Shown piece by piece: positions 1 to 64,000 of a stretch of DNA of 64,000 bases. Position 1 is the first letter of the stretch; the number at the start of each line of letters is the position of its first letter. The position numbers were made by a program, and so were the translations under genes. The DNA comes from Zhongshania aliphaticivorans (lineage in GTDB: Bacteria; Pseudomonadota; Gammaproteobacteria; Pseudomonadales; Spongiibacteraceae), in the NCBI RefSeq assembly GCF_001586255.1, contig NZ_CP014544.1, positions 124,001 through 188,000 on the forward strand, in the 5' to 3' direction. Under the pieces are notes generated by a model. The model did not search any database and had not been told where the DNA came from. It saw nothing but the letters and a program-made list of their open reading frames with translations.

Positions 1-1
1 T

Positions 2-2239
2 TTATCTGCCCCAGCGATGGCCGCACTCAAAAAAATGATGCCTCCCATGAGCGACACCGAGCGTGAAGCGCTGGATGCCGGCACCACGTGGTGGGAGAAA
101 GAGCTCTTTTCTGGCCGACCTGATTGGGCTGTGTTTGAAGACATTGAACTGTCTGAACTCAGCGCTGAAGAGCAGGCTTTTATCGACGGCGAAACTGAGG
201 CCCTGTGCGCCATGCTGTCGGACTGGAAAATTCATCACGAGACCAAAGATTTGCCCCCAGAGGTTTGGCAATTCATTAAAGACAAAGGCTTTTTGGGGCT
301 GATTATTCCCCCTGCTTACGGTGGCTTAGGCTTTAGTCCTTATGCCCAAAGCCGGGTGGTAAGTAAAATTGCGAGTCGCTCAACCGTGGCGGCGGTGACT
401 GTAATGGTGCCCAATTCGTTGGGGCCGGGTGAATTACTGCTGAAATACGGCAGTGAGGAACAAAAAGATTTTTGGTTGCCGCGCTTAGCCAAGGGTGAAG
501 AATTACCTTGTTTTGGCCTTACCAGCCCTGAAGCCGGTTCGGACGCCGGTGCTATTCCCGATACCGGCGTAGTCTGCGAACAAGATTACGAAGGCAAGCG
601 GGTGCTCGGCGTTAAATTAAACTTCTCTAAACGCTGGATTACCCTCGCGCCGGTTGCCACGGTGGTGGGGCTGGCCTTTAGGCTTAGCGACCCCGACGGA
701 CTGATCGGCGATGAGGTCGAGCGCGGTATTAGCTGTGCCTTGGTGCCCGCGACCTTGCCGGGGGTGGAAATTGGTCGGCGTCATAATCCTGGCTCAGCCT
801 TTATGAATGGCCCAATTACCGGTGTCGATGTGTTTATTCCCATGGACATGCTGATTGGTGGCCAAGAATACATTGGTCAAGGCTGGCGGATGTTGGTGGA
901 ATGTTTGGGCGCTGGCCGTGGGGTGTCGCTGCCAGCGCTGTCGACGGCAGGCGGTGAAATGGGCTATCTGCTGGTGGGCGCCTTTGCCCGTATCCGTCGC
1001 CAGTTTGGAATTTCTGTTGGTAAGTTTGAAGGGGTGCAAGAGGCCAGCGCCGAGATTGCGGCGTCGGCGTATATGCTTGAGGCCTATCGCGCCCTCGTTA
1101 CCCGCGCGCTAGACGATGGCGCCCCGTCGGTGTTGACCGCCATGGCAAAATACCACGCCACTGAAAAGCTGCGGGGCGTCGTTAATCACAGCATGGATAT
1201 TCTTGGTGGTCGCGGTATTCAAATGGGGCCGCGCAATTTTATGGCCTTGGTCTACCAAACTGTGCCAATTGCCATCACGGTTGAAGGCGCGAATATTCTG
1301 ACGCGGTCCATGATTATCTTTGGTCAGGGCGCAATGCGCTGTCACCCCTATTTAGCCGATGAATTAGCGGCGCTCAGTGATGAGTCTGCAGACGCCTTGC
1401 CGCGTTTTGATGCTTTGTTAATGGGCCATCTTGGCCACACTGCCGAGGTGTTTAGTCGCGGGATTTTACAGGGTCTTAGCGGTGGCTTTTTGGGCAAACC
1501 CAAATGCGGTAATAGCGAATTGTCGGCACGCTGGTATCGTCATATCAATCGCTACAGCGCCGTATTTGCGGCGAGCGCGGATATTGCGCTACTGACCTTG
1601 GGTGGCGATTTGAAACGCCGCGAATTATTGTCGGCGCGTTTGGGTGATGTGCACAGCCAGTTGGTGATTGCCTGTGCGTTGCTTAAGTTTCACGACGCCC
1701 AAACTCCAGATGAAGCTAATGAGCTACACGCAGAATATGCCTTAAAGCAGTGCTTTATTGCAATGAACACGGCCTTGGCGGCGTTTTATCGCAATCTGCC
1801 TATTAGAGGCTTGGGTGCAATATTAAAGGCGGTGTTTTTCCCTTGGGGGCTGCCGCAGTGGACGCCGTCAGACGACGAGATTCGTGCGCTGGGTGAGTTA
1901 ATTATGCAGCCGAGTTCGGTGCGCAATTTATTGGCGGACAAGGTTTATATCAGTGCTGATCCGCACGATGCCCAGGGCCGAATTCATTACACTTACCAGC
2001 TTTTGGTCGCAGTAGAAAAAGATTACGAACATTTTCTTAGCCTAGACAAGCAGGGCGATTTAGCTGGCGATTCTACCGCGGAGAAAGTGGCCAGTGCAGT
2101 GGCAAGTGGTGCTTTTAATCAAGCGCAGGCCGATGCCATTATTGCCTATGATGACTGCCGCTATGACAGTTTATTAACGGACGCTTTTGATCCGACATTG
2201 GCCGATATCGATGTTCGTCCACTTCGGCCAGAGTGCTAG
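2..2239 (+). CDS. fadE: FadE-type acyl-CoA dehydrogenase (5' partial)
   Basis: Catalyses the first step of fatty-acid beta-oxidation, FAD-dependent oxidation of acyl-CoA to trans-2-enoyl-CoA. The segment TEREALDAGTTWWEKELFSG is characteristic of the N-terminal part of the long FadE family. An acyl-CoA dehydrogenase core follows, with the flavin-site stretch FGLTSPEAGSDAG (about residues 167-180) and the C-terminal motif GGRGIQMGP. The last ~250 residues match the FadE-specific extension (DUF1974). The frame is open to the window edge. E. coli FadE is about 815 aa, whereas this frame gives ~745, so the true start is probably upstream and the ATG at 17 is likely internal. The next gene begins within or just after its stop codon. 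Confidence 0.93.
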   Translation, partial: LSAPAMAALKKMMPPMSDTEREALDAGTTWWEKELFSGRPDWAVFEDIELSELSAEEQAFIDGETEALCAMLSDWKIHHETKDLPPEVWQFIKDKGFLGLIIPPAYGGLGFSPYAQSRVVSKIASRSTVAAVTVMVPNSLGPGELLLKYGSEEQKDFWLPRLAKGEELPCFGLTSPEAGSDAGAIPDTGVVCEQDYEGKRVLGVKLNFSKRWITLAPVATVVGLAFRLSDPDGLIGDEVERGISCALVPATLPGVEIGRRHNPGSAFMNGPITGVDVFIPMDMLIGGQEYIGQGWRMLVECLGAGRGVSLPALSTAGGEMGYLLVGAFARIRRQFGISVGKFEGVQEASAEIAASAYMLEAYRALVTRALDDGAPSVLTAMAKYHATEKLRGVVNHSMDILGGRGIQMGPRNFMALVYQTVPIAITVEGANILTRSMIIFGQGAMRCHPYLADELAALSDESADALPRFDALLMGHLGHTAEVFSRGILQGLSGGFLGKPKCGNSELSARWYRHINRYSAVFAASADIALLTLGGDLKRRELLSARLGDVHSQLVIACALLKFHDAQTPDEANELHAEYALKQCFIAMNTALAAFYRNLPIRGLGAILKAVFFPWGLPQWTPSDDEIRALGELIMQPSSVRNLLADKVYISADPHDAQGRIHYTYQLLVAVEKDYEHFLSLDKQGDLAGDSTAEKVASAVASGAFNQAQADAIIAYDDCRYDSLLTDAFDPTLADIDVRPLRPEC

Positions 2240-2244
2240 CCTCA

Positions 2245-2544
2245 GTGAAAAAAATCTTTACCGATCCTAATTTAAGCTTGGTTGCCAATGCCGCAAATGT
2301 TTTAGCAGTGGCAGGGCTGACAACGGAATTGCGCAATGCCTATGCTGGCGGTGCTAGCGGTGGTTTGGCCTTTACCGATGTGTGGCCAGAACTGTGGGTG
2401 GCCACTTACAGTGTCGCTGCGGCAGAGGCGCTATTGGCCGATTTAAGCAAAGATGACGATCGTGAATGGCAGTGCCCACGCTGTAAAGAACACAATGGCG
2501 TCAGTTTTAAACTGTGTTGGCAGTGCGGTTCGCCGCAAAGCTAA
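2245..2544 (+). CDS. small DUF2007-like protein with C-terminal zinc ribbon
   Basis: About 99 aa. The N-terminal ~65 residues resemble the small DUF2007 fold (putative signal-transducing domain). The C-terminus carries two CxxC pairs, CPRC and CWQC, spaced like a RanBP2-type zinc ribbon. Only non-ATG starts are available: GTG at 2245 gives a natural MKKIF start, and GTG at 2233 would overlap the fadE stop. Neither has a strong Shine-Dalgarno sequence, so translational coupling to fadE is plausible. The function is unknown; a zinc-binding adaptor is an inference from the cysteines. Confidence 0.7.
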   Translation: MKKIFTDPNLSLVANAANVLAVAGLTTELRNAYAGGASGGLAFTDVWPELWVATYSVAAAEALLADLSKDDDREWQCPRCKEHNGVSFKLCWQCGSPQS

Positions 2545-2718
2545 GGGCTTTTTGTGACGGAAGTGGTGAATATTTGGGTAAATAGGCTCTAGTGGAAATT
2601 GCCTATCATCATCGCCATAAACTTGCGGTATAGTATTGCCCTGTTTACATGATTTTGAGCAGATGAATTAGTGGGACGGCTGTCTACCTCTGTTGCGTGA
2701 GGGCGCCAGCATTCTTAT

Positions 2719-2742
2719 GGGGCCTTTTAGGCCCCTTTTTTT
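2719..2742 (+). terminator. Rho-independent terminator
   Basis: Perfect 6-bp stem GGGGCC/GGCCCC with loop TTTTA followed by seven T. It ends the fadE/DUF2007 transcript on the + strand. The ~170 bp between the gene and the terminator has no ORF and could hold a long 3' UTR or a small RNA. Confidence 0.85.
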
Positions 2743-2767
2743 ATGCCCGCAAACATCTTTGCGATGT

Positions 2768-4609
2768 TTACAGCTGGCTAATATCCCGCACCGCACCCTT
2801 GTCAGCACTGGTTACCATTTTAGCGTAAGCCTTTAAGGCAGCAGATACTTTGCGTGGGCGTTCTTTCACGGGCTTCCAGCCGTCGGCGCCTTTGGCGTCC
2901 ATGGCTTTGCGGCGTTTATTAAGCTCGGCTTCGTCTACCAGTACATTGATGCCGCGGTTAGGTATGTCGATACGGATAATATCGCCTTGCTCAACCAGGC
3001 CAATTGCGCCGCCGGCAGCGGCTTCGGGTGAAGCGTGACCAATAGACAGGCCAGAAGTACCGCCCGAGAAACGGCCGTCGGTGAGGAGCGCGCAGACCTT
3101 ACCCAAACCCTTAGACTTAATATAACTCGTAGGATAGAGCATTTCCTGCATACCGGGGCCACCCTTGGGGCCTTCGTAGCGCACAATAACCACGTCGCCC
3201 GCTTTTACGCGGTCATTTAAGATATCGTCTACCGCGCCTTCTTGGCTTTCGCAGATATGGGCTGGGCCTTCAAATACCAGAATGCTTTCATCTACGCCCG
3301 ACGTTTTTACCACACAGCCGTCTACCGCAATATTGCCATAGAGTACGGCCAAGCCGCCTTCTAGTGAGAAGGCGTGCTCTAGATTGCGGATACAGCCGTT
3401 TTCACGGTCGGCGTCCAGTGAACTCCAGCGGGTGTCTTGGCTGAACGCGGTTTGGGTGGGAATACCCGCCGGGCCAGCTTTAAAGAAGTTCTTCACCGCG
3501 TCGTTATCGGTGCTCATGATGTCCCACTGGGCCAAGGCCGCAGCCATAGTGCTGGCGTGTACAGTTGGCAGGCTCGTATCCAATAATTCGGCGCGATCAA
3601 GTTCACCTAATATCGCCATGACGCCACCAGCGCGGTGAACGTCTTCCATATGATACAGCGGCGTATTCGGTGCAACCTTGCACAGCTGGGGGACTTTTCG
3701 CGACAGCGCGTCGATATCTTTAAGCGTGAAATCCAGCTCAGCTTCCTGCGCGGCGGCCAATAAATGCAATATAGTATTGGTGGAGCCGCCCATGGCAATG
3801 TCTAGCGCCATGGCATTGCTGAAGGCACTGTAGGAGGCGATATTGCGGGGCAGTACGCTGTAATCGTCTTCTTCGTAATGCCGACGAGATAATTCAACAA
3901 TTCGGCGACCTGCTTCTAAAAACAGTTTTTTGCGGTCAGCGTGGGTGGCCAGCATTGAACCGTTGCCAGGCAAGGACAGACCTAGCGCCTCAGTCAGACA
4001 GTTCATCGAGTTGGCGGTAAACATGCCCGAGCAGGAGCCACACGTTGGGCAGGCTGAGCGCTCGTATTCAGCGACCTTCTCATCGGAAGCGCTGTCGTCG
4101 ACCGCGATGACCATGGCGTCGACTAAATCGAGTTTATGCTCAGACAGCTTGGTTTTACCCGCTTCCATGGGGCCACCGGACACAAATATTACGGGAATAT
4201 TTAGGCGCAGGGCCGCATTGAGCATGCCGGGGGTGATTTTGTCGCAGTTTGAGATACACACCATAGCGTCGGCGCAGTGGGCATTGACCATATATTCCAC
4301 GGAGTCGGCAATAATGTCGCGACTCGGCAGGCTGTAGAGCATGCCGTCGTGGCCCATGGCAATCCCGTCATCAACGGCAATGGTATTAAATTCTTTGGCG
4401 ACGCCGCCAGCTTCTTCAATTTCGCGGGCAACCAACTGTCCCATGTCCTTGAGGTGGACGTGACCGGGTACAAATTGAGTGAAGGAGTTCACTACCGCAA
4501 TAATCGGCTTTTCAAAGTCGCCGTCTTTCATGCCGGTGGCGCGCCACAGTGCGCGGGCACCCGCCATATTGCGGCCAGCGGTGGTAGTCTTAGAGCGATA
4601 TACAGGCAT
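2768..4609 (-). CDS. ilvD: dihydroxy-acid dehydratase
   Basis: Dehydrates 2,3-dihydroxy-isovalerate and the methylvalerate analogue to the 2-keto acids in valine and isoleucine synthesis, using an Fe-S cluster and Mg2+. The start at MPVYRSKTT (ATG at 4609) matches the family N-terminus and has GAGGA seven bases upstream; the reading frame continues 22 codons further up without family similarity. At 613 aa it has the normal length (E. coli 616). Cluster cysteines are visible in [11 protein letters not shown] and in [17 protein letters not shown]. It stands alone, convergent with the terminator at 2719-2742. Confidence 0.97.
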
Positions 4610-4789
4610 AGTGTTCCTCGTGCGCGGTCGCTGAGTAGTATTTTGAACGTTTGCTATTGGGCCGCAGTTTAACACAGAGCGCGGCGCCTTCGTATGCGGT
4701 AAATGTGGTGTCCGCGATAAGGCGCGCAGGTGTCTATACTCGTGTCTATGAGTATGATGCAGTCTTATAACAGTAACGAGGCTTTTTGA

Positions 4790-5938
4790 ATGGATGATGC
4801 TTTAGACGCAGTCGTTAGCGTAGCGCCGAATTGGCTGGGCCAGTGGGGGCCGTTTGCGGTGGTGATGGGCTTATTATTCGCCACCTGGCTTTTCACCCGC
4901 AAGGTGTTTGCGGTGCAGAAAAGTCATGGCGCTGACACGCGTTATCGGGAGCAGGGCACGCGCTTGGCCTTTCGGCTGAGTGGCTTGCTGCTGGCAATAA
5001 GCACGATTCCAATGAACGGTGAGCTGCGCGGCCAACTCTTGAGTTTGGTGGGTTTGTTAATGAGTGCCGCGATCGCGCTGTCGTCGACTTCGGTGATGGG
5101 CAATTTAATGGCGGGCTTTATGCTGCGCACGGTGAATAGTTTCCGGGCTGGCGATTATATTGAGTTTCGCGGTGAGTTGGGGCGGGTGTCGCAGCGCGGT
5201 TTACTGCATGTGGAATTTCAGAATGAAACCAGCGAGCTAGTCACGGTACCTAATTTGTTGCTGGTGCAAGAGCCCTACAATGTGGTGCGGGCATCGGGCA
5301 CGGTGGTGTCGGCAGAGGTGTCGCTGGGTTATGACGTTGACCGACGTGATATCGAAACGGCCCTGTTGAGCGCAATTGAAGCGGCAGAATTGGAAAATGG
5401 TTTTGTCCAAATTCGCAATCTTGGTGATTTCTCGGTGAATTATCGCGCCAGTGGCTGGCTTAAAGAAGCGGCATTACTGGTCAGCGCGCGCTCGCGTTTG
5501 CGCGGCAAAATACTAGACGCACTGCATGATGCGGGCATCGAAATCGTGTCGCCGAACTTTATGAATCAGCGACCATTGCCTGCAGATTTAAAATTTATTC
5601 CTAAGCGTAAAGTGACGCGGCAACCAGACGAGGATCGCAGTGGGCACGCTGAAGAGATCTTGTTCAGCAAAGCCGAGGTGGCCAGCGCCGTCGAGCAATT
5701 ACAGGGCAAAATTAAAAAGCTCAAAGACCAGTTGAACGCCGAGCCGGTTGAGGGCGAGGAGGCGCCTGATCGCGATGAACTAAAGACGGCCCTCGGTCTG
5801 TTGACCGAGGAGCTTGAGCAGGCGCGGGAATTGGCCAAGGCGGAAGTCGCACGGGATAAGGGCAACCACGAAGAGGAAGATGAAAGCACTGACGAGCCAG
5901 CTCAGGCAGAAGAGCAGCCGCCCAAGCTTAAGACTTAG
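4790..5938 (+). CDS. MscS-family mechanosensitive channel
   Basis: 382 aa inner-membrane protein. Hydrophobic segments lie near residues 18-38, 60-78 and 82-105. The third is an MscS-type pore helix running into the segment [21 protein letters not shown], which begins the cytoplasmic beta domain. A long acidic and basic coiled-coil tail (about residues 285-382, ending [15 protein letters not shown]) is not part of the minimal MscS fold and may be a regulatory or oligomerisation extension. Its end overlaps the convergent Nudix gene by 11 bp. The likely role is release of solutes on hypo-osmotic shock, inferred from the family. Confidence 0.88.
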
Positions 5939-6419
5939 GGCTCAGGCCGTGCTGCTTTAACCAGGCTGTTAGCGCGAGTCCGGTGCCCATTGGCCAGGGT
6001 TTGATCTCGGCTGGCGGCACTATTTTATAGTCATCAAGTTCGTGATTGAGCTTGATCTCGCCAGCAGCGCGCACATGGTAGGCAATAATCACCTGATTTT
6101 GCTGGGCAAAAGGGTAGGCGCCAATTAGCGTGGTTTCTAGCGCATGGAGGTTTAGCTCTTCCATGGTTTCTCTGCGAGCGCATTCTTCGGGGTCTTCGCC
6201 CGCTTCGAGAAAGCCAGTAATAATAGAGTAAAAACTTTTTGGCCAATTGACGTTGTGGGCCATCACCACGCCGCCCTCAACCTCCACAATCATAGCAATC
6301 ACGGGCACGGGATTGTTCCACAGCACAAAACCACATTGGGTGTCTGGGCAGCCTTTGCGAATCTCACTGTCGATTAATAGCTCGGCGATGGGGCTGGCGC
6401 ATTGGGGACAAAAATTCAT
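5928..6419 (-). CDS. Nudix hydrolase with N-terminal zinc ribbon
   Basis: 163 aa. The N-terminus has CPQC and later a Cys pair (CPDTQC) forming a zinc-ribbon-like module. The Nudix box GFLEAGEDPEECARRETMEE (about residues 68-87) keeps the catalytic REXXEE glutamates needed for Mg2+-dependent cleavage of nucleoside diphosphates linked to X. The architecture recalls NADH pyrophosphatase-like proteins but is shorter than NudC (about 257 aa), so the substrate cannot be named. It lies convergent to the MscS gene, overlapping by 11 bp. Confidence 0.87.
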   Translation of the reverse strand: MNFCPQCASPIAELLIDSEIRKGCPDTQCGFVLWNNPVPVIAMIVEVEGGVVMAHNVNWPKSFYSIITGFLEAGEDPEECARRETMEELNLHALETTLIGAYPFAQQNQVIIAYHVRAAGEIKLNHELDDYKIVPPAEIKPWPMGTGLALTAWLKQHGLSPKS

Positions 6420-6517
6420 AGTGGCCTCTATTTTATTGGTGTTCAGCCTGTGATTTTGCCACAGACTGGCTATATGCGACTATGCTGCAATGAGCTTAAT
6501 TTAGAGGGTGATGCACT

Positions 6518-7306
6518 GTGGATTTAAACCTGAGTAATAGAATTGCGCTGGTCACTGGTAGCAATCGCGGTACTGGTGAGTGTATAGCGGCCACCTTGGC
6601 GAATGAGGGGGCTTGCGTGGTATTTCATAGCAATGAAGAGGGTCTCGCTCAGCTTGCTGCCGATAAACTCCCCAATGCTTGTGCGGTGTGGGGTGATATC
6701 AGTAGCGATGAAGGCTGCGAGCAAGTTTTGAGGCAAACCAAGGAGCTGGTGGGCGAGGTTGATATTTTAGTAAACAACTATGGCACAGCATCAGCAGGTA
6801 AGTGGGCGATTAGCACCAGTCACGATTGGCTGGATATGTATCAGAAAAATGTTTTGTCGGCGGCGCGATTAATACAGGGCTTGGTACCGGCAATGAAAGC
6901 GAAAGGCTGGGGGCGAATCGTTCAGCTTGGCACCATCGGCAGCCACCAACCCAATAGTATTATGCCGCATTATTACGCCGCTAAAGGTGCCTTGGCGACC
7001 ATGAGCGTAAGTCTAACCAAGGAGTTGAGTCATACTGGTATTACCGTAAATACCATTTCGCCTGGCTATATTCGCACCGCCGAATTGGAAGCGGGTTTTC
7101 GCCGCAGAGCGGAGAAGAAAGGCTGGGGGGATAACTGGGGTGATATTGTGAAGCAAATTGTGGCCAGCGAGTACCCGAACCCCTGTGGCCGTATTGCTGA
7201 ACGTCAGGAAGTGGCCGATTTAGTGGCGTTTATCTGCAGTGAGCGTGCGGGGTTTATCAATGGCCAAAATATTCGGATAGATGGTGGCGCTGTTTGCTAT
7301 GTGTAG
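6518..7306 (+). CDS. short-chain dehydrogenase/reductase
   Basis: 262 aa, starting with GTG after the purine-rich GAGGGTG. It has the SDR hallmarks: the cofactor loop TGSNRGTG (residues 14-21), NNYG in place of the usual NNAG, and a Ser/Thr...YxxxK-type active site in MPHYYAAKGALATMS. ISPGYIRT and the C-terminal INGQNIRIDGG are further family marks. The full Rossmann length is present. The substrate cannot be inferred; FabG-like and sugar or steroid alcohol dehydrogenases are all possible. No operon partner: a diguanylate cyclase follows on the other strand. Confidence 0.88.
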   Translation: MDLNLSNRIALVTGSNRGTGECIAATLANEGACVVFHSNEEGLAQLAADKLPNACAVWGDISSDEGCEQVLRQTKELVGEVDILVNNYGTASAGKWAISTSHDWLDMYQKNVLSAARLIQGLVPAMKAKGWGRIVQLGTIGSHQPNSIMPHYYAAKGALATMSVSLTKELSHTGITVNTISPGYIRTAELEAGFRRRAEKKGWGDNWGDIVKQIVASEYPNPCGRIAERQEVADLVAFICSERAGFINGQNIRIDGGAVCYV

Positions 7307-7323
7307 GGTGTCGTCGTGCAGGC

Positions 7324-8298
7324 TTAGCCGCTCGCCATGCGAATATGGCGGGCAACCGCGACGCGATTTCGGCCAAGCTGCTTTGCTTGGTACATGGCGT
7401 GATCAGCTTCTTCCGTAAAATAATTGGGCGACATGCCGCGCAGTGGCACGGCGACATAAATGCCGGCGCTGACAGTGATGACCTTTGCCGATGTGGATTT
7501 TTTGTGGGGTATGGCCAGCTGCTCAATGTTTAATCTAACGGCCTCAACATGTTTTAAAAATGTTGCTTCATTTGAGTCGCTTGCCGATAGCACCACAAAT
7601 TCTTCGCCACCATAGCGTGCACAGATGTCGGCCTCGCGACTGAAATGCTGATTTATTTGCTCCGCCACGAGGCGCAGCGCCCGGTCACCCGCGTTATGCC
7701 CATAGTAATCGTTGTATTGCTTGAAATAATCAATGTCAAAAAAAGCTAAGCTAAGCGGAATTTGATAGCGTTGGTGGAAGGCACAGAGACGAGTAAGTTC
7801 TCGGTCAAAAAAGCGACGATTATAAAGTGTGGTTAAGAAATCGTGAGAGGCCAATTCATCAAGTTGTTGATTTTTTCTTTTTAGGAGTAAATTTTGTTGC
7901 TCAATTTTCTCTTGGTAGTGGATACGCTCATTTATATTGTGTAGTACACCAATAATATGGGTTAGCGTTCCACTTTCATCTAAAACTGGCGAGATACTCA
8001 GTTCGTGCCAAAAGTAATCGCCAGATTTGGTCTGGGATTTTCTAATGCACTGAATACTCTTTCCTGCAGTTATGGCCTTAACAATTTCGTCTTCAGTAAC
8101 GGGCGTATTTTTACTTAGGCGTTCCAATAAATTATATTTGTGATTAATGATTGACGCATTATCAAAGCCGATAAGTTTTTCAAAAGCTCGGTTTCCATAA
8201 ATAATTCGATCTGGCTTGTTGTCGTGCCTTACGGTGGCAATGATAACCCCTTCCGAAGTGGCTGACAGGGCTGCAGAGAGCAATTCTTTTTCGATCAT
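7324..8298 (-). CDS. PAS-GGDEF diguanylate cyclase
   Basis: 324 aa soluble protein. The N-terminal ~120 residues form a PAS/PAC sensor (GFDNASIINHKYNLL, then SQTKSGDYFWHELSISPV). A short coiled linker and a GGDEF domain follow. The active site reads YGGEEF, which is compatible with cyclisation of two GTP to c-di-GMP. An RxxD (READ) lies five residues ahead of it at the usual inhibitory-site position, so product inhibition is likely. No transmembrane segment, so the PAS signal is probably cytoplasmic. About 250 bp upstream contain no convincing gene. Confidence 0.92.
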   Translation of the reverse strand: MIEKELLSAALSATSEGVIIATVRHDNKPDRIIYGNRAFEKLIGFDNASIINHKYNLLERLSKNTPVTEDEIVKAITAGKSIQCIRKSQTKSGDYFWHELSISPVLDESGTLTHIIGVLHNINERIHYQEKIEQQNLLLKRKNQQLDELASHDFLTTLYNRRFFDRELTRLCAFHQRYQIPLSLAFFDIDYFKQYNDYYGHNAGDRALRLVAEQINQHFSREADICARYGGEEFVVLSASDSNEATFLKHVEAVRLNIEQLAIPHKKSTSAKVITVSAGIYVAVPLRGMSPNYFTEEADHAMYQAKQLGRNRVAVARHIRMASG

Positions 8299-8549
8299 CG
8301 TAATAACCTATACAGTACTTGCGCGGCGAGAGATTTGCGTTGGTGATGATAGATTCTTATTTTTAAAGAAGCATCTCCAGTTCCCGATGCCAGTGCACAA
8401 CTAATGAAGGAAGACTTTAAACCTAACGGTTTACTTATGTCATAACGATGCGTATTTTCCGATATTGTTATGAACATTGCGGGCGACAGCTTGATCTAAT
8501 AGCTCACATCGATTTTTAAAGTGTCTTGCCTGTATTGCGCGAAAAGAGC

Positions 8550-9734
8550 TTAAGCGTTTAAGAATTCGCTGAGGATGCTGTCTATCAATTCAAAGCCGCG
8601 TGCGCTGGGACGTATTAGGTGATTTTGTTCTTGCAGTAAACCTTGCTGCTGCAGCTTGGCTAAGATTGCATCGATGGTTTGGCTGCTCTGGCCCGTGCGC
8701 TCGCTAAATAATTGCCGAGTAAACCCCTGTTCTAAACGCAATGCGTTCATCATAAACTCAAGTGCTAAATCCTCTGTCGCGACGGGTTCACGCTTGCTCG
8801 TGCGGGAAGGCTGGCGCTGCAAATAATCCTCTGGCTTGCGGGTTTTCTGGTAGCGGTAAATATCGCCATTCGCGTGACTGATCTTGCCGTGGGCACCAGC
8901 ACCAAGGGCGAGGTAATCACCAAATTGCCAGTAATTAAGATTGTGACGAGATTGGTGACCGGCCTTGGCGTAGGCCGATACTTCGTAGCGCGCAAATCCA
9001 GCGTCGTTCAGCAGCGACAAGCCCGCTGCCTGCATGCGATGCATTTCAGTCTCTAATGGCAGGCTGGGTGGCCGTTTAAAAAATTCGGTGTTGGCTTCGA
9101 TGGTGAGTTGATACCAGCTGATATGAGGCGCGCCTGCCGATATGGCGATTTCCAAATCCTGCATGGCTTCAGCTTGGCTTTGCTCGTTGAGACCGTGCAT
9201 TAAATCGACATTAAAATTGCTAAAGCCCGCATGCTGGGCGCAGGCAATGGCGCGTCGAGCATCATCGCTATTGTGAATGCGGCCGAGCTTGTTTAATTGT
9301 GCTGGGTCAAAGCTTTGCACGCCAATAGAAAGTCGGTTGATGCCGAGGGAATGATAACCCTCAAAACGACCTTGTTCCAAAGTGCCTGGATTCGCTTCCA
9401 GGGTGATTTCAATGTCGCGGGCAAAGCGTAAATGTTTTTGTAAGCCCTTAAACAAGGTTTCGTATGCCGTGGCACTGAACAAACTCGGTGTGCCACCGCC
9501 AATAAATATGCTTTGCAGCTCGCGACCTTGAATAAGATCTAAATCCTGCTCCAGATCTTCCAACATCGCAGCGATGTACGCTTGCTCGGGTAAGTCGCCT
9601 TTGCGCTCGTGCGAGTTAAAATCGCAATAGGGGCACTTGCGCACGCACCAGGGAATGTGGACGTAAAGTGATAAGGGTATTGCCTTTGATTGCGACGATT
9701 CGGTGCTAAGGGGGCTTGATAGGGAATCGTTCAT
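8550..9734 (-). CDS. hemW: HemW-type radical SAM heme chaperone
   Basis: 394 aa. The radical SAM signature CVRKCPYCDF (CxxxCxxC) follows YVHIPW near residue 30. IFIGGGTPSLF, EANPGTLE, SIGVQSF and the C-terminal HemW domain (LNYWQFGDYLALGAGAHG) identify HemW rather than true coproporphyrinogen dehydrogenase HemN. Known members bind heme and are thought to deliver it to apo-proteins. A ~20-residue Ser/Thr/Gln-rich N-terminal extension precedes the core. In many proteobacteria hemW sits with rdgB and yggS, but those genes are not seen here. Confidence 0.92.
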   Translation of the reverse strand: MNDSLSSPLSTESSQSKAIPLSLYVHIPWCVRKCPYCDFNSHERKGDLPEQAYIAAMLEDLEQDLDLIQGRELQSIFIGGGTPSLFSATAYETLFKGLQKHLRFARDIEITLEANPGTLEQGRFEGYHSLGINRLSIGVQSFDPAQLNKLGRIHNSDDARRAIACAQHAGFSNFNVDLMHGLNEQSQAEAMQDLEIAISAGAPHISWYQLTIEANTEFFKRPPSLPLETEMHRMQAAGLSLLNDAGFARYEVSAYAKAGHQSRHNLNYWQFGDYLALGAGAHGKISHANGDIYRYQKTRKPEDYLQRQPSRTSKREPVATEDLALEFMMNALRLEQGFTRQLFSERTGQSSQTIDAILAKLQQQGLLQEQNHLIRPSARGFELIDSILSEFLNA

Positions 9735-9868
9735 AATCGGGCTTTACTTGTGATGGTCTGCTGCGGCCTGCAAGTTTAGCATTATTCATGGGCTGTTGTT
9801 ATTGAGGTTAATCTCTACGCCCTAGGCTAGCTGTCGTGCTGTGCTTTGTGCGTTAAAGCAACATCGAG

Positions 9869-10351
9869 TTAATCAATTACCTGAACGTCGACATGGAGCA
9901 GGCCCGATGCGGTATTGCCTATCTCAGCAAAGGCCGACTTGGAAAGATCAATTATCCGCCCGCGCACAAATGGTCCTCGGTCATTAATTTTGACCACAAC
10001 ACTTTGGCCGGTTTTCTGGTTTGTGACTTTAACGTAGCTGCCCAATGGCAGGGTTCTATGGGCCGCGGTTTTTAGCTCGTGTCGGTACCGCTCCCCGCTT
10101 GCGGTTTTTTGATTGTGGTGTCTATCGCCATAAAAAGAGGCTAGGCCTGATTCGAAGATCGCGGGGGCTTCCTCTACGACGAGTACCACCTCTTCCTCAA
10201 CTTTGCCTTCCTCCTGCGGCAATGAAGAACACCCCGTCAAGGCGAGCAGCAATATGAACATTGCGCAGGCGATTAAAACGTTGTGGCCGCTCGGGGCGCG
10301 ACTACGCCACGGCGCTATCTGGCCAAGCCGGTTGTTTAATGTTTTGGACAA
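9869..10351 (-). CDS. RlpA-like septal-ring lipoprotein
   Basis: A double-psi beta-barrel lipoprotein. The C-terminal half has the RlpA segments GLASFYGDRHHNQKTASGE, AAHRTLPLGSYVKVTN and VVKINDRGPFVRGRIIDLS, which contain the Asp and His residues of the lytic-transglycosylase fold. A lipobox LLALTGC precedes an acidic linker. The SPOR domain of full-length RlpA is missing, so this is a short family member. The frame opens at an ATG at 10450, which lacks a ribosome site and would place 73 residues before the lipobox cysteine. The TTG at 10351 has AGGGGTG upstream and leaves ~40, so I prefer it; the start remains uncertain. Confidence 0.8.
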   Translation of the reverse strand: MSKTLNNRLGQIAPWRSRAPSGHNVLIACAMFILLLALTGCSSLPQEEGKVEEEVVLVVEEAPAIFESGLASFYGDRHHNQKTASGERYRHELKTAAHRTLPLGSYVKVTNQKTGQSVVVKINDRGPFVRGRIIDLSKSAFAEIGNTASGLLHVDVQVID

Positions 10352-10519
10352 AAATAACACCCCTGTGACACTTCGTATTTGTGCTCGCGCATTAATCGAT
10401 CCTTGGAATTGGGAATAGTTCCAAGGGGGAATAACAGGCTGTAAAGCCATTGCTTGTTGTAGTACTCCGCTGCGCTGAAGGGGATTGGGCTGCAGCCTCT
10501 AGCTAATGCTTCGTTGCCG

Positions 10520-11240
10520 GGATAGGCTCCTGCCTCCGCAGGAGCGACGATTTAGTCGTAATTCAGCATGCCCTGAAAATATCGTCTTACCTGCGCAGGC
10601 AGGTATCCATGTGAGCGACAGCGAATGCCCCTGCATCAGACATCAGACTTGTTTCTCCCGTTACTTGCTGCAGTGCTCCGCTGAAGGAAGTTGGGTGCCA
10701 GCATCTAACTAGTACTTCGTTGTGGGGATAGGCTCCTGCCTCCGCAGGAGCGACGATTTAGAAGTATTCCACTCGGGCTGAGAGTGTCGTCTTACCTGCG
10801 CAGGCAGGTAAGCATATGAGCTTAGCGAATGCCCCTGCGTCAGACCTCAGACCTGCTTTTCCCATTACTTGCTGCAGTGCTCCGCTGAAGGAAGTTGGGT
10901 GCCAGCATCTAACTAGTACTTCGTTGTGGGGATAGGCTCCTGCCTCCGCAGGAGCGACGATTTAGTCGTATTTCAGCATGCCCTGAAAATATCGTCTTAC
11001 CTGCGCAGGCAGGCAAGCATATGAGCGTAGCGAATGCCCCTGCGTCAGACATCCGACGTCAGACCTCAGGCCAGTTTTTCCCGTTGCTTGCTGCAGTGCT
11101 CCGCTGAAGGAAGTTGGGTGCCAGCATCTAACTAGTACTTCGTTGTGGGGATAGGCTCCTGCCTCCGCAGGAGCGACGATTTAGAAGTATTCCACTCTGG
11201 CTGAAAGTGTCGTCTTACCTGCGCAGGCAGGTAACCATAT
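10520..11240. repeat. four tandem ~200-bp repeats, non-coding
   Basis: The block GATAGGCTCCTGCCTCCGCA recurs at 10521, 10727, 10931 and 11150 (spacings 206, 204 and 219 bp). Each copy is followed by GGAGCGACGATTTAG, then the palindrome CCTGCGCAGGCAGG, then GCTGCAGTGCTCCGCTGAAG. Two spacer versions alternate (TCGTATTTCAGCATGCCC in copies 1 and 3, AAGTATTCCACTC in 2 and 4), pointing to duplication of a two-copy unit. No gene is supported in 10451-11419; the rest of the gap shows nothing clear. Confidence 0.85.
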
Positions 11241-11419
11241 GAGCGACAGCGAATGCTTTTAGCGAGGACTGTCTGAGCCGAAGACGAGTTTCGCAGTGAT
11301 GCCGTTGGTTTTTTTGAAAAAACAGCTTAACCGCTTTAGGCGCTGTCAGGCACCCGGAGGGTGGGGCCCTTAGTGCCGAGTAGCTAAGTCGCCCAGCGAG
11401 GAGGTGCCAAACGCTGAGC

Positions 11420-12883
11420 TTAACTCAACCCCAACTTGTCCCAAATATCATCAATTTTCTGAATAACGGCTGGGTCTTTCACAATCGGCCGCCCCCATTC
11501 ACGGGTGGTTTCACCACCCATCTTATTGGTGGCATCCATCCCCATTTTTGAGCCAAGGCCAGAGACCGGCGAGGCAAAGTCGAGGTAGTCGATGGGGGTA
11601 TTTTCCACCAACACGGTGTCCCGCGCGGGGTCCATGCGGGTGGTAATGGCCCAGATGACATCGTTCCAGTCGCGGGCGTTGACGTCGTCGTCGCACACAA
11701 TCACAAACTTGGTGTACATGAATTGGCGCAAAAACGACCACACCCCAAACATCACGCGTTTGGCGTGGCCGGGGTATTGTTTCTTAATGGTGACTACGGC
11801 CATGCGGTAGGAGCAACCTTCTGGCGGCAGATAGAAATCCACGATTTCGGGAAACTGGCGCTGCAACAGCGGCACTAATACTTCGTTTAACGCGACGCCG
11901 AGCACTGCGGGTTCATCGGGTGGCCGACCGGTGTAGGTGCTATGGTAAATCGGTTGTTTACGGTGAGTGATATGGGTCACGGTAAATACCGGGAAGCTAT
12001 CGACTTCATTGTAGTAGCCGGTGTGGTCGCCATAGGGGCCTTCGTCGGCCATCTCTGTTGGGTCGATATAACCTTCTAAAATAAACTCCGCACTGGCGGG
12101 TACGTTTAGATCGTTGCTTAGGCTGGTAGTGAGTTCAGTTTTGCTGCCGCGCAATAAACCGGCAAAGGCGTATTCGCTGAGGCTGTCTGGCACTGGTGTT
12201 ACTGCGCCGAGGGTGGTCGCTGGGTCGGCGCCAAGGGCAACCGAAACTGGAAACCTTTCGCCGGGGTGGGCCTGTTTAAATTCTTGGAAATCGAGGGCGC
12301 CACCACGATGGGACAGCCAGCGCATAATCAGCTTGTTTTTGCCAATTAATTGCATGCGGTAAATGCCCAGATTCTGGCGTTCTTTGTTTGGGCCACGGGT
12401 AATGACCAGCGGCCAGGTAATGAGCGGCGCGGCATCGTCGGGCCAGCAGGTTTGAATTGGCAGGGTGTTAAGGTCGACCGCATCGCCTTCAATCACGCAT
12501 TGTTGGCAGGCGGCGCCATTCACCATTTTAGGGCCCATATTCAATACTTGCTTGAATACCGGCAGTTTGCTCCAGGCGTCGCGCAGCCCCTTTGGCGGAT
12601 CGGGTTGGCGCAGAAACGCGAGTAGCTCGCCGACTTCGTGCAGGGCTTTGATGTCGTCCTTGCCCATGCCCATGGCCACCCGTTTTTCGGTGCCGAATAA
12701 ATTCGCCAGTACCGGAATGTTATAACCAATGGGATTTTCAAACAGTAGCGCAGGGCCACCGGCGCGCAATACCCGATCGCAAATCTCAGTCATTTCGAGA
12801 ATGGGGTCAACGGGGTGTTTGATGCGCTTTAGCTCGCCCTTGGCTTCGAGGTCGGCAATGAATTCTCTGAGGTCTTTATACAT
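11420..12883 (-). CDS. ubiD: 4-hydroxy-3-polyprenylbenzoate decarboxylase
   Basis: 487 aa, full length for UbiD. It decarboxylates the polyprenyl-hydroxybenzoate intermediate of ubiquinone synthesis with prenylated FMN. Family motifs include [13 protein letters not shown] at the start, QNLGIYRMQ and [22 protein letters not shown] carries the catalytic glutamate and substrate-pocket residues, and PPEGCSYR follows. It lies downstream of rho and trxA in the same direction, a common gammaproteobacterial order, although a repeat element and probably separate promoters intervene. Confidence 0.96.
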
Positions 12884-12895
12884 AGCAGGCGTTAC

Positions 12896-13026
12896 GCTGG
12901 ATGGGAGACGGGAGAGGCAAGGTCAAAATATTAGGCGCGGCAGGCGCCGCGCTAATTAAGCCCAAGTGTAAATCTTGACGGGTATTTAGGGTTTTGCTTT
13001 TAAGCATCTCCCGTCTCCCGTCAAGC
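12896..13026. repeat. inverted-repeat element with GGGAGAC arms (copy A)
   Basis: Left arm 12896-12914 (GCTGGATGGGAGACGGGAG) is the inverted near-copy of the right arm at 13008-13026 (CTCCCGTCTCCCGTCAAGC), with three mismatches over 19 bp, around ~93 bp of unrelated sequence. It fills almost the whole rho-ubiD gap. The same arms occur at 42966-43059, so this is a dispersed small element and not a local terminator. Confidence 0.75.
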
Positions 13027-13034
13027 ATTCGGCA

Positions 13035-14303
13035 CTACTTACGCTTCATTGAATCAAAAAACTCGGCATTGGTCTTGGTGTCTTTGAGCTTGTCGATCAA
13101 GAACTCAATCGCTGCGGTGTCTTCCATGCCGTGCAGTAATTTACGCAGTATCCACATTCTGGCCAGTTCTTCTTCGCCGGTGAGGAGTTCTTCGCGGCGA
13201 GTACCTGAGCGGCGGATGTTAATGGCGGGGTAGACGCGCTTCTCGGCGATTTTACGATCCAAGTGCAGCTCGTTGTTACCGGTGCCTTTAAATTCTTCGT
13301 AGATGACTTCGTCCATTTTGGAGCCGGTGTCGATCAGCGCGGTGGCGATGATTGACAGGCTGCCGCCTTCTTCGACATTACGCGCGGCGCCAAAGAAGCG
13401 CTTGGGGCGTTCTAGAGCGTGAGCGTCAACACCACCGGTGAGGACCTTGCCGGAGCTCGGGACAATGGTGTTGTAGGCGCGGGCCAAACGGGTAACGGAG
13501 TCGAGGAGGATGACCACGTCGCGTTTGTGTTCAACCAGGCGCTTAGCTTTTTCGATAACCATTTCGGCCACTTGTACGTGGCGGGCTGGTGGCTCGTCAA
13601 AGGTCGAGGCGACAACTTCGGCGCCGCGCACACCAACCGAGCGCTGCATTTCAGTTACTTCTTCTGGGCGTTCGTCGATCAGTAAAACGATGACGTAACA
13701 CTCTGGGTTGTTGCGGATAATGCTCGCGGCAATATTCTGCAGCATCAAGGTCTTACCCGCTTTTGGCGGTGCGACGATTAGGCCGCGCTGGCCTTTGCCG
13801 ATTGGTGCAGCGAGGTCAATGATGCGACCAGTTAAATCTTCGGTAGAGCCGGTGCCCAGTTCTAGGGTCAGGCGCTCATTGGGGAACAGTGGGGTCAGGT
13901 TTTCAAACAGGACTTTGTTCTTGGACTGTTCGGGGCGGGCAAAATTGACTTCGTCGACTTTCAGCAGAGCGAAGTAGCGCTCGCCTTCTTTTGGTGGTCG
14001 AATTTTGCCGGCAATGCTGTCGCCAGTGCGCAAGTTAAAGCGTCTGATCTGGCTGGGTGAAACATATATATCATCGGGTCCGGCGAGGTAAGAGCAGTCG
14101 GCGGAGCGCAGGAAGCCGAAGCCGTCTTGCAGGATTTCTAATACGCCGTCGCCATGGATGTCTTCACCGCTTTTAGCGTGGCGCTTAAGTATGGAGAAGA
14201 TGATGTCCTGCTTGCGCGAACGGGAGACATTGTCTAGGCCAATTTCTTTGGCGATGTCGAGTAATTCTTGTGCTGGTTTGGTTTTTAGATCGGTAAGATT
14301 CAT
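13035..14303 (-). CDS. rho: transcription termination factor Rho
   Basis: 422 aa (E. coli 419). A hexameric RNA helicase that ends transcription at rut sites. The N-terminal RNA-binding region starts [18 protein letters not shown], followed by the OSB-fold segment [14 protein letters not shown]. The ATPase has Walker A in [11 protein letters not shown], Walker B in [14 protein letters not shown], and the Q-loop/R-loop stretch [20 protein letters not shown]. It lies downstream of trxA in the same orientation, separated by a strong terminator, with a 190-bp leader where autoregulation would be expected. Confidence 0.98.
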
Positions 14304-14492
14304 AGGTATATGGGTTTAGTGGTATCAATTAGACGAGATATGAGCGAGACGCAGGAACGGCAGAATCGGAAAGCCGAAACGAACTCGACGTGTATAGCAG
14401 GAGCGAAAATAAGGTTAATTATTGGGTATTCTTTGAAGGATCGTCAGCACTCTATCATTGAAAGCCAGAGGCGTCTAGTATTTAAATTCAGT

Positions 14493-14526
14493 AAAATCGC
14501 GCGGCGCTAGGGCGCCGCGCGATTTT
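14493..14526 (-). terminator. long symmetrical terminator after trxA
   Basis: A 15-bp perfect stem (AAAATCGCGCGGCGC at 14493-14507 against 14512-14526) with a 4-base loop, four bases after the trxA stop codon. The A and T ends make it usable from either strand. It separates trxA from rho. Confidence 0.85.
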
Positions 14527-14529
14527 GAA

Positions 14530-14856
14530 TCACAGTGCCGCGTTAATAAAATCGAGCAGCTGAGTTTTAGACAGTGCGCCGACCTTAGTCGCTTCGGCGT
14601 TGCCGCCTTTGAAAATAATCAGTGTAGGAATGCCGCGTACGCTGAATTTCTGTGGCGTGTCGCTATTGGCATCAACATCGATTTTGCAGATCTTGATCTT
14701 ACCGGCGAATTCAACCGCCACTTCTTCCAATACCGGGGCGATCATTTTGCAGGGACCACACCACTCTGCCCAGAAATCGACCAGTACAGGTACGTCTGAC
14801 TTCAGCACGTCTTCTTCAAAGCTGCTGTCGGTGACGTGAACGATGTTGTCGCTCAT
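14530..14856 (-). CDS. trxA: thioredoxin 1
   Basis: 108 aa when started at [10 protein letters not shown] (ATG at 14856, with GGAGA upstream), the same size as E. coli TrxA. The redox motif WCGPC lies in [16 protein letters not shown], and the cis-proline segment [12 protein letters not shown] follows. It is a general cytoplasmic disulfide reductase, electron donor to ribonucleotide reductase and other enzymes. The frame runs 17 codons further upstream without conserved sequence. It is divergent from the ppx/gppA-like gene, with about 90 bp between the two start codons. Confidence 0.97.
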
Positions 14857-14946
14857 GTTATTTCTCCGATTACACATCATAAAATTTAGGATGTGCGATG
14901 ATAGCACAGGATTTAGACGGAAGTGAAAACAGACAGGGGTGTAAAT

Positions 14947-15891
14947 TTGACGGCAGCTTCATATATTGCAGCAATTGATATGGGCTCTAATAGCTTTCAT
15001 TTATTGATTGGCCAAATTCGGCATGGAGCATGGCGGTCCTGCTATAAGACCGAGCGTAAGGTGCAGCTGGCGGCGGGGAATTCTGGCGGATTTTTGCAGG
15101 CCGACGCACAAATGCGAGCATTGGCCTGTTTGGCGGAGTTTAAACAAATACTGGGGGGCTACGATCCTATGCCCCTGCATATTGTGGCCACGGCTTCGCT
15201 GCGCGGCATGGCGAATGCGGCGTCATTTTGTCGGCAAGTGCAGAGCTTGTTAGGGGTAATGCCAGAGATTGTCAGTGGTGAGCTAGAGGCCGAGTTGGTT
15301 TATCTCGGGGTCGGCAACGAGGCTGGCGATGGCGCACAATTGGTGGTCGATATAGGTGGTGGCAGTACTGAATTGGCGTTTGGTCACGGCCCGCGTATGG
15401 CGCGGGGACGCAGTGTGGGGGTGGGCTGCCTGAGCTATTTGCGTTATTTTCCCGAGGGGCGCTTAGGTCGAGCCGACTTTAACGCGGCGCTGGGTGCCGC
15501 GCGAGTGGAATTTGAGCGCGCCGCCGCGGAACTCGCGCTGCCACCCGGCGTTGCGGTTGTCGGTTGCTCGGGAACATTATTGGCCGTTGAGCAGGTGCTT
15601 ATTGCCCGGCGTGGTCATTCAGCGGGAATTTACCGAGATGATTTGCGGCACTTGGTGGCAGATTTGCAGTCCTTTACACGTGTGGAGTCGGTATTTTTTG
15701 CTGGGCTACCCGAAGATCGGCAGTCTATTTTTGCCTCTGGATTAGCCATTGTACTAGCTCTTTTTGAGGCATTAAATATTGATGAGATGGCGGTTTCTGA
15801 GCGCGGTCTGCGCGAAGGAATTCTTGAACGCAGTGTTAATGCTGGGGTGGTGTCGACTGCGTCAGTAGAGATCAAGCATAAAGGAGAATAG
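14947..15891 (+). CDS. Ppx/GppA family phosphatase (short form)
   Basis: About 314 aa. An ASKHA-fold phosphatase with [15 protein letters not shown] at the N-terminus, VATASLRGM, the ATP/phosphate loop [13 protein letters not shown], and [10 protein letters not shown] near the end. It is the two-lobe exopolyphosphatase/pppGpp-phosphohydrolase core only; E. coli Ppx and GppA are ~500 aa and carry an extra HD-like domain that is absent here. The substrate is therefore polyphosphate or (p)ppGpp, unresolved. A TTG start at 14947 has AGGGG seven bases upstream; the frame is open from a GTG at 14923. Proximity to trxA and rho matches the usual gammaproteobacterial order. Confidence 0.85.
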
Positions 15892-15893
15892 GT

Positions 15894-16547
15894 ATGAAAA
15901 AAGTAGCGTTATTGTTAGCCGGTTGCGGCGTGTATGACGGTTCCGAAATTTACGAGAGCGTGCTGACTATGCTGTCGCTAGAAAATCACGATGCGAGTTA
16001 CCAGTGTTTTGCGCCAGATATAGAGCAAATGCATGTTATTAACCACTTCAGTGGCGAAGTGGCCGAAGGTGAGCGCCGCAATGTGCTGGTGGAGTCGGCG
16101 CGCTTGGCGCGGGGGCGGGTGAAAAACCTGAATGAGGCAAATATCGCAGATTTTGATGCTGTTATTGTGCCCGGTGGCTTTGGGGTGGCCAAAAACTTGT
16201 CTGACTTCGCCGTTAACGGCGCTGAAATGAATGTGCTGCCTGAGGTGCTTGGCTTTATACAGGCAATGCATGGCGCGGCGAAGCCGGTTGGGCTAATTTG
16301 TATTGCGCCGACCATGGCCGCGCGCATTTTTGGTTCGGGCGTAAAGTGCACTATTGGCAGTGATGCTGATACGGCGGCAGCGATTACAGCCATGGGCGGT
16401 AATCATCAGGTGTGCGCAGTTGACGAGGTTTGTATTGATAAAGACATGAAGCTGGTGACCACCCCGGCCTATATGGTGGCGGGCAGTATCGCCGAGGCGG
16501 CCAGAGGTATTAACCGCTGCGTTAAGGAAGTACTGAGTCTGGCCTGA
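15894..16547 (+). CDS. elbB: ElbB-like DJ-1/PfpI glyoxalase
   Basis: 217 aa. A class I glutamine amidotransferase-like fold. GCGVYDGSEIYESV at the start, VPGGFGVAKNLSDFA, and the nucleophile cysteine in GLICIAPTMAARIFG mark ElbB, described as a glyoxalase and linked to isoprenoid production in E. coli. GGAG lies 9 bases upstream of the ATG, and it starts 2 bp after the ppx/gppA-like stop codon, so the two genes are translationally linked. A terminator follows immediately. Confidence 0.92.
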   Translation: MKKVALLLAGCGVYDGSEIYESVLTMLSLENHDASYQCFAPDIEQMHVINHFSGEVAEGERRNVLVESARLARGRVKNLNEANIADFDAVIVPGGFGVAKNLSDFAVNGAEMNVLPEVLGFIQAMHGAAKPVGLICIAPTMAARIFGSGVKCTIGSDADTAAAITAMGGNHQVCAVDEVCIDKDMKLVTTPAYMVAGSIAEAARGINRCVKEVLSLA

Positions 16548-16557
16548 AAGGCGAATT

Positions 16558-16588
16558 AAAACCGCGTTTTAAACTAAGGCGCGGTTTT
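16558..16588 (+). terminator. Rho-independent terminator after elbB
   Basis: Stem AAAACCGCG/CGCGGTTTT of 9 bp with a 13-base loop, ending in four T. It lies 10 bases after the elbB stop codon. Confidence 0.8.
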
Positions 16589-16674
16589 AGGCGGGGTATA
16601 ATGGCCAGAAACCCACAGTTGTGAGCTCTTTTAATTGCCGTGACGTGTTGAGCGTCGGAGTTTAAATCTTATTT

Positions 16675-17961
16675 ATGCCCCGTTTTTTCTACAGTGTTTT
16701 TTTCTATTTAATCCTGCCTTTGGTGCTGGTGCGATTGCTGTGGCGGGCGTCGCGGGCGCCTGCCTACCGGCACCGGATCGCCGAGCGTTTTGGGTTTTTT
16801 AAGCCCCCTGCGCATACCGGTGGTTTGTGGGTGCATGCGGTGTCGGTGGGTGAAAGTATTGCGGCGGCGCCCCTGATTAATTATTTTTTGGCTCAGCACC
16901 CCCATTTGCCGGTGGTGGTTACCACCATGACCCCCACTGGCTCGGACCGGGTGCAGGCCATGTTTGGTGATCGGGTTTTTCATGTTTATGCACCCTACGA
17001 TTTACCTGATGCGATTGCCCGGTTTTTAAACCGGATTCAACCCCGCACGGCAGTGATCATGGAAACCGAAATTTGGCCGAATATGGTCTGCCAGACCGAG
17101 GCTCGAGGGATTCCGGTGATTCTCGCCAATGCTCGTCTGTCGGCGCGCTCGGCTCGGGGATACGGTCGTATTGGCAGTTTGAGTCGAGACGTATTTTCGC
17201 GGTTTAGTCAGGTCGTGGCACAAAGCGCCGCTGATGGTTCACGGTTTGCCGCGCTGGGTGTTCCTGAGGCCAATTTGACGGTGTCGGGTAGTATTAAATT
17301 CGATTTAGCTATTCCCACAGAATTACAAACGCAGGCGAGCGAACTGCGCAGTCATTGGCTGGGTGATCGCCCAGTGTGGATCGCCGCCAGCACCCATGCT
17401 GGCGAGGATGAAGTGCTGCTCGCCGCTCACCGGGCGTTATTGGCGCAACACCCCGACGCTGTGCTTATTCTTGTGCCTCGCCACCCTGAGCGTTTTCCAA
17501 AGGTGGCCGAGTTGATTGCCAGCAGCGATTTGAACTTTGAACGCCGCAGCGCGAGTCTAGCCAGTGCTGCCGCTGCCCCTGTGGCGAGCACTACATCGGT
17601 TATTTTAGGCGACACCATGGGCGAGTTGCTGCTGCTATTAGGCTGCGCAGATATTGCCTTTGTCGGCGGCAGTTTAATCGACCATGGCGGTCATAATACC
17701 TTGGAGCCTGCGGCTTGGGGTTTGCCGGTGGTGACTGGGCTAAGTGACTTCAATTTTTCTGAAATCAGTGCGTTGCTAGAGGCGGCGGGTGGCTTGCAAA
17801 AGATTGATGGCGACAGGGCGCTGGCTGAGGTGTTGCAGACTTTGTTTGCCAAGCCCCTTTGCCGTCAGCGGCAGGGCGCGGCGGCAAAGGCGGTGGTAGA
17901 TAATAATCGCGGCGCCTTGCAGCGCTTGCTCGCGATTATTGAAGGCTATCTTAAGGATTAA
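16675..17961 (+). CDS. waaA: Kdo transferase
   Basis: 428 aa, normal for WaaA/KdtA. It transfers 3-deoxy-D-manno-octulosonic acid from CMP-Kdo to lipid IVA in the inner membrane, the first core step of LPS. The N-terminal hydrophobic anchor (FFYSVFFYLILPLVLVRLL) is followed by the GT-B N-domain with WVHAVSVGE, TTMTPTGSDR and METEIWPN. The C-domain has HGGHNTLEPAAWGLPV for nucleotide-sugar binding. Its last 11 bp overlap the convergent tolC gene. Confidence 0.96.
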   Translation: MPRFFYSVFFYLILPLVLVRLLWRASRAPAYRHRIAERFGFFKPPAHTGGLWVHAVSVGESIAAAPLINYFLAQHPHLPVVVTTMTPTGSDRVQAMFGDRVFHVYAPYDLPDAIARFLNRIQPRTAVIMETEIWPNMVCQTEARGIPVILANARLSARSARGYGRIGSLSRDVFSRFSQVVAQSAADGSRFAALGVPEANLTVSGSIKFDLAIPTELQTQASELRSHWLGDRPVWIAASTHAGEDEVLLAAHRALLAQHPDAVLILVPRHPERFPKVAELIASSDLNFERRSASLASAAAAPVASTTSVILGDTMGELLLLLGCADIAFVGGSLIDHGGHNTLEPAAWGLPVVTGLSDFNFSEISALLEAAGGLQKIDGDRALAEVLQTLFAKPLCRQRQGAAAKAVVDNNRGALQRLLAIIEGYLKD

Positions 17962-19396
17962 CGCTGGTGGCGGGAGAGCGGTCGCTTAGCGAGACCGATT
18001 CCGATGCCTGTAACCATTTATTGAAATAAAGAATGTCGGCGGGGCTTAAGGTGCCGGCATTTAATTTCAACTTCAGCACGTTCACAACGTAATCATAACG
18101 AGCATTTGTGTAGTCGCGCATTGCAGCGTAGAGCCTGCGCTGAGCGTCTAACACGTCGACGATATTACGCGTGCCCACCTCGTAACCTGCTTCCGTTGCG
18201 TCAAGGGCGCTGCGCGTAGAAATAATGTTTTGATGACGTGCATTAACCGTCTGTACATTAGTATAGACCGCAATATGCTGGGCGCGGGTGCCGGTAATGA
18301 CTTGGCGCTGGGTGGCCTGGGCATTGTAATTGGCGGCATTGTACTGCTCGTAAGCTTGGCGGCGACCGGCGCTGATGCCGCCACCAGCAAACAGTGGCAT
18401 GGTCAGCGTAATACGCAGCGCTTCTGATTCGGTGTACGCGTCTGGTGGCGTTGAAAATGTGCTGCTTGGCATATAGCGGGTAGTGCCATCCAGGTCTTCC
18501 TTGCTGGCGGTAAAGCTGCCAGTAATCTTGGGTAGGTGACCCATTTTCTTGGCTTGCGCAGACTGGTAGGCCGACGCGGCACCTGCGGTAGAAACTTTCA
18601 GTAATTTATTGTTGGCGAGGGCAAAGTCCACCCACTCGGCACGATCCAGAGGTTCGGGCATAGTAATAGGGAAATCAGACTTCAGCGACCACAAATTATT
18701 GTGTTCTTGTCCTGTCAGGCTGCTGAGATTCGCTCGGGCAATCGCCAAGTTGCCTTCAAAACCTAGACGCTGCGCTACCGTGCTGTCGTACACCGCGCGG
18801 GCTTCGTGAACGTCGGTAATCGCGATCAGGCCAACATCAAAGCGTTGCTGGGTTTGCTCGAATTGACGTTTGGCGGCACGCTCTTCGGCTTTGGAGGCGT
18901 CTAAGTTCTCGCGACCGCGCAGCACATTAAAATAGGCTTCGGAAACCCGTATGATTAATTGCTGTTGCTCGTAGGCTAACTGGGCCTCCGCTTGCTCAGA
19001 GATCTTTTTACCGGCGCGGAAGGTAAACCAAGCAGGTAGATCAAATAAAGCTTGATTCAAGGAAACAGAATAAGATTCTGTTTCGCTATCGGTAGATGTC
19101 TGTTGGTTAATCGTGGTCGGGCTGGCACCTGGCGTAGAAGAAAAATCAACACTTTTACTTTCGCGGTCGGTCTCCGCGTCTTGGTAATACGCTTGGGCGG
19201 TGACCTGCGGCAGCAGTGCTGCGCGACCGAGTTTCTCTGTTTCAATATTGGCGCGGTAGCTCGCTTCCGCTGATTTGAGCTGGGGATCGTTTTTTACCGC
19301 TAGCTCGTAAACATCGAGTAAGGTGTCGGCGAATATGGATTGGCTGGTGAATAGCGCCGCGATAGAAACATTGAGAAGATGACGTTTGGCAATCAT
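17951..19396 (-). CDS. tolC: TolC-family outer-membrane efflux channel
   Basis: 481 aa with a signal peptide (MIAKRHLLNVSIAALFTSQSIFA). Two related halves of long alpha-helical hairpins with the family start DTLLDVYELAVKNDPQLKSA and the repeat motif QRFDVGLIAITDVHEARA / AGYEVGTRNIVDVLDAQRR. It forms the trimeric exit duct for type I secretion and RND efflux. It lies divergent from the DUF1249-cpdA-yqiA-parE block as in E. coli, but nudF, which normally stands between, is missing. Confidence 0.94.
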   Translation of the reverse strand: MIAKRHLLNVSIAALFTSQSIFADTLLDVYELAVKNDPQLKSAEASYRANIETEKLGRAALLPQVTAQAYYQDAETDRESKSVDFSSTPGASPTTINQQTSTDSETESYSVSLNQALFDLPAWFTFRAGKKISEQAEAQLAYEQQQLIIRVSEAYFNVLRGRENLDASKAEERAAKRQFEQTQQRFDVGLIAITDVHEARAVYDSTVAQRLGFEGNLAIARANLSSLTGQEHNNLWSLKSDFPITMPEPLDRAEWVDFALANNKLLKVSTAGAASAYQSAQAKKMGHLPKITGSFTASKEDLDGTTRYMPSSTFSTPPDAYTESEALRITLTMPLFAGGGISAGRRQAYEQYNAANYNAQATQRQVITGTRAQHIAVYTNVQTVNARHQNIISTRSALDATEAGYEVGTRNIVDVLDAQRRLYAAMRDYTNARYDYVVNVLKLKLNAGTLSPADILYFNKWLQASESVSLSDRSPATSVNP

Positions 19397-19517
19397 AGAG
19401 TTAACCTGTGCTCCAGTGCGGGAGGTTTAGATAGCCAAGGAGTGTACCAAACTCCAGCTGATTGAGAATGAATATTAACTAAAGTTATGGTTTAGACGGC
19501 TAAATATCGGGAGAAGT

Positions 19518-19961
19518 GTGAGTAGTCAACGCTATCAAATTGATCTCAGCGGCCACTTGGCCGATTGCGAACTGAATTTTCGGCGCTTGCGGCAGCTATT
19601 GCCCGCCGACGCCGAGGCGGGGGATTGTCTGCGTTTTGGGGTGGCGGCCAATATGGTTGAACTGCTAGTCAAAGAGCGTGCACCTTACACCACGATGCTC
19701 GAACTGCGGTTACACAAACCATTGTTGCTTGGGCTGCCAGTGCCCTCTTTGCAGGTGCGGGTCTACCACGACGCTAAATTGGCCGAGGTGATGGGTGCTA
19801 GCGGTTTGCGCCCACTAAAACCGCGCTATGCCTACCCCAATGCGGGCATGTTGCAGCGCGATGAAAAAGCTCAGCAAAACACGTATTTGGGCGAGTGGTT
19901 GAGTCTGTGCTTAGCGTTGGGGCATTCGCTGGAGAACCCGCTGAATCTTCTCGAAATATGA
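19518..19961 (+). CDS. DUF1249 family protein
   Basis: 147 aa with a GTG start and GGGAGA upstream. It matches the conserved YqiB/DUF1249 family by YQIDLSGHLADCELNFRRL at the start, LELRLHKPL and MRVYHDA-like LQVRVYHDAKLAEV in the middle. The function is unknown. Family members nearly always lie immediately before cpdA and parE, as here, which is the main support for the identification. Confidence 0.85.
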   Translation: MSSQRYQIDLSGHLADCELNFRRLRQLLPADAEAGDCLRFGVAANMVELLVKERAPYTTMLELRLHKPLLLGLPVPSLQVRVYHDAKLAEVMGASGLRPLKPRYAYPNAGMLQRDEKAQQNTYLGEWLSLCLALGHSLENPLNLLEI

Positions 19962-20034
19962 TAGCGGCCGCGAAATTTACTGGTGCTGGCAAGGGTCATA
20001 CCGTATAAATCAAGCAATAGATAATGAGGTAACG

Positions 20035-20841
20035 GTGAAATTGCCTGTTCAGTCTAACAAGGCGCCGCTCTGTGTGGTGCAAATTAGCGATTGTCATCTG
20101 GGTGCTGAGCTCGGCGACTCACTGCTTGGTATGGATACCGACAATAGCCTAGAGGCAGTTCTTCAGGCAGTGGCCGAGGAGTGCCCAGAAATAGATGTGC
20201 TAGTCGCCTCCGGTGATTTGGCCGCCCACGGTGATGCCAGCGCCTACCAGCGTTTGGCTGCGCGCTTGAAGGGAATGGCAAAGCAAATAGTGTGGCTGCC
20301 GGGCAATCATGACAATAGCGAACTGATGCAGAATATTGTCGGTGCCCAGTGGATGCCGAGTCGTATTGAATTGGGCGACTGGCAGCTGGTATTTTTAAAT
20401 TCAGCTGTGCCGGGGCAGGTCTGCGGTAATTTGGCCGCCGATCAATTAGCGATCTTGGCCGACGCTGCGCGCTTTGATCGCCCCACGCTTGTATTTGTAC
20501 ACCATCATTTACAGCCGGTCGGTTGTGCTTGGCTTGACGAGCAGCAGATTGCAAATGCCGACGCGGTGTTTGCCGCAATTGCCAATAAAGATCAATTTAA
20601 AGCTATTGTTTGCGGTCACGTTCACCAGCAGTCAGAGCAATTGTTTCAAAATATTGGTTTGCTAAGCACACCCTCGACCTGTGTTCAGTTCGCGCCTAAC
20701 AGTGCCAATTTTGCTTTGGATGATTGCAATCCAGCTTATCGCCGGTTTTGGCTGGGGGATAAACGTGAGTTTCAGACGAGAGTGTCGCGGGTAAAAGGTG
20801 TAATATTCGCGGTTGATAATTCGGCTCGTGGTTACGAATGA
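20035..20841 (+). CDS. cpdA: 3',5'-cyclic AMP phosphodiesterase
   Basis: 268 aa metallophosphoesterase with a GTG start. The metal-binding motifs appear in order: ISDCHLG, VLVASGDLAAHGD, WLPGNHDN, FVHHH and VCGHVHQQ. CpdA hydrolyses cAMP and so damps CRP signalling. The downstream gene yqiA overlaps its stop codon by 4 bp (ATGA), giving a tight cpdA-yqiA-parE cluster. Confidence 0.92.
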   Translation: MKLPVQSNKAPLCVVQISDCHLGAELGDSLLGMDTDNSLEAVLQAVAEECPEIDVLVASGDLAAHGDASAYQRLAARLKGMAKQIVWLPGNHDNSELMQNIVGAQWMPSRIELGDWQLVFLNSAVPGQVCGNLAADQLAILADAARFDRPTLVFVHHHLQPVGCAWLDEQQIANADAVFAAIANKDQFKAIVCGHVHQQSEQLFQNIGLLSTPSTCVQFAPNSANFALDDCNPAYRRFWLGDKREFQTRVSRVKGVIFAVDNSARGYE

Positions 20842-21419
20842 CGGCATCGCTAATTTATATTCATGGCTTTTTATCGTCACCGCTCTCAACCAAGGCTCAG
20901 CAGCTGGGTGAATTTGTTGCCGCCCGGTATCCGAGTATTGACTATATTGTTCCCGGTTTGTCGAATAACCCCGGTGAAGCGTGTCAGCAAGTTGATCGCC
21001 TAGTGCAAGATTGCCTGCGACAGCGTGCGGGGCCTCTGGGTTTGGTCGGTAGCTCCCTCGGCGGATTTTTGGCCACAGTAATGGCTGAACGCTATGATTT
21101 GTCTGCGGTCTTGATCAACCCAGCGGTTGAGCCACATAATTTTGCCGAACATTTTATTGGTGCGCATCGCAACCCTTATACAGCTGTGGACTTTAGTCTC
21201 ACAATGGGCGATATCGACGCGCTTCGCAATATGGGCGTGGTGCCTCACGCCAGCCGCTACTGGGTGTTGGTACAGGAGGCGGATGAAGTATTAGATTACC
21301 GCCTTGCCCTCGATTTTTATCGTGGTAGCAAAATGACCGTGGAGGCGGGTGGCGATCACAGCTTTCAGGGCTTTGACCGCCATTTAGAGGCCGTGGTGAA
21401 TTTTTTGCAGTTGGTGTAA
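20838..21419 (+). CDS. yqiA: YqiA-type esterase
   Basis: 193 aa alpha/beta hydrolase. IYIHGFLSSPLSTKAQQ holds the oxyanion-hole HG, LVGSSLGGFLATVMA the nucleophile elbow (GSSLGG), and GGDHSFQGFD the catalytic His. It is known from E. coli as a small esterase without an established natural substrate. Start codon ATG overlaps the cpdA stop. Confidence 0.9.
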   Translation: MTASLIYIHGFLSSPLSTKAQQLGEFVAARYPSIDYIVPGLSNNPGEACQQVDRLVQDCLRQRAGPLGLVGSSLGGFLATVMAERYDLSAVLINPAVEPHNFAEHFIGAHRNPYTAVDFSLTMGDIDALRNMGVVPHASRYWVLVQEADEVLDYRLALDFYRGSKMTVEAGGDHSFQGFDRHLEAVVNFLQLV

Positions 21420-21518
21420 TGCCACTGCAAAGTAAATAGTTGAGGATCGTTGCCCTATTGGCGACGGCGTTTTATTACATAATTAGATAATGCGGCCCTG
21501 CCGCTAAAATGGTTTCAA

Positions 21519-23408
21519 ATGTCACAATATGATGCTCAGTCCATTGAAGTCCTTACCGGTTTAGAGCCTGTTCGCAAGCGGCCGGGAATGTACACCGATA
21601 CCACTCGGCCAAATCATCTTGCTCAAGAAGTGATCGATAACAGCGTCGATGAGGCGCTGGCCGGGCACGCCAAAGAAGTCACGGTTACGCTCTACAATGA
21701 CGGTTCCCTGAGTTGCGCCGACGACGGGCGCGGCATGCCGGTGGATATTCACAAAGAACAGGGCTTGCCGGGGGTGGAGGTCATTATGTGTACCCTGCAC
21801 GCTGGGGGTAAGTTCTCAAATGACAATTATCAATTCTCTGGTGGTTTGCACGGGGTAGGGGTGTCGGTTGTTAACGCCCTGTCTAGCTCTCTTGAAATTG
21901 TTATTAAACGCGACGGCCAAGTGCATCAAATGTTCTTTGCTGACGGCGACAAGGCGTCAGAGCTGGCGGTGATTGATAGCTGCGGCAAGCGCAATACCGG
22001 CACTTATATTCGCTTCACTCCTAATCCCAAGTATTTCGACACCGCTAAATTCTCGGTTCGGCGCCTCAAGCATGTGCTGCGCGCGAAGGCAGTTTTATGC
22101 CCGGGCCTGAAGGTTATCTTTGTCGATGAGACGGGTGCCGAGAGTGAAGAGTGGTATTACGAAGATGGCCTGCGTGACTACCTGGCCAGCCATACTCGCG
22201 AGTATGACACGCTGCCAGCAGAGCCGTTTATCGGTCATTTTAGCGGCCGCTCTGAAGCGGTAGATTGGGCGGTGCAGTGGTTGCCCGAGGGCGGCGAGCC
22301 GCTAGCTGAGTCGTATGTAAATTTGATTCCCACGGCGCAGGGCGGCACCCATGTGAATGGCTTGCGCAGCGGTCTGCTCGACGCCATGCGCGAGTTTTGT
22401 GAATTTCGCAGCTTGATTCCCCGTGGCGTCAAACTCGCGCCTGACGACATTTGGGAAAAATGCAGCTATGTGTTGTCGTCTAAATTGGCCGACCCGCAGT
22501 TTTCAGGGCAGACCAAGGAGCGTTTAAGCTCGCGAGAAGCCGCCGCCTTTGTCTCAGGGGTCGCCAAAGACGCCTTTAGCCTGTGGCTAAACCAGCATAC
22601 TGAAGATGCTGAAAAGCTTGCTGAACTGTGCATAAACAATGCCCAGTCGCGTATGCGCAAAGCCAAAAAAGTAGTACGTAAAAAAGTCTCGGCGGGTCCC
22701 GCATTGCCCGGTAAATTGGCAGACTGCTCCGGTGGTGATATTGAGCGCTCAGAGCTGTTTCTGGTTGAGGGTGATTCGGCGGGTGGCTCGGCCAAGCAAG
22801 CGCGAGACCGTCAGTTTCAGGCGATACTGCCCCTGCGCGGTAAAATTTTGAATACTTGGGAGGTCGAATCTCAGCAGATATTAGCCTCACAGGAAGTCCA
22901 CGATATTTCCGTGGCCATGGGCATCGACCCCGACTCAAATGACCTTAGCGGCCTGCGTTACAATAAAATCTGCGTGCTTGCCGATGCGGACTCAGACGGA
23001 CTGCACATTGCCACTTTGTTGTGCGCGCTGTTTTTGCGGCACTTTAGACCATTAGTTGAGAAGGGGCATGTTTATATCGCCATGCCACCGCTATACCGTA
23101 TTGACCTTGGTAAAGACGTATTTTATGCGCTGGATAATGCCGAGAAGCAGGGCATTATGGATCGTCTCGAAGCTGAAAATAAGCGCGGCAAAATATCGGT
23201 CACCCGCTTTAAAGGCTTGGGTGAAATGAATCCGCTGCAATTGCGCGAGACGGTTATGGATCCCAATACGCGACGTTTGGTGCGATTGTCGATAGAAGAC
23301 GGCGACGAGACCGATGGCCTGATGGACATGCTCTTGTCTAAAAAACGGGCGCCAGACCGCAAGAGTTGGCTTGAAACCAGCGGCGATGAAGCAGAGGTTT
23401 TACTGTGA
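21519..23408 (+). CDS. parE: DNA topoisomerase IV subunit B
   Basis: 629 aa, full length. A GHKL ATPase that with ParC decatenates daughter chromosomes. Visible: IEVLTGLEPVRKRPGMYTDT, the ATP-site EVIDNSVDEALAG and GLHGVGVSVVNALS. TOPRIM residues are in ELFLVEGDSAGGSAKQARDR and CVLADADSDGLHIATLL (DxD). The IARE-type ParE spacing lacks the GyrB insert, and its place after yqiA supports ParE over GyrB. parC is not in the window. Confidence 0.96.
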   Translation: MSQYDAQSIEVLTGLEPVRKRPGMYTDTTRPNHLAQEVIDNSVDEALAGHAKEVTVTLYNDGSLSCADDGRGMPVDIHKEQGLPGVEVIMCTLHAGGKFSNDNYQFSGGLHGVGVSVVNALSSSLEIVIKRDGQVHQMFFADGDKASELAVIDSCGKRNTGTYIRFTPNPKYFDTAKFSVRRLKHVLRAKAVLCPGLKVIFVDETGAESEEWYYEDGLRDYLASHTREYDTLPAEPFIGHFSGRSEAVDWAVQWLPEGGEPLAESYVNLIPTAQGGTHVNGLRSGLLDAMREFCEFRSLIPRGVKLAPDDIWEKCSYVLSSKLADPQFSGQTKERLSSREAAAFVSGVAKDAFSLWLNQHTEDAEKLAELCINNAQSRMRKAKKVVRKKVSAGPALPGKLADCSGGDIERSELFLVEGDSAGGSAKQARDRQFQAILPLRGKILNTWEVESQQILASQEVHDISVAMGIDPDSNDLSGLRYNKICVLADADSDGLHIATLLCALFLRHFRPLVEKGHVYIAMPPLYRIDLGKDVFYALDNAEKQGIMDRLEAENKRGKISVTRFKGLGEMNPLQLRETVMDPNTRRLVRLSIEDGDETDGLMDMLLSKKRAPDRKSWLETSGDEAEVLL

Positions 23409-23506
23409 TTGTCGCTTTTGAAATTTGCGGAACGGAATGAGTCATTTTTAGCGTAAGCGCAAGCTCAATTGCGAGTTGCGTATAGTAGATACAAGGAGAA
23501 TAACAA

Positions 23507-23887
23507 ATGTTTAGTCATATTATGGTTGGTGCAAATGATGTTCAGGCGTCGAAGGTATTTTACGACGCTGTTCTCGGCGCAATGGGTTACCAGCCGGGTG
23601 TTTTTGATGATCGCGGCCGTTGCTTTTATTTTACCGATAGCGGCGTTTTTGCGATTACGCCGCCAATCGACGGTAATCCAGCAAGCCATGGCAATGGCTC
23701 TACCATCGGCTTTGCCGCCAAAGATCCGGCGCAAGCTGACGCTTGGCACGCAGCGGGATTGGCCAATGGCGGCGTGAGCTGCGAAGAGGCGCCGGGTGTT
23801 CGCGAAGGTGGTTTAGGAAAATTATACCTCGCCTATTTGCGGGACCCGTCGGGTAATAAGATTTGTGCCTTGCACCGGATGGCGTAG
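23507..23887 (+). CDS. VOC/glyoxalase-fold protein
   Basis: 126 aa single vicinal-oxygen-chelate domain pair starting MFSHIMVGANDV, with AAKDPAQADAWHAAGLANGG and the terminal LAYLRDPSGNKICALH. An AAGGAG ribosome site lies upstream. Metal ligands His4-type and a C-terminal Glu are not clearly both present, so an enzymatic role (lyase or dioxygenase) is unproven. It is followed by a strong terminator. Confidence 0.85.
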   Translation: MFSHIMVGANDVQASKVFYDAVLGAMGYQPGVFDDRGRCFYFTDSGVFAITPPIDGNPASHGNGSTIGFAAKDPAQADAWHAAGLANGGVSCEEAPGVREGGLGKLYLAYLRDPSGNKICALHRMA

Positions 23888-23902
23888 AGCTCAGCGGTAA
23901 CA

Positions 23903-23941
23903 AAAGGGCGAGGTCTTATGTTTTAAGCCTCGCCCTTTTTT
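23903..23941 (+). terminator. Rho-independent terminator
   Basis: Stem GGGCGAGG (23906-23913) with CCTCGCCC (23928-23935), flanked by an A-run and six T. It ends the VOC-protein transcript. Confidence 0.9.
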
Positions 23942-24004
23942 ATGTATGTCAGTGCAGTCGTCCTAGGATCAAATAATAGCGGTATTAAAGTGGGAGCTGT
24001 TGCG

Positions 24005-24643
24005 ATGAAAATTACATTGTTTGGTGCCACCGGTCAGCTTGGCAGTGAGTGTTTGCAGCAGGCGGTAGCCGCGGGTCATGAACTGACGATTTTAGTTCGC
24101 TCAGCTAAAAAAATATCAGCTGAGCTGCGCAGTAAAGTCTGTGTAGTGGAAGGCGATGCGCTGTGCCCTGAAGATGTCTGGCGGGTGATAGCTGCAGATA
24201 CTGACGCGGTACTATTCGCTATTGGTGTCGACAAGCATTCACCACCGGATCTCTGCACTGATGTAACGCGGATTATTCTCGACGCCTTGCGCGGCGACTG
24301 CGGTGCACGATTTATTTGGTGTGGCGGCGGCAGTACCTTTGTTGAGCAAGATGTGATTGGCTTTGGCGCGAAGTTTGTGCGCAAATTTGCCGAAACCTTT
24401 ATGAGCCTGCGTCATATCGATAAAGAGCATCAGTACCTCTTGCTCAAGTCTTATCCTGATATTCCCCATATTGGCGTGCGGCCATTGCAAATGACTCCGG
24501 GGCCGATGCGAGGTGATTATCGCCTAGGTTTTGACCGCTTCAATGGCTTTTCGCGTATTAGTTTCGCTGATTGTGCGCACGCGATGTTGGCCATGTTAGA
24601 AGATGATCGCTGGCTGCACCGCGCGCCAATAGTGCAATACTAA
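24005..24643 (+). CDS. NAD(P)-binding NmrA-like protein
   Basis: 212 aa from ATG 24005, which has GGGAG nine bases upstream; the frame extends upstream to 23942 without similarity. Rossmann start MKITLFGATGQLGSECL with GATGxLG, then FAIGVDKHSP and FIWCGGGSTF. It resembles atypical SDR/NmrA proteins that sense NAD(P)H or reduce small substrates. No YxxxK dyad is obvious. It lies 36 bp before the PNPOx-fold gene, possibly co-transcribed. Confidence 0.78.
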   Translation: MKITLFGATGQLGSECLQQAVAAGHELTILVRSAKKISAELRSKVCVVEGDALCPEDVWRVIAADTDAVLFAIGVDKHSPPDLCTDVTRIILDALRGDCGARFIWCGGGSTFVEQDVIGFGAKFVRKFAETFMSLRHIDKEHQYLLLKSYPDIPHIGVRPLQMTPGPMRGDYRLGFDRFNGFSRISFADCAHAMLAMLEDDRWLHRAPIVQY

Positions 24644-24679
24644 ATACGCTTTAGAGTTTACTTATACCTGGACTAACTT

Positions 24680-25276
24680 ATGTTTGATCCCCTCGCGGAT
24701 TTCGCCGTGGAATGGCAAGCGGCGCAAGCTCAAAAATTGGCGAATGCGCGCTATTGCTCACTGGCCACAGTCGGGCTTGATGGTAGGCCGGTAACGCGAA
24801 CATTAGTATTGCGCGCAGTGACCGATAATGCCCTAGTGCTCTTTGTCAGCGCCAGTAGCCCCAAGTGGCAACAGCTGAAAAATAACGGGAACTTTGAAAT
24901 TTTGGTTTTTTGGCCGGAGTTGCTGCGCCAATACCGCTTGGGTGGCAATCAACTTCGCGAATTATCGGCGGCTGAGATGCATGATCATTGGCAGCGCAAG
25001 CCCTATGAAGCAAAAATCCTTGATCTCTATTATGTAAATCACCAGGCACAAAGTGCCGTCATAGAAAGTAGAGAGGCTTTCCTCGCTGACATAGCGAAGC
25101 TCAAAGCGGATTATCCCCGCGATGAGGATATTCCGCCGGTGGATAATGCCTTCGGTTTGCAGCTTGCAGTGAATTTTGTCGAGCGCTGGCAGCGTGGAGA
25201 AGGTGGCGATATGCATCAACGTACTTTATGGACCCAGAGTGAGGCCGGTTGGCAGCGCCAATTTTTGGTACCTTAA
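24680..25276 (+). CDS. pyridoxamine 5'-phosphate oxidase family protein
   Basis: 198 aa. FMN-binding split-barrel: ANARYCSLATVGLDGRPVTRTLVLR and ILVFWPELLRQYRLGG in the N-terminal barrel, and the PdxH-like C-terminal part NFVERWQRGEGGDMHQR...W.RQFLVP. Sequence around the PLP contact residues differs from E. coli PdxH (no typical RPRxSQIG stretch; here KPYEAKILDLYY). It may therefore be a pyridoxamine-phosphate oxidase-like protein rather than PdxH itself. About 280 bp with no gene follow. Confidence 0.8.
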   Translation: MFDPLADFAVEWQAAQAQKLANARYCSLATVGLDGRPVTRTLVLRAVTDNALVLFVSASSPKWQQLKNNGNFEILVFWPELLRQYRLGGNQLRELSAAEMHDHWQRKPYEAKILDLYYVNHQAQSAVIESREAFLADIAKLKADYPRDEDIPPVDNAFGLQLAVNFVERWQRGEGGDMHQRTLWTQSEAGWQRQFLVP

Positions 25277-25559
25277 GCTCTGGCGTTGGCGCGCGTTGCC
25301 CTTGATTGTGGCTACGTAAATGTGAACTCCGTCGTATCTATAAATAATAAGTAAATCAAGATCTTGCTGAATACTCCCGGTATCACTTGCGAGCACTACG
25401 ACATAAATCTAATAAATTGTGACAATTCATTCGGCTTATTGGCCGATATCTAGATCATCTCTTTAACTGTAGCGACTCGTTTTAATTGGGCACGGCATAC
25501 GTGAACCAGTGGCGGGTAAACCCGAAATAAAGCAATGCATAATAAATGGGAGTTTAGCT

Positions 25560-26567
25560 ATGAGATATTTATCCGCACTACGTGCGGCCTTGGGCTTGTG
25601 TCTGTTCTTCGCTGTGAGTGATGTTCTCGCGGCGCCGTGTTTGATCTTTGTACACGGCAAGCAAACGGACACCAATACCTATACCAGTTGGAATTCAGCG
25701 CGTAATTACTGGGTAAATGGCAGCAACGACTTTGTGCGTACCGCCACCAAAAATTACTCGGCGTCGTACTATGTGGTGGGTTACAACGGCACCAAACCCT
25801 ATTGGGATGCCTTGGCGGCCGGCGAGGTAGCCAATGAAATCGTTGCGGCAACCAATGGGGTGGCTGACGGCGGTGGTAATCGCTGTGCGCAAACCTATGC
25901 CCAAGGTGGCTCATTTTGGATTATTGCCCACAGCATGGGCGGTACTGTAACGGATTATATCTTGGGAAATAATGACGCCTCTGACCCAAACTACAATTAC
26001 AACGGGCCCTATGACACCGTGGCGACACGGGTTGGCATGGCTATTACGCTAGGTGGCGCCCACCGCGGTTCCGAGGGCGCTGACGCGGTGTGCGGCGGTT
26101 CAAGCTGGGGCTGCAACTGGGCCGCAGGATGGATACAGGACTGTGACGATGCAACGTGGTGGCTGCGCAGCAGCGACGATGTGCAGGTTCGCACTTACGC
26201 CAGTGCGCCAGCGAAAAACATCTACTTAACAGGAGGCTATGAAGCCATATTTGGCGCCAGTGCCTGCTTAAGCGGTGAAGACGACGGCGTTGTGCAATAC
26301 GCCTCTATTTTTGCCTGTAGTGGTAGCGCGAGCGCGAGCTACAACAACAGTAATGTGTGCGGAAATAGCGCCAAACAGGAAGTTTCCGGCTTCCGGAACT
26401 TGGACGCGGCCCATGAAAATCACAGTGACGAACGCGACGCCAGCGACTCGGATGTACGTCGGCAAATTCCCAATGGCATTTGGACCTGTAGCGGCGCGCC
26501 GTGTGCAGCCAATACCCAAGTCCAGAGCTCAATGACCAGTGCTAGTTTTATTAGCATTTTGTATTAA
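25560..26567 (+). CDS. secreted lipase-like alpha/beta hydrolase
   Basis: 335 aa from ATG 25560 (GGGAG upstream), with a signal peptide MRYLSALRAALGLCLFFAVS and a likely cut after VLAA. The mature part begins CLIFVHGKQTDTNTY (oxyanion segment HGK) and carries the nucleophile elbow IIAHSMGGTV. About ten cysteines suggest disulfides and periplasmic or extracellular location. Substrate unknown; the fold resembles triacylglycerol lipases and PGAP1-like esterases. It is followed 26 bp later by a second exported protein, so the two probably form an operon. Confidence 0.8.
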   Translation: MRYLSALRAALGLCLFFAVSDVLAAPCLIFVHGKQTDTNTYTSWNSARNYWVNGSNDFVRTATKNYSASYYVVGYNGTKPYWDALAAGEVANEIVAATNGVADGGGNRCAQTYAQGGSFWIIAHSMGGTVTDYILGNNDASDPNYNYNGPYDTVATRVGMAITLGGAHRGSEGADAVCGGSSWGCNWAAGWIQDCDDATWWLRSSDDVQVRTYASAPAKNIYLTGGYEAIFGASACLSGEDDGVVQYASIFACSGSASASYNNSNVCGNSAKQEVSGFRNLDAAHENHSDERDASDSDVRRQIPNGIWTCSGAPCAANTQVQSSMTSASFISILY

Positions 26568-26593
26568 TTGGCCGAATTTAAGGGAGTATCGCA

Positions 26594-27616
26594 ATGAAAA
26601 GTAAACACATTAAGCCCCTCTTGGCGGCATCGCTATTCAGTTTGGCGCCGATGGCGACAATCGCGGCGGCAACGCCAGATCTCGCGGCACAGGCGGCGGC
26701 GGAGTACCGCACCATGGCTCGCTACCCTGAGTGGTCGCAGCCAGTGTCCGGCGCCCTAGCCGACCCCTTGCTAGCTGGTCGTGAGGCCACAGTACAAACC
26801 CAGGCGGGGCCTGCGGGCGCCGGTCCCGCGTTGTCAGTGTGGGCTTCGGATATTCGCTATAGTACTGGCGATACGGCGTATTTTTATGCCTCGCTAGCTG
26901 AGCGCACGGCAAGCTCAGTGAATTTATTGGCGCCAGCGCCAAGGAGTGCCGCTGGGCCTTGGGCTGTGACTGGCGAGTTGGTCGACAATAATGGTCAGCA
27001 ACTGGCCATGCTGAGCTATCGCGATGATGGCAAAGATGGTGACCAACAAGCGGGGGACGGGGTGTATACCGCCAGCTATGTTTTGCCCGCGACTCACCAG
27101 CCGGACATCGGTAGCGCCAAGAATATTGCCATAAAAGTGACTGCGGTTAATGCAGATCAAGACCAGCGCGTTGCGCTGGGCGGTTTCCTCTATAGCCAAC
27201 CGGGCGCACAGTTAACGGGTGAGTATCGCGATCGCCTGAGCGAAGGCAGTTTAGTTATTGCCGCCAAGGTAGATGTTGCGGTCGCCGGTCGTTACCACTT
27301 GGCGGGCGTCTTGGCCTCAGCTTTGGGTGAATCTTTGTCCTTATCGCAAAATGCGGTTCATTTGGAACCCGGCAGTCACTGGGTGGACTTAAGCTTTTAC
27401 GGCTTGATCCTCCGCGAGGCTGGTGTGTCTGGGCCGTATACCTTGAGCTCAGTGACTTTAACCACCGCAGGGGCAATGCCGAATGCACTTGGTCCGGTAG
27501 TGACTGCAGCGCATGTAACAAAACCCTACTTAAACGTTCAGTTCACCGATAAACCCTTTGCCCGGGCGGATTTATTGGACGCTGCGACGCGACTGGAGGG
27601 CTTGGTTAAGCGCTAG
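26594..27616 (+). CDS. exported DUF4785-like protein
   Basis: 340 aa with signal peptide MKSKHIKPLLAASLFSLAPM and GGGAG upstream. The mature protein contains Ig-like beta-sandwich patterns: YSTGDTAYFYASL, the acidic loop DDGKDGDQQAGDGVYTASY, which recurs in von Willebrand-like and choice-of-anchor X domains, and a C-terminal beta-rich half. It resembles DUF4785 proteins but I cannot confirm this. Its gene follows the lipase-like hydrolase directly; a chaperone (foldase) or substrate-binding role is a guess from position only. Confidence 0.65.
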   Translation: MKSKHIKPLLAASLFSLAPMATIAAATPDLAAQAAAEYRTMARYPEWSQPVSGALADPLLAGREATVQTQAGPAGAGPALSVWASDIRYSTGDTAYFYASLAERTASSVNLLAPAPRSAAGPWAVTGELVDNNGQQLAMLSYRDDGKDGDQQAGDGVYTASYVLPATHQPDIGSAKNIAIKVTAVNADQDQRVALGGFLYSQPGAQLTGEYRDRLSEGSLVIAAKVDVAVAGRYHLAGVLASALGESLSLSQNAVHLEPGSHWVDLSFYGLILREAGVSGPYTLSSVTLTTAGAMPNALGPVVTAAHVTKPYLNVQFTDKPFARADLLDAATRLEGLVKR

Positions 27617-27632
27617 TTTTAGCCAACTATGG

Positions 27633-27660
27633 AAAAGGGCGGCTCTGGTCGCCCTTTTTT
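27633..27660 (+). terminator. Rho-independent terminator
   Basis: Stem AAAGGGCG/CGCCCTTT around an 8-base loop, followed by a T-run. It closes the hydrolase/DUF4785 operon 16 bases after the stop codon. Confidence 0.9.
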
Positions 27661-27776
27661 GTGGGTTTAATCGCGATGGATAAATGCCAGTGTTGGAGTA
27701 ATCGCGGTCATGCCGCTATAATGCCGCCAGTAAATTTGCGGGCTGATCAGCCCTGTATGTCGAGAGGGCGTAAACT

Positions 27777-28211
27777 GTGAAGAGTGTAATGTTAAAGAAA
27801 TTGGCGGCCGTTGTTGGTTTGCTCATGGTGTGTGTGTCTGCTTGGGCGCTGACTGACAAGCAGTACAGTGAAGTTGAATCTCGTATTCAGCCCGCCGGTA
27901 AGGTTTGTCTGCAGGGCGATAGCAGCTGTGGCGCTGCAGTTGCCGCGGCCGGTGGTGCAGCTAAATCAGGTGAAGAAGTATACAAAAGTAGCTGCCAAGG
28001 CTGTCATGCCGTTGGTGCTGGCGGCGCGCCAAAGCTTGGGGACGCGGCAGACTGGAAAGCGCGTAGCGCCAAGGGTATGGACCAGGTTTACAGCAATGCT
28101 ATTAATGGCTTTAGCAATATCGGTATGATGCCCGCTAAGGGCTTGTGCATGAGCTGTTCAGACGATGAAGTGATGGCGGCAGTCGATTATATGATCGAAA
28201 ACAGCAAGTAA
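27777..28211 (+). CDS. cytochrome c5 family protein
   Basis: 144 aa with a GTG start and signal peptide (LKKLAAVVGLLMVCVSAWA). Class I c-type heme site CQGCH at about residues 74-78 and distal methionine in IGMMPAKGLCMSC. The extra CMSC pair matches the disulfide typical of cytochrome c5. It is a periplasmic electron carrier. A long strong terminator follows. Confidence 0.9.
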   Translation: MKSVMLKKLAAVVGLLMVCVSAWALTDKQYSEVESRIQPAGKVCLQGDSSCGAAVAAAGGAAKSGEEVYKSSCQGCHAVGAGGAPKLGDAADWKARSAKGMDQVYSNAINGFSNIGMMPAKGLCMSCSDDEVMAAVDYMIENSK

Positions 28212-28230
28212 TCATTTCCGCGAGCGAATC

Positions 28231-28257
28231 AGCCGCGCTTTAGCGCGGCTTTTTTTT
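28231..28257 (+). terminator. Rho-independent terminator after cytochrome c5
   Basis: 8-bp stem AGCCGCGC/GCGCGGCT, loop TTTA, eight T. Confidence 0.92.
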
Positions 28258-28435
28258 GCCTGTAGAAAACGCATGGTGCTGATGTACTGCATGAAGCAAA
28301 AAACGGATTTCCCTTAGTTTTCGTACAATGTGCATATAACGGGGTAAGCTATCCACATGCTGAACCGAGAAAAAGTGGATACTGCTCATCTGCTGTAGTA
28401 TTTAGTATTGTTAGCGCCCAATAAGAGGACTAAAA

Positions 28436-29311
28436 GTGACTAAGCAATGGATGATGTTAATAGCAATAATAATGTTAAGTGCCTGCGGGGGATCATCATC
28501 TACCTCCAATACGACTAAGCCAGCGACATTGCCGGGCAATGCCAGCTTACCGATAAACCAAGGCGTGCCAGTGGCCAGCCAAATTCGCCCAGGTGTTGAA
28601 ATTATTGCTGACGGCAGCAGCTGTACCAGCAATTTTTTGTATTCTCCTAACGCGCAAACTGTTTATATCGGCGTGGCTGCCCACTGTTTCAGCACAGATA
28701 CGAACTCTGGCGTTGATCCCTGTGAGAGTAATAATTTGGCGATTGGCTTTAATGAAATCAGTATTGAAAATGCCAGCCAGCCCGGCGAACTAGTTTATAG
28801 CAGTTGGCGAGCAATGCAGGAAGCGGGCGAAACGGCGGGCTCAAATACTTGTGTATACAATGATTTTGCGCTGGTCAAAATTCACCCCAGCGACTTAGCG
28901 AACGTTCATCCAGCGGCGATTGCCTTTGGTGGGCCTACCGCCTTGTTCACCGGCTTGGCGACTGTTGGTGATGGCATTTTTGCCTATGGTCAGTCGCCGC
29001 TGCATCTTGGTGTCCGCAGTCGAGAAACTAAACAAGGCCAGATTACTGGCGTGCTAGGAAATGGCTGGGCCTACGAAATAGTGACAGACACACCGAGTTT
29101 GCCCGGTGACAGCGGTGGGCCAATATTTACTGCCACGGGTAAGGCCTTAGCGGTGACTAGTGTGCTGTCTGTTGGCTTGACAGTAAACCCGGTTAACAAC
29201 GGCGTGGTAAATCTTGAGCGAGCATTAAAGTACGCTAAAGACGGGGGGTTTATTAACGCCAGCACAACCTTACTTACCTGGGCAGATTTTTACTCAGCAG
29301 GTGATTTATAA
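28436..29311 (+). CDS. trypsin-like serine protease lipoprotein
   Basis: 291 aa, GTG start after GAGG. Lipoprotein signal with lipobox LSACGG (Cys17), so anchored in the envelope. The S1 catalytic triad is complete: His in GVAAHCF, Asp in YNDFALVKI and Ser in LPGDSGGPIF. Four or more extra cysteines suggest disulfides. There is no PDZ domain, so it is not a DegP-type protease. The target is unknown. It overlaps the convergent membrane protein gene by 6 bp. Confidence 0.87.
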   Translation: MTKQWMMLIAIIMLSACGGSSSTSNTTKPATLPGNASLPINQGVPVASQIRPGVEIIADGSSCTSNFLYSPNAQTVYIGVAAHCFSTDTNSGVDPCESNNLAIGFNEISIENASQPGELVYSSWRAMQEAGETAGSNTCVYNDFALVKIHPSDLANVHPAAIAFGGPTALFTGLATVGDGIFAYGQSPLHLGVRSRETKQGQITGVLGNGWAYEIVTDTPSLPGDSGGPIFTATGKALAVTSVLSVGLTVNPVNNGVVNLERALKYAKDGGFINASTTLLTWADFYSAGDL

Positions 29312-31402
29312 AGCATTGTTTGGCGGTGTTAATTGGAAACTAAATTGGCATTTTTTGTTTTCGAGCAACGCAAGCTGAGCTTGAAGGGGGGCAATAGTGC
29401 GCCGCAAAATTTCATTGTCGGCAATGTGACTTAGCGATTGATAAGCACCTTTGTTGTGGGCACCGAGATTAATAAATAAACGTCCAGCGTCATACGCGAT
29501 ATCAAAACTAATATTGCTGATGTCGGGCACCTGGCAGCTAAGTTTAGCCAGCTCTCTTAGCCCTGACGATACGGCTTTGTATATTGGATACTCAAGGCTT
29601 AAGGAATTTTCAGATAAGTTTGCAGTCCAGTTTAGGATAAGACCTTGCCGCTCTAGACGCTGTTCTAACTCAGCTTGTAAATCTGCGATAAGTTCATGTA
29701 GTGCAATGCGGCGGCCGTACAAACCGCTGCTAATAGTGTGAGCTTCCGCGAGTACATTTCTTATGACTTCTTTAATCGGCCCGCATTCATCATAACGGAG
29801 TGCCGGCGCTAGCGCTTCACCAATACTCCGTTGTATATCGTCGGCGAATAGCCTATTTAGTGCCTGTTGTTGACGGTGATGTTGCTGGCTATTGGCGATC
29901 AAACCCCGAGCAGTAAAAAGCAGCGTATTTATTTTGTGTGCGTCGCTGCTGTTAAATAAGCGCTTGCCGTATTGCGCATATTCACAGCGAAGGCTGCCTG
30001 GGCCTTTAAGTTGCGGGATATGGAGAAATTTTCCGCTAAGGCTGATTGTCGCGCGGAGGTAGCTGACGTCGTCGACATGAATGGCCTGTGGTTGAAACAA
30101 TTGATTGAGGAATGTGTGCCACGCGTAATCAATATCTTTATTGCTGCCCTGGTAGTTGATGGCAGTGAACATAAGTAGCTCAGCGTTCGTAAAAGGCGAC
30201 CCAGCGAAAGCCTTCCTTGCATGAAAAATAGCGAGACATAAACCACCAATTAAAATGAGTAATATAGGATGGGCAAACATTGGCCAATCATTGAGTTTCA
30301 GATAGTGGTTTATAACGATGAGACAACAGCTTGCAGTCGACACCAGTAGTAATAGCAGACAGCGATGGCGCGTAATACTATTTAATTTGTACCGGCTCAT
30401 GCTGAGGCCTAAACCGAATAAAACCCACAGTAATGCGCTTGTGTAATCAGTGCGTAGTAAATCTCCGAGATTTCCGGGGCTACTGCTCAGTTCATACAAT
30501 ATAAAAAATAGTGATGAACATAAAAAGGCATAAAAACAACATAAGGCGGCGTTGTTGAGTGGGTCCTTCACACTGAGTCGAAACTGCAGCAAGGCTAGCA
30601 CGGCAATGATAATAAGGGCGCCTGGAATAGGAAGCTGACGATTTGTTGGGGTGTTTAAGAGGCCTGCTTCTGCGGAGACAAACCATGCAAATATTAAGTA
30701 AAAAAGGGCTATATCGATACTGTAATGACCAATGCGCTTGGGAAAGTGCAGTAAAAAACAGATAAGGCTGGTACTTAGAAGTAGGTCGGCGAGAAACTTT
30801 ATATCACACAATATTACCAATAGCGGGGCGGACATCGCGATTTCTCGGCTACTGTATATCCCCGCGGAGAGCGTCGCGGTAAATAGCGCGCCGCAGGCAA
30901 GAAAGAAATAGCGGTTACTGGCTGAGCGAGGATCGCGTAAAAAAACAAGCATGCCTAAGTACCAGGCCGCAATCGCGATAAGAATGCCTTGCCAAAAATG
31001 CAGGGGTAAATCGCTAACGCTTCGGGATCGCTCTGTGTTTATCGCAATGGTATCGCCGTCGGCGGTGATAAATTGCACATCCTGTGCCCTGAGGGCTCGA
31101 TAAAATTGTTGTTGTCGGTGCAGAAATTGCCAATAGCCGTGGTAGCTTTCGAATTCTCGATTTGGATAAGGCGCAAAATCGCTGGCCTGTAAGCGTATAT
31201 CACCGTCAATAGTACTAATGGACGCAATTTGGATTTTTAGGGGGAGCGTCTCAGCAATGGCATGATCTGCGGACCAGCTTAAATTTAAGCCACTAATAGG
31301 GATTTGGCAGGCGGCAATAATACTGAAAAAAGCAAGGAGAATAGGAACTGTACAAAACCAAATAATGTACTGGCGGGAATATTTTTCTTGCAACGCACTC
31401 AC
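29306..31402 (-). CDS. multi-pass membrane protein with degenerate histidine-kinase domain
   Basis: 698 aa. One N-terminal membrane segment (about 12-32), a ~100-residue external loop, then eight or nine membrane segments (about 137-395), a cytoplasmic linker, and a C-terminal part aligned with HisKA_3/HATPase sensor kinases. The phospho-acceptor motif that normally reads A-x-D-L-H-D is here FADDIQRSIG, placing Gln524 at the histidine position. The N-box (normally E-x-x-x-N) is SSGLRELAKL, and no DxGxG box is seen. It is therefore probably a pseudokinase or a non-enzymatic sensor. No response regulator gene is adjacent. Confidence 0.65.
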   Translation of the reverse strand: MSALQEKYSRQYIIWFCTVPILLAFFSIIAACQIPISGLNLSWSADHAIAETLPLKIQIASISTIDGDIRLQASDFAPYPNREFESYHGYWQFLHRQQQFYRALRAQDVQFITADGDTIAINTERSRSVSDLPLHFWQGILIAIAAWYLGMLVFLRDPRSASNRYFFLACGALFTATLSAGIYSSREIAMSAPLLVILCDIKFLADLLLSTSLICFLLHFPKRIGHYSIDIALFYLIFAWFVSAEAGLLNTPTNRQLPIPGALIIIAVLALLQFRLSVKDPLNNAALCCFYAFLCSSLFFILYELSSSPGNLGDLLRTDYTSALLWVLFGLGLSMSRYKLNSITRHRCLLLLLVSTASCCLIVINHYLKLNDWPMFAHPILLILIGGLCLAIFHARKAFAGSPFTNAELLMFTAINYQGSNKDIDYAWHTFLNQLFQPQAIHVDDVSYLRATISLSGKFLHIPQLKGPGSLRCEYAQYGKRLFNSSDAHKINTLLFTARGLIANSQQHHRQQQALNRLFADDIQRSIGEALAPALRYDECGPIKEVIRNVLAEAHTISSGLYGRRIALHELIADLQAELEQRLERQGLILNWTANLSENSLSLEYPIYKAVSSGLRELAKLSCQVPDISNISFDIAYDAGRLFINLGAHNKGAYQSLSHIADNEILRRTIAPLQAQLALLENKKCQFSFQLTPPNNAL

Positions 31403-31520
31403 TCCTTTGAGTTTTGTTGTCTAGCTGTGTTCCTATCATCCTGACGGGAAACCGTGCATACATACTTTTATTTTCTGTTTAAAGTAACATAAAAAAATGA
31501 CTGTCACTTAGGAGATTGGT

Positions 31521-31580
31521 ATGAATGATTCAAAACAAGGATGTGTAAATTATTGCGGCGAATGTTGGCCTGTGCAGTAG
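31521..31580 (+). CDS. candidate 19-residue cysteine peptide
   Basis: ATG at 31521 with AGGAG six bases upstream, a very good ribosome site, encoding MNDSKQGCVNYCGECWPVQ and then TAG. The three cysteines have CxxxCxxC spacing, which by chance or design equals the radical-SAM cluster pattern. It lies alone in the ~275-bp gap between the membrane pseudokinase and rep, divergent from the former. Nothing else in the gap supports a gene, and no RiPP-type enzyme is nearby, so this could equally be a regulatory leader peptide or fortuitous. Confidence 0.3.
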   Translation: MNDSKQGCVNYCGECWPVQ

Positions 31581-31676
31581 AGTATGAAGCACGCAGCTGC
31601 ACTCAGTTCCTAGGCTTGCCGAGTTCAGAACTACTGTGTCGCAGTTTGTAACGCGGTCTCGGCATTTTAGCGGCTA

Positions 31677-33683
31677 TTAGCCCAGCATATCCCTTAAACT
31701 AGCCAAGGTCTCACCACCGCGCTTTTGGTTTTGCACGGGGTCGGCGTCGCCGCGGCCCTCCCACTCCAAATCTTCTTGGGGAAGTTCGGCAAGGAAACGG
31801 CTGGGTTCGCAGCTGGTGAATTCTCCAAAACTTTTGCGCTTGGCGCAGTAGCTCATGGTTAGGGTGCGCTGGGCGCGGGTAATACCCACATAGCAGAGCC
31901 GGCGCTCTTCCTCGACCATGCCGTCGTCAATGCTGTTTTGGTGGGGCAGAATGCCCTCTTCTAAGCCGATCATAAACACATGGGGAAACTCCAAACCTTT
32001 GGCTGCGTGTAAGGTCATGAGCTGAACTTGATCGTCGCTCTCTTTTTCGTCTTCTTGACGCTCCATTAAATCGCGCAATACCAGACGTGTTATTGCGCCC
32101 TCAATGGCATTGTCGCTTTCGTCATCTTTAAGGGATTTTTCCAAAGAGCTAATGAGAATGTGAACATTGGCCATGCGGCGCTCGGCAATCGCTACCGAGG
32201 AGCTGTTTTGGATAAGCCAGTCTAAATAATCTATGTCGCTACACAGCTGGCGAATGCTATCGATGGGGTCTTCTTCGTAGCATTTGCGGCGCAAATTACC
32301 CAGCCAGCTGGTGAACTCCCGCAGGCGCAGCAAGGCGGCCTCGGGCAGGCGCTGGGCGAGGCCAAACTCGTCGCAGGCGTCGTACATGCTAATTTCCCGC
32401 TCGGTGGCGTAGCGGCCCAGGTTCTCTAATGTTGAGGTGCCAATCTTGCGGCGCGGCACGTTCACAATGCGCAAAAAAGCGTTGTCGTCGCCGGGATTAA
32501 TGATCAGGCGCAGATAGGCCATGATGTCTTTAATCTCGTTGCGGCTGAAAAACGAGGTGCCGCCGCTGAGTTTGTAGGGAATCTGGTGAACCTGAAGTTT
32601 AAGTTCCAATAAACGCGACTGGTGGTTGCCCCGATAGAGCACCGCGTAATTGCCAAAACGCCCTTGGGTGCGGAGTTTGTGGTCGAGAATTTCGGTCACC
32701 ACTCGTTCACACTCGGCGTCGTCATTGCGGCAGCGAATAACTCGAATCGGATCGCCATACCCCAGCTCAGACCACAGTGCCTTATTCATTTCGTGGGGGT
32801 TGTTGGCGATAACGGTATTGGCCGCTTTGAGGATGCGCGCGGTGGAGCGGTAGTTCTGCTCGAGCTTGACCAGTTTGAGATGGGGGTAGTCTTTGCCTAG
32901 CAAGGCGAGGTTTTCGGGTTTGGCGCCGCGCCATGCGTAGATCGATTGGTCGTCATCGCCCACCACGGTTAGGCCGCCGCGGCCACCGACGAGCTGCTTA
33001 ACCAAATGGTACTGGGAGCCATTGGTGTCTTGGTATTCGTCCACCAGCATATAGCGAATTTTCTGCTGCCACTTTTCTAAAATGGCGGGATGCTGTTCAA
33101 ACAAGAGCGCAGGCAGCATGATCAAATCGTCAAAATCTAGCGCGTTATAAGCTTTTAAAGCGCTTTGGTAGCGTAAATACGCTTGGGAGCAAAGTATGTC
33201 GGCTGGCCCCTCGGCGCTGGCAATCGCCTGCTCGGGGGTAATGAATTCGTTTTTCCACTGCGAAATACGCTGCTGAATGCGGTCGGCGTTATCACTTTCG
33301 GCGCCGTGATCCTGCATTAGTAAGTCGCGAATCAGGGTTTGCGCGTCTTGGGCATCAAAAATGGAGAAACCAGATTTGTACTGCAGTGCCTTGTACTCGG
33401 CGCGCAGAATGTTCATGCCCAAATTGTGGAAGGTCGACACCGTGAGGCCACGGGCTTCTTTGCCTTTTACCAGCTGCGAGACGCGCTCCTTCATTTCGCG
33501 GGCGGCCTTGTTGGTAAAGGTCACCGCCGCAATATGACGGGCAGGCATGCCGCATTTCTCGATCAAATAAGCCATCTTGCGCGTGATAACGCTGGTTTTA
33601 CCGCTGCCAGCGCCGGCTAGCACCAGTATCGGGCCGTCGATATAACGAACCGCTTCGCGTTGTCTGTCGTTGAGTTTACTCAC
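31677..33683 (-). CDS. rep: ATP-dependent DNA helicase Rep
   Basis: 668 aa when started at GTG 33683 (SKLNDRQREAV, matching the E. coli N-terminus); the frame is open for 22 more codons with no similarity. SF1A helicase motifs: AGAGSGKT, TFTNKAAREMKERV, LVDEYQDTN, VVGDDDQSIYAWRGA, LEQNYRS, LMTLHAAKGLEFP, VGITRAQ. Rep removes proteins ahead of the replication fork and interacts with DnaB. It lies next to comM, a neighbourhood also found in Pseudomonas. Confidence 0.95.
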   Translation of the reverse strand: MSKLNDRQREAVRYIDGPILVLAGAGSGKTSVITRKMAYLIEKCGMPARHIAAVTFTNKAAREMKERVSQLVKGKEARGLTVSTFHNLGMNILRAEYKALQYKSGFSIFDAQDAQTLIRDLLMQDHGAESDNADRIQQRISQWKNEFITPEQAIASAEGPADILCSQAYLRYQSALKAYNALDFDDLIMLPALLFEQHPAILEKWQQKIRYMLVDEYQDTNGSQYHLVKQLVGGRGGLTVVGDDDQSIYAWRGAKPENLALLGKDYPHLKLVKLEQNYRSTARILKAANTVIANNPHEMNKALWSELGYGDPIRVIRCRNDDAECERVVTEILDHKLRTQGRFGNYAVLYRGNHQSRLLELKLQVHQIPYKLSGGTSFFSRNEIKDIMAYLRLIINPGDDNAFLRIVNVPRRKIGTSTLENLGRYATEREISMYDACDEFGLAQRLPEAALLRLREFTSWLGNLRRKCYEEDPIDSIRQLCSDIDYLDWLIQNSSSVAIAERRMANVHILISSLEKSLKDDESDNAIEGAITRLVLRDLMERQEDEKESDDQVQLMTLHAAKGLEFPHVFMIGLEEGILPHQNSIDDGMVEEERRLCYVGITRAQRTLTMSYCAKRKSFGEFTSCEPSRFLAELPQEDLEWEGRGDADPVQNQKRGGETLASLRDMLG

Positions 33684-33783
33684 GCTGATGATCTTTCCCG
33701 AGGTAATGCAAGAAGGGCCGAGCATTGTACCAGCGCCCATGGCTAACAAGAACTCATCGGCGAGCTGCGGCTAATTAATACCG

Positions 33784-34245
33784 TTAAAGTTCGCCTCGGT
33801 AAATCATGGCCTCCTGTAAATGGGCGAGGCTAATAGCCTCAGCGCCAGCGAGGTCGGCAATACTGCGTGCGATCTTTTGCAAGCGGTGGTGGGCGCGGGC
33901 GCTCAGCCCGAGTTTTTGCTCTGCTTTGAGCATGAATTGCTTGCTGGGGGTGTCTAGCGCGCAAAACTGCCGCACCTGCGCGGCGCTGAGTTGGGCGTTG
34001 ATATTGCCGCTGCGCTGCAACTGGCGGTCGCGGGCCGCGCAAACTCGCTCGCGCACGGTGGCGCTGCTTTCCGCTAGGCCATCTTCCTGTAAAACCCCTG
34101 GCGGTAGGCGGGGCACGGTAATGCGTAAATCGATGCGGTCGAGTAGCGGCCCAGATAGCTTGCCCCGATAGCGCTGGATTTGGTCGGGGGTGCAGCGGCA
34201 GTCCTTGCCGCTGTCGCCATCAAAACCGCAGGGGCATGGATTCAT
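33784..34245 (-). pseudogene. comM: comM 3' fragment (split by island)
   Basis: 153 residues from MNPCPCGFDGDSGKDC to the stop, equal to the C-terminal third of the Mg-chelatase-like AAA+ helicase ComM/YifB (sensor motifs and the C-terminal lid YRGKLSGPLLDRIDLR). Upstream of MNP the + strand still encodes Q-L-I-A-A in frame before similarity stops at 34262. The 5' part lies 7.3 kb away at 41575-42578. Joined, the two pieces give an unbroken 493-aa protein. ComM normally speeds branch migration during natural transformation, so that function is probably lost here. Confidence 0.93.
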
Positions 34246-34250
34246 CGCCG

Positions 34251-34275
34251 CTATTAATTGACTATGTGCTAAGAT
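34251..34275. other. island left attachment junction
   Basis: comM sequence ends and island sequence begins at TGA 34259-34261 (TCA on the comM strand). The same trinucleotide ends the island at 41572-41574. Removing 34262-41574 restores the comM codons for F-Q-L-I-A-A-M. The shared TCA is the likely exchange core. Confidence 0.85.
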
Positions 34276-34305
34276 TATATGAATAACTTTTATAGATACT
34301 TACTT

Positions 34306-36048
34306 ATGCCCAAAGCCATTCCTTATATAAGATTCTCTGCTGCACACCAAGGCGATGGCTCCACTGTTGCGAGACAGCAAGACCGAATAGCAGACTGGCT
34401 TTCCAAAAATGATGATTACTTCCTTCTGAAAGAAACCTTTCATGATTTGGCTGTTTCTGGCTTTAGTGGGAAGCACCTAGAAGACAATCAGGGTTTTGGC
34501 CGAATACTACAGGCCATTGAATCTGGTGATATTGGGTCTGGAGATTGTATTCTAGTTGAGGCGATCGACCGTATAGGCCGATTAGAGCCTATGGAGATGT
34601 TTACTCATATAAACAAAATCGTTAGTAATGGCGTTGATATAATTACATTAGAAGATAATCAGACATTCTCACACAAGACACTTAATTCAGGTCATGGTCA
34701 GCTATTTACCCTAGTAGGTAAAATTCAACAAGCACATGAGTACTCCAGTCGCCTTTCAAATAGAATTCGGAGCGCCTATTTAAAGAAAGTTGAAAGGGCA
34801 AGGAATGGACAAACTGACAATATCAGGCGTCATACGCCGTTTTGGCTTACTACATCAGGGAAATTAATCCCAGAAAACACGGAAGTTCTTAGAGAGTGTA
34901 TTGCCCTTTATATCAAAGGTTACGGGCATCGGAAGATAATTTTGACCTTAGTTGAAAAGCACCCAATTCTGAGTAATACGCACCCATCAACGTTGAAGCG
35001 ATGGTTTAAGAATCGAGCATTGATTGGTGAATGGGAGACGTCAGATGGTGAGGTTATACCTAATGTGTGTGAAAAGGCTGTCGATCTTGAGACATTTTAT
35101 GAGTTGCAGCGTCTTGCGAAGGCTAGGGCACGAAGACCCTCTCCAAGTGAATCGTATGAGCTTTCAGGTCTTTGCTATTGTAGTAATTGTGGTGCCCCCT
35201 ATCACTTTAGGAGGAAACGACACCTTAAAGAAATCATCATTTACGCAAATTGCTCTCAATATTTGAAGCGAGGTGCACACTATTGCGACAACAAACCCTC
35301 GTGGCCTTATGAAGTTCTGAAATTTATACATGACAACACTTATTCGTTACACCTAGCGTTAGCTGCTATGGATTTACAGCAGTCTAAGGATGCAAAGAGG
35401 CTCCAGTTGCTAATAGACGAAAAAGGTGCGATTGACGATAGATTGAAGAAGCTCATTGGGGTGTTAGAGGTAGCTCCTGATCAAGAGGTTTTAATTGTAA
35501 GGCTTAAAGAGTTAGACGGTCAGCAGAAGCAGCTATCAAAAGAAATTAACTACTTAGAGAAAGTGCTGTCAGGTGAGGAGTTGAACGCTTTAGACCTCGC
35601 GTCAGAGCCGGACTATAGGGGTAAGTTGCTAAGAGATGAGGGCGGGTTTCAGGTTTATGAAAATAATGATCCATACTTAAATAGCGTGAACTCAGATATT
35701 GATGCTATTGAGAGTGATCCTATTCATCTCAGAAGCTCTTTGAAGAGAAGAGGTTATGCAATCGAGTTAAATCAAAAGACCGCAAGTATTCGTGACGCTT
35801 ATCCAAGGGGTGAATTTACGCTTATAAAGCGATCCACTAGGCACAATTGTTACTTGGTGCGTTGGTATACACCGCCTTTTGAAATATTGTCTGCTGAAGA
35901 TGAAGAGACAAAATATCCGATTGAGGAGGATGAAAGGTTCTTTGCTATGAGGCGTAATTGTGGAGTGATAGCCGCCGCAAGCTCCTATGAAGAGCTGTTG
36001 GAAACGCTGGAATCTATAACGGAAGCATCAGTTATCTCAAAAGGATGA
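34306..36048 (+). CDS. large serine recombinase (integrase)
   Basis: About 580 aa. The resolvase domain begins IPYIRFSAAHQGDGSTVARQ with the catalytic serine in YIRFS and the arginine pattern of the family. VEAIDRIGRLEPMEMF and the helix E-type segment follow. A recombinase DNA-binding domain and a zinc-ribbon with CYCSNCGAPYHF...NCSQ..HYCDN (about residues 295-340 of the mature numbering) precede a coiled-coil region (KEINYLEKVLSG). The frame opens at an ATG at 34279, and the ATG at 34306 (MPKAIPYIRF) is the more usual start. It is the integrase of the island and sits 45 bp from the junction. Confidence 0.93.
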   Translation: MPKAIPYIRFSAAHQGDGSTVARQQDRIADWLSKNDDYFLLKETFHDLAVSGFSGKHLEDNQGFGRILQAIESGDIGSGDCILVEAIDRIGRLEPMEMFTHINKIVSNGVDIITLEDNQTFSHKTLNSGHGQLFTLVGKIQQAHEYSSRLSNRIRSAYLKKVERARNGQTDNIRRHTPFWLTTSGKLIPENTEVLRECIALYIKGYGHRKIILTLVEKHPILSNTHPSTLKRWFKNRALIGEWETSDGEVIPNVCEKAVDLETFYELQRLAKARARRPSPSESYELSGLCYCSNCGAPYHFRRKRHLKEIIIYANCSQYLKRGAHYCDNKPSWPYEVLKFIHDNTYSLHLALAAMDLQQSKDAKRLQLLIDEKGAIDDRLKKLIGVLEVAPDQEVLIVRLKELDGQQKQLSKEINYLEKVLSGEELNALDLASEPDYRGKLLRDEGGFQVYENNDPYLNSVNSDIDAIESDPIHLRSSLKRRGYAIELNQKTASIRDAYPRGEFTLIKRSTRHNCYLVRWYTPPFEILSAEDEETKYPIEEDERFFAMRRNCGVIAAASSYEELLETLESITEASVISKG

Positions 36049-36107
36049 AGGCAGAGTGCTTTAATGTATAAAAACTCGATCTAGTTTGATTTTGCGAGGA
36101 GTAGGGC

Positions 36108-36638
36108 ATGGCATTTATAAATGGACGTATTGATGGTGTATCTATTGTCGTGCCTGAAGACGGCGGGATAGTTATTCGATGTGAAGAGCCAGAGTTCAAT
36201 CACTTACAGATGTGGAACGTACTTTGGAATGGAGCTGAAAAACTTCGCTTTGCATGGATTATCAGGTCTGGTGGAAGCGATGCTTTAGCTATTGATATTG
36301 GTACATTGTTTGAGGATCAAGGGAACAACAGTAAAGAGTTTCAACGGTTTATTCGAAAGGATGATCATAAGTCCTATGCTTTTCTCTCATTTATCAAAGA
36401 TGAGTATGGTAGTGGTGGTGTAATAGAGGCCGTTATTTACTTAGAGGAGAATGTTTTTAAAACTGTCCTAGATCAATTTCAAAGTGCCCTACAAGCTAAT
36501 AATATGGTTTATTCAATATCGTTTCACACAACAGATATCTCTCCAATATCAGAAAGTATGCAGCATAAAATCCTAGGAAATCATTACATTGTAAATGGGG
36601 TGGCGTTCTCTTTTGGTCGGGGCAAGGTTGGTCACTAA
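36108..36638 (+). CDS. island protein of unknown function
   Basis: 176 aa, ATG with GAGGAG nine bases upstream, 59 bp after the recombinase. No signal peptide or membrane segment. An alternating beta-strand pattern and several short acidic segments are visible, but I recognise no domain. It is probably co-transcribed with the serine recombinase, which suggests an accessory role (directionality or regulation), an inference from position only. Confidence 0.6.
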   Translation: MAFINGRIDGVSIVVPEDGGIVIRCEEPEFNHLQMWNVLWNGAEKLRFAWIIRSGGSDALAIDIGTLFEDQGNNSKEFQRFIRKDDHKSYAFLSFIKDEYGSGGVIEAVIYLEENVFKTVLDQFQSALQANNMVYSISFHTTDISPISESMQHKILGNHYIVNGVAFSFGRGKVGH

Positions 36639-37080
36639 CAAGTGGCTGTGAAGTTAGCTTCTCATAGAGTGGGTTTGCTAGAATCTCATTAACGGGCAGT
36701 AAAAGGCTCCCGAGTGGCCATACAAGAGGATTTAAATAAACACCCTGCCGTAGGTATTAAAAAATAAAGATCGTTCAGTGGCGGTCTATCTAGAGGGCTT
36801 TAGTGGCATTTATTGGGTATATTCTAAATAGCACAATAAAATATCATATAAAACAGGTATCTTTTAAAATAAAATCAGCGTAATATTCAAATTGGGAAAG
36901 TCTTGCCCTGAAACATTTCGGGGTATGGAGTTTATGCTGAGTTTTCCACTGATCGCTATAGCTGTGGCTAATTAGCATTGTTTCTCATTGCTGTTTCTTG
37001 TGCGTATATCTTAGCTATCCTTAGTGTCTAAAGTATCTTCTCTTCAAAGCGTAAACCCTCAAGCTTGCTTGTGCATGTCT

Positions 37081-37319
37081 TGTATTGGTTATCCTCTTAA
37101 GCACTAGTACTGTATTGACTGCTTGTATTGACTGCTTGTATTGGCTCTAACCTTTAAGCCTGCTTAAGTAGGTACTGTATTAATTAGAGCTGTATAGAGT
37201 GCCGATAGGCGAAGATAGAAATAGATATTAATAAATATATAAGAATTAATACTGTATTCATTAACCCTTAAGTTTACTTAAAGCCTTACTTTTATGTGTG
37301 TAGTGTTAAGTTCACTTAA
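37081..37319. repeat. iteron-like direct repeats and TTAAG-N4-CTTAA palindromes (possible origin)
   Basis: Part of the 750-bp gap 36639-37391, upstream of the Rep-like gene. TGTATTG followed by G/A-C/T-T occurs at 37081, 37111, 37124 and 37137; the last three are a 13-bp tandem array (TGTATTGACTGCT). Three interrupted palindromes TTAAG-N4-CTTAA lie at 37154-37167, 37268-37281 and 37306-37319, with a degenerate copy at 37059. TACTGTATT also recurs at 37109, 37174 and 37251. Very A+T-rich sequence lies between. This is the layout of a replication origin or repressor-operator region. The first 440 bp of the gap show nothing clear. Confidence 0.6.
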
Positions 37320-37391
37320 TGATGGAGCTCTGTGGGAAGACCCTTCAAGAGGAAATGGATTAACTAATTTAACCAAGAGGTACAAAGCATA

Positions 37392-38090
37392 TTGGAAAAT
37401 AATTACACAATAGTAAAAGAGCTAACCTACAAAGGGTTACCAGTTAACAAGGGGAAGTTTAATAACTTAGACCTTTATGAAGAACCCTTAGAAGCTATAC
37501 ATAAAAGAATTATGTATGTGTCAGAAAAGTACACTAGGATTTATATATACAGATTTGATGTGACTCTTCCGGATTCAATTAACAAATCAGACATTGATGT
37601 GAATGTGAGTCTTTCTGAAGCTATCCAAAATACTGTTAAGCATCTCAAAGTAAAAACAAAGTCAAAAACCAATACATTCAGAAATCATAAGACAGTTAGT
37701 TACCTTTGGGTCAAAGAAGATGACACTGGTACAAAGCGAGAAGGTGAGAAAGAGAAGGGTATTCACTATCATGGATTCTTTGTGTTATCGGGTCACTCTG
37801 TTAGGTTTTCTGGTGAGAATGACTTTGAGTTGTACGCTATATTAAACAAGTACTGGAAAAATGCTTGTCTAAAGAACCATTCTGCTGAAGGGGGCTATGT
37901 GTCACCCTCTGAAGGGAATGATGTGCCAGTCTTTATAGACTTTGATGGGGTCACAAGAAAGCCCAAGGATAAGAGCCACCAAAAGAAGCTGGAGAAAGCC
38001 TTCTTTGCATTGTCATACTTGGCTAAGACTAATACCAAGGTGATCACCAAGGGAAAGAAGCTGTATAGCGGTAATCAGCTAAATTCTTAG
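37392..38090 (+). CDS. HUH-motif Rep-like protein (inovirus Gp2/YfjJ type)
   Basis: 232 aa. It carries KGIHYHGFFVLSG, with His125-Tyr126-His127 as an HUH-type metal pair, and later the segment FFALSYLAKT with Tyr209 as a possible nicking tyrosine. The same arrangement is seen in YagK/YfjJ and inovirus Gp2 proteins of prophages and satellites. The start is a TTG with AGAGGT eleven bases upstream; the first ATG would remove 40 residues. Placement directly behind iteron-like repeats suggests it initiates rolling-circle-type replication of the excised island. That function is inferred. Confidence 0.62.
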   Translation: MENNYTIVKELTYKGLPVNKGKFNNLDLYEEPLEAIHKRIMYVSEKYTRIYIYRFDVTLPDSINKSDIDVNVSLSEAIQNTVKHLKVKTKSKTNTFRNHKTVSYLWVKEDDTGTKREGEKEKGIHYHGFFVLSGHSVRFSGENDFELYAILNKYWKNACLKNHSAEGGYVSPSEGNDVPVFIDFDGVTRKPKDKSHQKKLEKAFFALSYLAKTNTKVITKGKKLYSGNQLNS

Positions 38091-38174
38091 CATTTTAGAA
38101 ACTATTCAAAATTTGACTAGATAGTGTAGTACTGTCTAGGTCTTAATCCAATTGAGTGGTAGGTGGGAATAGTA

Positions 38175-38573
38175 ATGAAACTTAAGGTATTTGCTTTGTT
38201 ATTGAGCCTATGCTCGTGCTTTGTTAATGCTGAGCCAACAGGTAGCGACCTGCTTGCTGAGTGCACGATGGCACTTAATGTTATTGATAATGAGGATGTT
38301 CCCGACTTTGGCATCACAAGTGCGACAAATAGTGGGATATGTTTCGGTCGGCTTTCTGCGTTTCGCGATATGAACTGGATGTATTCAGTTTCGTTGACAC
38401 CTGAGCAGCTTTTATATTGCGTTCCATATACGGCTCAGGTTCCGCAATTAATCAGAGTTGTTGTTAAATACTTGAAGGACAATCCCGATAAGCTACATAT
38501 CTACAGCAACCAGTTAGTCTTTCAGGCTCTCTATAAGGCTTTTCCTTGTGATGCGGATAATCAAAAAAGCTAA
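38175..38573 (+). CDS. exported Tai4/Rap1a-like protein
   Basis: 132 aa from ATG 38175, with signal peptide MKLKVFALLLSLCSCFVNA and cleavage after VNA. The mature part has the Rap1a/Tai pattern: SDLLAEC, then a Gly-Ile-Cys-Phe-Gly segment, CVPYTAQVPQLIRVVVKYL, NPDKLHIYSNQLVFQALYKAFPC. Four conserved cysteines fit two disulfides. Such proteins act in the periplasm, some as immunity proteins against type VI amidases. No toxin of that class is adjacent, so here it may be an orphan immunity gene or have another role. Confidence 0.72.
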   Translation: MKLKVFALLLSLCSCFVNAEPTGSDLLAECTMALNVIDNEDVPDFGITSATNSGICFGRLSAFRDMNWMYSVSLTPEQLLYCVPYTAQVPQLIRVVVKYLKDNPDKLHIYSNQLVFQALYKAFPCDADNQKS

Positions 38574-38704
38574 TAATTATAACCTTCTCTAATCCACAAA
38601 ATATAATAATGAGGATTAGCAAATCCTTGTCATTGCTGAAATCTCTCCTTTGGGTTACTATCTATTCCACGTAATGTATTAATTATCAGAATAAAGGAGA
38701 ATAG

Positions 38705-39262
38705 ATGATGGCTACAGTTGAAGCTGTTAAGACATTGGTCGAGGTTAAATATGTAGCCAATCTGCTTAATAAGCACAGAGGTGAGATTTATTCTGACTTA
38801 TGGGTGTTCGGTGTAAACGTAGGTCTACGTATTTCTGATTTACTTCCTATCACATTGGCTCAAGGTAAAACCGGAACTTTAGAGATTGTTGAGGGTAAGA
38901 CAGCCAAGAAAAGAAAGATCACCCTGAATGATACAGCTATGAGCATCGTTAATAAGCGGATCGTTAATAATCCAAGTCATGTGTACTTGTTTCAGGTTGA
39001 TAGCAACAGGGCTAGGAATAAGCCCCTAAGCAGATCAGCAGTATCTAAAGCCTTCGCTGAAGTTGGTGAAATGGTTGACGTTAAATTAGGTACTCACAGC
39101 ATGCGAAAGACCCTTGGATGGGTAATGCATAGCCAAGGAGCAAGTATTGAGCGTGTGTGTAAGGTCTTAAATCACTCGCACCCAGCAGTAACCATGAGAT
39201 ACATAGGTCTTACCGAGGCTGACACTCAAGCGGCTTACAGTGAGTTTGAGATTAAAGTCTAG
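38705..39262 (+). CDS. compact tyrosine recombinase
   Basis: 185 aa, ATG preceded by AAAGGAGA. All catalytic residues are visible: Arg42 in GLRISDLL, His131 and Arg134 in HSMRKT, His157 in LNHSHP and Tyr166 in MRYIG. Only the catalytic domain is present; the N-terminal core-binding (SAM-like) domain of ordinary integrases is absent, so it resembles short FimB/FimE-size recombinases. The island already has a serine integrase, so this enzyme may do internal inversion or dimer resolution. Confidence 0.88.
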   Translation: MMATVEAVKTLVEVKYVANLLNKHRGEIYSDLWVFGVNVGLRISDLLPITLAQGKTGTLEIVEGKTAKKRKITLNDTAMSIVNKRIVNNPSHVYLFQVDSNRARNKPLSRSAVSKAFAEVGEMVDVKLGTHSMRKTLGWVMHSQGASIERVCKVLNHSHPAVTMRYIGLTEADTQAAYSEFEIKV

Positions 39263-39317
39263 TGGTGACTATTAACTCTAAAGCTGGCAGCTTTCGCCAC
39301 CAGCTCAGAGCGCTCTC

Positions 39318-39527
39318 CTATGAAATAAAGAAGCCTAGGTAGTTAACGAGTGCAGCCCCGACGATCCAATCTAGGGCGGCAAAAGCTAACTGATGAAGTA
39401 TCGCCCACAGCTCATGTATGTATCGCATGATATCAATGTCGCTTCTAAGTACTTCAAGTAGCGTGCTGATCACGTTGCAAATACAGTCAATTATGTGGAA
39501 AGCTAACTCTGCCTTGAGTTTGGCCAT
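39318..39527 (-). CDS. small hydrophobic island protein
   Basis: 69 aa, ATG with GAGGT seven bases upstream, a good ribosome site. Amphipathic helix then hydrophobic stretch (LAFAALDWIVGAALVNYLGFFIS) that could insert in the membrane. No family recognised. It lies convergent to the tyrosine recombinase. Confidence 0.45.
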   Translation of the reverse strand: MAKLKAELAFHIIDCICNVISTLLEVLRSDIDIMRYIHELWAILHQLAFAALDWIVGAALVNYLGFFIS

Positions 39528-39557
39528 TATTTACCTCGTTGCGTTTGGCGCTAGTAA

Positions 39558-39800
39558 TCACCAAATTTCGGTGATAATGTAACGCGCAGGATATCCTCCA
39601 TTAGAGTCATTAACTTTCTGAGGGTTTGTGGACTCTTTTGGCGTTTGGGTCTTTTCTTTGGGAGAGGCCCGTCCTCCTTTTCTTTGGTGTTTCTCTTTTC
39701 GGTCGTTACTTACCCATAATACTTCTCCTTTGGTTGGCGTTGCTTTTGCTTCTTTGTGTGTCTTTATAACTAAAAATTCAAAAAGGTTATAAAAAATCAT
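39558..39800 (-). other. doubtful basic ORF
   Basis: An 80-codon frame, rich in Lys, Pro and Thr (KEKTQTPKES). An AAGGAG sits before a tiny out-of-frame ATG-GGT-AAG-TAA, not before this frame. Low-complexity composition and no proper start make it uncertain. Confidence 0.2.
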
Positions 39801-39869
39801 TTTTTAGAATAAAAAGGTATTATGCGTAAATATATTTGTGTAGTATATTGAAAAAGACAATTCTACATT

Positions 39870-39991
39870 CATTGATTTTAATTGATGGTAGCGGCGAACA
39901 CTAGGGAAATTTCTGTCTGTCGGAAGGATTAGTTCTTTCTGAGGTGTTAGTGGTGGGGCTTCTTGACGGTAAATTGTATTAAAATCAATGT
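39870..39991. repeat. 13-bp inverted repeat in an intergenic stretch
   Basis: CATTGATTTTAAT (39870-39882) and its exact reverse complement (39979-39991) enclose 96 bp that contain no ORF. The block lies in the 435-bp gap 39801-40235. A smaller hairpin CAATTC-TCTAG-GAATTG follows near 40093. A structured RNA, operator pair or remnant of a tiny inserted element are all possible. Confidence 0.45.
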
Positions 39992-40235
39992 GATAGGCTT
40001 GAGTTAAGACCTGCCCCCCTCAAGTCGAGCAGATATTTTAAAATTACACAGCCAATTACCCCAATATTTCGCTATAGGGTTAAACAAGTCTGCCAATTCT
40101 CTAGGAATTGTCGTGTAGGGTCTGGAGTTTAACTACAAATTAAATCTAAAAATATCAATATAAAACAATAAGTTATCAATTATTCTTGCAGCTAAATTCG
40201 TAGTATTTACAAGGTGCTGTGTATATTGCCGTCAA

Positions 40236-40433
40236 TCACTCTGGCTCAAACTCAACGTCTGGCAGTGGGATATTGGCTAATGAGCCATCAAGTAATTCAG
40301 TTCTCATTATGGCTACATCATCTGGAGCTTTGATAGAAATTACAGCGCTACCTTTACTGGCTCGCGTGAGAGTAACAACAATATCGTCACCAATATAAAA
40401 TGATTGTCCGTCTTTGCGGGTAATTGAGAGCAT
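40236..40433 (-). CDS. CsrA/RsmA-family post-transcriptional regulator
   Basis: 65 aa from ATG 40433, with AGGGAA upstream. The sequence MLSITRKDGQSFYIGDDIVV continues as a CsrA beta-barrel to APDDVAIMRTELL. RNA-binding Arg6 and Arg44 are in place, residue 7 is Lys rather than Arg, and the tail (NIPLPDVEFEPE) is an acidic extension. CsrA dimers bind GGA motifs in mRNA leaders. It starts 27 bp after the secreted nuclease gene on the same strand, an apparent operon behind a LexA box. Presence on a mobile island suggests control of island or host mRNAs. Confidence 0.85.
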   Translation of the reverse strand: MLSITRKDGQSFYIGDDIVVTLTRASKGSAVISIKAPDDVAIMRTELLDGSLANIPLPDVEFEPE

Positions 40434-40459
40434 GTCCGTTGCTTCCCTATCAAGTGCCC

Positions 40460-41149
40460 TTATAGGCAATTAGTTTTCATGTCATTTAGTTTAGCCTTCT
40501 CTGGGGCATTCAGGCCAAGGCTATATTTATTTATACCATGCACCCAGCGTTTTAGGTATTCACAATGGTACTGGGTATTTGGAGGCATCCAATCAAGTAT
40601 GCCTTTAGAGCCTTTTTGCTGATTAATCCGATCATGTACGGCCAATAAGTTTTCAGGATCATTGGCGAATTGTTGTTTCTTAGGCTTTGACCAATTAGCA
40701 GCACCATGTTGATGTGCCCACTTAAGAGGAATTATGTGGTCAATGTCGATTTCACTAGCTCTTTTGAGCTCTTTTCCGCTATATGGGTCAATCCATAATC
40801 CAGAGGATACATAGCAGCCATTAGGTGAGAGTTTCGGTGGTGTCAGTGATGATAGAGCTAATATTTCATGTCTAGTATTCATACAATCACCGTCATCATC
40901 TGACCAATGAGGGTAATCGCTTCTGTTGTATATTTGGCTATATGCTCGGCCTTCTTTCTGGGCTTCTTGGATGGCTCTGTGGGCTTTAGAGTCGCCCTCT
41001 GGGCAATCTTCTTGAAAGCACTCGTTATGTCCTATCTTTTGGCCTTGATGCTCGTCAGGGCTGATTAAGGAGCTGCCATCGGCATATCCCAAGAGAGGTG
41101 CAAGCATTAACCAAAGGGCTAATTGTAGGGCTGTTATTTGATGTCGCAA
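40460..41149 (-). CDS. secreted HNH nuclease, DUF1524/GmrSD-C-type
   Basis: About 229 aa. Signal peptide with hydrophobic ALQLALWLMLAPLLGYA. The mature protein has the exported nuclease motifs WSDDDGDCMNTRHEIL, then GLWIDPYSGKEL, DIDHIIPLKWAHQHGAANWS (catalytic DIDH), and FANDPENLLAVHDRINQQKGSKG. Two start codons are possible: GTG at 41158, or TTG at 41149, which has GGTGGG five bases upstream. It lies first in an operon with the CsrA homologue and 27-36 bp from a LexA box, so SOS induction is likely. No immunity gene can be assigned, since the enzyme would be exported. Confidence 0.85.
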   Translation of the reverse strand: MRHQITALQLALWLMLAPLLGYADGSSLISPDEHQGQKIGHNECFQEDCPEGDSKAHRAIQEAQKEGRAYSQIYNRSDYPHWSDDDGDCMNTRHEILALSSLTPPKLSPNGCYVSSGLWIDPYSGKELKRASEIDIDHIIPLKWAHQHGAANWSKPKKQQFANDPENLLAVHDRINQQKGSKGILDWMPPNTQYHCEYLKRWVHGINKYSLGLNAPEKAKLNDMKTNCL

Positions 41150-41182
41150 TTTTCCCACCTTTGTATATTGAAACCAAGTAAA

Positions 41183-41202
41183 TACTGTATAAATATACAG
41201 CC
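41183..41202. promoter_or_regulatory. LexA (SOS) box
   Basis: TACTGTATAAATATACAGCC matches the gammaproteobacterial LexA consensus (CTGT-N8-ACAG core at 41185-41200, A+T-only spacer, TA before it). It lies 27 bp before the GTG and 36 bp before the TTG start of the nuclease-csrA operon, and just ahead of the divergent small gene, so it could control both. Confidence 0.85.
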
Positions 41203-41236
41203 AATGATTTCTCTAAGATACCAATTTAACGCTTGT

Positions 41237-41521
41237 ATGGCGACACTCGAAGAAGGCAAAGAGCCAAGGTTTAACGTCGTGCCAGTAAAGCTCAAGAATG
41301 GCGACTACAGGAGGGTTAAGTGGTTAGGCTACATCGACCTATGTGATGCACAAAACCTTGCTAATGCTAAGCCTGTGAAGCTTCTTGTGGCGTCATATAG
41401 TGTGTCTGTATCTCCATACCCTAAGTGGATACACCTCAAAGATGGAGAGGCTATTCAGGGGTGTTTAACTGTTAATGGTGTGTATTGCATTGCCGAGGGT
41501 GGTTCTCCAAAAGTGATATAA
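41237..41521 (+). CDS. small island protein of unknown function
   Basis: About 94 aa from ATG 41237 (MATLEEGKEPRFNVV); an in-frame ATG at 41204 lies 4 bp behind the LexA box and gives 105 aa. Beta-rich, no signal peptide, no recognised family. It is divergent from the nuclease gene across the LexA box. Neither start has a good ribosome site, which lowers confidence. The product ends about 50 bp before the right end of the island. Confidence 0.45.
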   Translation: MATLEEGKEPRFNVVPVKLKNGDYRRVKWLGYIDLCDAQNLANAKPVKLLVASYSVSVSPYPKWIHLKDGEAIQGCLTVNGVYCIAEGGSPKVI

Positions 41522-41555
41522 AACAACAGTTTAAATGTGTTTAAGTTATTCATTG

Positions 41556-42578
41556 TTAGTGTGCATTTATCTGAAATCGAGCCGGGAAGGTTAATTGTTG
41601 GGTTGCTCTGGAGATGGTTACCTCCCCAGATTCGATGGGTTCGCGCAGTACTTCCAGTACTTTGCGGGGGTATTCGGGCAGCTCATCTAAAAATAATACG
41701 CCGTGATGGGCCAAGGAAATTTCACCGGGACGCGGATAGCTGCCACCGCCAACCAGCGCCACGCCCGAGGCGGTGTGGTGGGGCGCGCGAAAAGGCCGGT
41801 TTAGCCGCAGTGGCAGTCCGGCGACCGACTGCACAGTCGCAATTTCTAAACGCTCAGTTTCGTTTAAGGGCGGCAAAATACCTGGTAGGCGATTGGCAAG
41901 TAAGGTTTTTCCTGTACCAGGTGGGCCGCTAAGTAAAAGCGAATGACCTCCCGCCGCGGCGATTTCCAGTGCCCGTTTGGCGCCCACTTGGCCCCGCACT
42001 TCGCTGAGGTCGGGATAGTGCTCGGCCAATTCCGCGGAATCGTCGGTGCTGGCATAGGGCAGGGCTTGCTGGCCGTGAAGGTGGGCAACTACCGCGAGCA
42101 AGGAGTGGGCCTCGCGAATATCGCTGGTGTCGAGAATACTGGCAAGGCCAGCGTTGGCGGCGGGCAGTATCAGGCTGTGCCCCGCCTCTCCAGCTTGCAC
42201 AGCAGCGGGCAGCGCGGCATCTACCGCGCGCAATTCACCGCTCAGCCCAAGTTCGCCAATCAGTTCGCAATTGGCCAGTGGTGCGGTCGGCAATTGCCCA
42301 GAGGCGACCAAGATTCCGATGGCGATAGGCAAGTCGAAACGGCCGCCTTCTTTGGGTAAGTCGGCGGGGGCAAGGTTAACGGTGATACGACTAACCGGAA
42401 ATTCAAAGCGTGAGTTAACGAGGGCCGAGCGCACTCGGTCGCGGCTTTCGCGCACGCTGGCCTCGGGCAAGCCAACAATATTAAAGGCCGGTAGACCTCC
42501 AGATAAATGGACTTCTACGGTGACCAGTGGCGCGTGCACGCCGAGCTTGGCGCGGCTGTATACGGTAGCGAGGGGCAT
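41556..42578 (-). pseudogene. comM: comM 5' fragment (split by island)
   Basis: The first 336 residues of ComM, starting [13 protein letters not shown], with the N-terminal S5-like domain and the AAA+ Walker [18 protein letters not shown], up to FPARFQ. Four island-derived residues (INAH) and a stop follow. It lacks the C-terminal lid and part of the ATPase (arginine finger region), so it should be inactive. The partner fragment is at 33784-34245. Confidence 0.93.
41561..41585. other. island right attachment junction
   Basis: TGA 41572-41574 (TCA on the comM strand) marks where comM sequence resumes with CGAAATC... on the minus strand. The hybrid frame of the comM 5' piece reads on four island-encoded residues (INAH) to TAA at 41556. 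Confidence 0.85.
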
Positions 42579-42621
42579 GTCTTCATCCTTGAAGGCGGCG
42601 CTATTCTTTGAAATACAATGT

Positions 42622-42885
42622 TTAGGTATTGCTGCCGGTTTGGTTTGCTAATTGCTCAGTTAATTCCGCGAGCTGTTTCTCCAGTGTCTCTAATTTGCTG
42701 CGCGTGCGATTCAACACAGCGACTTGGGCGTCAAATTCGGCGCGAGACACCACGTTTAAGCGGCTGAATCCGCCCTGGAGTAACACCTGCACTTTCTCTT
42801 CGATGTCCTGCTGAATTTCAGGACCATTGTTCATCAGCTTGCTGGCCTGTTGCGCCAGCTGAGCAATAAAATCGGGTTTAGCCAT
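42622..42885 (-). CDS. ubiK: ubiquinone biosynthesis accessory factor UbiK
   Basis: 87 aa, the size of UbiK/Yqi[15 protein letters not shown] at the start, then [15 protein letters not shown] and a coiled coil ([15 protein letters not shown]). Known members bind UbiJ and help the soluble Ubi complex under aerobic growth. It precedes comM on the same strand, a conserved pair. Confidence 0.88.
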
Positions 42886-42965
42886 GGATCGTTACCTCGT
42901 TGATTGGCTAAGTGTATCGTTTATTGGCGATGCATGGGAGATGTGTGGCGCCTCGCGCTAGCTAA

Positions 42966-43059
42966 ATGCTGGACGGGAGACGGGAGACGGGAGACGGGAG
43001 ACGCAAAGGCAAGTCGGGTTTAGATTTTATCTTAGCGTTTACCGTCTCCCGTCAAGCAT
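42966..43059. repeat. inverted-repeat element with GGGAGAC array (copy B)
   Basis: Left arm ATGCTGGACGGGAGACGG (42966-42983) and its inverted partner (43042-43059) flank ~58 bp. Inside the left arm the 7-bp unit GGGAGAC repeats so that GGG occurs at 42975, 42982, 42989 and 42996, an exact G3N4 x4 pattern able to form a G-quadruplex on the + strand. It is the second copy of the element at 12896-13026. It fills the ubiK-ureD gap upstream of the sigma-54 promoter; apart from that promoter the gap shows nothing else clear. Confidence 0.75.
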
Positions 43060-43143
43060 CTCCCTCTTGCCGGCTTAATAATGGTGCGTTTTTGGCAGCA
43101 ATCAGATCCGATTTGGCGCAGTGCTAATAAAAACGCACAGTGA

Positions 43144-43159
43144 TGGTACAGATATTGCT
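43144..43159 (+). promoter_or_regulatory. sigma-54 promoter of the urease operon
   Basis: TGGTACAGATATTGCT: GG at 43145-43146, exactly ten bases, GC at 43157-43158, with the full TTGCT box. It lies ~78 bp before the likely ureD start. No complete NtrC palindrome is seen; half sites (GGTGC, GCAC) lie within 70 bp upstream. Confidence 0.75.
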
Positions 43160-43236
43160 CTTAACTAATGTAATGCGTTGAGCTTTTAAGTGTTCGGCGA
43201 CTGCAGAAATTGACTTTTACTAATAAGGAATTGCCG

Positions 43237-44139
43237 TTGACGGCTATAGCTACCGTAAGCGCTGGGCTTGCCGACACCTTATCAGCGACACCGCCGACCA
43301 AGTCGTGGCCAGCGGCGATTGAGTTGGGTTTGCGCGCAAGTATAAATCGCACTGATTTGGTGCGAATTTTACACAAGGGGCCATTGCGGGTGCAGCGCCC
43401 TTTTTATCCTGAGGGAGATTGCTGTCATGTCTATCTCCTGCACCCGCCTGGCGGCATAGTGGCCGGAGATACCTTGCGGGTGGCGGTGAGTTTGGATGCT
43501 GGCGCGCAAGCGCTGTTGACCACGCCCTCGGCGGGCAAGGTGTATCGCAGTGATTTGGCGAAAACGGCGCAGTCTCAAGGCGTGAGCGCTGATGTTGCCG
43601 ATGGCGCCTGTTTGGAATGGCTGCCCCAAGAAACCATTGTATTTGAAGGCGCTGAAGCCGAATTGAGTAATCACTTCGCTCTGCAGGGCAATGCCCGTTT
43701 ATGTGCATGGGATATTGTGGTGCTGGGCCGCCGCGCCAGTGGCGAAGGTTTCGCGCGGGGTCGTTGCCTGCAAAAAATCGACATACGCCGCGACGGCAAG
43801 CCACTATTAGTTGAACGCACCGAATGGCTGGGGGGCAGCGCCATGCTGGATGCGCCTTGGGGTATGGCTGGCGCCTCGGTGAGCGGCAGCTTTTTCGCGA
43901 CGATGATTTGCGATCAGGCCATGATGGATAAATTGCGCGAGGGCCTCACTAAGCTTGCTGAGCAAAATGCTTGGTTGGCGGCGGAGTGGGGCTTATCGCA
44001 AAAGCGGGATATTTTTTTAGCGCGCTATTTGGGTGATTCGCCGGAGCAGTGCCGCAAAGGTTTTGCGTGGCTGTGGGCGCAGCTTCGACCGCAATTTAAT
44101 GGCCGCGAGGCCTGCCCGCCGCGGATTTGGAACACTTAA
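43237..44139 (+). CDS. ureD: urease accessory protein UreD
   Basis: About 300 aa. With UreF and UreG it forms the nickel-insertion chaperone on apo-urease. Family marks: VRILHKGPLRVQRPFYPEG, YLLHPPGGIVAGDTLRV, TTPSAGKVYRS and WLPQETIVFEGA. The frame is open from a TTG at 43210, but a TTG at 43237 has AAGGA seven bases upstream and is preferred. It is first in ureDABCEFG and is preceded by a sigma-54 promoter. Confidence 0.93.
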   Translation: MTAIATVSAGLADTLSATPPTKSWPAAIELGLRASINRTDLVRILHKGPLRVQRPFYPEGDCCHVYLLHPPGGIVAGDTLRVAVSLDAGAQALLTTPSAGKVYRSDLAKTAQSQGVSADVADGACLEWLPQETIVFEGAEAELSNHFALQGNARLCAWDIVVLGRRASGEGFARGRCLQKIDIRRDGKPLLVERTEWLGGSAMLDAPWGMAGASVSGSFFATMICDQAMMDKLREGLTKLAEQNAWLAAEWGLSQKRDIFLARYLGDSPEQCRKGFAWLWAQLRPQFNGREACPPRIWNT

Positions 44140-44184
44140 GTAAGCATCGAAATGAGAGTTAATTAAAAACAGGATGACACCGCC

Positions 44185-44487
44185 ATGGAATTGAGTCCCA
44201 GAGATAAAGATAAATTATTACTGTTTACCGCCGCACTATTGGCCGAACGCCGCATGGCCAAGGGCCTGAAATTAAATTACCCCGAGTCTATCGCGCTGAT
44301 TTCGGCGGCGGTAATGGAAGGCGCTCGCGAAGGTCGCACGGTAGCCGAGATGATGAGCGCGGGGCGTGAAGTGCTGACCAAAAATGACGTGATGGACGGC
44401 ATTGCCGAAATGATTCACGAGGTACAGGTGGAGGCAACCTTCCCCGACGGTACCAAGCTCGTTACCGTCCACAATCCTATCGTATAA
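44185..44487 (+). CDS. ureA: urease subunit gamma
   Basis: 100 aa, the exact size of bacterial UreA. Starts [20 protein letters not shown], contains [21 protein letters not shown] and ends TVHNPIV. It is the smallest structural subunit of the nickel enzyme that hydrolyses urea to ammonia and carbamate. GACACCGCC precedes the ATG; a weak but operonic ribosome site. Confidence 0.97.
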
Positions 44488-44507
44488 ACAGGCATAACGG
44501 AGCACTT

Positions 44508-44828
44508 ATGATTCCCGGAGAATTAATCGCAGCCAAGGGCGATATTACCCTCAATGCCGACCGCGAAACCTGCGTGATTGATGTGGCCAATAGTGGTGAT
44601 CGGCCAATACAGGTTGGTTCGCACTACCATTTTTTTGAGACCAATCCTGCGCTAATTTTTGATCGCGCGGCGAGTCGCGGTTTTCGTTTGAATATTGCGG
44701 CGGGCACGGCTGTGCGTTTTGAGCCTGGTCAAAGCCGTCAAGTAGAGTTGGTGGCGCTGGCGGGCAAGCGCGAAGTGTATGGTTTTCGTGGCGATGTAAT
44801 GGGCGCCCTCGACAAGCAAGGAGCATAA
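44508..44828 (+). CDS. ureB: urease subunit beta
   Basis: 106 aa. [19 protein letters not shown], then [18 protein letters not shown], and [12 protein letters not shown] are typical UreB. The gene begins 20 bp after ureA with CGGAG upstream and ends 4 bp before ureC. Confidence 0.97.
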
Positions 44829-44832
44829 ATAA

Positions 44833-46536
44833 ATGGCTACGATAGATCGCCGCGCCTACGCGGATATGTACGGGCCCACAGTGGGCGACCGCCTGCGTTT
44901 GGCTGACACCGAGTTGTGGATCTCGGTAGAGAAGGACTTCACCACCTACGGCGAAGAAGTGAAGTTTGGTGGCGGCAAGGTCATTCGCGACGGCATGGGC
45001 CAGAGTCAGTTAGGCGGCGCCCATACCCCAGACACGGTGATTACTAATGCTTTGATATTAGATCATTGGGGCGTGGTTAAAGCCGATGTGGCGATAAAGG
45101 CCGGTCGAATTTGCGCCATTGGTAAAGCCGGTAATCCCGATATACAGCCCAATGTCGATATTATTGTTGGTCCCTGCACCGAGGTGATTGCCGGTGAAGG
45201 TCAGATCTTAACCGCCGGTGCCATCGATTCGCACATCCACTTTATTTGCCCTCAGCAAATTGAAGAGGCCTTGATGAGCGGCGTGACCACCATGATAGGT
45301 GGTGGCACCGGCCCCGCGACCGGCACCAATGCCACCACCTGTACGCCGGGTGCTTGGCATATGGGCAAAATGCTGCAAGCCGCCGAGAGCTTTCCCATGA
45401 ACTTGGGCTTTCTCGGCAAGGGCAACGCCAGTTTGCCAGATTCGCTGGAAGAGCAAATTAAAGCCGGTGCCATGGGCTTAAAGCTCCACGAAGATTGGGG
45501 CACCACCCCAGCGTCTATCGATTGTTGTTTAAGTGTGGCGGACAAATACGATGTGCAGGTCGCAATTCACACCGACACCCTAAATGAGTCGGGCTTTGTC
45601 GAAGATACCCTCGCCGCCTTTAAGGGCCGCACCATTCATACCTATCACACCGAAGGCGCTGGTGGCGGTCACGCGCCGGATATTATCAAAGCCTGCGGCG
45701 CGGCCAATGTATTGCCGTCATCGACCAATCCGACGCGGCCCTATACGGTGAACACTGTGGACGAGCATTTGGATATGCTCATGGTCTGTCATCACCTTGA
45801 TCCCAATATTCCCGAAGACGTGGCCTTTGCGGATTCCCGCATTCGCAAGGAAACCATTGCCGCTGAAGATATTCTGCATGACCTTGGCGCCTTCTCGATG
45901 ATTGCCTCCGACTCCCAGGCTATGGGCCGAGTCGGCGAAGTGGTGTGTCGCACTTGGCAGACTGCTCACAAAATGAAAGTGCAGCGCGGTCCGCTGGCAG
46001 AAGACAGCGCAGATAATGATAATTTCCGCGCCCGTCGTTATATCGCCAAATACACGATTAATCCGGCCATTGCCCACGGTATTAGCCATGAGGTGGGTTC
46101 TATCGAGGTAGGTAAGCTTGCCGATTTGGTGTTGTGGAAACCAGCATTTTTCGGCATTAAACCCGCCATGATTATTAAAGGCGGCGCCATTGCCGCTGCG
46201 CCCATGGGCGATCCCAATGCGTCGATTCCCACCCCGCAGCCGGTGCATTACCGGATGATGTTCGGCGCCTATGGTAAAGCCTGCGTGCAGACTTCGGTGA
46301 GCTTTGTGAGTCAAGCGGCGATTGATGCCGATATTGGCACAGCGCTGGGTTTAGACCGGCCCTTGGTCGCGGTGAAAAACTGCCGCAATGTGACCAAGGC
46401 CGATATGGTCTTGAACAATTATCAGCCGGTGATGGAGGTCGACCCCGATACCTACGAGGTGCGTGCCGACGGCCAGCTATTAATTTGTGAACCCGCTACC
46501 GAGCTGCCCTTGGCCCAGCGCTATTGTTTGTTTTGA
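44833..46536 (+). CDS. ureC: urease subunit alpha
   Basis: 567 aa catalytic subunit. All active-site elements are present: the nickel-binding HxH in SHIHF, the carbamylated lysine in [20 protein letters not shown] and [15 protein letters not shown] for nickel and substrate. The flap cysteine is in MVCHHLDP and the aspartate ligand in SDSQAMGR. No gaps or substitutions, so the enzyme should be active. Spacing of 4 bp from ureB indicates coupled translation. Confidence 0.98.
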
Positions 46537-46588
46537 TTTGCTGGTTCTAATTAGTTGAGAAAAATTAATTTTAATTTGGAAGTAAGTG

Positions 46589-47056
46589 ATGCTTGAGTGT
46601 TTTGAGGTAGCAAGTGAGGGCCAGGGTTTAGCGCCAGAAATGAGTATTGTGCTGAACTATCAAGATCGGCAGCGTAGTCGTTTTCGCGGTAAAACTCGCT
46701 GCGGTCAGGATTTGTCTTGGTATATTGAGCGGGGCCAGGTGCTTGCCGATGGCGATATTTTAATCGCCAAAAATGGCGAGCAAATATCGGTGGTGGCGGC
46801 TAAAGAAACTCTGTCGCTGGTTCACACTGACGACACCCTATTGTTTGCGCGGGCCGCCTACCACCTAGGCAATCGTCATGTGCCCTTGCAGATTGATGCG
46901 GGGGAATTGCGCTATCAGCACGACCATGTGCTGGACGATATGTTGCGCGGCTTAGGCTTAGACGTTCAAGTTGGCGAAAAGCCCTTCCACCCCGAGAACG
47001 GCGCCTACCATAATAGTGGCGCGGGCAGTATTCACAGCCACCATCATCATGACTAG
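46589..47056 (+). CDS. ureE: urease accessory protein UreE (nickel metallochaperone)
   Basis: 155 aa from ATG 46589. N-terminal UreE fold (RQRSRFRGKTRCGQDLSW) and the C-terminal metal-binding half AYHLGNRHVPLQI with the conserved His, ending in a His-rich tail (HSHHHHD). It delivers nickel to the UreDFG complex. The 3' end overlaps ureF by 8 bp. Confidence 0.94.
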   Translation: MLECFEVASEGQGLAPEMSIVLNYQDRQRSRFRGKTRCGQDLSWYIERGQVLADGDILIAKNGEQISVVAAKETLSLVHTDDTLLFARAAYHLGNRHVPLQIDAGELRYQHDHVLDDMLRGLGLDVQVGEKPFHPENGAYHNSGAGSIHSHHHHD

Positions 47057-47717
47057 TCCATTACTGCATTTAATGCATCTCGTTAGTCCTGCCTTGCCGG
47101 TGGGGGCTTATGCCTACTCTCAGGGTTTGGAGTATGCGGTTGAGCGAGGCTGGGTTAAGAGTTTGGCGGGCGCAGAAGATTGGATTGGCGAGGTGTTAAG
47201 CCACAGCTTGGGTGGTTTAGATTTACCTGTCTTACAGCGTTTGCATACGGCATGGCAGGCTGGCGTGCTGGACGATGTCGCCTATTGGAATGACTATTTA
47301 CAGGCGGCGCGTGAATCCAAGGAATTGTTATTAGAAGACGTGCAAATGGGCGAAGCCCTGCTGCGCTTATTAGTCTCTCTAGAAGTGCCCAATGCCTTGG
47401 CTTGGCCCAAAGGCGTGGCGGTAAGTTTTGCCACGGTATTCGCCTTGGCGGCCCAGCATTGGCAAGTTAATAGCGATGACGCGCTCAGCGGTTTCGCCTG
47501 GAGTTGGTTAGAGAATCAGGTGGCGGCGGCCATTAAATTGGTGCCGCTAGGGCAGACCGATGGTCAGCGCTTATTGTTGGCTTTAATGCCGAAATTGGAG
47601 ACCAGTGTGAGTGCAGCGAAAACACGCGACAGCGATGATCTCGGTGTTGGTTTGCCGGGTTTGGCAATGGCCTCGGCTCAGCACGAAACCCAGTATTCAC
47701 GTTTGTTTCGATCATAG
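47049..47717 (+). CDS. ureF: urease accessory protein UreF
   Basis: 222 aa from ATG 47049, inside the ureE tail; the longer open frame to 46971 has no UreF similarity. [19 protein letters not shown] and the all-helical body with [12 protein letters not shown] are typical. UreF gates GTP-dependent nickel transfer by UreG. Confidence 0.92.
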
Positions 47718-47749
47718 AATTTGTTATTCATTATTTGTGGAGTATTTAT

Positions 47750-48361
47750 ATGAAAAAGCCTGCATTGCGGCTTGGTATTGGCGGCCCAGTAGGTTCTGGG
47801 AAAACCGCCCTAGTTAAAACCCTGTGCGCCGAGTTGCGCGAGCGCTTCGACATCGCGGTCATCACCAACGATATCTACACCCGTGAAGACGCCGAGTTTT
47901 TGCTGCGCCACGAGGTGCTGGATCAAGAGCGGATTCTCGGCGTGGAAACTGGCGGCTGCCCCCATACTGCAATCCGCGAAGACGCCTCGATGAATTTGTC
48001 AGCAGTGGCTGAGCTCAGTGGCCGCTTTCCCGATTTAGACTTAATCATGATCGAGAGCGGCGGCGATAATTTAGCGGCAACCTTTAGCCCCGAGTTGTCG
48101 GACTTAACCATCTATGTGATCGACGTTTCAGCGGGGGATAAAATCCCCCGCAAAGGCGGGCCGGGTATTACCCGCTCAGATTTATTGATTATTAATAAAA
48201 CTGATTTGGCTCCCTTGGTGGGTGCCGACCTCAATGTAATGGATCGCGATGCCAAGCGCATGCGTGGCGACAAACCGTTTATTTTTAGCAATTTAAAAGA
48301 CGGCAGCGGCGTTGCCGCAATTGTTGATTTTATTGTTGAGCAGGGCATGCTCGGCGCTTGA
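47750..48361 (+). CDS. ureG: urease accessory GTPase UreG
   Basis: 203 aa from ATG 47750 with GTGGAG upstream. G-protein motifs: P-loop [13 protein letters not shown], nickel-site pattern [14 protein letters not shown] with the CPH motif, [15 protein letters not shown], and INKTDL for guanine. It energises nickel insertion into UreABC. Confidence 0.96.
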
Positions 48362-48372
48362 ATTAAAGGGGA

Positions 48373-48987
48373 ATGAGTATGTCGCCTTTGTTTAGTGTTT
48401 TATTCATCGGCTTTGCGGCGGGGGTGGTGCATGCTTTTGACCCCGACCATCTCGCCGCAGTGGGCGGTATGAGCGGGCGTGATAAGGGCCGTTACAGCTT
48501 GCGCTTTGCGTTGCATTGGGGGCTGGGGCATGGGCTGGCCGTCCTTGGCGTGGCCAGTGCGGTACTGCTGGCGGGCTCGGCAATTCCCTACGATTTCAGT
48601 GCCACTGCCGAGGCCTTGGTTGCGTGGATGTTGATTGGGATTGGTCTCTTAAGTTTTTACCATTTATGGCGCCAACATCAGCATCATGATTCAAAACAGG
48701 GCGTTCGTCGGTCTGCTGTTTGGGTAGGGCTGATCCACGGTAGTGCGGGCTCTGCACCCTTATTGGCAGTGATTCCTGCTGCGGGTTTGGCTAGTCCCTC
48801 GCTTGGAATGGCTCATGTTTTACTTTTTAATTTGGGGCTGATTGCTGCAATGACGGCGGTTGGCTTGGCCTTGCGTGGTGGCTTTGCTTTCTTGGGGCAG
48901 CGTCACCATCACATGCAGCACGGCCTGCAGACTTTATCCGCAATGTTTGCCATTGGCTTCGGCTTTTCTTTATTGCTCAGTCATTGA
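48373..48987 (+). CDS. UreH-type nickel permease
   Basis: 204 aa, six predicted membrane helices. HAFDPDHLAAVGG is the H-x4-D-H metal-site signature of NiCoT/UreH carriers; HQHHDSK and RHHHMQHG add histidines in loops. AAGGGG precedes the ATG. Position directly after ureG points to nickel uptake for urease. A HupE/UreJ protein would lack this motif, so UreH is the better name. Confidence 0.85.
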   Translation: MSMSPLFSVLFIGFAAGVVHAFDPDHLAAVGGMSGRDKGRYSLRFALHWGLGHGLAVLGVASAVLLAGSAIPYDFSATAEALVAWMLIGIGLLSFYHLWRQHQHHDSKQGVRRSAVWVGLIHGSAGSAPLLAVIPAAGLASPSLGMAHVLLFNLGLIAAMTAVGLALRGGFAFLGQRHHHMQHGLQTLSAMFAIGFGFSLLLSH

Positions 48988-49016
48988 TTTTTAGATTGTA
49001 TTTCTTTGGTGCGCAC

Positions 49017-49031
49017 GCACAATTATTGTGC
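49017..49031. promoter_or_regulatory. NtrC-type enhancer site upstream of urtA
   Basis: GCACAATTATTGTGC, a perfect GCAC-N7-GTGC palindrome with A+T spacer, 114 bp before the -24 element of the urtA promoter. A second partial site (GGTGCGCACGCAC) lies directly to its left. Confidence 0.75.
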
Positions 49032-49128
49032 GGCGTACTGCACGCGGATAAGGCTGGCAGCGTAGCGCTATGCTAAATCATTGCGCTGCTTTTCTCGCTA
49101 AGCCCCGCAAACTAAGACTTTCCCCTGA

Positions 49129-49145
49129 TTGGCACCAATTCTGCT
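49129..49145 (+). promoter_or_regulatory. sigma-54 promoter of urtA
   Basis: TTGGCACCAATTCTGCT: TTGGCAC as in the consensus, GG at 49131-49132, ten bases, GC at 49143-49144. The leader to the urtA ATG is about 90 bp. Confidence 0.82.
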
Positions 49146-49236
49146 AGCACCTCTTGGTAGATTTACCAGGGTCCGTTGAGCAATCGCAATGCGATTGAAT
49201 TAATTAGCGGTATAAAAATAGAGTTGGGAGCGAAGT

Positions 49237-50553
49237 ATGAAAACAAAATCATCCATCAAGGCTTTCGCCAAACACAGCAGTATAGTGTTGGCGGCAGCGA
49301 CCTTGTCGCTAAGCGCCTCGATTGCCCAGGCGGCAGACACCATCAAAGTCGGTGTTTTGCACTCTCTATCTGGCACCATGGCGATCAGTGAAACCACACT
49401 GAAAGACACGGTGCTGATGTTGATAGAAGAGCAAAACAAAAAAGGCGGCTTACTCGGTAAAAAATTAGAAGCGGTTGTGGTTGACCCCGCATCTAACTGG
49501 CCGCTGTTTGCTGAAAAGACCAAAGAGCTTTTAGAAAAAGATAAGGTCGATGTTATTTTCGGTTGCTGGACATCGGTATCGCGTAAATCAGTTTTGCCGG
49601 TTATTGAAGAGTTAAATGGTTTGTTGTTTTACCCCGTTCAGTACGAAGGCGAAGAGTCTTCTAAAAACGTTTTCTACACCGGCGCCGCGCCCAATCAGCA
49701 GGCAATACCTGCAGTTGATTATTTAATGAGTTCAGCGGGTGGTTCAGTAAAACGCTGGGTTTTGGCGGGTACCGACTACGTTTACCCACGCACCACCAAC
49801 AAAATTCTTGAAGCCTACCTGAAAAGCAAAGGTGTGGCTGAAAAAGACATCATGATCAACTACACACCTTTCGGTCACTCCGACTGGCAGACCATTGTGT
49901 CCGATATTAAAAAATTCGGTTCACAGGGTAAAAAGACCGCGGTGGTTTCAACTATCAATGGTGACGCCAACGTACCGTTCTACAAAGAACTGGCTAACCA
50001 GGGCTTATCTGCTGAAGACATTCCGGTAGTAGCGTTCTCGGTTGGTGAAGAAGAGTTGTCTGGCTTCGATACTGGCCCATTGGTTGGTCACCTCGCCGCG
50101 TGGAACTACTTCATGAGTGCCGACGCCGAAGTGAACGATGCTTTCATTGATAAATGGCTGGCGTATATCGGCGACGCCAAGCGCGTTACCAACGACCCAA
50201 TGGAAGCGACTTATATCGGCTTTAATATGTGGGTGAAAGCAGTCGAAAAAGCCAAGACCACTAAAGTCGATAAAGTACACGATGCCCTAATCGGAATTAG
50301 TGTTCCGAATTTGACTGGCGGCGTGGCTACTATGCTACCCAACCACCACCTGACCAAGCCTGTACTAATTGGTGAGATTCAAGAAAACGGCCAGTTCGAT
50401 ATCGTATGGCAAACCGAAGCGGCCGTTCCTGGTGATGCGTGGACTGACTTCCTGCCAGAGAGCGCTAAGCTTGAAGCAGATTGGCAGAATCCTAAAATCA
50501 TGTGCGGTAACTACAATACCGAAACCAAGAAGTGCTCTGGTCAAAACTACTAA
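49237..50553 (+). CDS. urtA: urea ABC transporter substrate-binding protein UrtA
   Basis: 438 aa with a Sec signal peptide ending SIAQA. VGVLHSLSGTMAISETTLKD, VFGCWTSVSRKSVLP and LFYPVQYEGEESSKNVFYTGAAPNQQ are characteristic of UrtA rather than amino-acid binding proteins. It captures urea (and short amides) in the periplasm. GGGAGCG precedes the ATG. It is separated from urtBCDE by a pair of hairpins that probably lower downstream expression. Confidence 0.96.
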   Translation: MKTKSSIKAFAKHSSIVLAAATLSLSASIAQAADTIKVGVLHSLSGTMAISETTLKDTVLMLIEEQNKKGGLLGKKLEAVVVDPASNWPLFAEKTKELLEKDKVDVIFGCWTSVSRKSVLPVIEELNGLLFYPVQYEGEESSKNVFYTGAAPNQQAIPAVDYLMSSAGGSVKRWVLAGTDYVYPRTTNKILEAYLKSKGVAEKDIMINYTPFGHSDWQTIVSDIKKFGSQGKKTAVVSTINGDANVPFYKELANQGLSAEDIPVVAFSVGEEELSGFDTGPLVGHLAAWNYFMSADAEVNDAFIDKWLAYIGDAKRVTNDPMEATYIGFNMWVKAVEKAKTTKVDKVHDALIGISVPNLTGGVATMLPNHHLTKPVLIGEIQENGQFDIVWQTEAAVPGDAWTDFLPESAKLEADWQNPKIMCGNYNTETKKCSGQNY

Positions 50554-50582
50554 GCCTTCTTAGCGAGTTCGCTTGCTAAATA

Positions 50583-50645
50583 AAGGAAGTTCCCCCGGAC
50601 TTCTTTTTCAAAAAAGATACCCCGCTAATTCCTGGCGGGGTATCT
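50583..50645 (+). terminator. two hairpins between urtA and urtB (partial terminator)
   Basis: First hairpin AAGGAAGT/ACTTCTTT (50583-50606, one G-T pair) followed by T-rich sequence. The second is an 11-bp perfect stem AGATACCCCGC/GCGGGGTATCT (50615-50645). Likely partial termination plus protection of the urtA mRNA end, giving excess UrtA. Confidence 0.65.
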
Positions 50646-50652
50646 ATTGCAA

Positions 50653-52344
50653 ATGGATGTTTCAATGAAGCTGACGCATATCGATACGCATTCCGTATTC
50701 CGATTTATTCTATTTTGCTTAGTCATTATATTGCCTATGCAAAGCACTGCCGCGCCGATTGCGATGGCAGGCCAAACTAAAATACAAAGTGAAGATGCTG
50801 CGCTTTTGCTGAATGAACTCATTACGGCAAAAAGTACAGAAGACAAAATTAACTTAATAAATATGATTGCCAACTCAAATTTGCCACAGCGCGTTGCTGT
50901 GCTTGAGGCGCTGCAGTCTGGTGATTTGTACTACACCAAAAAAGCGAAACAATTGGTATACGCTCATAGTCACGCCGATGGCTACAGCGCGGTCGCGGTT
51001 ATTGGCAGTGAAGATCTCGGCGTAGTGGGCAGTCGCGCAGTGCGTAAAATTAGCATTAATAATGAGCTGCGCACGGTATTGCGCGGTGTGCTGGCTGAAA
51101 TTGCACTGCGCAGCGAAGACAGTGCTGTGCGATTGCAGGCCGCCAAAAACTTGGTGCGCAGCCCGTCACCGGAATTTTTGCACGCTATTGAACGTGCACT
51201 GGTAATGGAAACTGATACCAAGGTAATCGAATCTTTGAGACTTGCCGCGGCGATGGTGAATTTGAATTCCGATGAACAGGTATTGCGTTTGGAGGCCATC
51301 GAATCTTTTCGCGGCACCCTCGACAGCGATGCCATGTCGATTCTTGCCGCCATGCAGCTAACCGATAGCGACGGAAACTATACCGAAAAAGACGACTTGG
51401 TAAGGGAGTCGGCTGCTGCCGTGTTAAAGGAAATGCGCAGCGAAGCAAAAATTTACAAATTAATTGAGAATACGTTTTTTGGCTTGAGCTTAGGGTCGGT
51501 GCTGTTACTTACCGCCGTGGGTTTGGCGATTACCTTCGGCGTTATGGGCGTTATTAATATGGCCCATGGCGAAATGATGATGCTGGGAGCGTACACCACC
51601 TATGTCATCCAATTACTCATGCCAAACTATATTGATTACTCGATTATTGTCGCCATTCCCGCCGCGTTTATGGTGTCGGGTTTAGTGGGAATTGTGATTG
51701 AGCGGGGTATTATTCGTCATTTATACGGGCGTCCGCTAGAGACTTTGTTGGCTACCTTCGGTGTGAGCCTGATTTTGCAGCAAGCCGTGCGCAGTATTTT
51801 CTCACCGCTAAACAAATCGGTTACCGCGCCAAGTTGGCTCAGTGGCTCGCTAGAAATTAACGGCGCGCTGTCACTGACCTATAACCGTCTATACATCATT
51901 GCCTTCAGTTTAATCGTGTTATTGCTGCTGGTGTTTTTGTTAAAGAAAACCTTTGTCGGTTTGCAGATGCGCGCCGTTACGCAGAACCGCGCTATGGCCA
52001 ATTCCATGGGCATACGTACCGGTTGGGTAGACGCCTTAACCTTTGGTTTAGGTTCCGGCATTGCCGGTATTGCCGGAGTGGCCTTGAGCCAGCTCACCAA
52101 TGTCGGTCCCAACCTCGGTCAGTCATATATTATCGACTCCTTTATGGTGGTGGTGTTTGGCGGGGTGGGTAATTTATTTGGCACTTTCTTCGCGGCGATG
52201 AGCCTCGGGGTAGCCAATAAATTCTTAGAGCCTTTTGCGGGTGCGGTACTGGCCAAGATCTTTGTGCTGGTGTTCATCATTCTGTTTATTCAGTGGCGGC
52301 CTCGCGGTTTGTTCGCTCTTAAAGGCCGCTCGGTAGAGGATTAA
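50653..52344 (+). CDS. urtB: urea ABC transporter permease UrtB
   Basis: 563 aa from ATG 50653 (an ATG at 50665 is also possible; the frame opens at TTG 50647). Signal-like start, an extracytoplasmic helical N-domain of ~230 residues typical of UrtB, then a LivH-type permease with eight or so membrane segments (FGVMGVINMAHGEMMMLGAYT, LLATFGVSLILQQ, FGLGSGIAGIAG). Forms the membrane channel with UrtC. Confidence 0.93.
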   Translation: MDVSMKLTHIDTHSVFRFILFCLVIILPMQSTAAPIAMAGQTKIQSEDAALLLNELITAKSTEDKINLINMIANSNLPQRVAVLEALQSGDLYYTKKAKQLVYAHSHADGYSAVAVIGSEDLGVVGSRAVRKISINNELRTVLRGVLAEIALRSEDSAVRLQAAKNLVRSPSPEFLHAIERALVMETDTKVIESLRLAAAMVNLNSDEQVLRLEAIESFRGTLDSDAMSILAAMQLTDSDGNYTEKDDLVRESAAAVLKEMRSEAKIYKLIENTFFGLSLGSVLLLTAVGLAITFGVMGVINMAHGEMMMLGAYTTYVIQLLMPNYIDYSIIVAIPAAFMVSGLVGIVIERGIIRHLYGRPLETLLATFGVSLILQQAVRSIFSPLNKSVTAPSWLSGSLEINGALSLTYNRLYIIAFSLIVLLLLVFLLKKTFVGLQMRAVTQNRAMANSMGIRTGWVDALTFGLGSGIAGIAGVALSQLTNVGPNLGQSYIIDSFMVVVFGGVGNLFGTFFAAMSLGVANKFLEPFAGAVLAKIFVLVFIILFIQWRPRGLFALKGRSVED

Positions 52345-52350
52345 TTGACC

Positions 52351-53505
52351 ATGCTGAATACAAAAATATTTGAACGCAGTGCCATTGGCCGTTTATTACT
52401 AGCAGATAAAGCGGGTAGCTATTTGTTAATGGTGTTGTTTGCCGCCATGGTGCTGGTGCCGCTGTGTAATTTGCTAATGCCCGAGGGCAGCTTATTGCAT
52501 ATTCCCACCTATATCGTGGTCTTGCTGGGCAAGTATCTGTGCTATGCCTTGCTCGCACTGGCGCTGGATTTAATCTGGGGCTATTGCGGAATTTTGAGTT
52601 TGGGCCACGGCGCGTTTTTCGCACTGGGCGGCTACGCCATGGGCATGCATTTAATGCGGCAAATCGGAGAGCGTGGCGTGTATGGCAATGCCGACTTGCC
52701 CGACTTTATGGTGTTTTTGAACTGGACTGAGCTGCCCTGGTATTGGTACGGCTTTGATAATTTCTTCTTCGCTATGTTTATGGTGGCCTTGGTACCTGCC
52801 GCATTGGCCTTTGTGTTTGGTTGGCTGGCATTTCGGTCGCGAGTAACCGGCGTGTATTTGTCGATTATTACCCAGGCCATGACCTATGCATTGCTGTTGG
52901 CTTTCTTCCGCAATGATATGGGCTTTGGCGGCAATAATGGCCTTACCGATTTTAAAGACATTCTCGGCTTTAATTTGCAGTCAGATATCACCCGCTGTGT
53001 GTTGTTCGCTTTGTCGGCGCTGAGCGTGATGCTCGCCTATATTTTGTGCCGCGCGATTGTGAGCAGTAAATACGGTCGGGTGTTGGTGGCAATACGCGAT
53101 GCCGAAAGTCGCACACGCTTTATGGGTTATCGGGTTGAGCATTTTAAGCTCTTTGTGTTTGTGGTGTCGGCGATATTGGCTGGCATTGCGGGTGCTTTGT
53201 ATGTGCCTCAGGTTGGTATAATCAACCCCGGCGAATTTGGGCCAATCAACTCTATTGAAATTGTTATTTGGGTAGCGATCGGTGGCCGCGGTACTTTGTT
53301 TGGCGCGGTCATCGGCGCGGTGGCAGTGAATTACGCTAAAACCTATTTTACCGGCGCCTTCCCCGAAGTATGGCTGTTTATGTTGGGGGCGCTGTTTGTG
53401 GTCAGCACTTTGTATTTACCTAAGGGCATAGTGGGCGTGGTTAAACAATTGCAAGATCGCCGCGCCGAGCGCAATGCACCCACGTCACAAGGAGCTGAAT
53501 CATGA
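52351..53505 (+). CDS. urtC: urea ABC transporter permease UrtC
   Basis: 384 aa from ATG 52351 with AGAGGA upstream. LivM-type permease: ALALDLIWGYCGILSLGHGAFFALGGYAMG, then NNGLTDFKDILGFNL and SIEIVIWVAIGGRGTLFGA. Seven base pairs separate it from urtB, and its stop overlaps urtD by 4 bp. Confidence 0.94.
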   Translation: MLNTKIFERSAIGRLLLADKAGSYLLMVLFAAMVLVPLCNLLMPEGSLLHIPTYIVVLLGKYLCYALLALALDLIWGYCGILSLGHGAFFALGGYAMGMHLMRQIGERGVYGNADLPDFMVFLNWTELPWYWYGFDNFFFAMFMVALVPAALAFVFGWLAFRSRVTGVYLSIITQAMTYALLLAFFRNDMGFGGNNGLTDFKDILGFNLQSDITRCVLFALSALSVMLAYILCRAIVSSKYGRVLVAIRDAESRTRFMGYRVEHFKLFVFVVSAILAGIAGALYVPQVGIINPGEFGPINSIEIVIWVAIGGRGTLFGAVIGAVAVNYAKTYFTGAFPEVWLFMLGALFVVSTLYLPKGIVGVVKQLQDRRAERNAPTSQGAES

Positions 53506-54281
53506 GTGCCGTTGTAAAAAGTCCGGGCTTTCACAGCTCGGAACTCCAGAGCATGTTGTACCTCAACGGTGTGACCAAAAGTTTTGATGGTTTCAAAGCG
53601 ATTAATAATTTGTCTTTAGATATTGCCCCGGGCGAATTGCGCGCAATTATCGGCCCTAACGGCGCAGGTAAAAGTACCATGATGGATATCATCACTGGAA
53701 AAACTCGGCCGGACTCGGGGGAAGTACGCTTTCGCGACAGCATTGACCTGACGCAATACGACGAAGCGGATATAGCCAACTTGGGTATTGGCCGTAAATT
53801 CCAAAAGCCCACGGTTATTGAAACCCTCACTGTTTGGGAAAACGTGGAACTGGCGCTGGCGGGTAATCGCAGTGTGATTCGCGCGCTCTGGCATAAGCTG
53901 AGCAGCGAGCAGGGCGACCGGATAAATGAAGTGGTTAAACTGGTCGGCCTAAAAGCAAAAACCAGCGAGTTAGCGGGCAGTCTTTCGCACGGTCAAAAGC
54001 AGTGGCTGGAAATAGGCATGTTGATTGTGCAGGGGCCGGAACTCTTGCTGGTCGACGAGCCAGCCGCGGGTATGACCGATCAAGAAACCATGGAAACCGC
54101 TGCACTACTAAAAGAAATTAACCGGGAGCACACCGTGGTGGTGGTCGAGCACGATATGGATTTCATTAAGGCGCTAGACAGTAAAGTTACCGTCCTACAT
54201 GAAGGCAGTGTTTTGGCTGAGGGCCGCCTAGAAGTCGTGTCGGCTAATCCACGGGTGATTGAAGTCTATTTAGGACGTTAA
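53502..54281 (+). CDS. urtD: urea ABC transporter ATPase UrtD
   Basis: 259 aa, ATG overlapping the urtC stop. Walker A GPNGAGKST, signature SLSHGQKQWLEIGM, Walker B LLLVDEPAAGMTD and the H-loop VVVEHDMDF are intact. One of the two ATPases of the complex. Confidence 0.95.
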   Translation: MSAVVKSPGFHSSELQSMLYLNGVTKSFDGFKAINNLSLDIAPGELRAIIGPNGAGKSTMMDIITGKTRPDSGEVRFRDSIDLTQYDEADIANLGIGRKFQKPTVIETLTVWENVELALAGNRSVIRALWHKLSSEQGDRINEVVKLVGLKAKTSELAGSLSHGQKQWLEIGMLIVQGPELLLVDEPAAGMTDQETMETAALLKEINREHTVVVVEHDMDFIKALDSKVTVLHEGSVLAEGRLEVVSANPRVIEVYLGR

Positions 54282-54285
54282 AACT

Positions 54286-54981
54286 ATGTTGTTAGTCAAT
54301 GAGATTGACCTCTATTACGGCGCTAGCCAAGCGCTGCGCAAAGTAAATATTAGCGCAGAGAAGGGCAAGGTGACCTGCATACTCGGCCGTAACGGTGTAG
54401 GTAAGTCCAGCTTGGCAAGAGCCATCACCGGTCGCCATCCGGTGCGTGGCGGCAGTATCGTACTTGATGGCAAAGACATTAGCGCGATGGCCCCGGCAGA
54501 TCGCGCCCGCGCGGGCATTGCCTATGTGCCACAGGGCCGCGAAATTTTCTCTCAGCTCACCGTGCAAGAAAACCTTTATACCGGCTACGCGCCGCTCAAA
54601 CGCAGCCAGCGTAAAATTAGCCCAGAAATATTTGATTTGTTTCCGGTGCTAAAAAGCATGCTCAAACGTCGCGGCGGCGATTTATCTGGCGGCCAACAAC
54701 AGCAGTTGGCGATAGCTCGTGCCTTAATTACTAAGCCGCGTTTATTAGTATTAGATGAGCCGACAGAGGGGATACAGCCCTCTATTATTAAAGACATTCA
54801 TAATGTCATTACCATCCTGCGTCAGCAGGGCGAGATGGCGATTGTCCTTGTAGAGCAATACTTTGATTTTGCCCGGGAGCTAGCAGATTACTACGCGGTA
54901 ATGGATCGCGGCGAAGTAATATTATCTGGCAGTGGTGACGAAATGGTAGAAGAAGACGTACGGCGGCATATGACGGTGTAG
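54286..54981 (+). CDS. urtE: urea ABC transporter ATPase UrtE
   Basis: 231 aa. LivF-type ATPase: GRNGVGKSSL, YVPQGREIFSQLTVQENL, signature LSGGQQQQLAIARAL, Walker B LLVLDEPTEGIQPS and LVEQYFDFA. Last gene of the urt operon; no clear intrinsic terminator follows. Confidence 0.95.
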   Translation: MLLVNEIDLYYGASQALRKVNISAEKGKVTCILGRNGVGKSSLARAITGRHPVRGGSIVLDGKDISAMAPADRARAGIAYVPQGREIFSQLTVQENLYTGYAPLKRSQRKISPEIFDLFPVLKSMLKRRGGDLSGGQQQQLAIARALITKPRLLVLDEPTEGIQPSIIKDIHNVITILRQQGEMAIVLVEQYFDFARELADYYAVMDRGEVILSGSGDEMVEEDVRRHMTV

Positions 54982-55059
54982 TAACCTAGCTGCCGCAAGC
55001 CGTCACTCTGATGCAGGGATAACGCACGGTTATAATTAAATATTGCGTCAAGCTAATTC

Positions 55060-55590
55060 CCTCGTCACTCCTGCGTAGGCAGGAGTCCATCTTCGCAACG
55101 CAGTGCAGGCTTAAACGTTAAGCCAACAAGGCAGTCACTGAGCTGTTTACGTGGATACCGATCCCTGCCTTCGCAGGAATGACGCACCGGCATAATGAAG
55201 AAATACCCCAAGCTAACCTACTCGTCACTCCGGCGCAGGCAGGAGTCCATCCCAGCAACGGGGTTCGGGCTTAAACCTTAGCGCGATACGGCATTCACTA
55301 CGCTCACATGGATCCCTGCCTGCGCAGGGATGACGTTTAGGGAGCCTGAGCAATGATGACGGTAACTGCGTCAGACTAAATCAACCGTCACTCCTGCGTA
55401 GGCCGAGCACTGCCCCTGCGAAGGCAGGGATCCCTCCCAGCAACGGGGTTCGGGCTTAAAATTTAGCGCGATACGGCATTTGCTAGGCTCACATGGATTC
55501 CTGTCTACGAAGGGATAACGCACCGTTATAATTAAACAATGCGTCAAGCTAATCCCCTCGTCACCCCTGCGAAGGCAGGGGTCCATATGA
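55060..55590. repeat. palindromic CCTGCG-type repeat block
   Basis: Repeated units GTCACTCCTGCGTAGGCAGG near 55063, then ATCCCTGCC...GCAGG(G/A)ATGAC, ACGGGGTTCGGGCTTAAA, and GCGATACGGCATT at least three times to 55590. Same palindrome family as at 10.5 and 60.8 kb but with another linker. No gene is supported in 54982-55727. Confidence 0.8.
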
Positions 55591-55727
55591 GTGCAGCGAA
55601 CGCATTCAGAAGGCTATTATCAAATAGATCTAAATTCCTGATCTATTTACCCAAAATTTTGCACTTTTATATCAGCGGTTTCTTTATATACTAGCTTCAT
55701 TGATTTAACTGAGGCAAAGGAGACGCC

Positions 55728-56324
55728 ATGCCAGCCAAGAATACCGCAAGCCGTTACGGTTGGCTTAGCATCGCTTTGCATTGGAGTATGGCGCTCGCGG
55801 TCATAGGCATGTTTGCCCTTGGGCTGTGGATGCGCAGTTTGTCCTATTACGACCCGTGGTACAAAGACGGCCCAGCCATCCATAAAAGTGTCGGTATATT
55901 ACTGTTCGTCTTACTCATCATTCGCGTGGTTTGGCGCAATCTCAATATTCGCCCTGACGATGATCCTGCCCTTAAGGTCTGGGAGCGAATAACTGCTCAC
56001 CTCACGCATATTGCGCTGTACGGTTTGATGTTTGCTCTGATGATTGCGGGCTACTTTATATCGACCGCCGATGGTCGCGCGATTGAGGTATTTAACTGGT
56101 TTAGCGTGCCGGCCACAATTTATGATCTGCCTGAGCAGGAAGATATCGCGGGCGAGATCCATGAGATATTGGCTTGGGTACTAATCGCACTAGCGAGCGT
56201 TCATGCGCTCGCCGCCTTAAAACACCATTTTATTAACCGTGACACGACTCTGCTAAAAATGCTGGGCCGCGACGCAATATCAGCAAGCAACCACACTATT
56301 AACAAAAAGGAAGCCAAACAATGA
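55728..56324 (+). CDS. cytochrome b561 family protein
   Basis: 198 aa with four membrane helices and the heme-ligand histidines in ALHWSMAL, AIHKSVG, ITAHLTHIALYG and EIHEILAW / SVHALAALKHHF. The YceJ-type di-heme quinol oxidoreductase. AAAGGAG precedes the ATG, and its stop overlaps the yceI-like gene by 4 bp, the same pair as E. coli yceJ-yceI. Confidence 0.92.
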   Translation: MPAKNTASRYGWLSIALHWSMALAVIGMFALGLWMRSLSYYDPWYKDGPAIHKSVGILLFVLLIIRVVWRNLNIRPDDDPALKVWERITAHLTHIALYGLMFALMIAGYFISTADGRAIEVFNWFSVPATIYDLPEQEDIAGEIHEILAWVLIALASVHALAALKHHFINRDTTLLKMLGRDAISASNHTINKKEAKQ

Positions 56325-56902
56325 AACGTCTACTCGCGATTGGATTTACCGCTTTATTGAGTTTTAGTGGCGCGCTTCATGCCACCGAATACAAAATTGA
56401 CACCGCCGGTGCACATGCGTTTATCAATTTTAAAATTAAGCACTTGGGCTATAGCTGGCTGTATGGTCGCTTTAATGAGTTTGAGGGTAGATTTAATTAC
56501 GATCCCGCCAAGCCAGATGCATCGTCAGTCGATGTCACTATTAAAACTGCCAGCGTCGACAGTAATCACGCTGAGCGCGACAAGCATTTGCGCGGCAAAG
56601 ATTTTCTTGCGGTAGACAAATACCCGACAGCGACCTTTAAAAGCACGAGTTTCAAGGCCTTAGGTGACGGTAAAGCGGAGCTAAAAGGCACTTTAACCCT
56701 GCATGGCGTCAGCAAGCCGGTAACGATTGCGGTTAGCGAGATTGGTGGCGGCAAAGACCCTTGGGGCGGCTACCGTCAGGGCTTTCACGGCACTACCGAA
56801 ATTGCCTTGAAAGACTTTGGCATTGATTTTGACCTTGGCCCCGCATCACAAATTGTCGAGTTGACCTTGGATGTCGAAGGTATTGCGCAATCCATGATGT
56901 AA
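56321..56902 (+). CDS. YceI-family periplasmic protein
   Basis: 193 aa with signal peptide (LLAIGFTALLSFSGALHA). YceI lipocalin-like fold: AHAFINFKIKHLGYSWLYGRF, HAERDKHLRGKDFLAVDKYP, the terminal ASQIVELTLDVEG. It binds polyisoprenoid or quinone-like lipids in known structures. Translationally coupled to the cytochrome b561 gene. Confidence 0.92.
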   Translation: MKRLLAIGFTALLSFSGALHATEYKIDTAGAHAFINFKIKHLGYSWLYGRFNEFEGRFNYDPAKPDASSVDVTIKTASVDSNHAERDKHLRGKDFLAVDKYPTATFKSTSFKALGDGKAELKGTLTLHGVSKPVTIAVSEIGGGKDPWGGYRQGFHGTTEIALKDFGIDFDLGPASQIVELTLDVEGIAQSMM

Positions 56903-56974
56903 TCCAATTGAACTTTTCGAGCGTAGAACTACTCGAAGATTAGGAATTAAGCTCACTCAGTCTCAAAATTTTAG

Positions 56975-56999
56975 GCCGCTACCTTTAGCGGCTTTTTTT
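56975..56999 (+). terminator. Rho-independent terminator
   Basis: Stem GCCGCT/AGCGGC, loop ACCTTT, seven T. It ends the b561-yceI operon. Confidence 0.88.
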
Positions 57000-57027
57000 C
57001 GTCTGCGTTTTGCAGGGAATACTATTG

Positions 57028-58428
57028 CTAGCGCTCGGGCGGGGGCGACGCAGCGGGCAGGTATTTCAGCAGCGCCGTATCTGCCGTAAATTGCGCATCA
57101 AACAGCGATATTAAGGCGTAGATGCCCATGAGTTTGCGCATCACATATAAAAAGTCTTTGGGCGGCAGTGCAAAATATTTGCTGATCGACGCCGCCACGG
57201 CCCGCTTGGCAATCCGCTTGGGCAGGCCGCTCTGGCGCCAGTGATACTGGCCATGCTCATTTACCGCATACGCGGGAACATGCTCATCTGGGGTGCGCAG
57301 CGGTTCAGCGATATCAATGCCAATATCGACAAAATTATCTAACACTGCTTGGGGGAAATGGGCTTTCATAAAACCCAAGCTAATCGATTTTTGTAAAAAT
57401 ACTGCGCTATCTCGCTGATAGGCTGCGACCATCATTGCACAAAATTCATTGGCGAACTCATCCGGCAACATGCGCATGGCACCAAAATCTAAGAGCAGCA
57501 ACTGATCGCGGTTACCAATAGGGTCAATACGTACCCGAAAATTGCCAAAATTGGGATCGGTCTGCATCCGCCGCCAGGTAAATAACTCGGTCAAGAACAC
57601 ATCTAATACCGCACTGCCCAAACGATCGCGACGCGCCTGGGGTAAATTTGCCACGGCGGTAGAATTGACCGAGTCAGCCGCCTCGTAGCTCATCGTCAAC
57701 ACCCGGCGAGTGGAAAATTCGGGGTAGCTTTTTGGTACTACAAAGCGCTCATCAGCGGCCAAAGATTTACCGACAAAATCAAGGTCTCGACGTTCCTGCT
57801 CATAATCCACTTCTTTGTGGAGCAATAGACGAATATCGCCAAACCAGTCGTCAATATTGCGCGTGCTGGATAAAAGCCGCGACACCTTCAAGAGGCGCAG
57901 CACCGCGTTAAAATCAGCATCGATAGTTTCTTCCACACCGGGGTACTGCACTTTAATACACAGCTGTTCGCCCGTTGCACGCAGGCGCGCGCGGTGCACT
58001 TGGCCGAGCGAGGCCGCCGCCAATGGCTGACGATCAATATTCAAAGCAGACAAGGCCTCCGCCCCTAACTCTTTGTGCAGCGCTTGCTCAATGACCGCCC
58101 ACGCCATGGGCGGGGTGTTGTCTTCAAGATTGTGCAGGGCCTCGGCCACTTCCGGCGGCATCATATAGTCGCCATAGGTTGCCATCATCTGGCCAATTTT
58201 GACCACACTGCCCTTTAAGCGGCCTAGCTCGCTGACAAAAAAATCGATGTTTTCGCGACGCTTCGCCAGCGCCTCATCGCTGTCGCCGCTAATCCGCTCC
58301 CATAAATTTTGACGCAGGGCGCGACTGCCATAGCGCAAGCCGAGTTTTGACAGCTCAAGACGACGGGAAAGCGCACCAGTTTTCAGGCGGTGCAGGGGCT
58401 TATCTGGGGGAATATTCGAATCGCTCAT
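57028..58428 (-). CDS. ABC1/AarF-family atypical kinase
   Basis: 466 aa from ATG 58428 (MSDSNIPPDKP); the frame extends upstream without similarity. KxGQ signature in GSVVKIGQMMATYGDYMMPPE, A-rich loop AAASLGQVHRARL, ExD in HKEVDYEQERRDLDF and DFG-type LLDFGAMRML. UbiB itself has two C-terminal membrane helices, which are absent here, so a UbiB-like role in lipid or quinone metabolism is possible but not proven. Confidence 0.88.
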   Translation of the reverse strand: MSDSNIPPDKPLHRLKTGALSRRLELSKLGLRYGSRALRQNLWERISGDSDEALAKRRENIDFFVSELGRLKGSVVKIGQMMATYGDYMMPPEVAEALHNLEDNTPPMAWAVIEQALHKELGAEALSALNIDRQPLAAASLGQVHRARLRATGEQLCIKVQYPGVEETIDADFNAVLRLLKVSRLLSSTRNIDDWFGDIRLLLHKEVDYEQERRDLDFVGKSLAADERFVVPKSYPEFSTRRVLTMSYEAADSVNSTAVANLPQARRDRLGSAVLDVFLTELFTWRRMQTDPNFGNFRVRIDPIGNRDQLLLLDFGAMRMLPDEFANEFCAMMVAAYQRDSAVFLQKSISLGFMKAHFPQAVLDNFVDIGIDIAEPLRTPDEHVPAYAVNEHGQYHWRQSGLPKRIAKRAVAASISKYFALPPKDFLYVMRKLMGIYALISLFDAQFTADTALLKYLPAASPPPER

Positions 58429-58551
58429 ACGCGCTATTGTAAAGAATGTCGGTGCACAACGCAGTAAACGCCGAGCCCTAGCGTGACGAAGTATCAATTC
58501 ATCGGCATACTCATGCTAAACGTCACCCAGCAATATCGCCTAAGGCCAAGC

Positions 58552-59760
58552 ATGAAATTATTAAAAAACCTGACCTTGATCGGCCCCGGTTTTGTTGTTG
58601 CCGCCACCGGTCTTGGCGCCGGAGATTTGGTGGCCGCCGCTGTATCCGGCGCCAGTCTCGGCGGCCAAATTATTTGGGCGGTGGTTTTTGGCGCGCTCAT
58701 CAAGCTGGCGTTAAATGAAGGCTTGGCGCGCTGGCAACTCAGCACGGGCACCAGTATTTTGCAGGGCTGGCAACAACATTTGCCGCGCTGGGTGAATAGC
58801 TATTTTCTGATTTATCTTTTGCTGTGGGGTTTCTTAGTGGGCGCCGCCCTCATGGCGGCCTGTGGTCTCGCCGCCAATGCCTTATTCCCGCAGCTGTCGA
58901 TCAATAGTTGGGCGGTATTGCACTCCCTGCTGGCCGTATTATTGGTGTTGTTTGGTCGCTACTCGGTGTTTGAGTCGGCAATGAAAGTGCTGATTCTATT
59001 GATGTTTACTACGGTAATGGCGGCACTGGCCAGCCTTGATTTATCCGGCATTAATTTACAACAAACTCTGCTTGCAGATACTGGCGTGCAATCTCATGAC
59101 AATATGGTATTGGCCGTCATCGGCGGGGTTGGCGGCAGCGTAACCCTGCTGTGCTACGGCTACTGGATGCGAGAAAAGGCGTGGCACAGCAGCGCCGCCC
59201 TGCCGTTGGCCCGCGTAGATTTGATCGTGGCTTATACCATTACCGCGCTATTCGGTATTGGCATTATGTTACTCGCTGCCAAAGCCGCGCCAGCCACAAT
59301 ACAAGGTAACCAAGTGTTAGTGGCCATGGCCGACGAGTTAGGGCGCACATTGTCGCCGGTATTTAGAGAGGTGTTTTTACTCGGGGTCTGGGCGGCGGTG
59401 TTTAGCTCTATGCTCGGTGTATGGCAGGGGGTGCCCTATTTGTTTGCCGATATAATGGCCACCCGCAGCAAATCTAAACAACGAGCCGCAGCCGACCAGA
59501 ATAGTTGGGCCTATCGGGGCTTTTTAGGCTATCTCGCACTGCCTCCCATGCTCCTTTTACTACTGGGGAAACCCGTGTGGTTGGTGATGCTTTACGCGGT
59601 GACCGGTGCGTTTTTTATGCCCTTTCTTGCATTAACTTTGCTGTATTTAAATAACCGCATCATTACTAAAGCGCATCGATTTGGCATCGGCAGTAATATT
59701 CTTATTATCCTAGCCTTGATCGTATTTGGCTTTCTTAGCCTACAGTCACTGTTTAACTAA
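58552..59760 (+). CDS. Nramp-like divalent metal transporter
   Basis: 402 aa from ATG 58552; 23 upstream codons are open but unlikely. About eleven membrane helices. The start GPGFVVAATGLGAGDLVAA resembles the Nramp TM1 metal site, where DPGN is typical; here GAGD keeps the aspartate. The TM6 site MPH is replaced (no Met-Pro-His seen in TLLCYGYWMRE), so this is a divergent Nramp-related permease and the substrate is uncertain (Mn2+, Mg2+ or other). Confidence 0.75.
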   Translation: MKLLKNLTLIGPGFVVAATGLGAGDLVAAAVSGASLGGQIIWAVVFGALIKLALNEGLARWQLSTGTSILQGWQQHLPRWVNSYFLIYLLLWGFLVGAALMAACGLAANALFPQLSINSWAVLHSLLAVLLVLFGRYSVFESAMKVLILLMFTTVMAALASLDLSGINLQQTLLADTGVQSHDNMVLAVIGGVGGSVTLLCYGYWMREKAWHSSAALPLARVDLIVAYTITALFGIGIMLLAAKAAPATIQGNQVLVAMADELGRTLSPVFREVFLLGVWAAVFSSMLGVWQGVPYLFADIMATRSKSKQRAAADQNSWAYRGFLGYLALPPMLLLLLGKPVWLVMLYAVTGAFFMPFLALTLLYLNNRIITKAHRFGIGSNILIILALIVFGFLSLQSLFN

Positions 59761-59797
59761 CTCGGCACGCGTGAGTAGGGCGTACCGAGTTCGCTAT

Positions 59798-60568
59798 TTA
59801 CTCTGCTAGCATCGTCATTAAGGCTTCCCAGCTTACGCGGTCGGCATTGGCGTCATAGGCCAAAGGCATTTTGGTTTTTTCACCAATCGCGGTAGAGCCA
59901 GGGTTAGTGAAGCTATGCACAACGCCGGGGAAACTCAATAACTGCAAATCCACCCCGGCGGCACTCATTTCTTCAACAAAACCACCGACCTGCGCGGGCG
60001 GTACCATGGGATCGGCACCGCCGGTTGCCACTAAAACCTTCGCTTTAATCGTGTCTGGCTTAGCTTTAGTTTCGGTGCCCAAGCTGCCATGAAAACTGGC
60101 GACTCCAGCCAAATCTAAGCCGCGCCGCGCCTGATTCAACACCACAGCGCCACCAAAGCAGTAACCAATCGCGTACAATTTGCTGGCATCCACAGCGGGC
60201 TGCTTACGCAAAATAGCCAATGCCGCGTCAAAGCGGGCATTCATTTTAGCGGGCTCGGCCAACGCCGCATTCATAAACGCCATGGCGTCTTTGGGATGCT
60301 CGGTGCTTTTGCCATTGCCATACATATCTACCGCGATAGCCGTATAACCCGCTTCGGCTAATTGCTGCGCCCGGCCTCGGGCATAATCATTTAATCCCCA
60401 CCACTCATGCACAACAATCACCGCCGGACCGGCTTCGGTTTTGGATGAATCGCTGTACAGCACCGCCGAACCCAACTTACCTGGCAGTGTTAACTTACTC
60501 TCAACAAGCTCGGCATTCGCCGCCGAGGCAAAAAATACTAATGCGCTAAACCATGCGACTAACTTCAT
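59798..60568 (-). CDS. periplasmic dienelactone hydrolase family protein
   Basis: 256 aa from ATG 60568 (AAGGAG upstream), with signal peptide MKLVAWFSALVFFASAANA. Dienelactone-hydrolase fold: VVHEWWGLNDYARGRA, Cys nucleophile in GYCFGGAV, Asp in GGADPMVPP, His in VVHSFTNPG. The upstream 51-codon extension of the frame has no signal or similarity. Substrate unknown; an esterase or carboxymethylenebutenolidase-like activity. Confidence 0.9.
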   Translation of the reverse strand: MKLVAWFSALVFFASAANAELVESKLTLPGKLGSAVLYSDSSKTEAGPAVIVVHEWWGLNDYARGRAQQLAEAGYTAIAVDMYGNGKSTEHPKDAMAFMNAALAEPAKMNARFDAALAILRKQPAVDASKLYAIGYCFGGAVVLNQARRGLDLAGVASFHGSLGTETKAKPDTIKAKVLVATGGADPMVPPAQVGGFVEEMSAAGVDLQLLSFPGVVHSFTNPGSTAIGEKTKMPLAYDANADRVSWEALMTMLAE

Positions 60569-60794
60569 TCTAGGCTCCTTCTTTTTAGTCAAATTCAAAC
60601 CAGTGCTACGCAATATAACGCTAATAAGATGACGGGTGATAGGGCCGGATGTTGGGCCGCCGGCGATCAAGGCATTTGCCCCGCCAGAAGAGTTACAGAG
60701 ACTGACCCGCAGCTGCCTCAAGCTATCACGCTTGTATCAAAAGTATTCACTGTGTTCGGGTATCCTTGCTTGCGCGGTATGACTTAAATTATAA

Positions 60795-61420
60795 GCCGTC
60801 CTTCCTGTGAAGGCCGAGCACCGCCCCTGCGAAGGCAGGGGTCCATCTTTGCAACGGAATGTGGGCTTAGACGTTGGCGTAATTAAGCATTCGCTGCGCT
60901 GTACCTGGATACCTGCCTGCGCAGGTATGACAACAAATCAATCATTCGTCACTCCTGCGCAGGTATGACGCTGTTGATTTCGTCACTCCTGCGAAGGCCG
61001 ACCACCGCCCCTGCGAAGGCAGGGGTCCATCTTTGCAGCGGAATGTGGGCTTAGGCGTTGGTGTAATAAGTATTTGCTGCGCTCATATGGATCCCTGCCT
61101 GCGCAGGGATGACGCTGTTGATTTCGTCACTCCTGCGAAGGCCGAGCACCGCCCCTGCGAAGGCAGGGGTCCATCTTTGCAACGGAATGTGGGCTTATAC
61201 GTTGGCGTAATAAGCATTCGCTGCGCTCATATGGATCCCTGCCTGCGCAGGGATGACTTAGTAATGGAAGGGATAGGCGGTCACTCCTGCGAAGGCTGAA
61301 CGTTAATAGAGAATTAAATTGTCGTCACTCCTGCGAAGGCAGGAGTCCATCCCAGCGACGGAGCTTGGTTTTAAGTGTTAACTCAACAAGATCTTCGCAA
61401 CGCCCTCGTAGATAATTGTC
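60795..61420. repeat. palindromic CCTGCG-type repeat block with near-identical units
   Basis: AGGCCGAGCACCGCCCCTGC begins near 60811, 60995 (one mismatch) and 61139. Each unit continues through GAAGGCAGGGGTCCATCTTTG, CGGAATGTGGGCTTA, GCGCTCATATGGATCCCTGC and CTGCGCAGGGATGAC. The units are 184 and 144 bp apart and fill most of the ~1.1-kb gap before 61662. A partial unit follows to 61360. No gene is supported. Confidence 0.8.
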
Positions 61421-61661
61421 CTTACCTCTCCAGGGATGACAAAAACGTTAAGCATTGAAATGGATCGCTATGACGAAAAGTCGAGCCTGACGCTGAGATA
61501 TTGAAATAAATCTCCGCCGTAATAAATATGCGGAAGTGATTTTGGGTGCATAACCGTCCGTCACATATGTCATACTAATTGATGACTATTCACACAAAAT
61601 GCCGCATTTTTATTCTTGCCAAGGATTATAATGGCGGCCTTTACCCCTTTAGGACACTCTC

Positions 61662-62591
61662 ATGAAATACCTTGCCACAATGGCGTTAGCATTGGTTCCG
61701 CTGACGAGCATGGCAACCGATTTAACAATTCCGGCTGGCCAAGCCTATCTTGTTGGTGTTGATCAACAGGAATTGATTTTAGATAAGCTGAATATTGGTG
61801 ACGATGCCCGAATTAGCTTTGCTCCCGGGGTAAACTCGTGGCGGGTACATGCCCGACTGGCTAATATTGGTAAAAATGTGGTCATAGATGGTCGCGGATC
61901 TGCTGGTCAAAACGGTGCGCCAGGAGTGACCGCGCCAGCCTGTGATGAGTTTGTCGACGGTCAGCCCGGAGAAAGTGGTCAAGCTGGTAGCGATGGTGTT
62001 GAAATCCGCTTACAACTTGCCTTAGAAAGCCTGGGCAGCATGGAAATTTTCAGTGCTGGTGGTGACGGTGGCCTCGGTGGTGCTGGTGGTGATGGCGCTG
62101 ACCTTAATACTAAATGTGACGCCGAGGTTGCGGGTGAAGGCGGTAACGGTGGCGACGGCGGTGAAGGTGGTCGTGGCGGTGATGTTACCTTTTTGTATCA
62201 AAGTGTTGCCAAAACTGAATCTGGCGACAGCATGGTGAGTCGCCTCAGTATTAATGCCGATGGCGGAGCAGGTGGTGAAGGTGGTGATGCGGGTTCTGGT
62301 GGTGCTGGTGGCGGCGGTTATTATGCAACTAAAAAAACGCTAACAGGCAGTGGTCGGAAGTGGGTTGCCGGGGCAACAGGCGGGCTTGCAGGCAGCCCTG
62401 GCGTAATGGGTTCAGCGGGTAAGCCAGGCCGCATTTTAGTCGATCAATTGATCACAAGTACGGTGAAAGCGGTGCCCTCAAGCAGTGAGGTGAGTCTCAA
62501 AGCCTTGCAGCGTGAAATTGCGCGCTTGCGTCAACGTATTGAAAAATTAGAAGCTCAGCAGGGCGCGGAGCAGCCTGCTAAGTCAGACTAA
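61662..62591 (+). CDS. secreted glycine-rich repeat protein
   Basis: 309 aa with signal peptide (MKYLATMALALVPLTSMA). A beta-rich N-terminal domain (residues 20-70), then Gly-Asp/Gly-Gly-rich stretches (about 75-235: GGDGGLGGAGGDGAD, GEGGNGGDGGEGGRGGD, GGAGGEGGDAGSGGAGGGG) split by predicted beta segments. A C-terminal coiled coil (LKALQREIARLRQRIEKLEA) follows. The glycine patterns are irregular, so it is not a collagen triplet protein. Possible surface or matrix protein; no family assigned. Confidence 0.7.
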   Translation: MKYLATMALALVPLTSMATDLTIPAGQAYLVGVDQQELILDKLNIGDDARISFAPGVNSWRVHARLANIGKNVVIDGRGSAGQNGAPGVTAPACDEFVDGQPGESGQAGSDGVEIRLQLALESLGSMEIFSAGGDGGLGGAGGDGADLNTKCDAEVAGEGGNGGDGGEGGRGGDVTFLYQSVAKTESGDSMVSRLSINADGGAGGEGGDAGSGGAGGGGYYATKKTLTGSGRKWVAGATGGLAGSPGVMGSAGKPGRILVDQLITSTVKAVPSSSEVSLKALQREIARLRQRIEKLEAQQGAEQPAKSD

Positions 62592-62617
62592 TTCTCGATT
62601 ACGCTTTATCTTGTCCT

Positions 62618-62645
62618 AAAAGGGTGCCTATGGCGCCCTTTTTTT
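62618..62645 (+). terminator. Rho-independent terminator
   Basis: Stem AAAGGGTGCC/GGCGCCCTTT (one G-T pair), loop TAT, then a T-run, 27 bases after the stop codon. Confidence 0.88.
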
Positions 62646-62684
62646 ATTCAATAAAAAGCGATATCGCTGGCAAATAGTGCGCAG

Positions 62685-62699
62685 GCACTCAAATAGTGC
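62685..62699. promoter_or_regulatory. NtrC-type enhancer site upstream of the TorF-like porin
   Basis: GCACTCAAATAGTGC is a perfect GCAC-N7-GTGC palindrome, and the 14-mer CAAATAGTGCGCAG occurs twice (62671 and 62690), extending it. It lies in the 480-bp gap 62592-63072, ~310 bp before the sigma-54 promoter; the rest of the gap shows nothing clear. Confidence 0.7.
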
Positions 62700-62995
62700 G
62701 CAGCAAGTAGCGGTAGGTGAGGATGGTGAAGTCAAACCCTGCGGTCTCTAGTTAACTATTTGTTTTTGTTAGATTAAATTTCAATTTCCGACGGCATTTT
62801 TAAGCTTGTTTAGCACTTAGTAATGGCTGTGTGCATATTTTTGAGGCGTTTTGTAAAGCATATTTTGCCCTATGCACTATGTTTGTGCGTAAGCTCGTGG
62901 TTTTGGATAGGCCTGCAAAGCCTGATTATTGTCCTGCTTTGTTTGTATGGAGTGACTTCTCTGTAACTTGTTGAATTTAAATAATAAAAATGTAG

Positions 62996-63012
62996 TTGGC
63001 ATCGAACATGCT
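62996..63012 (+). promoter_or_regulatory. sigma-54 promoter of the TorF-like porin gene
   Basis: TTGGCATCGAACATGCT: GG at 62998-62999, ten bases, GC at 63010-63011, 60 bp before the ATG. Same architecture as the ureD and urtA promoters. Confidence 0.75.
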
Positions 63013-63072
63013 ATAGCTAAGACAAGATTGTGCTTGATCACTTTCTATATACCAAAATGCGGAGACTAAAAT

Positions 63073-63738
63073 ATGAAATCAATGAAAACTTTACTGGCTG
63101 CCGGTGTTGCAGCTGCTTCAATGACGATGATTGCTGCTCCAGCTTCTGCTGAAGTCGCCGCTAGTGTTGGTGTTGCTAGCACTTACTTGTGGCGTGGTTA
63201 TGACTTAGGCTCCGGTACGCCTGCCGTGTCCGGTGATCTAAGCTACAGCACTAGTGGTGCCTATATTGGCGCTTGGGCATCTTCTGGTGATACATCTGCT
63301 GGCACCGAGTACGACCTATACGCTGGCTACGGTATGGAAATTGGTGGCGGTGTAAGTTTCGACATCAGCGTTTGGAATTACAACTATCCTTCGGGCGCTG
63401 GCTACCTTGGCACTGAAGAAACGGATTTATTCGAGCATTCTGACCTAATCCTTACCGTTGGTCTTGGCCCAATTAGCGTCTCTTACTATGAGCCGATTGC
63501 TGGCCCATCTGGCTACACCTTATACAACTACTACACCGTTAGCGGCAGTGTAGGTGCATTCTCGTTAACTATTGGTATGGAAGATATCGATGGTGACGAA
63601 ACTATGCACGCCGACCTCTCTTATGCTTATAACGACAATCTGTCGTTTATTGTGAGCCAGCAGGATGGTGATGATGTTTTAGCTGTAGATACAGATCCAA
63701 AATTCATTGTTTCTTATAGCTTGCCAATTTCTATGTAA
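63073..63738 (+). CDS. TorF-family putative porin
   Basis: 221 aa, signal peptide MKSMKTLLAAGVAAASMTMI ending PASA. Alternating beta-strand pattern with aromatic girdle (ASTYLWRGYDLGSGTPAVSG, GAYIGAWASSG, SYYEPIAG, ending FIVSYSLPISM, a terminal strand). This matches the TIGR02001/TorF outer-membrane family, which is often next to glnK-amtB. The role in nitrogen limitation is inferred from the promoter and neighbour. Confidence 0.85.
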   Translation: MKSMKTLLAAGVAAASMTMIAAPASAEVAASVGVASTYLWRGYDLGSGTPAVSGDLSYSTSGAYIGAWASSGDTSAGTEYDLYAGYGMEIGGGVSFDISVWNYNYPSGAGYLGTEETDLFEHSDLILTVGLGPISVSYYEPIAGPSGYTLYNYYTVSGSVGAFSLTIGMEDIDGDETMHADLSYAYNDNLSFIVSQQDGDDVLAVDTDPKFIVSYSLPISM

Positions 63739-63744
63739 TACCCC

Positions 63745-63777
63745 GACCGGTGACTTGTTGTTGCCGGTCATTTTTTT
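63745..63777 (+). terminator. Rho-independent terminator between porin gene and glnK
   Basis: Stem GACCGG/CCGGTC with a 13-base loop, then ATTTTTTT. Confidence 0.8.
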
Positions 63778-63797
63778 AACTTAGTCCTAGTGTGTGA

Positions 63798-64000
<203 letters not shown>

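What the first reader, a model, noticed from the sequence alone, without database searches (positions are those of the whole stretch)
34262..41574. Compact island that splits comM through a serine recombinase
The sequence shows two halves of comM with the exact missing residues restored if 34262-41574 is removed, a shared TCA at both ends, and a large serine recombinase 45 bp inside one end. comM is a known island target in Acinetobacter, but there through Tn7-like tni systems; this element uses a different machinery. The cargo mix (replication-like protein, CsrA, SOS-linked secreted nuclease, Tai4-like protein, second recombinase) in 7.3 kb does not match any element I know.
Basis: partly seen in the sequence, partly recalled or inferred. 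Interest (0 to 1): 0.75.

Follow-up and report, generated by a model that had tools for sequence, protein, structure and literature searches.

The report
Small mobile island inside comM
A 7.3 kb mobile DNA element has inserted itself, using a well-known type of DNA integrase, into the bacterial gene comM, a gene that such elements are already known to favour, so this is a neat new example rather than a new kind of thing.

Summary
comM is split by a 7313 bp, 40% G+C segment; joining the flanks restores a 493-codon comM, 489/493 identical to a same-genus copy, and comM is unbroken in 17 of 17 other genomes of the genus. Related large serine recombinases (LSRs, 39-45% identical) sit at the same position of comM in Aestuariicella, Paraglaciecola, Vreelandella and Kushneria; the five form one clade. 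Over the five, only CA is shared by both junctions in every case, and the element ends are inverted arms centred on that CA, as expected of an LSR attP. So: a site-specific LSR integrative element.

LSR insertion into magnesium-chelatase (comM-type) genes is in print: 12.4% of predicted site-specific LSRs target that gene (PMC10083194), and sr1 phage WO does so in Wolbachia (PMC9203015). In this order 5 of 56 LSRs examined lie beside comM fragments.

Possibly new is the compact layout: LSR, G2P-like (HUH-type) protein, small recombinase, with a nuclease under an SOS-type box as cargo. Excision, replication and any effect on transformation are inferred, not shown.

The parts
41572..42578 (-). 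comM, N-terminal part (residues 1-336)
   Evidence: tblastn 98.5% to L018 comM residues 1-339; junction
33784..34261 (-). comM, C-terminal part (rest of the gene)
   Evidence: tblastn 98.1% to L018 comM; join gives 493 aa
34259..34260 (.). crossover dinucleotide TG (CA on comM strand), left junction
   Evidence: shared CA and symmetry centre
41572..41573 (.). crossover dinucleotide TG (CA on comM strand), right junction
34279..34289 (+). attachment arm motif ATGAATAACTT, left end
   Evidence: inverted copy at the other end at the same distance from the core
41543..41553 (-). attachment arm motif, right end (inverted copy)
34306..36048 (+). large serine recombinase (580 aa from MPKAI)
36108..36638 (+). 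176 aa protein of unknown family
   Evidence: no Pfam, NCBIfam or PADLOC match, PHROG only at E 0.034
37111..37143 (+). 13 bp tandem repeat, 2.5 copies, 250 bp before the replication-like gene; candidate origin repeats (inferred)
37392..38090 (+). G2P/YagK_YfjJ-like protein with HxH and SYxxK motifs, probable HUH nickase/replication initiator (TTG start)
   Evidence: PF11726; invariant motifs in 10 of 10 aligned proteins; structure inconclusive
38163..38573 (+). Rap1a-family protein (start may be ATG 38175)
   Evidence: PF18602 1.5e-12
38705..39262 (+). small tyrosine recombinase, 185 aa
   Evidence: PF00589 7.5e-19, phrog_216 9.8e-36
39318..39527 (-). 69 aa hydrophobic ORF, no family
40236..40433 (-). 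CsrA-like regulator (homology starts at the ATG at 40433)
   Evidence: PF02599 1.1e-14, residues 13-61 of the listed ORF
40460..41158 (-). GmrSD_C/HNH nuclease with a signal-like N-terminus
   Evidence: PF07510 2.3e-14, HNH_4 7.6e-5
41185..41200 (.). SOS-type (LexA-like) box CTGTATAAATATACAG between the nuclease and the rightward ORF
41204..41521 (+). small ORF of unknown function (listed ORF starts at TTG 41138)
   Evidence: phrog_15882 at E 0.0037 only

Best explanation
A compact integrative mobile element of the large serine recombinase class. Shown by sequence: its LSR belongs to a clade of five whose members sit at one position of comM, at the CA of the Gln codon in ...ARFQ|LIAAMNPCPCG, with element ends forming inverted arms centred on that CA. 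Inferred from knowledge of LSRs: the LSR joined a circular attP to the comM attB and, with a directionality factor not identified here, could excise the element and restore comM. Inferred, less sure: the excised circle is nicked and replicated by the G2P-like protein and its multimers resolved by the small recombinase, so it behaves like a small integrating plasmid or satellite; it has no recognised transfer or capsid gene and would need a helper phage, a conjugative element or transformation to move. Inferred, least sure: breaking comM lowers the recombination by which incoming DNA could delete the island, and the nuclease may add to this.
For: Exact empty site in the genus and intact joined comM. 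LSR domains. Same site in 5 elements of 5 genera. CA the only bases shared at every junction pair; arms match at 17-22 of 32 positions when centred on CA and at 3-14 for the other offsets tried, reached by 0-35 of 20000 shuffles. Both arms change together: in Kushneria both carry ATGAACCAC, in Paraglaciecola both lie one base closer. Site-A LSRs monophyletic, 100/99. G2P-like protein in 4 of the 5 site-A elements, two below and one well below the Pfam cut-off; a small recombinase in the same 4. Host keeps ComEC and DprA families. Lower G+C than flanks.
Against: No excised circle, replication or transfer was seen; no reads were available. No directionality factor was found. The G2P-like relative on a 4.3 kb plasmid stands beside a separate replication protein, so it may be a mobilisation nickase instead. 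Its AlphaFold model is poor (mean pLDDT 57), Foldseek gave nothing at E 0.001 and the best VIA-align Z, 6.7 to a parvovirus NS1 nuclease, ties with unrelated folds. Conserved codons alone would make comM a good attB without any benefit from breaking it. 51 of 56 LSRs examined in the order show no comM in the fetched flanks.
Confidence: 0.85

Rival explanations
1. A decayed prophage or phage relic: the integrase and a few genes survived, and the segment is no longer mobile.
For: The Kushneria element at the same site carries portal, head, terminase and tape-measure proteins, so the same LSR clade serves phages. Long stretches without clear genes (about 36640-37390 and 39530-40235).
Against: LSR, arms and core are intact and symmetric; two relatives of similar size (about 6.7 and 7.6 kb, from the junctions) carry the same three functions with different cargo, which speaks for a compact element type rather than repeated decay.
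Confidence: 0.2
2. A satellite of a helper phage (PLE-, PICI- or I55-like) that excises and travels only when the helper infects.
For: No own capsid or transfer genes recognised; no directionality factor found; PLE uses an LSR whose factor is phage-encoded (PMC6002521, passages); Gp2-bearing islands are moved by a jumbo phage (PMC12595487, passages).
Against: No capsid-interference, terminase or other hallmark satellite gene found; no helper known; no Zot family, hence no inovirus helper of the usual kind, in the host genome.
Confidence: 0.3
3. comM is used only because its codons are conserved, and its loss gives the element nothing.
For: All sites seen lie in conserved protein motifs; most LSRs examined in the order use other places.
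Against: LSR targets are enriched in DNA competence genes (PMC10083194, passages); two other comM positions are used by distant LSRs (near codon 30 in L041 and L045, near codon 214 in L046), and Tn6022 and Tsy use another one (PMC10293859, passages).
Confidence: 0.35

Closest known systems
LSR elements targeting the magnesium chelatase/ATP-dependent protease gene (Durrant et al. 2022, PMC10083194; passages seen)
   Same: LSR integrates site-specifically in a comM-type gene; many diverse LSRs share the target
   Different: I could not see their tables, so whether this LSR clade and this exact site are among them is unknown; that their gene is ComM is my inference from the domain names (ComM = ChlI, Mg_chelatase, Mg_chelatase_C in PMC11472951)
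sr1 phage WO in the Wolbachia magnesium chelatase gene (PMC9203015; passages seen)
   Same: LSR inside a magnesium chelatase gene, fragments flanking the element
   Different: A full prophage in an endosymbiont; exact site not compared here
Tn6022/AbaR (Tn7-like) and Tsy (tyrosine recombinase) elements in comM (PMC10293859; passages seen)
   Same: Insertion in comM, same proposed advantage
   Different: TnsF-guided, at the Walker B region; no Tns genes here and a site 30 or more codons further on
I23/I44/I55 islands of Pseudomonas (PMC12595487; passages seen)
   Same: Integrase, inovirus Gp2-like gene, no recognised transfer genes, variable cargo
   Different: Tyrosine integrase beside tmRNA, AlpA, 23-55 kb, shown to be moved by a jumbo phage
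PLE of Vibrio cholerae (PMC6002521; passages seen)
   Same: Compact island moved by an LSR without an own directionality factor found
   Different: Other site and genes; directed by phage ICP1 protein PexA

Membership tests
Site-specific LSR integrative element | Resolvase + Recombinase + zinc ribbon domains in one integrase | tested here: met
   all three above the Pfam cut-off
Site-specific LSR integrative element | 2 bp crossover core with a symmetric attP | tested here: met
   (sequence only; 5 of 5 site-A elements)
Site-specific LSR integrative element | same target site used by relatives | tested here: met
   5 LSRs of one clade at one comM position
Site-specific LSR integrative element | integration and excision activity | not testable with these tools
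   needs a recombination assay or reads
Tn6022/Tn7-like or Tsy comM element | TnsA/B/C/TniQ or TnsF proteins in the element | tested here: not met
   no such family in the ten island proteins scanned; TnsF has no model of its own in these libraries to my knowledge
Tn6022/Tn7-like or Tsy comM element | insertion at the Walker B region of comM | tested here: not met
   site after residue 336, past FLDELPE
Inovirus (filamentous phage) | Zot/pI morphogenesis ATPase | tested here: not met
   no Zot in island proteins or in the whole genome (PF05707)
HUH nickase / rolling-circle initiator (the 37392-38090 protein) | HUH-type histidine motif and catalytic tyrosine | tested here: met
   HxH and SYxxK invariant in 10 of 10; the meaning of the motifs is recalled
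HUH nickase / rolling-circle initiator (the 37392-38090 protein) | HUH fold | tested here: inconclusive
   poor model, weak matches
Phage satellite | induced and packaged by a helper phage | not testable with these tools
   no helper known
Integrative conjugative or mobilisable element | conjugation genes or a recognised relaxase | tested here: inconclusive
   no such family found in the island proteins, but the HUH-like protein could itself serve as a nickase for mobilisation

The most novel reading that the evidence does not exclude
The comM site-A elements include a distinct family of minimal integrating rolling-circle replicons: one LSR clade that cuts comM at the same CA, paired with a G2P-like HUH initiator and a small resolvase (serine, or tyrosine here), about 7 kb, spread over several families of Gammaproteobacteria, while a prophage uses the same integrase clade. 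In this window the island would block natural transformation twice, by breaking comM and by an SOS-driven secreted nuclease, and so protect itself from being removed.
Probability: 0.25. Interest if true: 0.55.

Novelty: new member of a known kind. Interest (0 to 1): 0.3.

Why it matters
It adds an exactly mapped LSR, attP and attB, with four same-site relatives, to the known pattern that mobile elements land in comM. One island-bearing species among 18 genomes of a genus with otherwise intact comM makes the idea that elements break comM to escape removal by transformation directly testable. The comM-specific LSR clade with a defined CA core may also serve as an integration tool.

Tried and rejected
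Searches for LSR with the name comM listed nothing relevant that I recognised; the match came only under 'magnesium chelatase' (then 97, 99). PMC4774983 does not contain the words serine or recombinase in the text searched, so the class of its comM integrase CF65_00446 was not settled. Searches for the LSR-HUH-rolling-circle combination (0 papers) and for the Gp2/YfjJ names (44 papers, 15 listed, 2 looked into) found no description of this layout at comM; supplementary tables were not available to me.

Considered and rejected: Tn7-like or Tsy element (other genes, other site); inovirus (no Zot); chance TCA repeat (arm symmetry and relatives); LSR start at 34279 (inside the attachment arm).

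Results against or weak: the general pattern CTGTN8ACAG occurs once in the window where shuffles give 0.59 on average (39 of 100 shuffles have at least one), so only the stricter, genome-wide result carries weight; of its four places two precede SOS genes, the fourth has no clear SOS gene. In one search a narrow motif test missed 6 of 14 same-genus comM loci; it allowed only certain residues, and searches show continuous frames. One search did not list all rows; some other genomes have two comM matches that I did not follow. Of 57 PF07508 matches, 56 were examined: 5 beside comM, and 51 fetched with about 5 kb on each side (less at contig ends), none with comM; 1 partial match (G039:C38:122830) was not fetched. 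So 5 of 56 is a lower bound, and three of the five are one clade.
Full report
OBSERVATION. comM (minus strand) is divided into 41572-42578 and 33784-34261. A same-genus empty site reads ...ATTAATTGAAATCGAG...; the window reads ...ATTAATTGA|CTATG... at the left end and ...TTTATCTGA|AATCGAG... at the right. Joining the flanks gives 493 aa and a terminal stop, 489/493 identical to the L018 gene. In 17 of 17 other genomes of the genus the comM match lies in an open frame of 493-593 aa, against 363 aa here; 11 of 11 of the genus in a second sample align over residues 1 to 491-493. The element is 7313 bp, 39.9% G+C against 51.5%.

INTEGRASE AND SITE. The LSR has the three Pfam domains. A search of 293 genomes of the order gave 15 matches in 11 genomes; 5 of the 15 lie beside a comM fragment (own, G249, G257, G270, G251). 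A scan of the species genomes with the three-row alignment gave 11 loci. Two have the contig lengths of the G249 and G257 places and so name them as Aestuariicella albida and Kushneria phyllosphaerae; Vreelandella massiliensis and Paraglaciecola sp. have the same comM split; an uncultured Pseudoalteromonas has comM split near codon 30; the other six show no comM in the DNA held. Thus five elements share site A, between ...ARFQ and LIAAMNPCPCG or its equivalents.

CROSSOVER. In the window the shared bases are TCA; in Vreelandella only CA is common to both junctions. With CA as centre the two element ends are inverted copies: 18, 18, 19, 22 and 17 matches in 32 positions for window, Aestuariicella, Paraglaciecola, Vreelandella and Kushneria, with 3-14 for centres moved by up to 6; shuffles of the 60 bp arms reached the value 22, 14, 35, 0 and 7 times in 20000. 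The motif ATGAATAACTT starts 18 bases from CA on both sides in the window; in Kushneria both arms have ATGAACCAC at that distance, in Paraglaciecola both are one base closer. This is the anatomy of an LSR attP (general knowledge, recalled).

TREE. Of 24 LSRs compared, the five site-A ones form a clade with support 100/99. Their sister group of seven (Photobacterium, Shewanella, Cognaticolwellia, G211 and three IMG/VR contigs; 96/86) showed no comM in the DNA held. The LSRs at the other comM positions (L041, L045, L046) lie outside, on long branches of unsure place. comM has probably been reached by LSRs more than once.

BASE RATE. PF07508 gave 57 matches in 44 of 293 genomes. I examined 56: the five above and 51 fetched with about 5 kb on each side. 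None of the 51 has a comM fragment (repeated with a positive control that worked). So 5 of 56 at least, three of them from one clade.

OTHER GENES. The 232 aa protein matches PF11726. Relatives in the Aestuariicella and Paraglaciecola elements score just or somewhat below the Pfam cut-offs of PF11726 and PF23343 (REP_ORF2-G2P); that of Pseudoalteromonas is above both; those of G270 and Vreelandella are below the cut-off of PF23343. HxH and SYxxK are invariant in ten aligned proteins, the pattern of HUH nickases (recalled). The AlphaFold model is poor and the fold search inconclusive. A 4268 bp Pseudomonas plasmid carries a relative beside a separate replication protein and a small recombinase. 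Small serine recombinases occur in the Aestuariicella, Paraglaciecola and Vreelandella elements; the window has a small tyrosine recombinase. Sizes worked out from the junctions and the coordinates: about 6.7 (Aestuariicella), 7.3 (window), 7.6 (Paraglaciecola), 11.6 (Vreelandella) and 14.8 kb (Kushneria). The Kushneria element has portal, head, terminase and tape-measure proteins; I did not look for a G2P-like protein in every Kushneria ORF. Of the eight island ORFs other than the LSR compared with the loci held, none but the G2P-like family was found in a site-A relative; the nuclease has a 43% relative near another LSR (L109) and the Rap1a-like protein relatives in two IMG/VR loci with LSRs.

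SOS. CTGTATNNNNATACAG occurs at four places in the 4.2 Mb genome, its backwards control nowhere: at 41185 in the island; shortly before a recN (TIGR00634, over its cut-off); shortly before an imuA (NF033429, over its cut-off); and at a place next to a GGDEF/EAL gene that it does not precede. The island box lies between the nuclease and the rightward small ORF, not before the LSR. With two mismatches allowed, none was seen in L031 and L032, and only two-mismatch hits in L033 and L036, so it is a trait of this island, not of the site-A family.

MECHANISM. Shown: the insertion, its site, the LSR clade, the arms. Likely from family knowledge: LSR integration and, with an unidentified factor, excision. 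Moderately likely: rolling-circle replication of the excised form. Least sure: benefit from comM loss. PMC11472951 (passages) reports that ComM loss reduces transformation by two orders of magnitude for the heterologous DNA tested and discusses that this may hinder removal of elements; the host keeps the ComEC and DprA families, so competence is possible but unproven.

KNOWN WORK. PMC10083194 (passages): magnesium chelatase/ATP-dependent protease genes are targeted by 12.4% of predicted site-specific LSRs, and competence genes are enriched. PMC11472951 gives the ComM domains as ChlI, Mg_chelatase and Mg_chelatase C, from which I infer that the two names mean the same family. PMC9203015 (passages): most sr1WO recombinases integrate in the Wolbachia magnesium chelatase gene. 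PMC4774983 (passages): elements in comM of several species and the conflict model. PMC10293859 (passages): Tn6022 and Tsy target comM at the Walker B region. PMC12595487 (passages): Gp2-bearing islands, one moved by a jumbo phage. PMC12016528 (passages): islands of Idiomarina with Gp2-like and CsrA genes. PMC6002521 (passages): PLE. PMC12424338 (whole text): island catalogue. I could not read supplementary tables, so I cannot say whether this clade is already catalogued.

VERDICT. A real, exactly mapped element of a known class: a new member of the LSR islands that use comM. Interest is modest; the compact layout and the possible double block on transformation are the parts worth following.

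Noticed in passing
L032 1451-6336 (Kushneria phyllosphaerae, G257:C26): comM was hit twice: TnsA, a TnsB-like transposase, TniB and TniQ genes lie directly before a comM fragment of residues 271-336, then the LSR element follows. A Tn7-like element and an LSR prophage-like element share one comM.
   Followed up: partly
L041 8522-16980 and L045 307-12243: Two distant LSRs have split comM near codon 30 at the same ATTGT-GG stretch, in an uncultured Pseudoalteromonas and in G270; L046 has an LSR beside comM from about codon 214, at the Walker A motif.
   Followed up: partly
L073 (G000:C1:715000-725000) and L072 (G063:C2:106000-116000): The host genome has a second LSR at 720134 with a nearly equal score to one in same-genus G063 (both 566 aa frames); no comM nearby.
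   Followed up: no
window 42972-43003: Tandem GACGGGA heptamers (4.6 copies) just beyond the small gene upstream of comM; same-genus L020 has many copies of the same unit near its comM.
   Followed up: no
window 10838-11256 and 60954-61257: Two larger tandem repeats, 219 bp x 1.9 and 144 bp x 2.1.
   Followed up: no
L033 16569-21201 (Vreelandella massiliensis): The same-site element carries a DNA methyltransferase-like protein and a HerA-like (DUF87) protein, perhaps a defence system, plus an IS66-like insertion (the last recalled from reading the ORFs).
   Followed up: no
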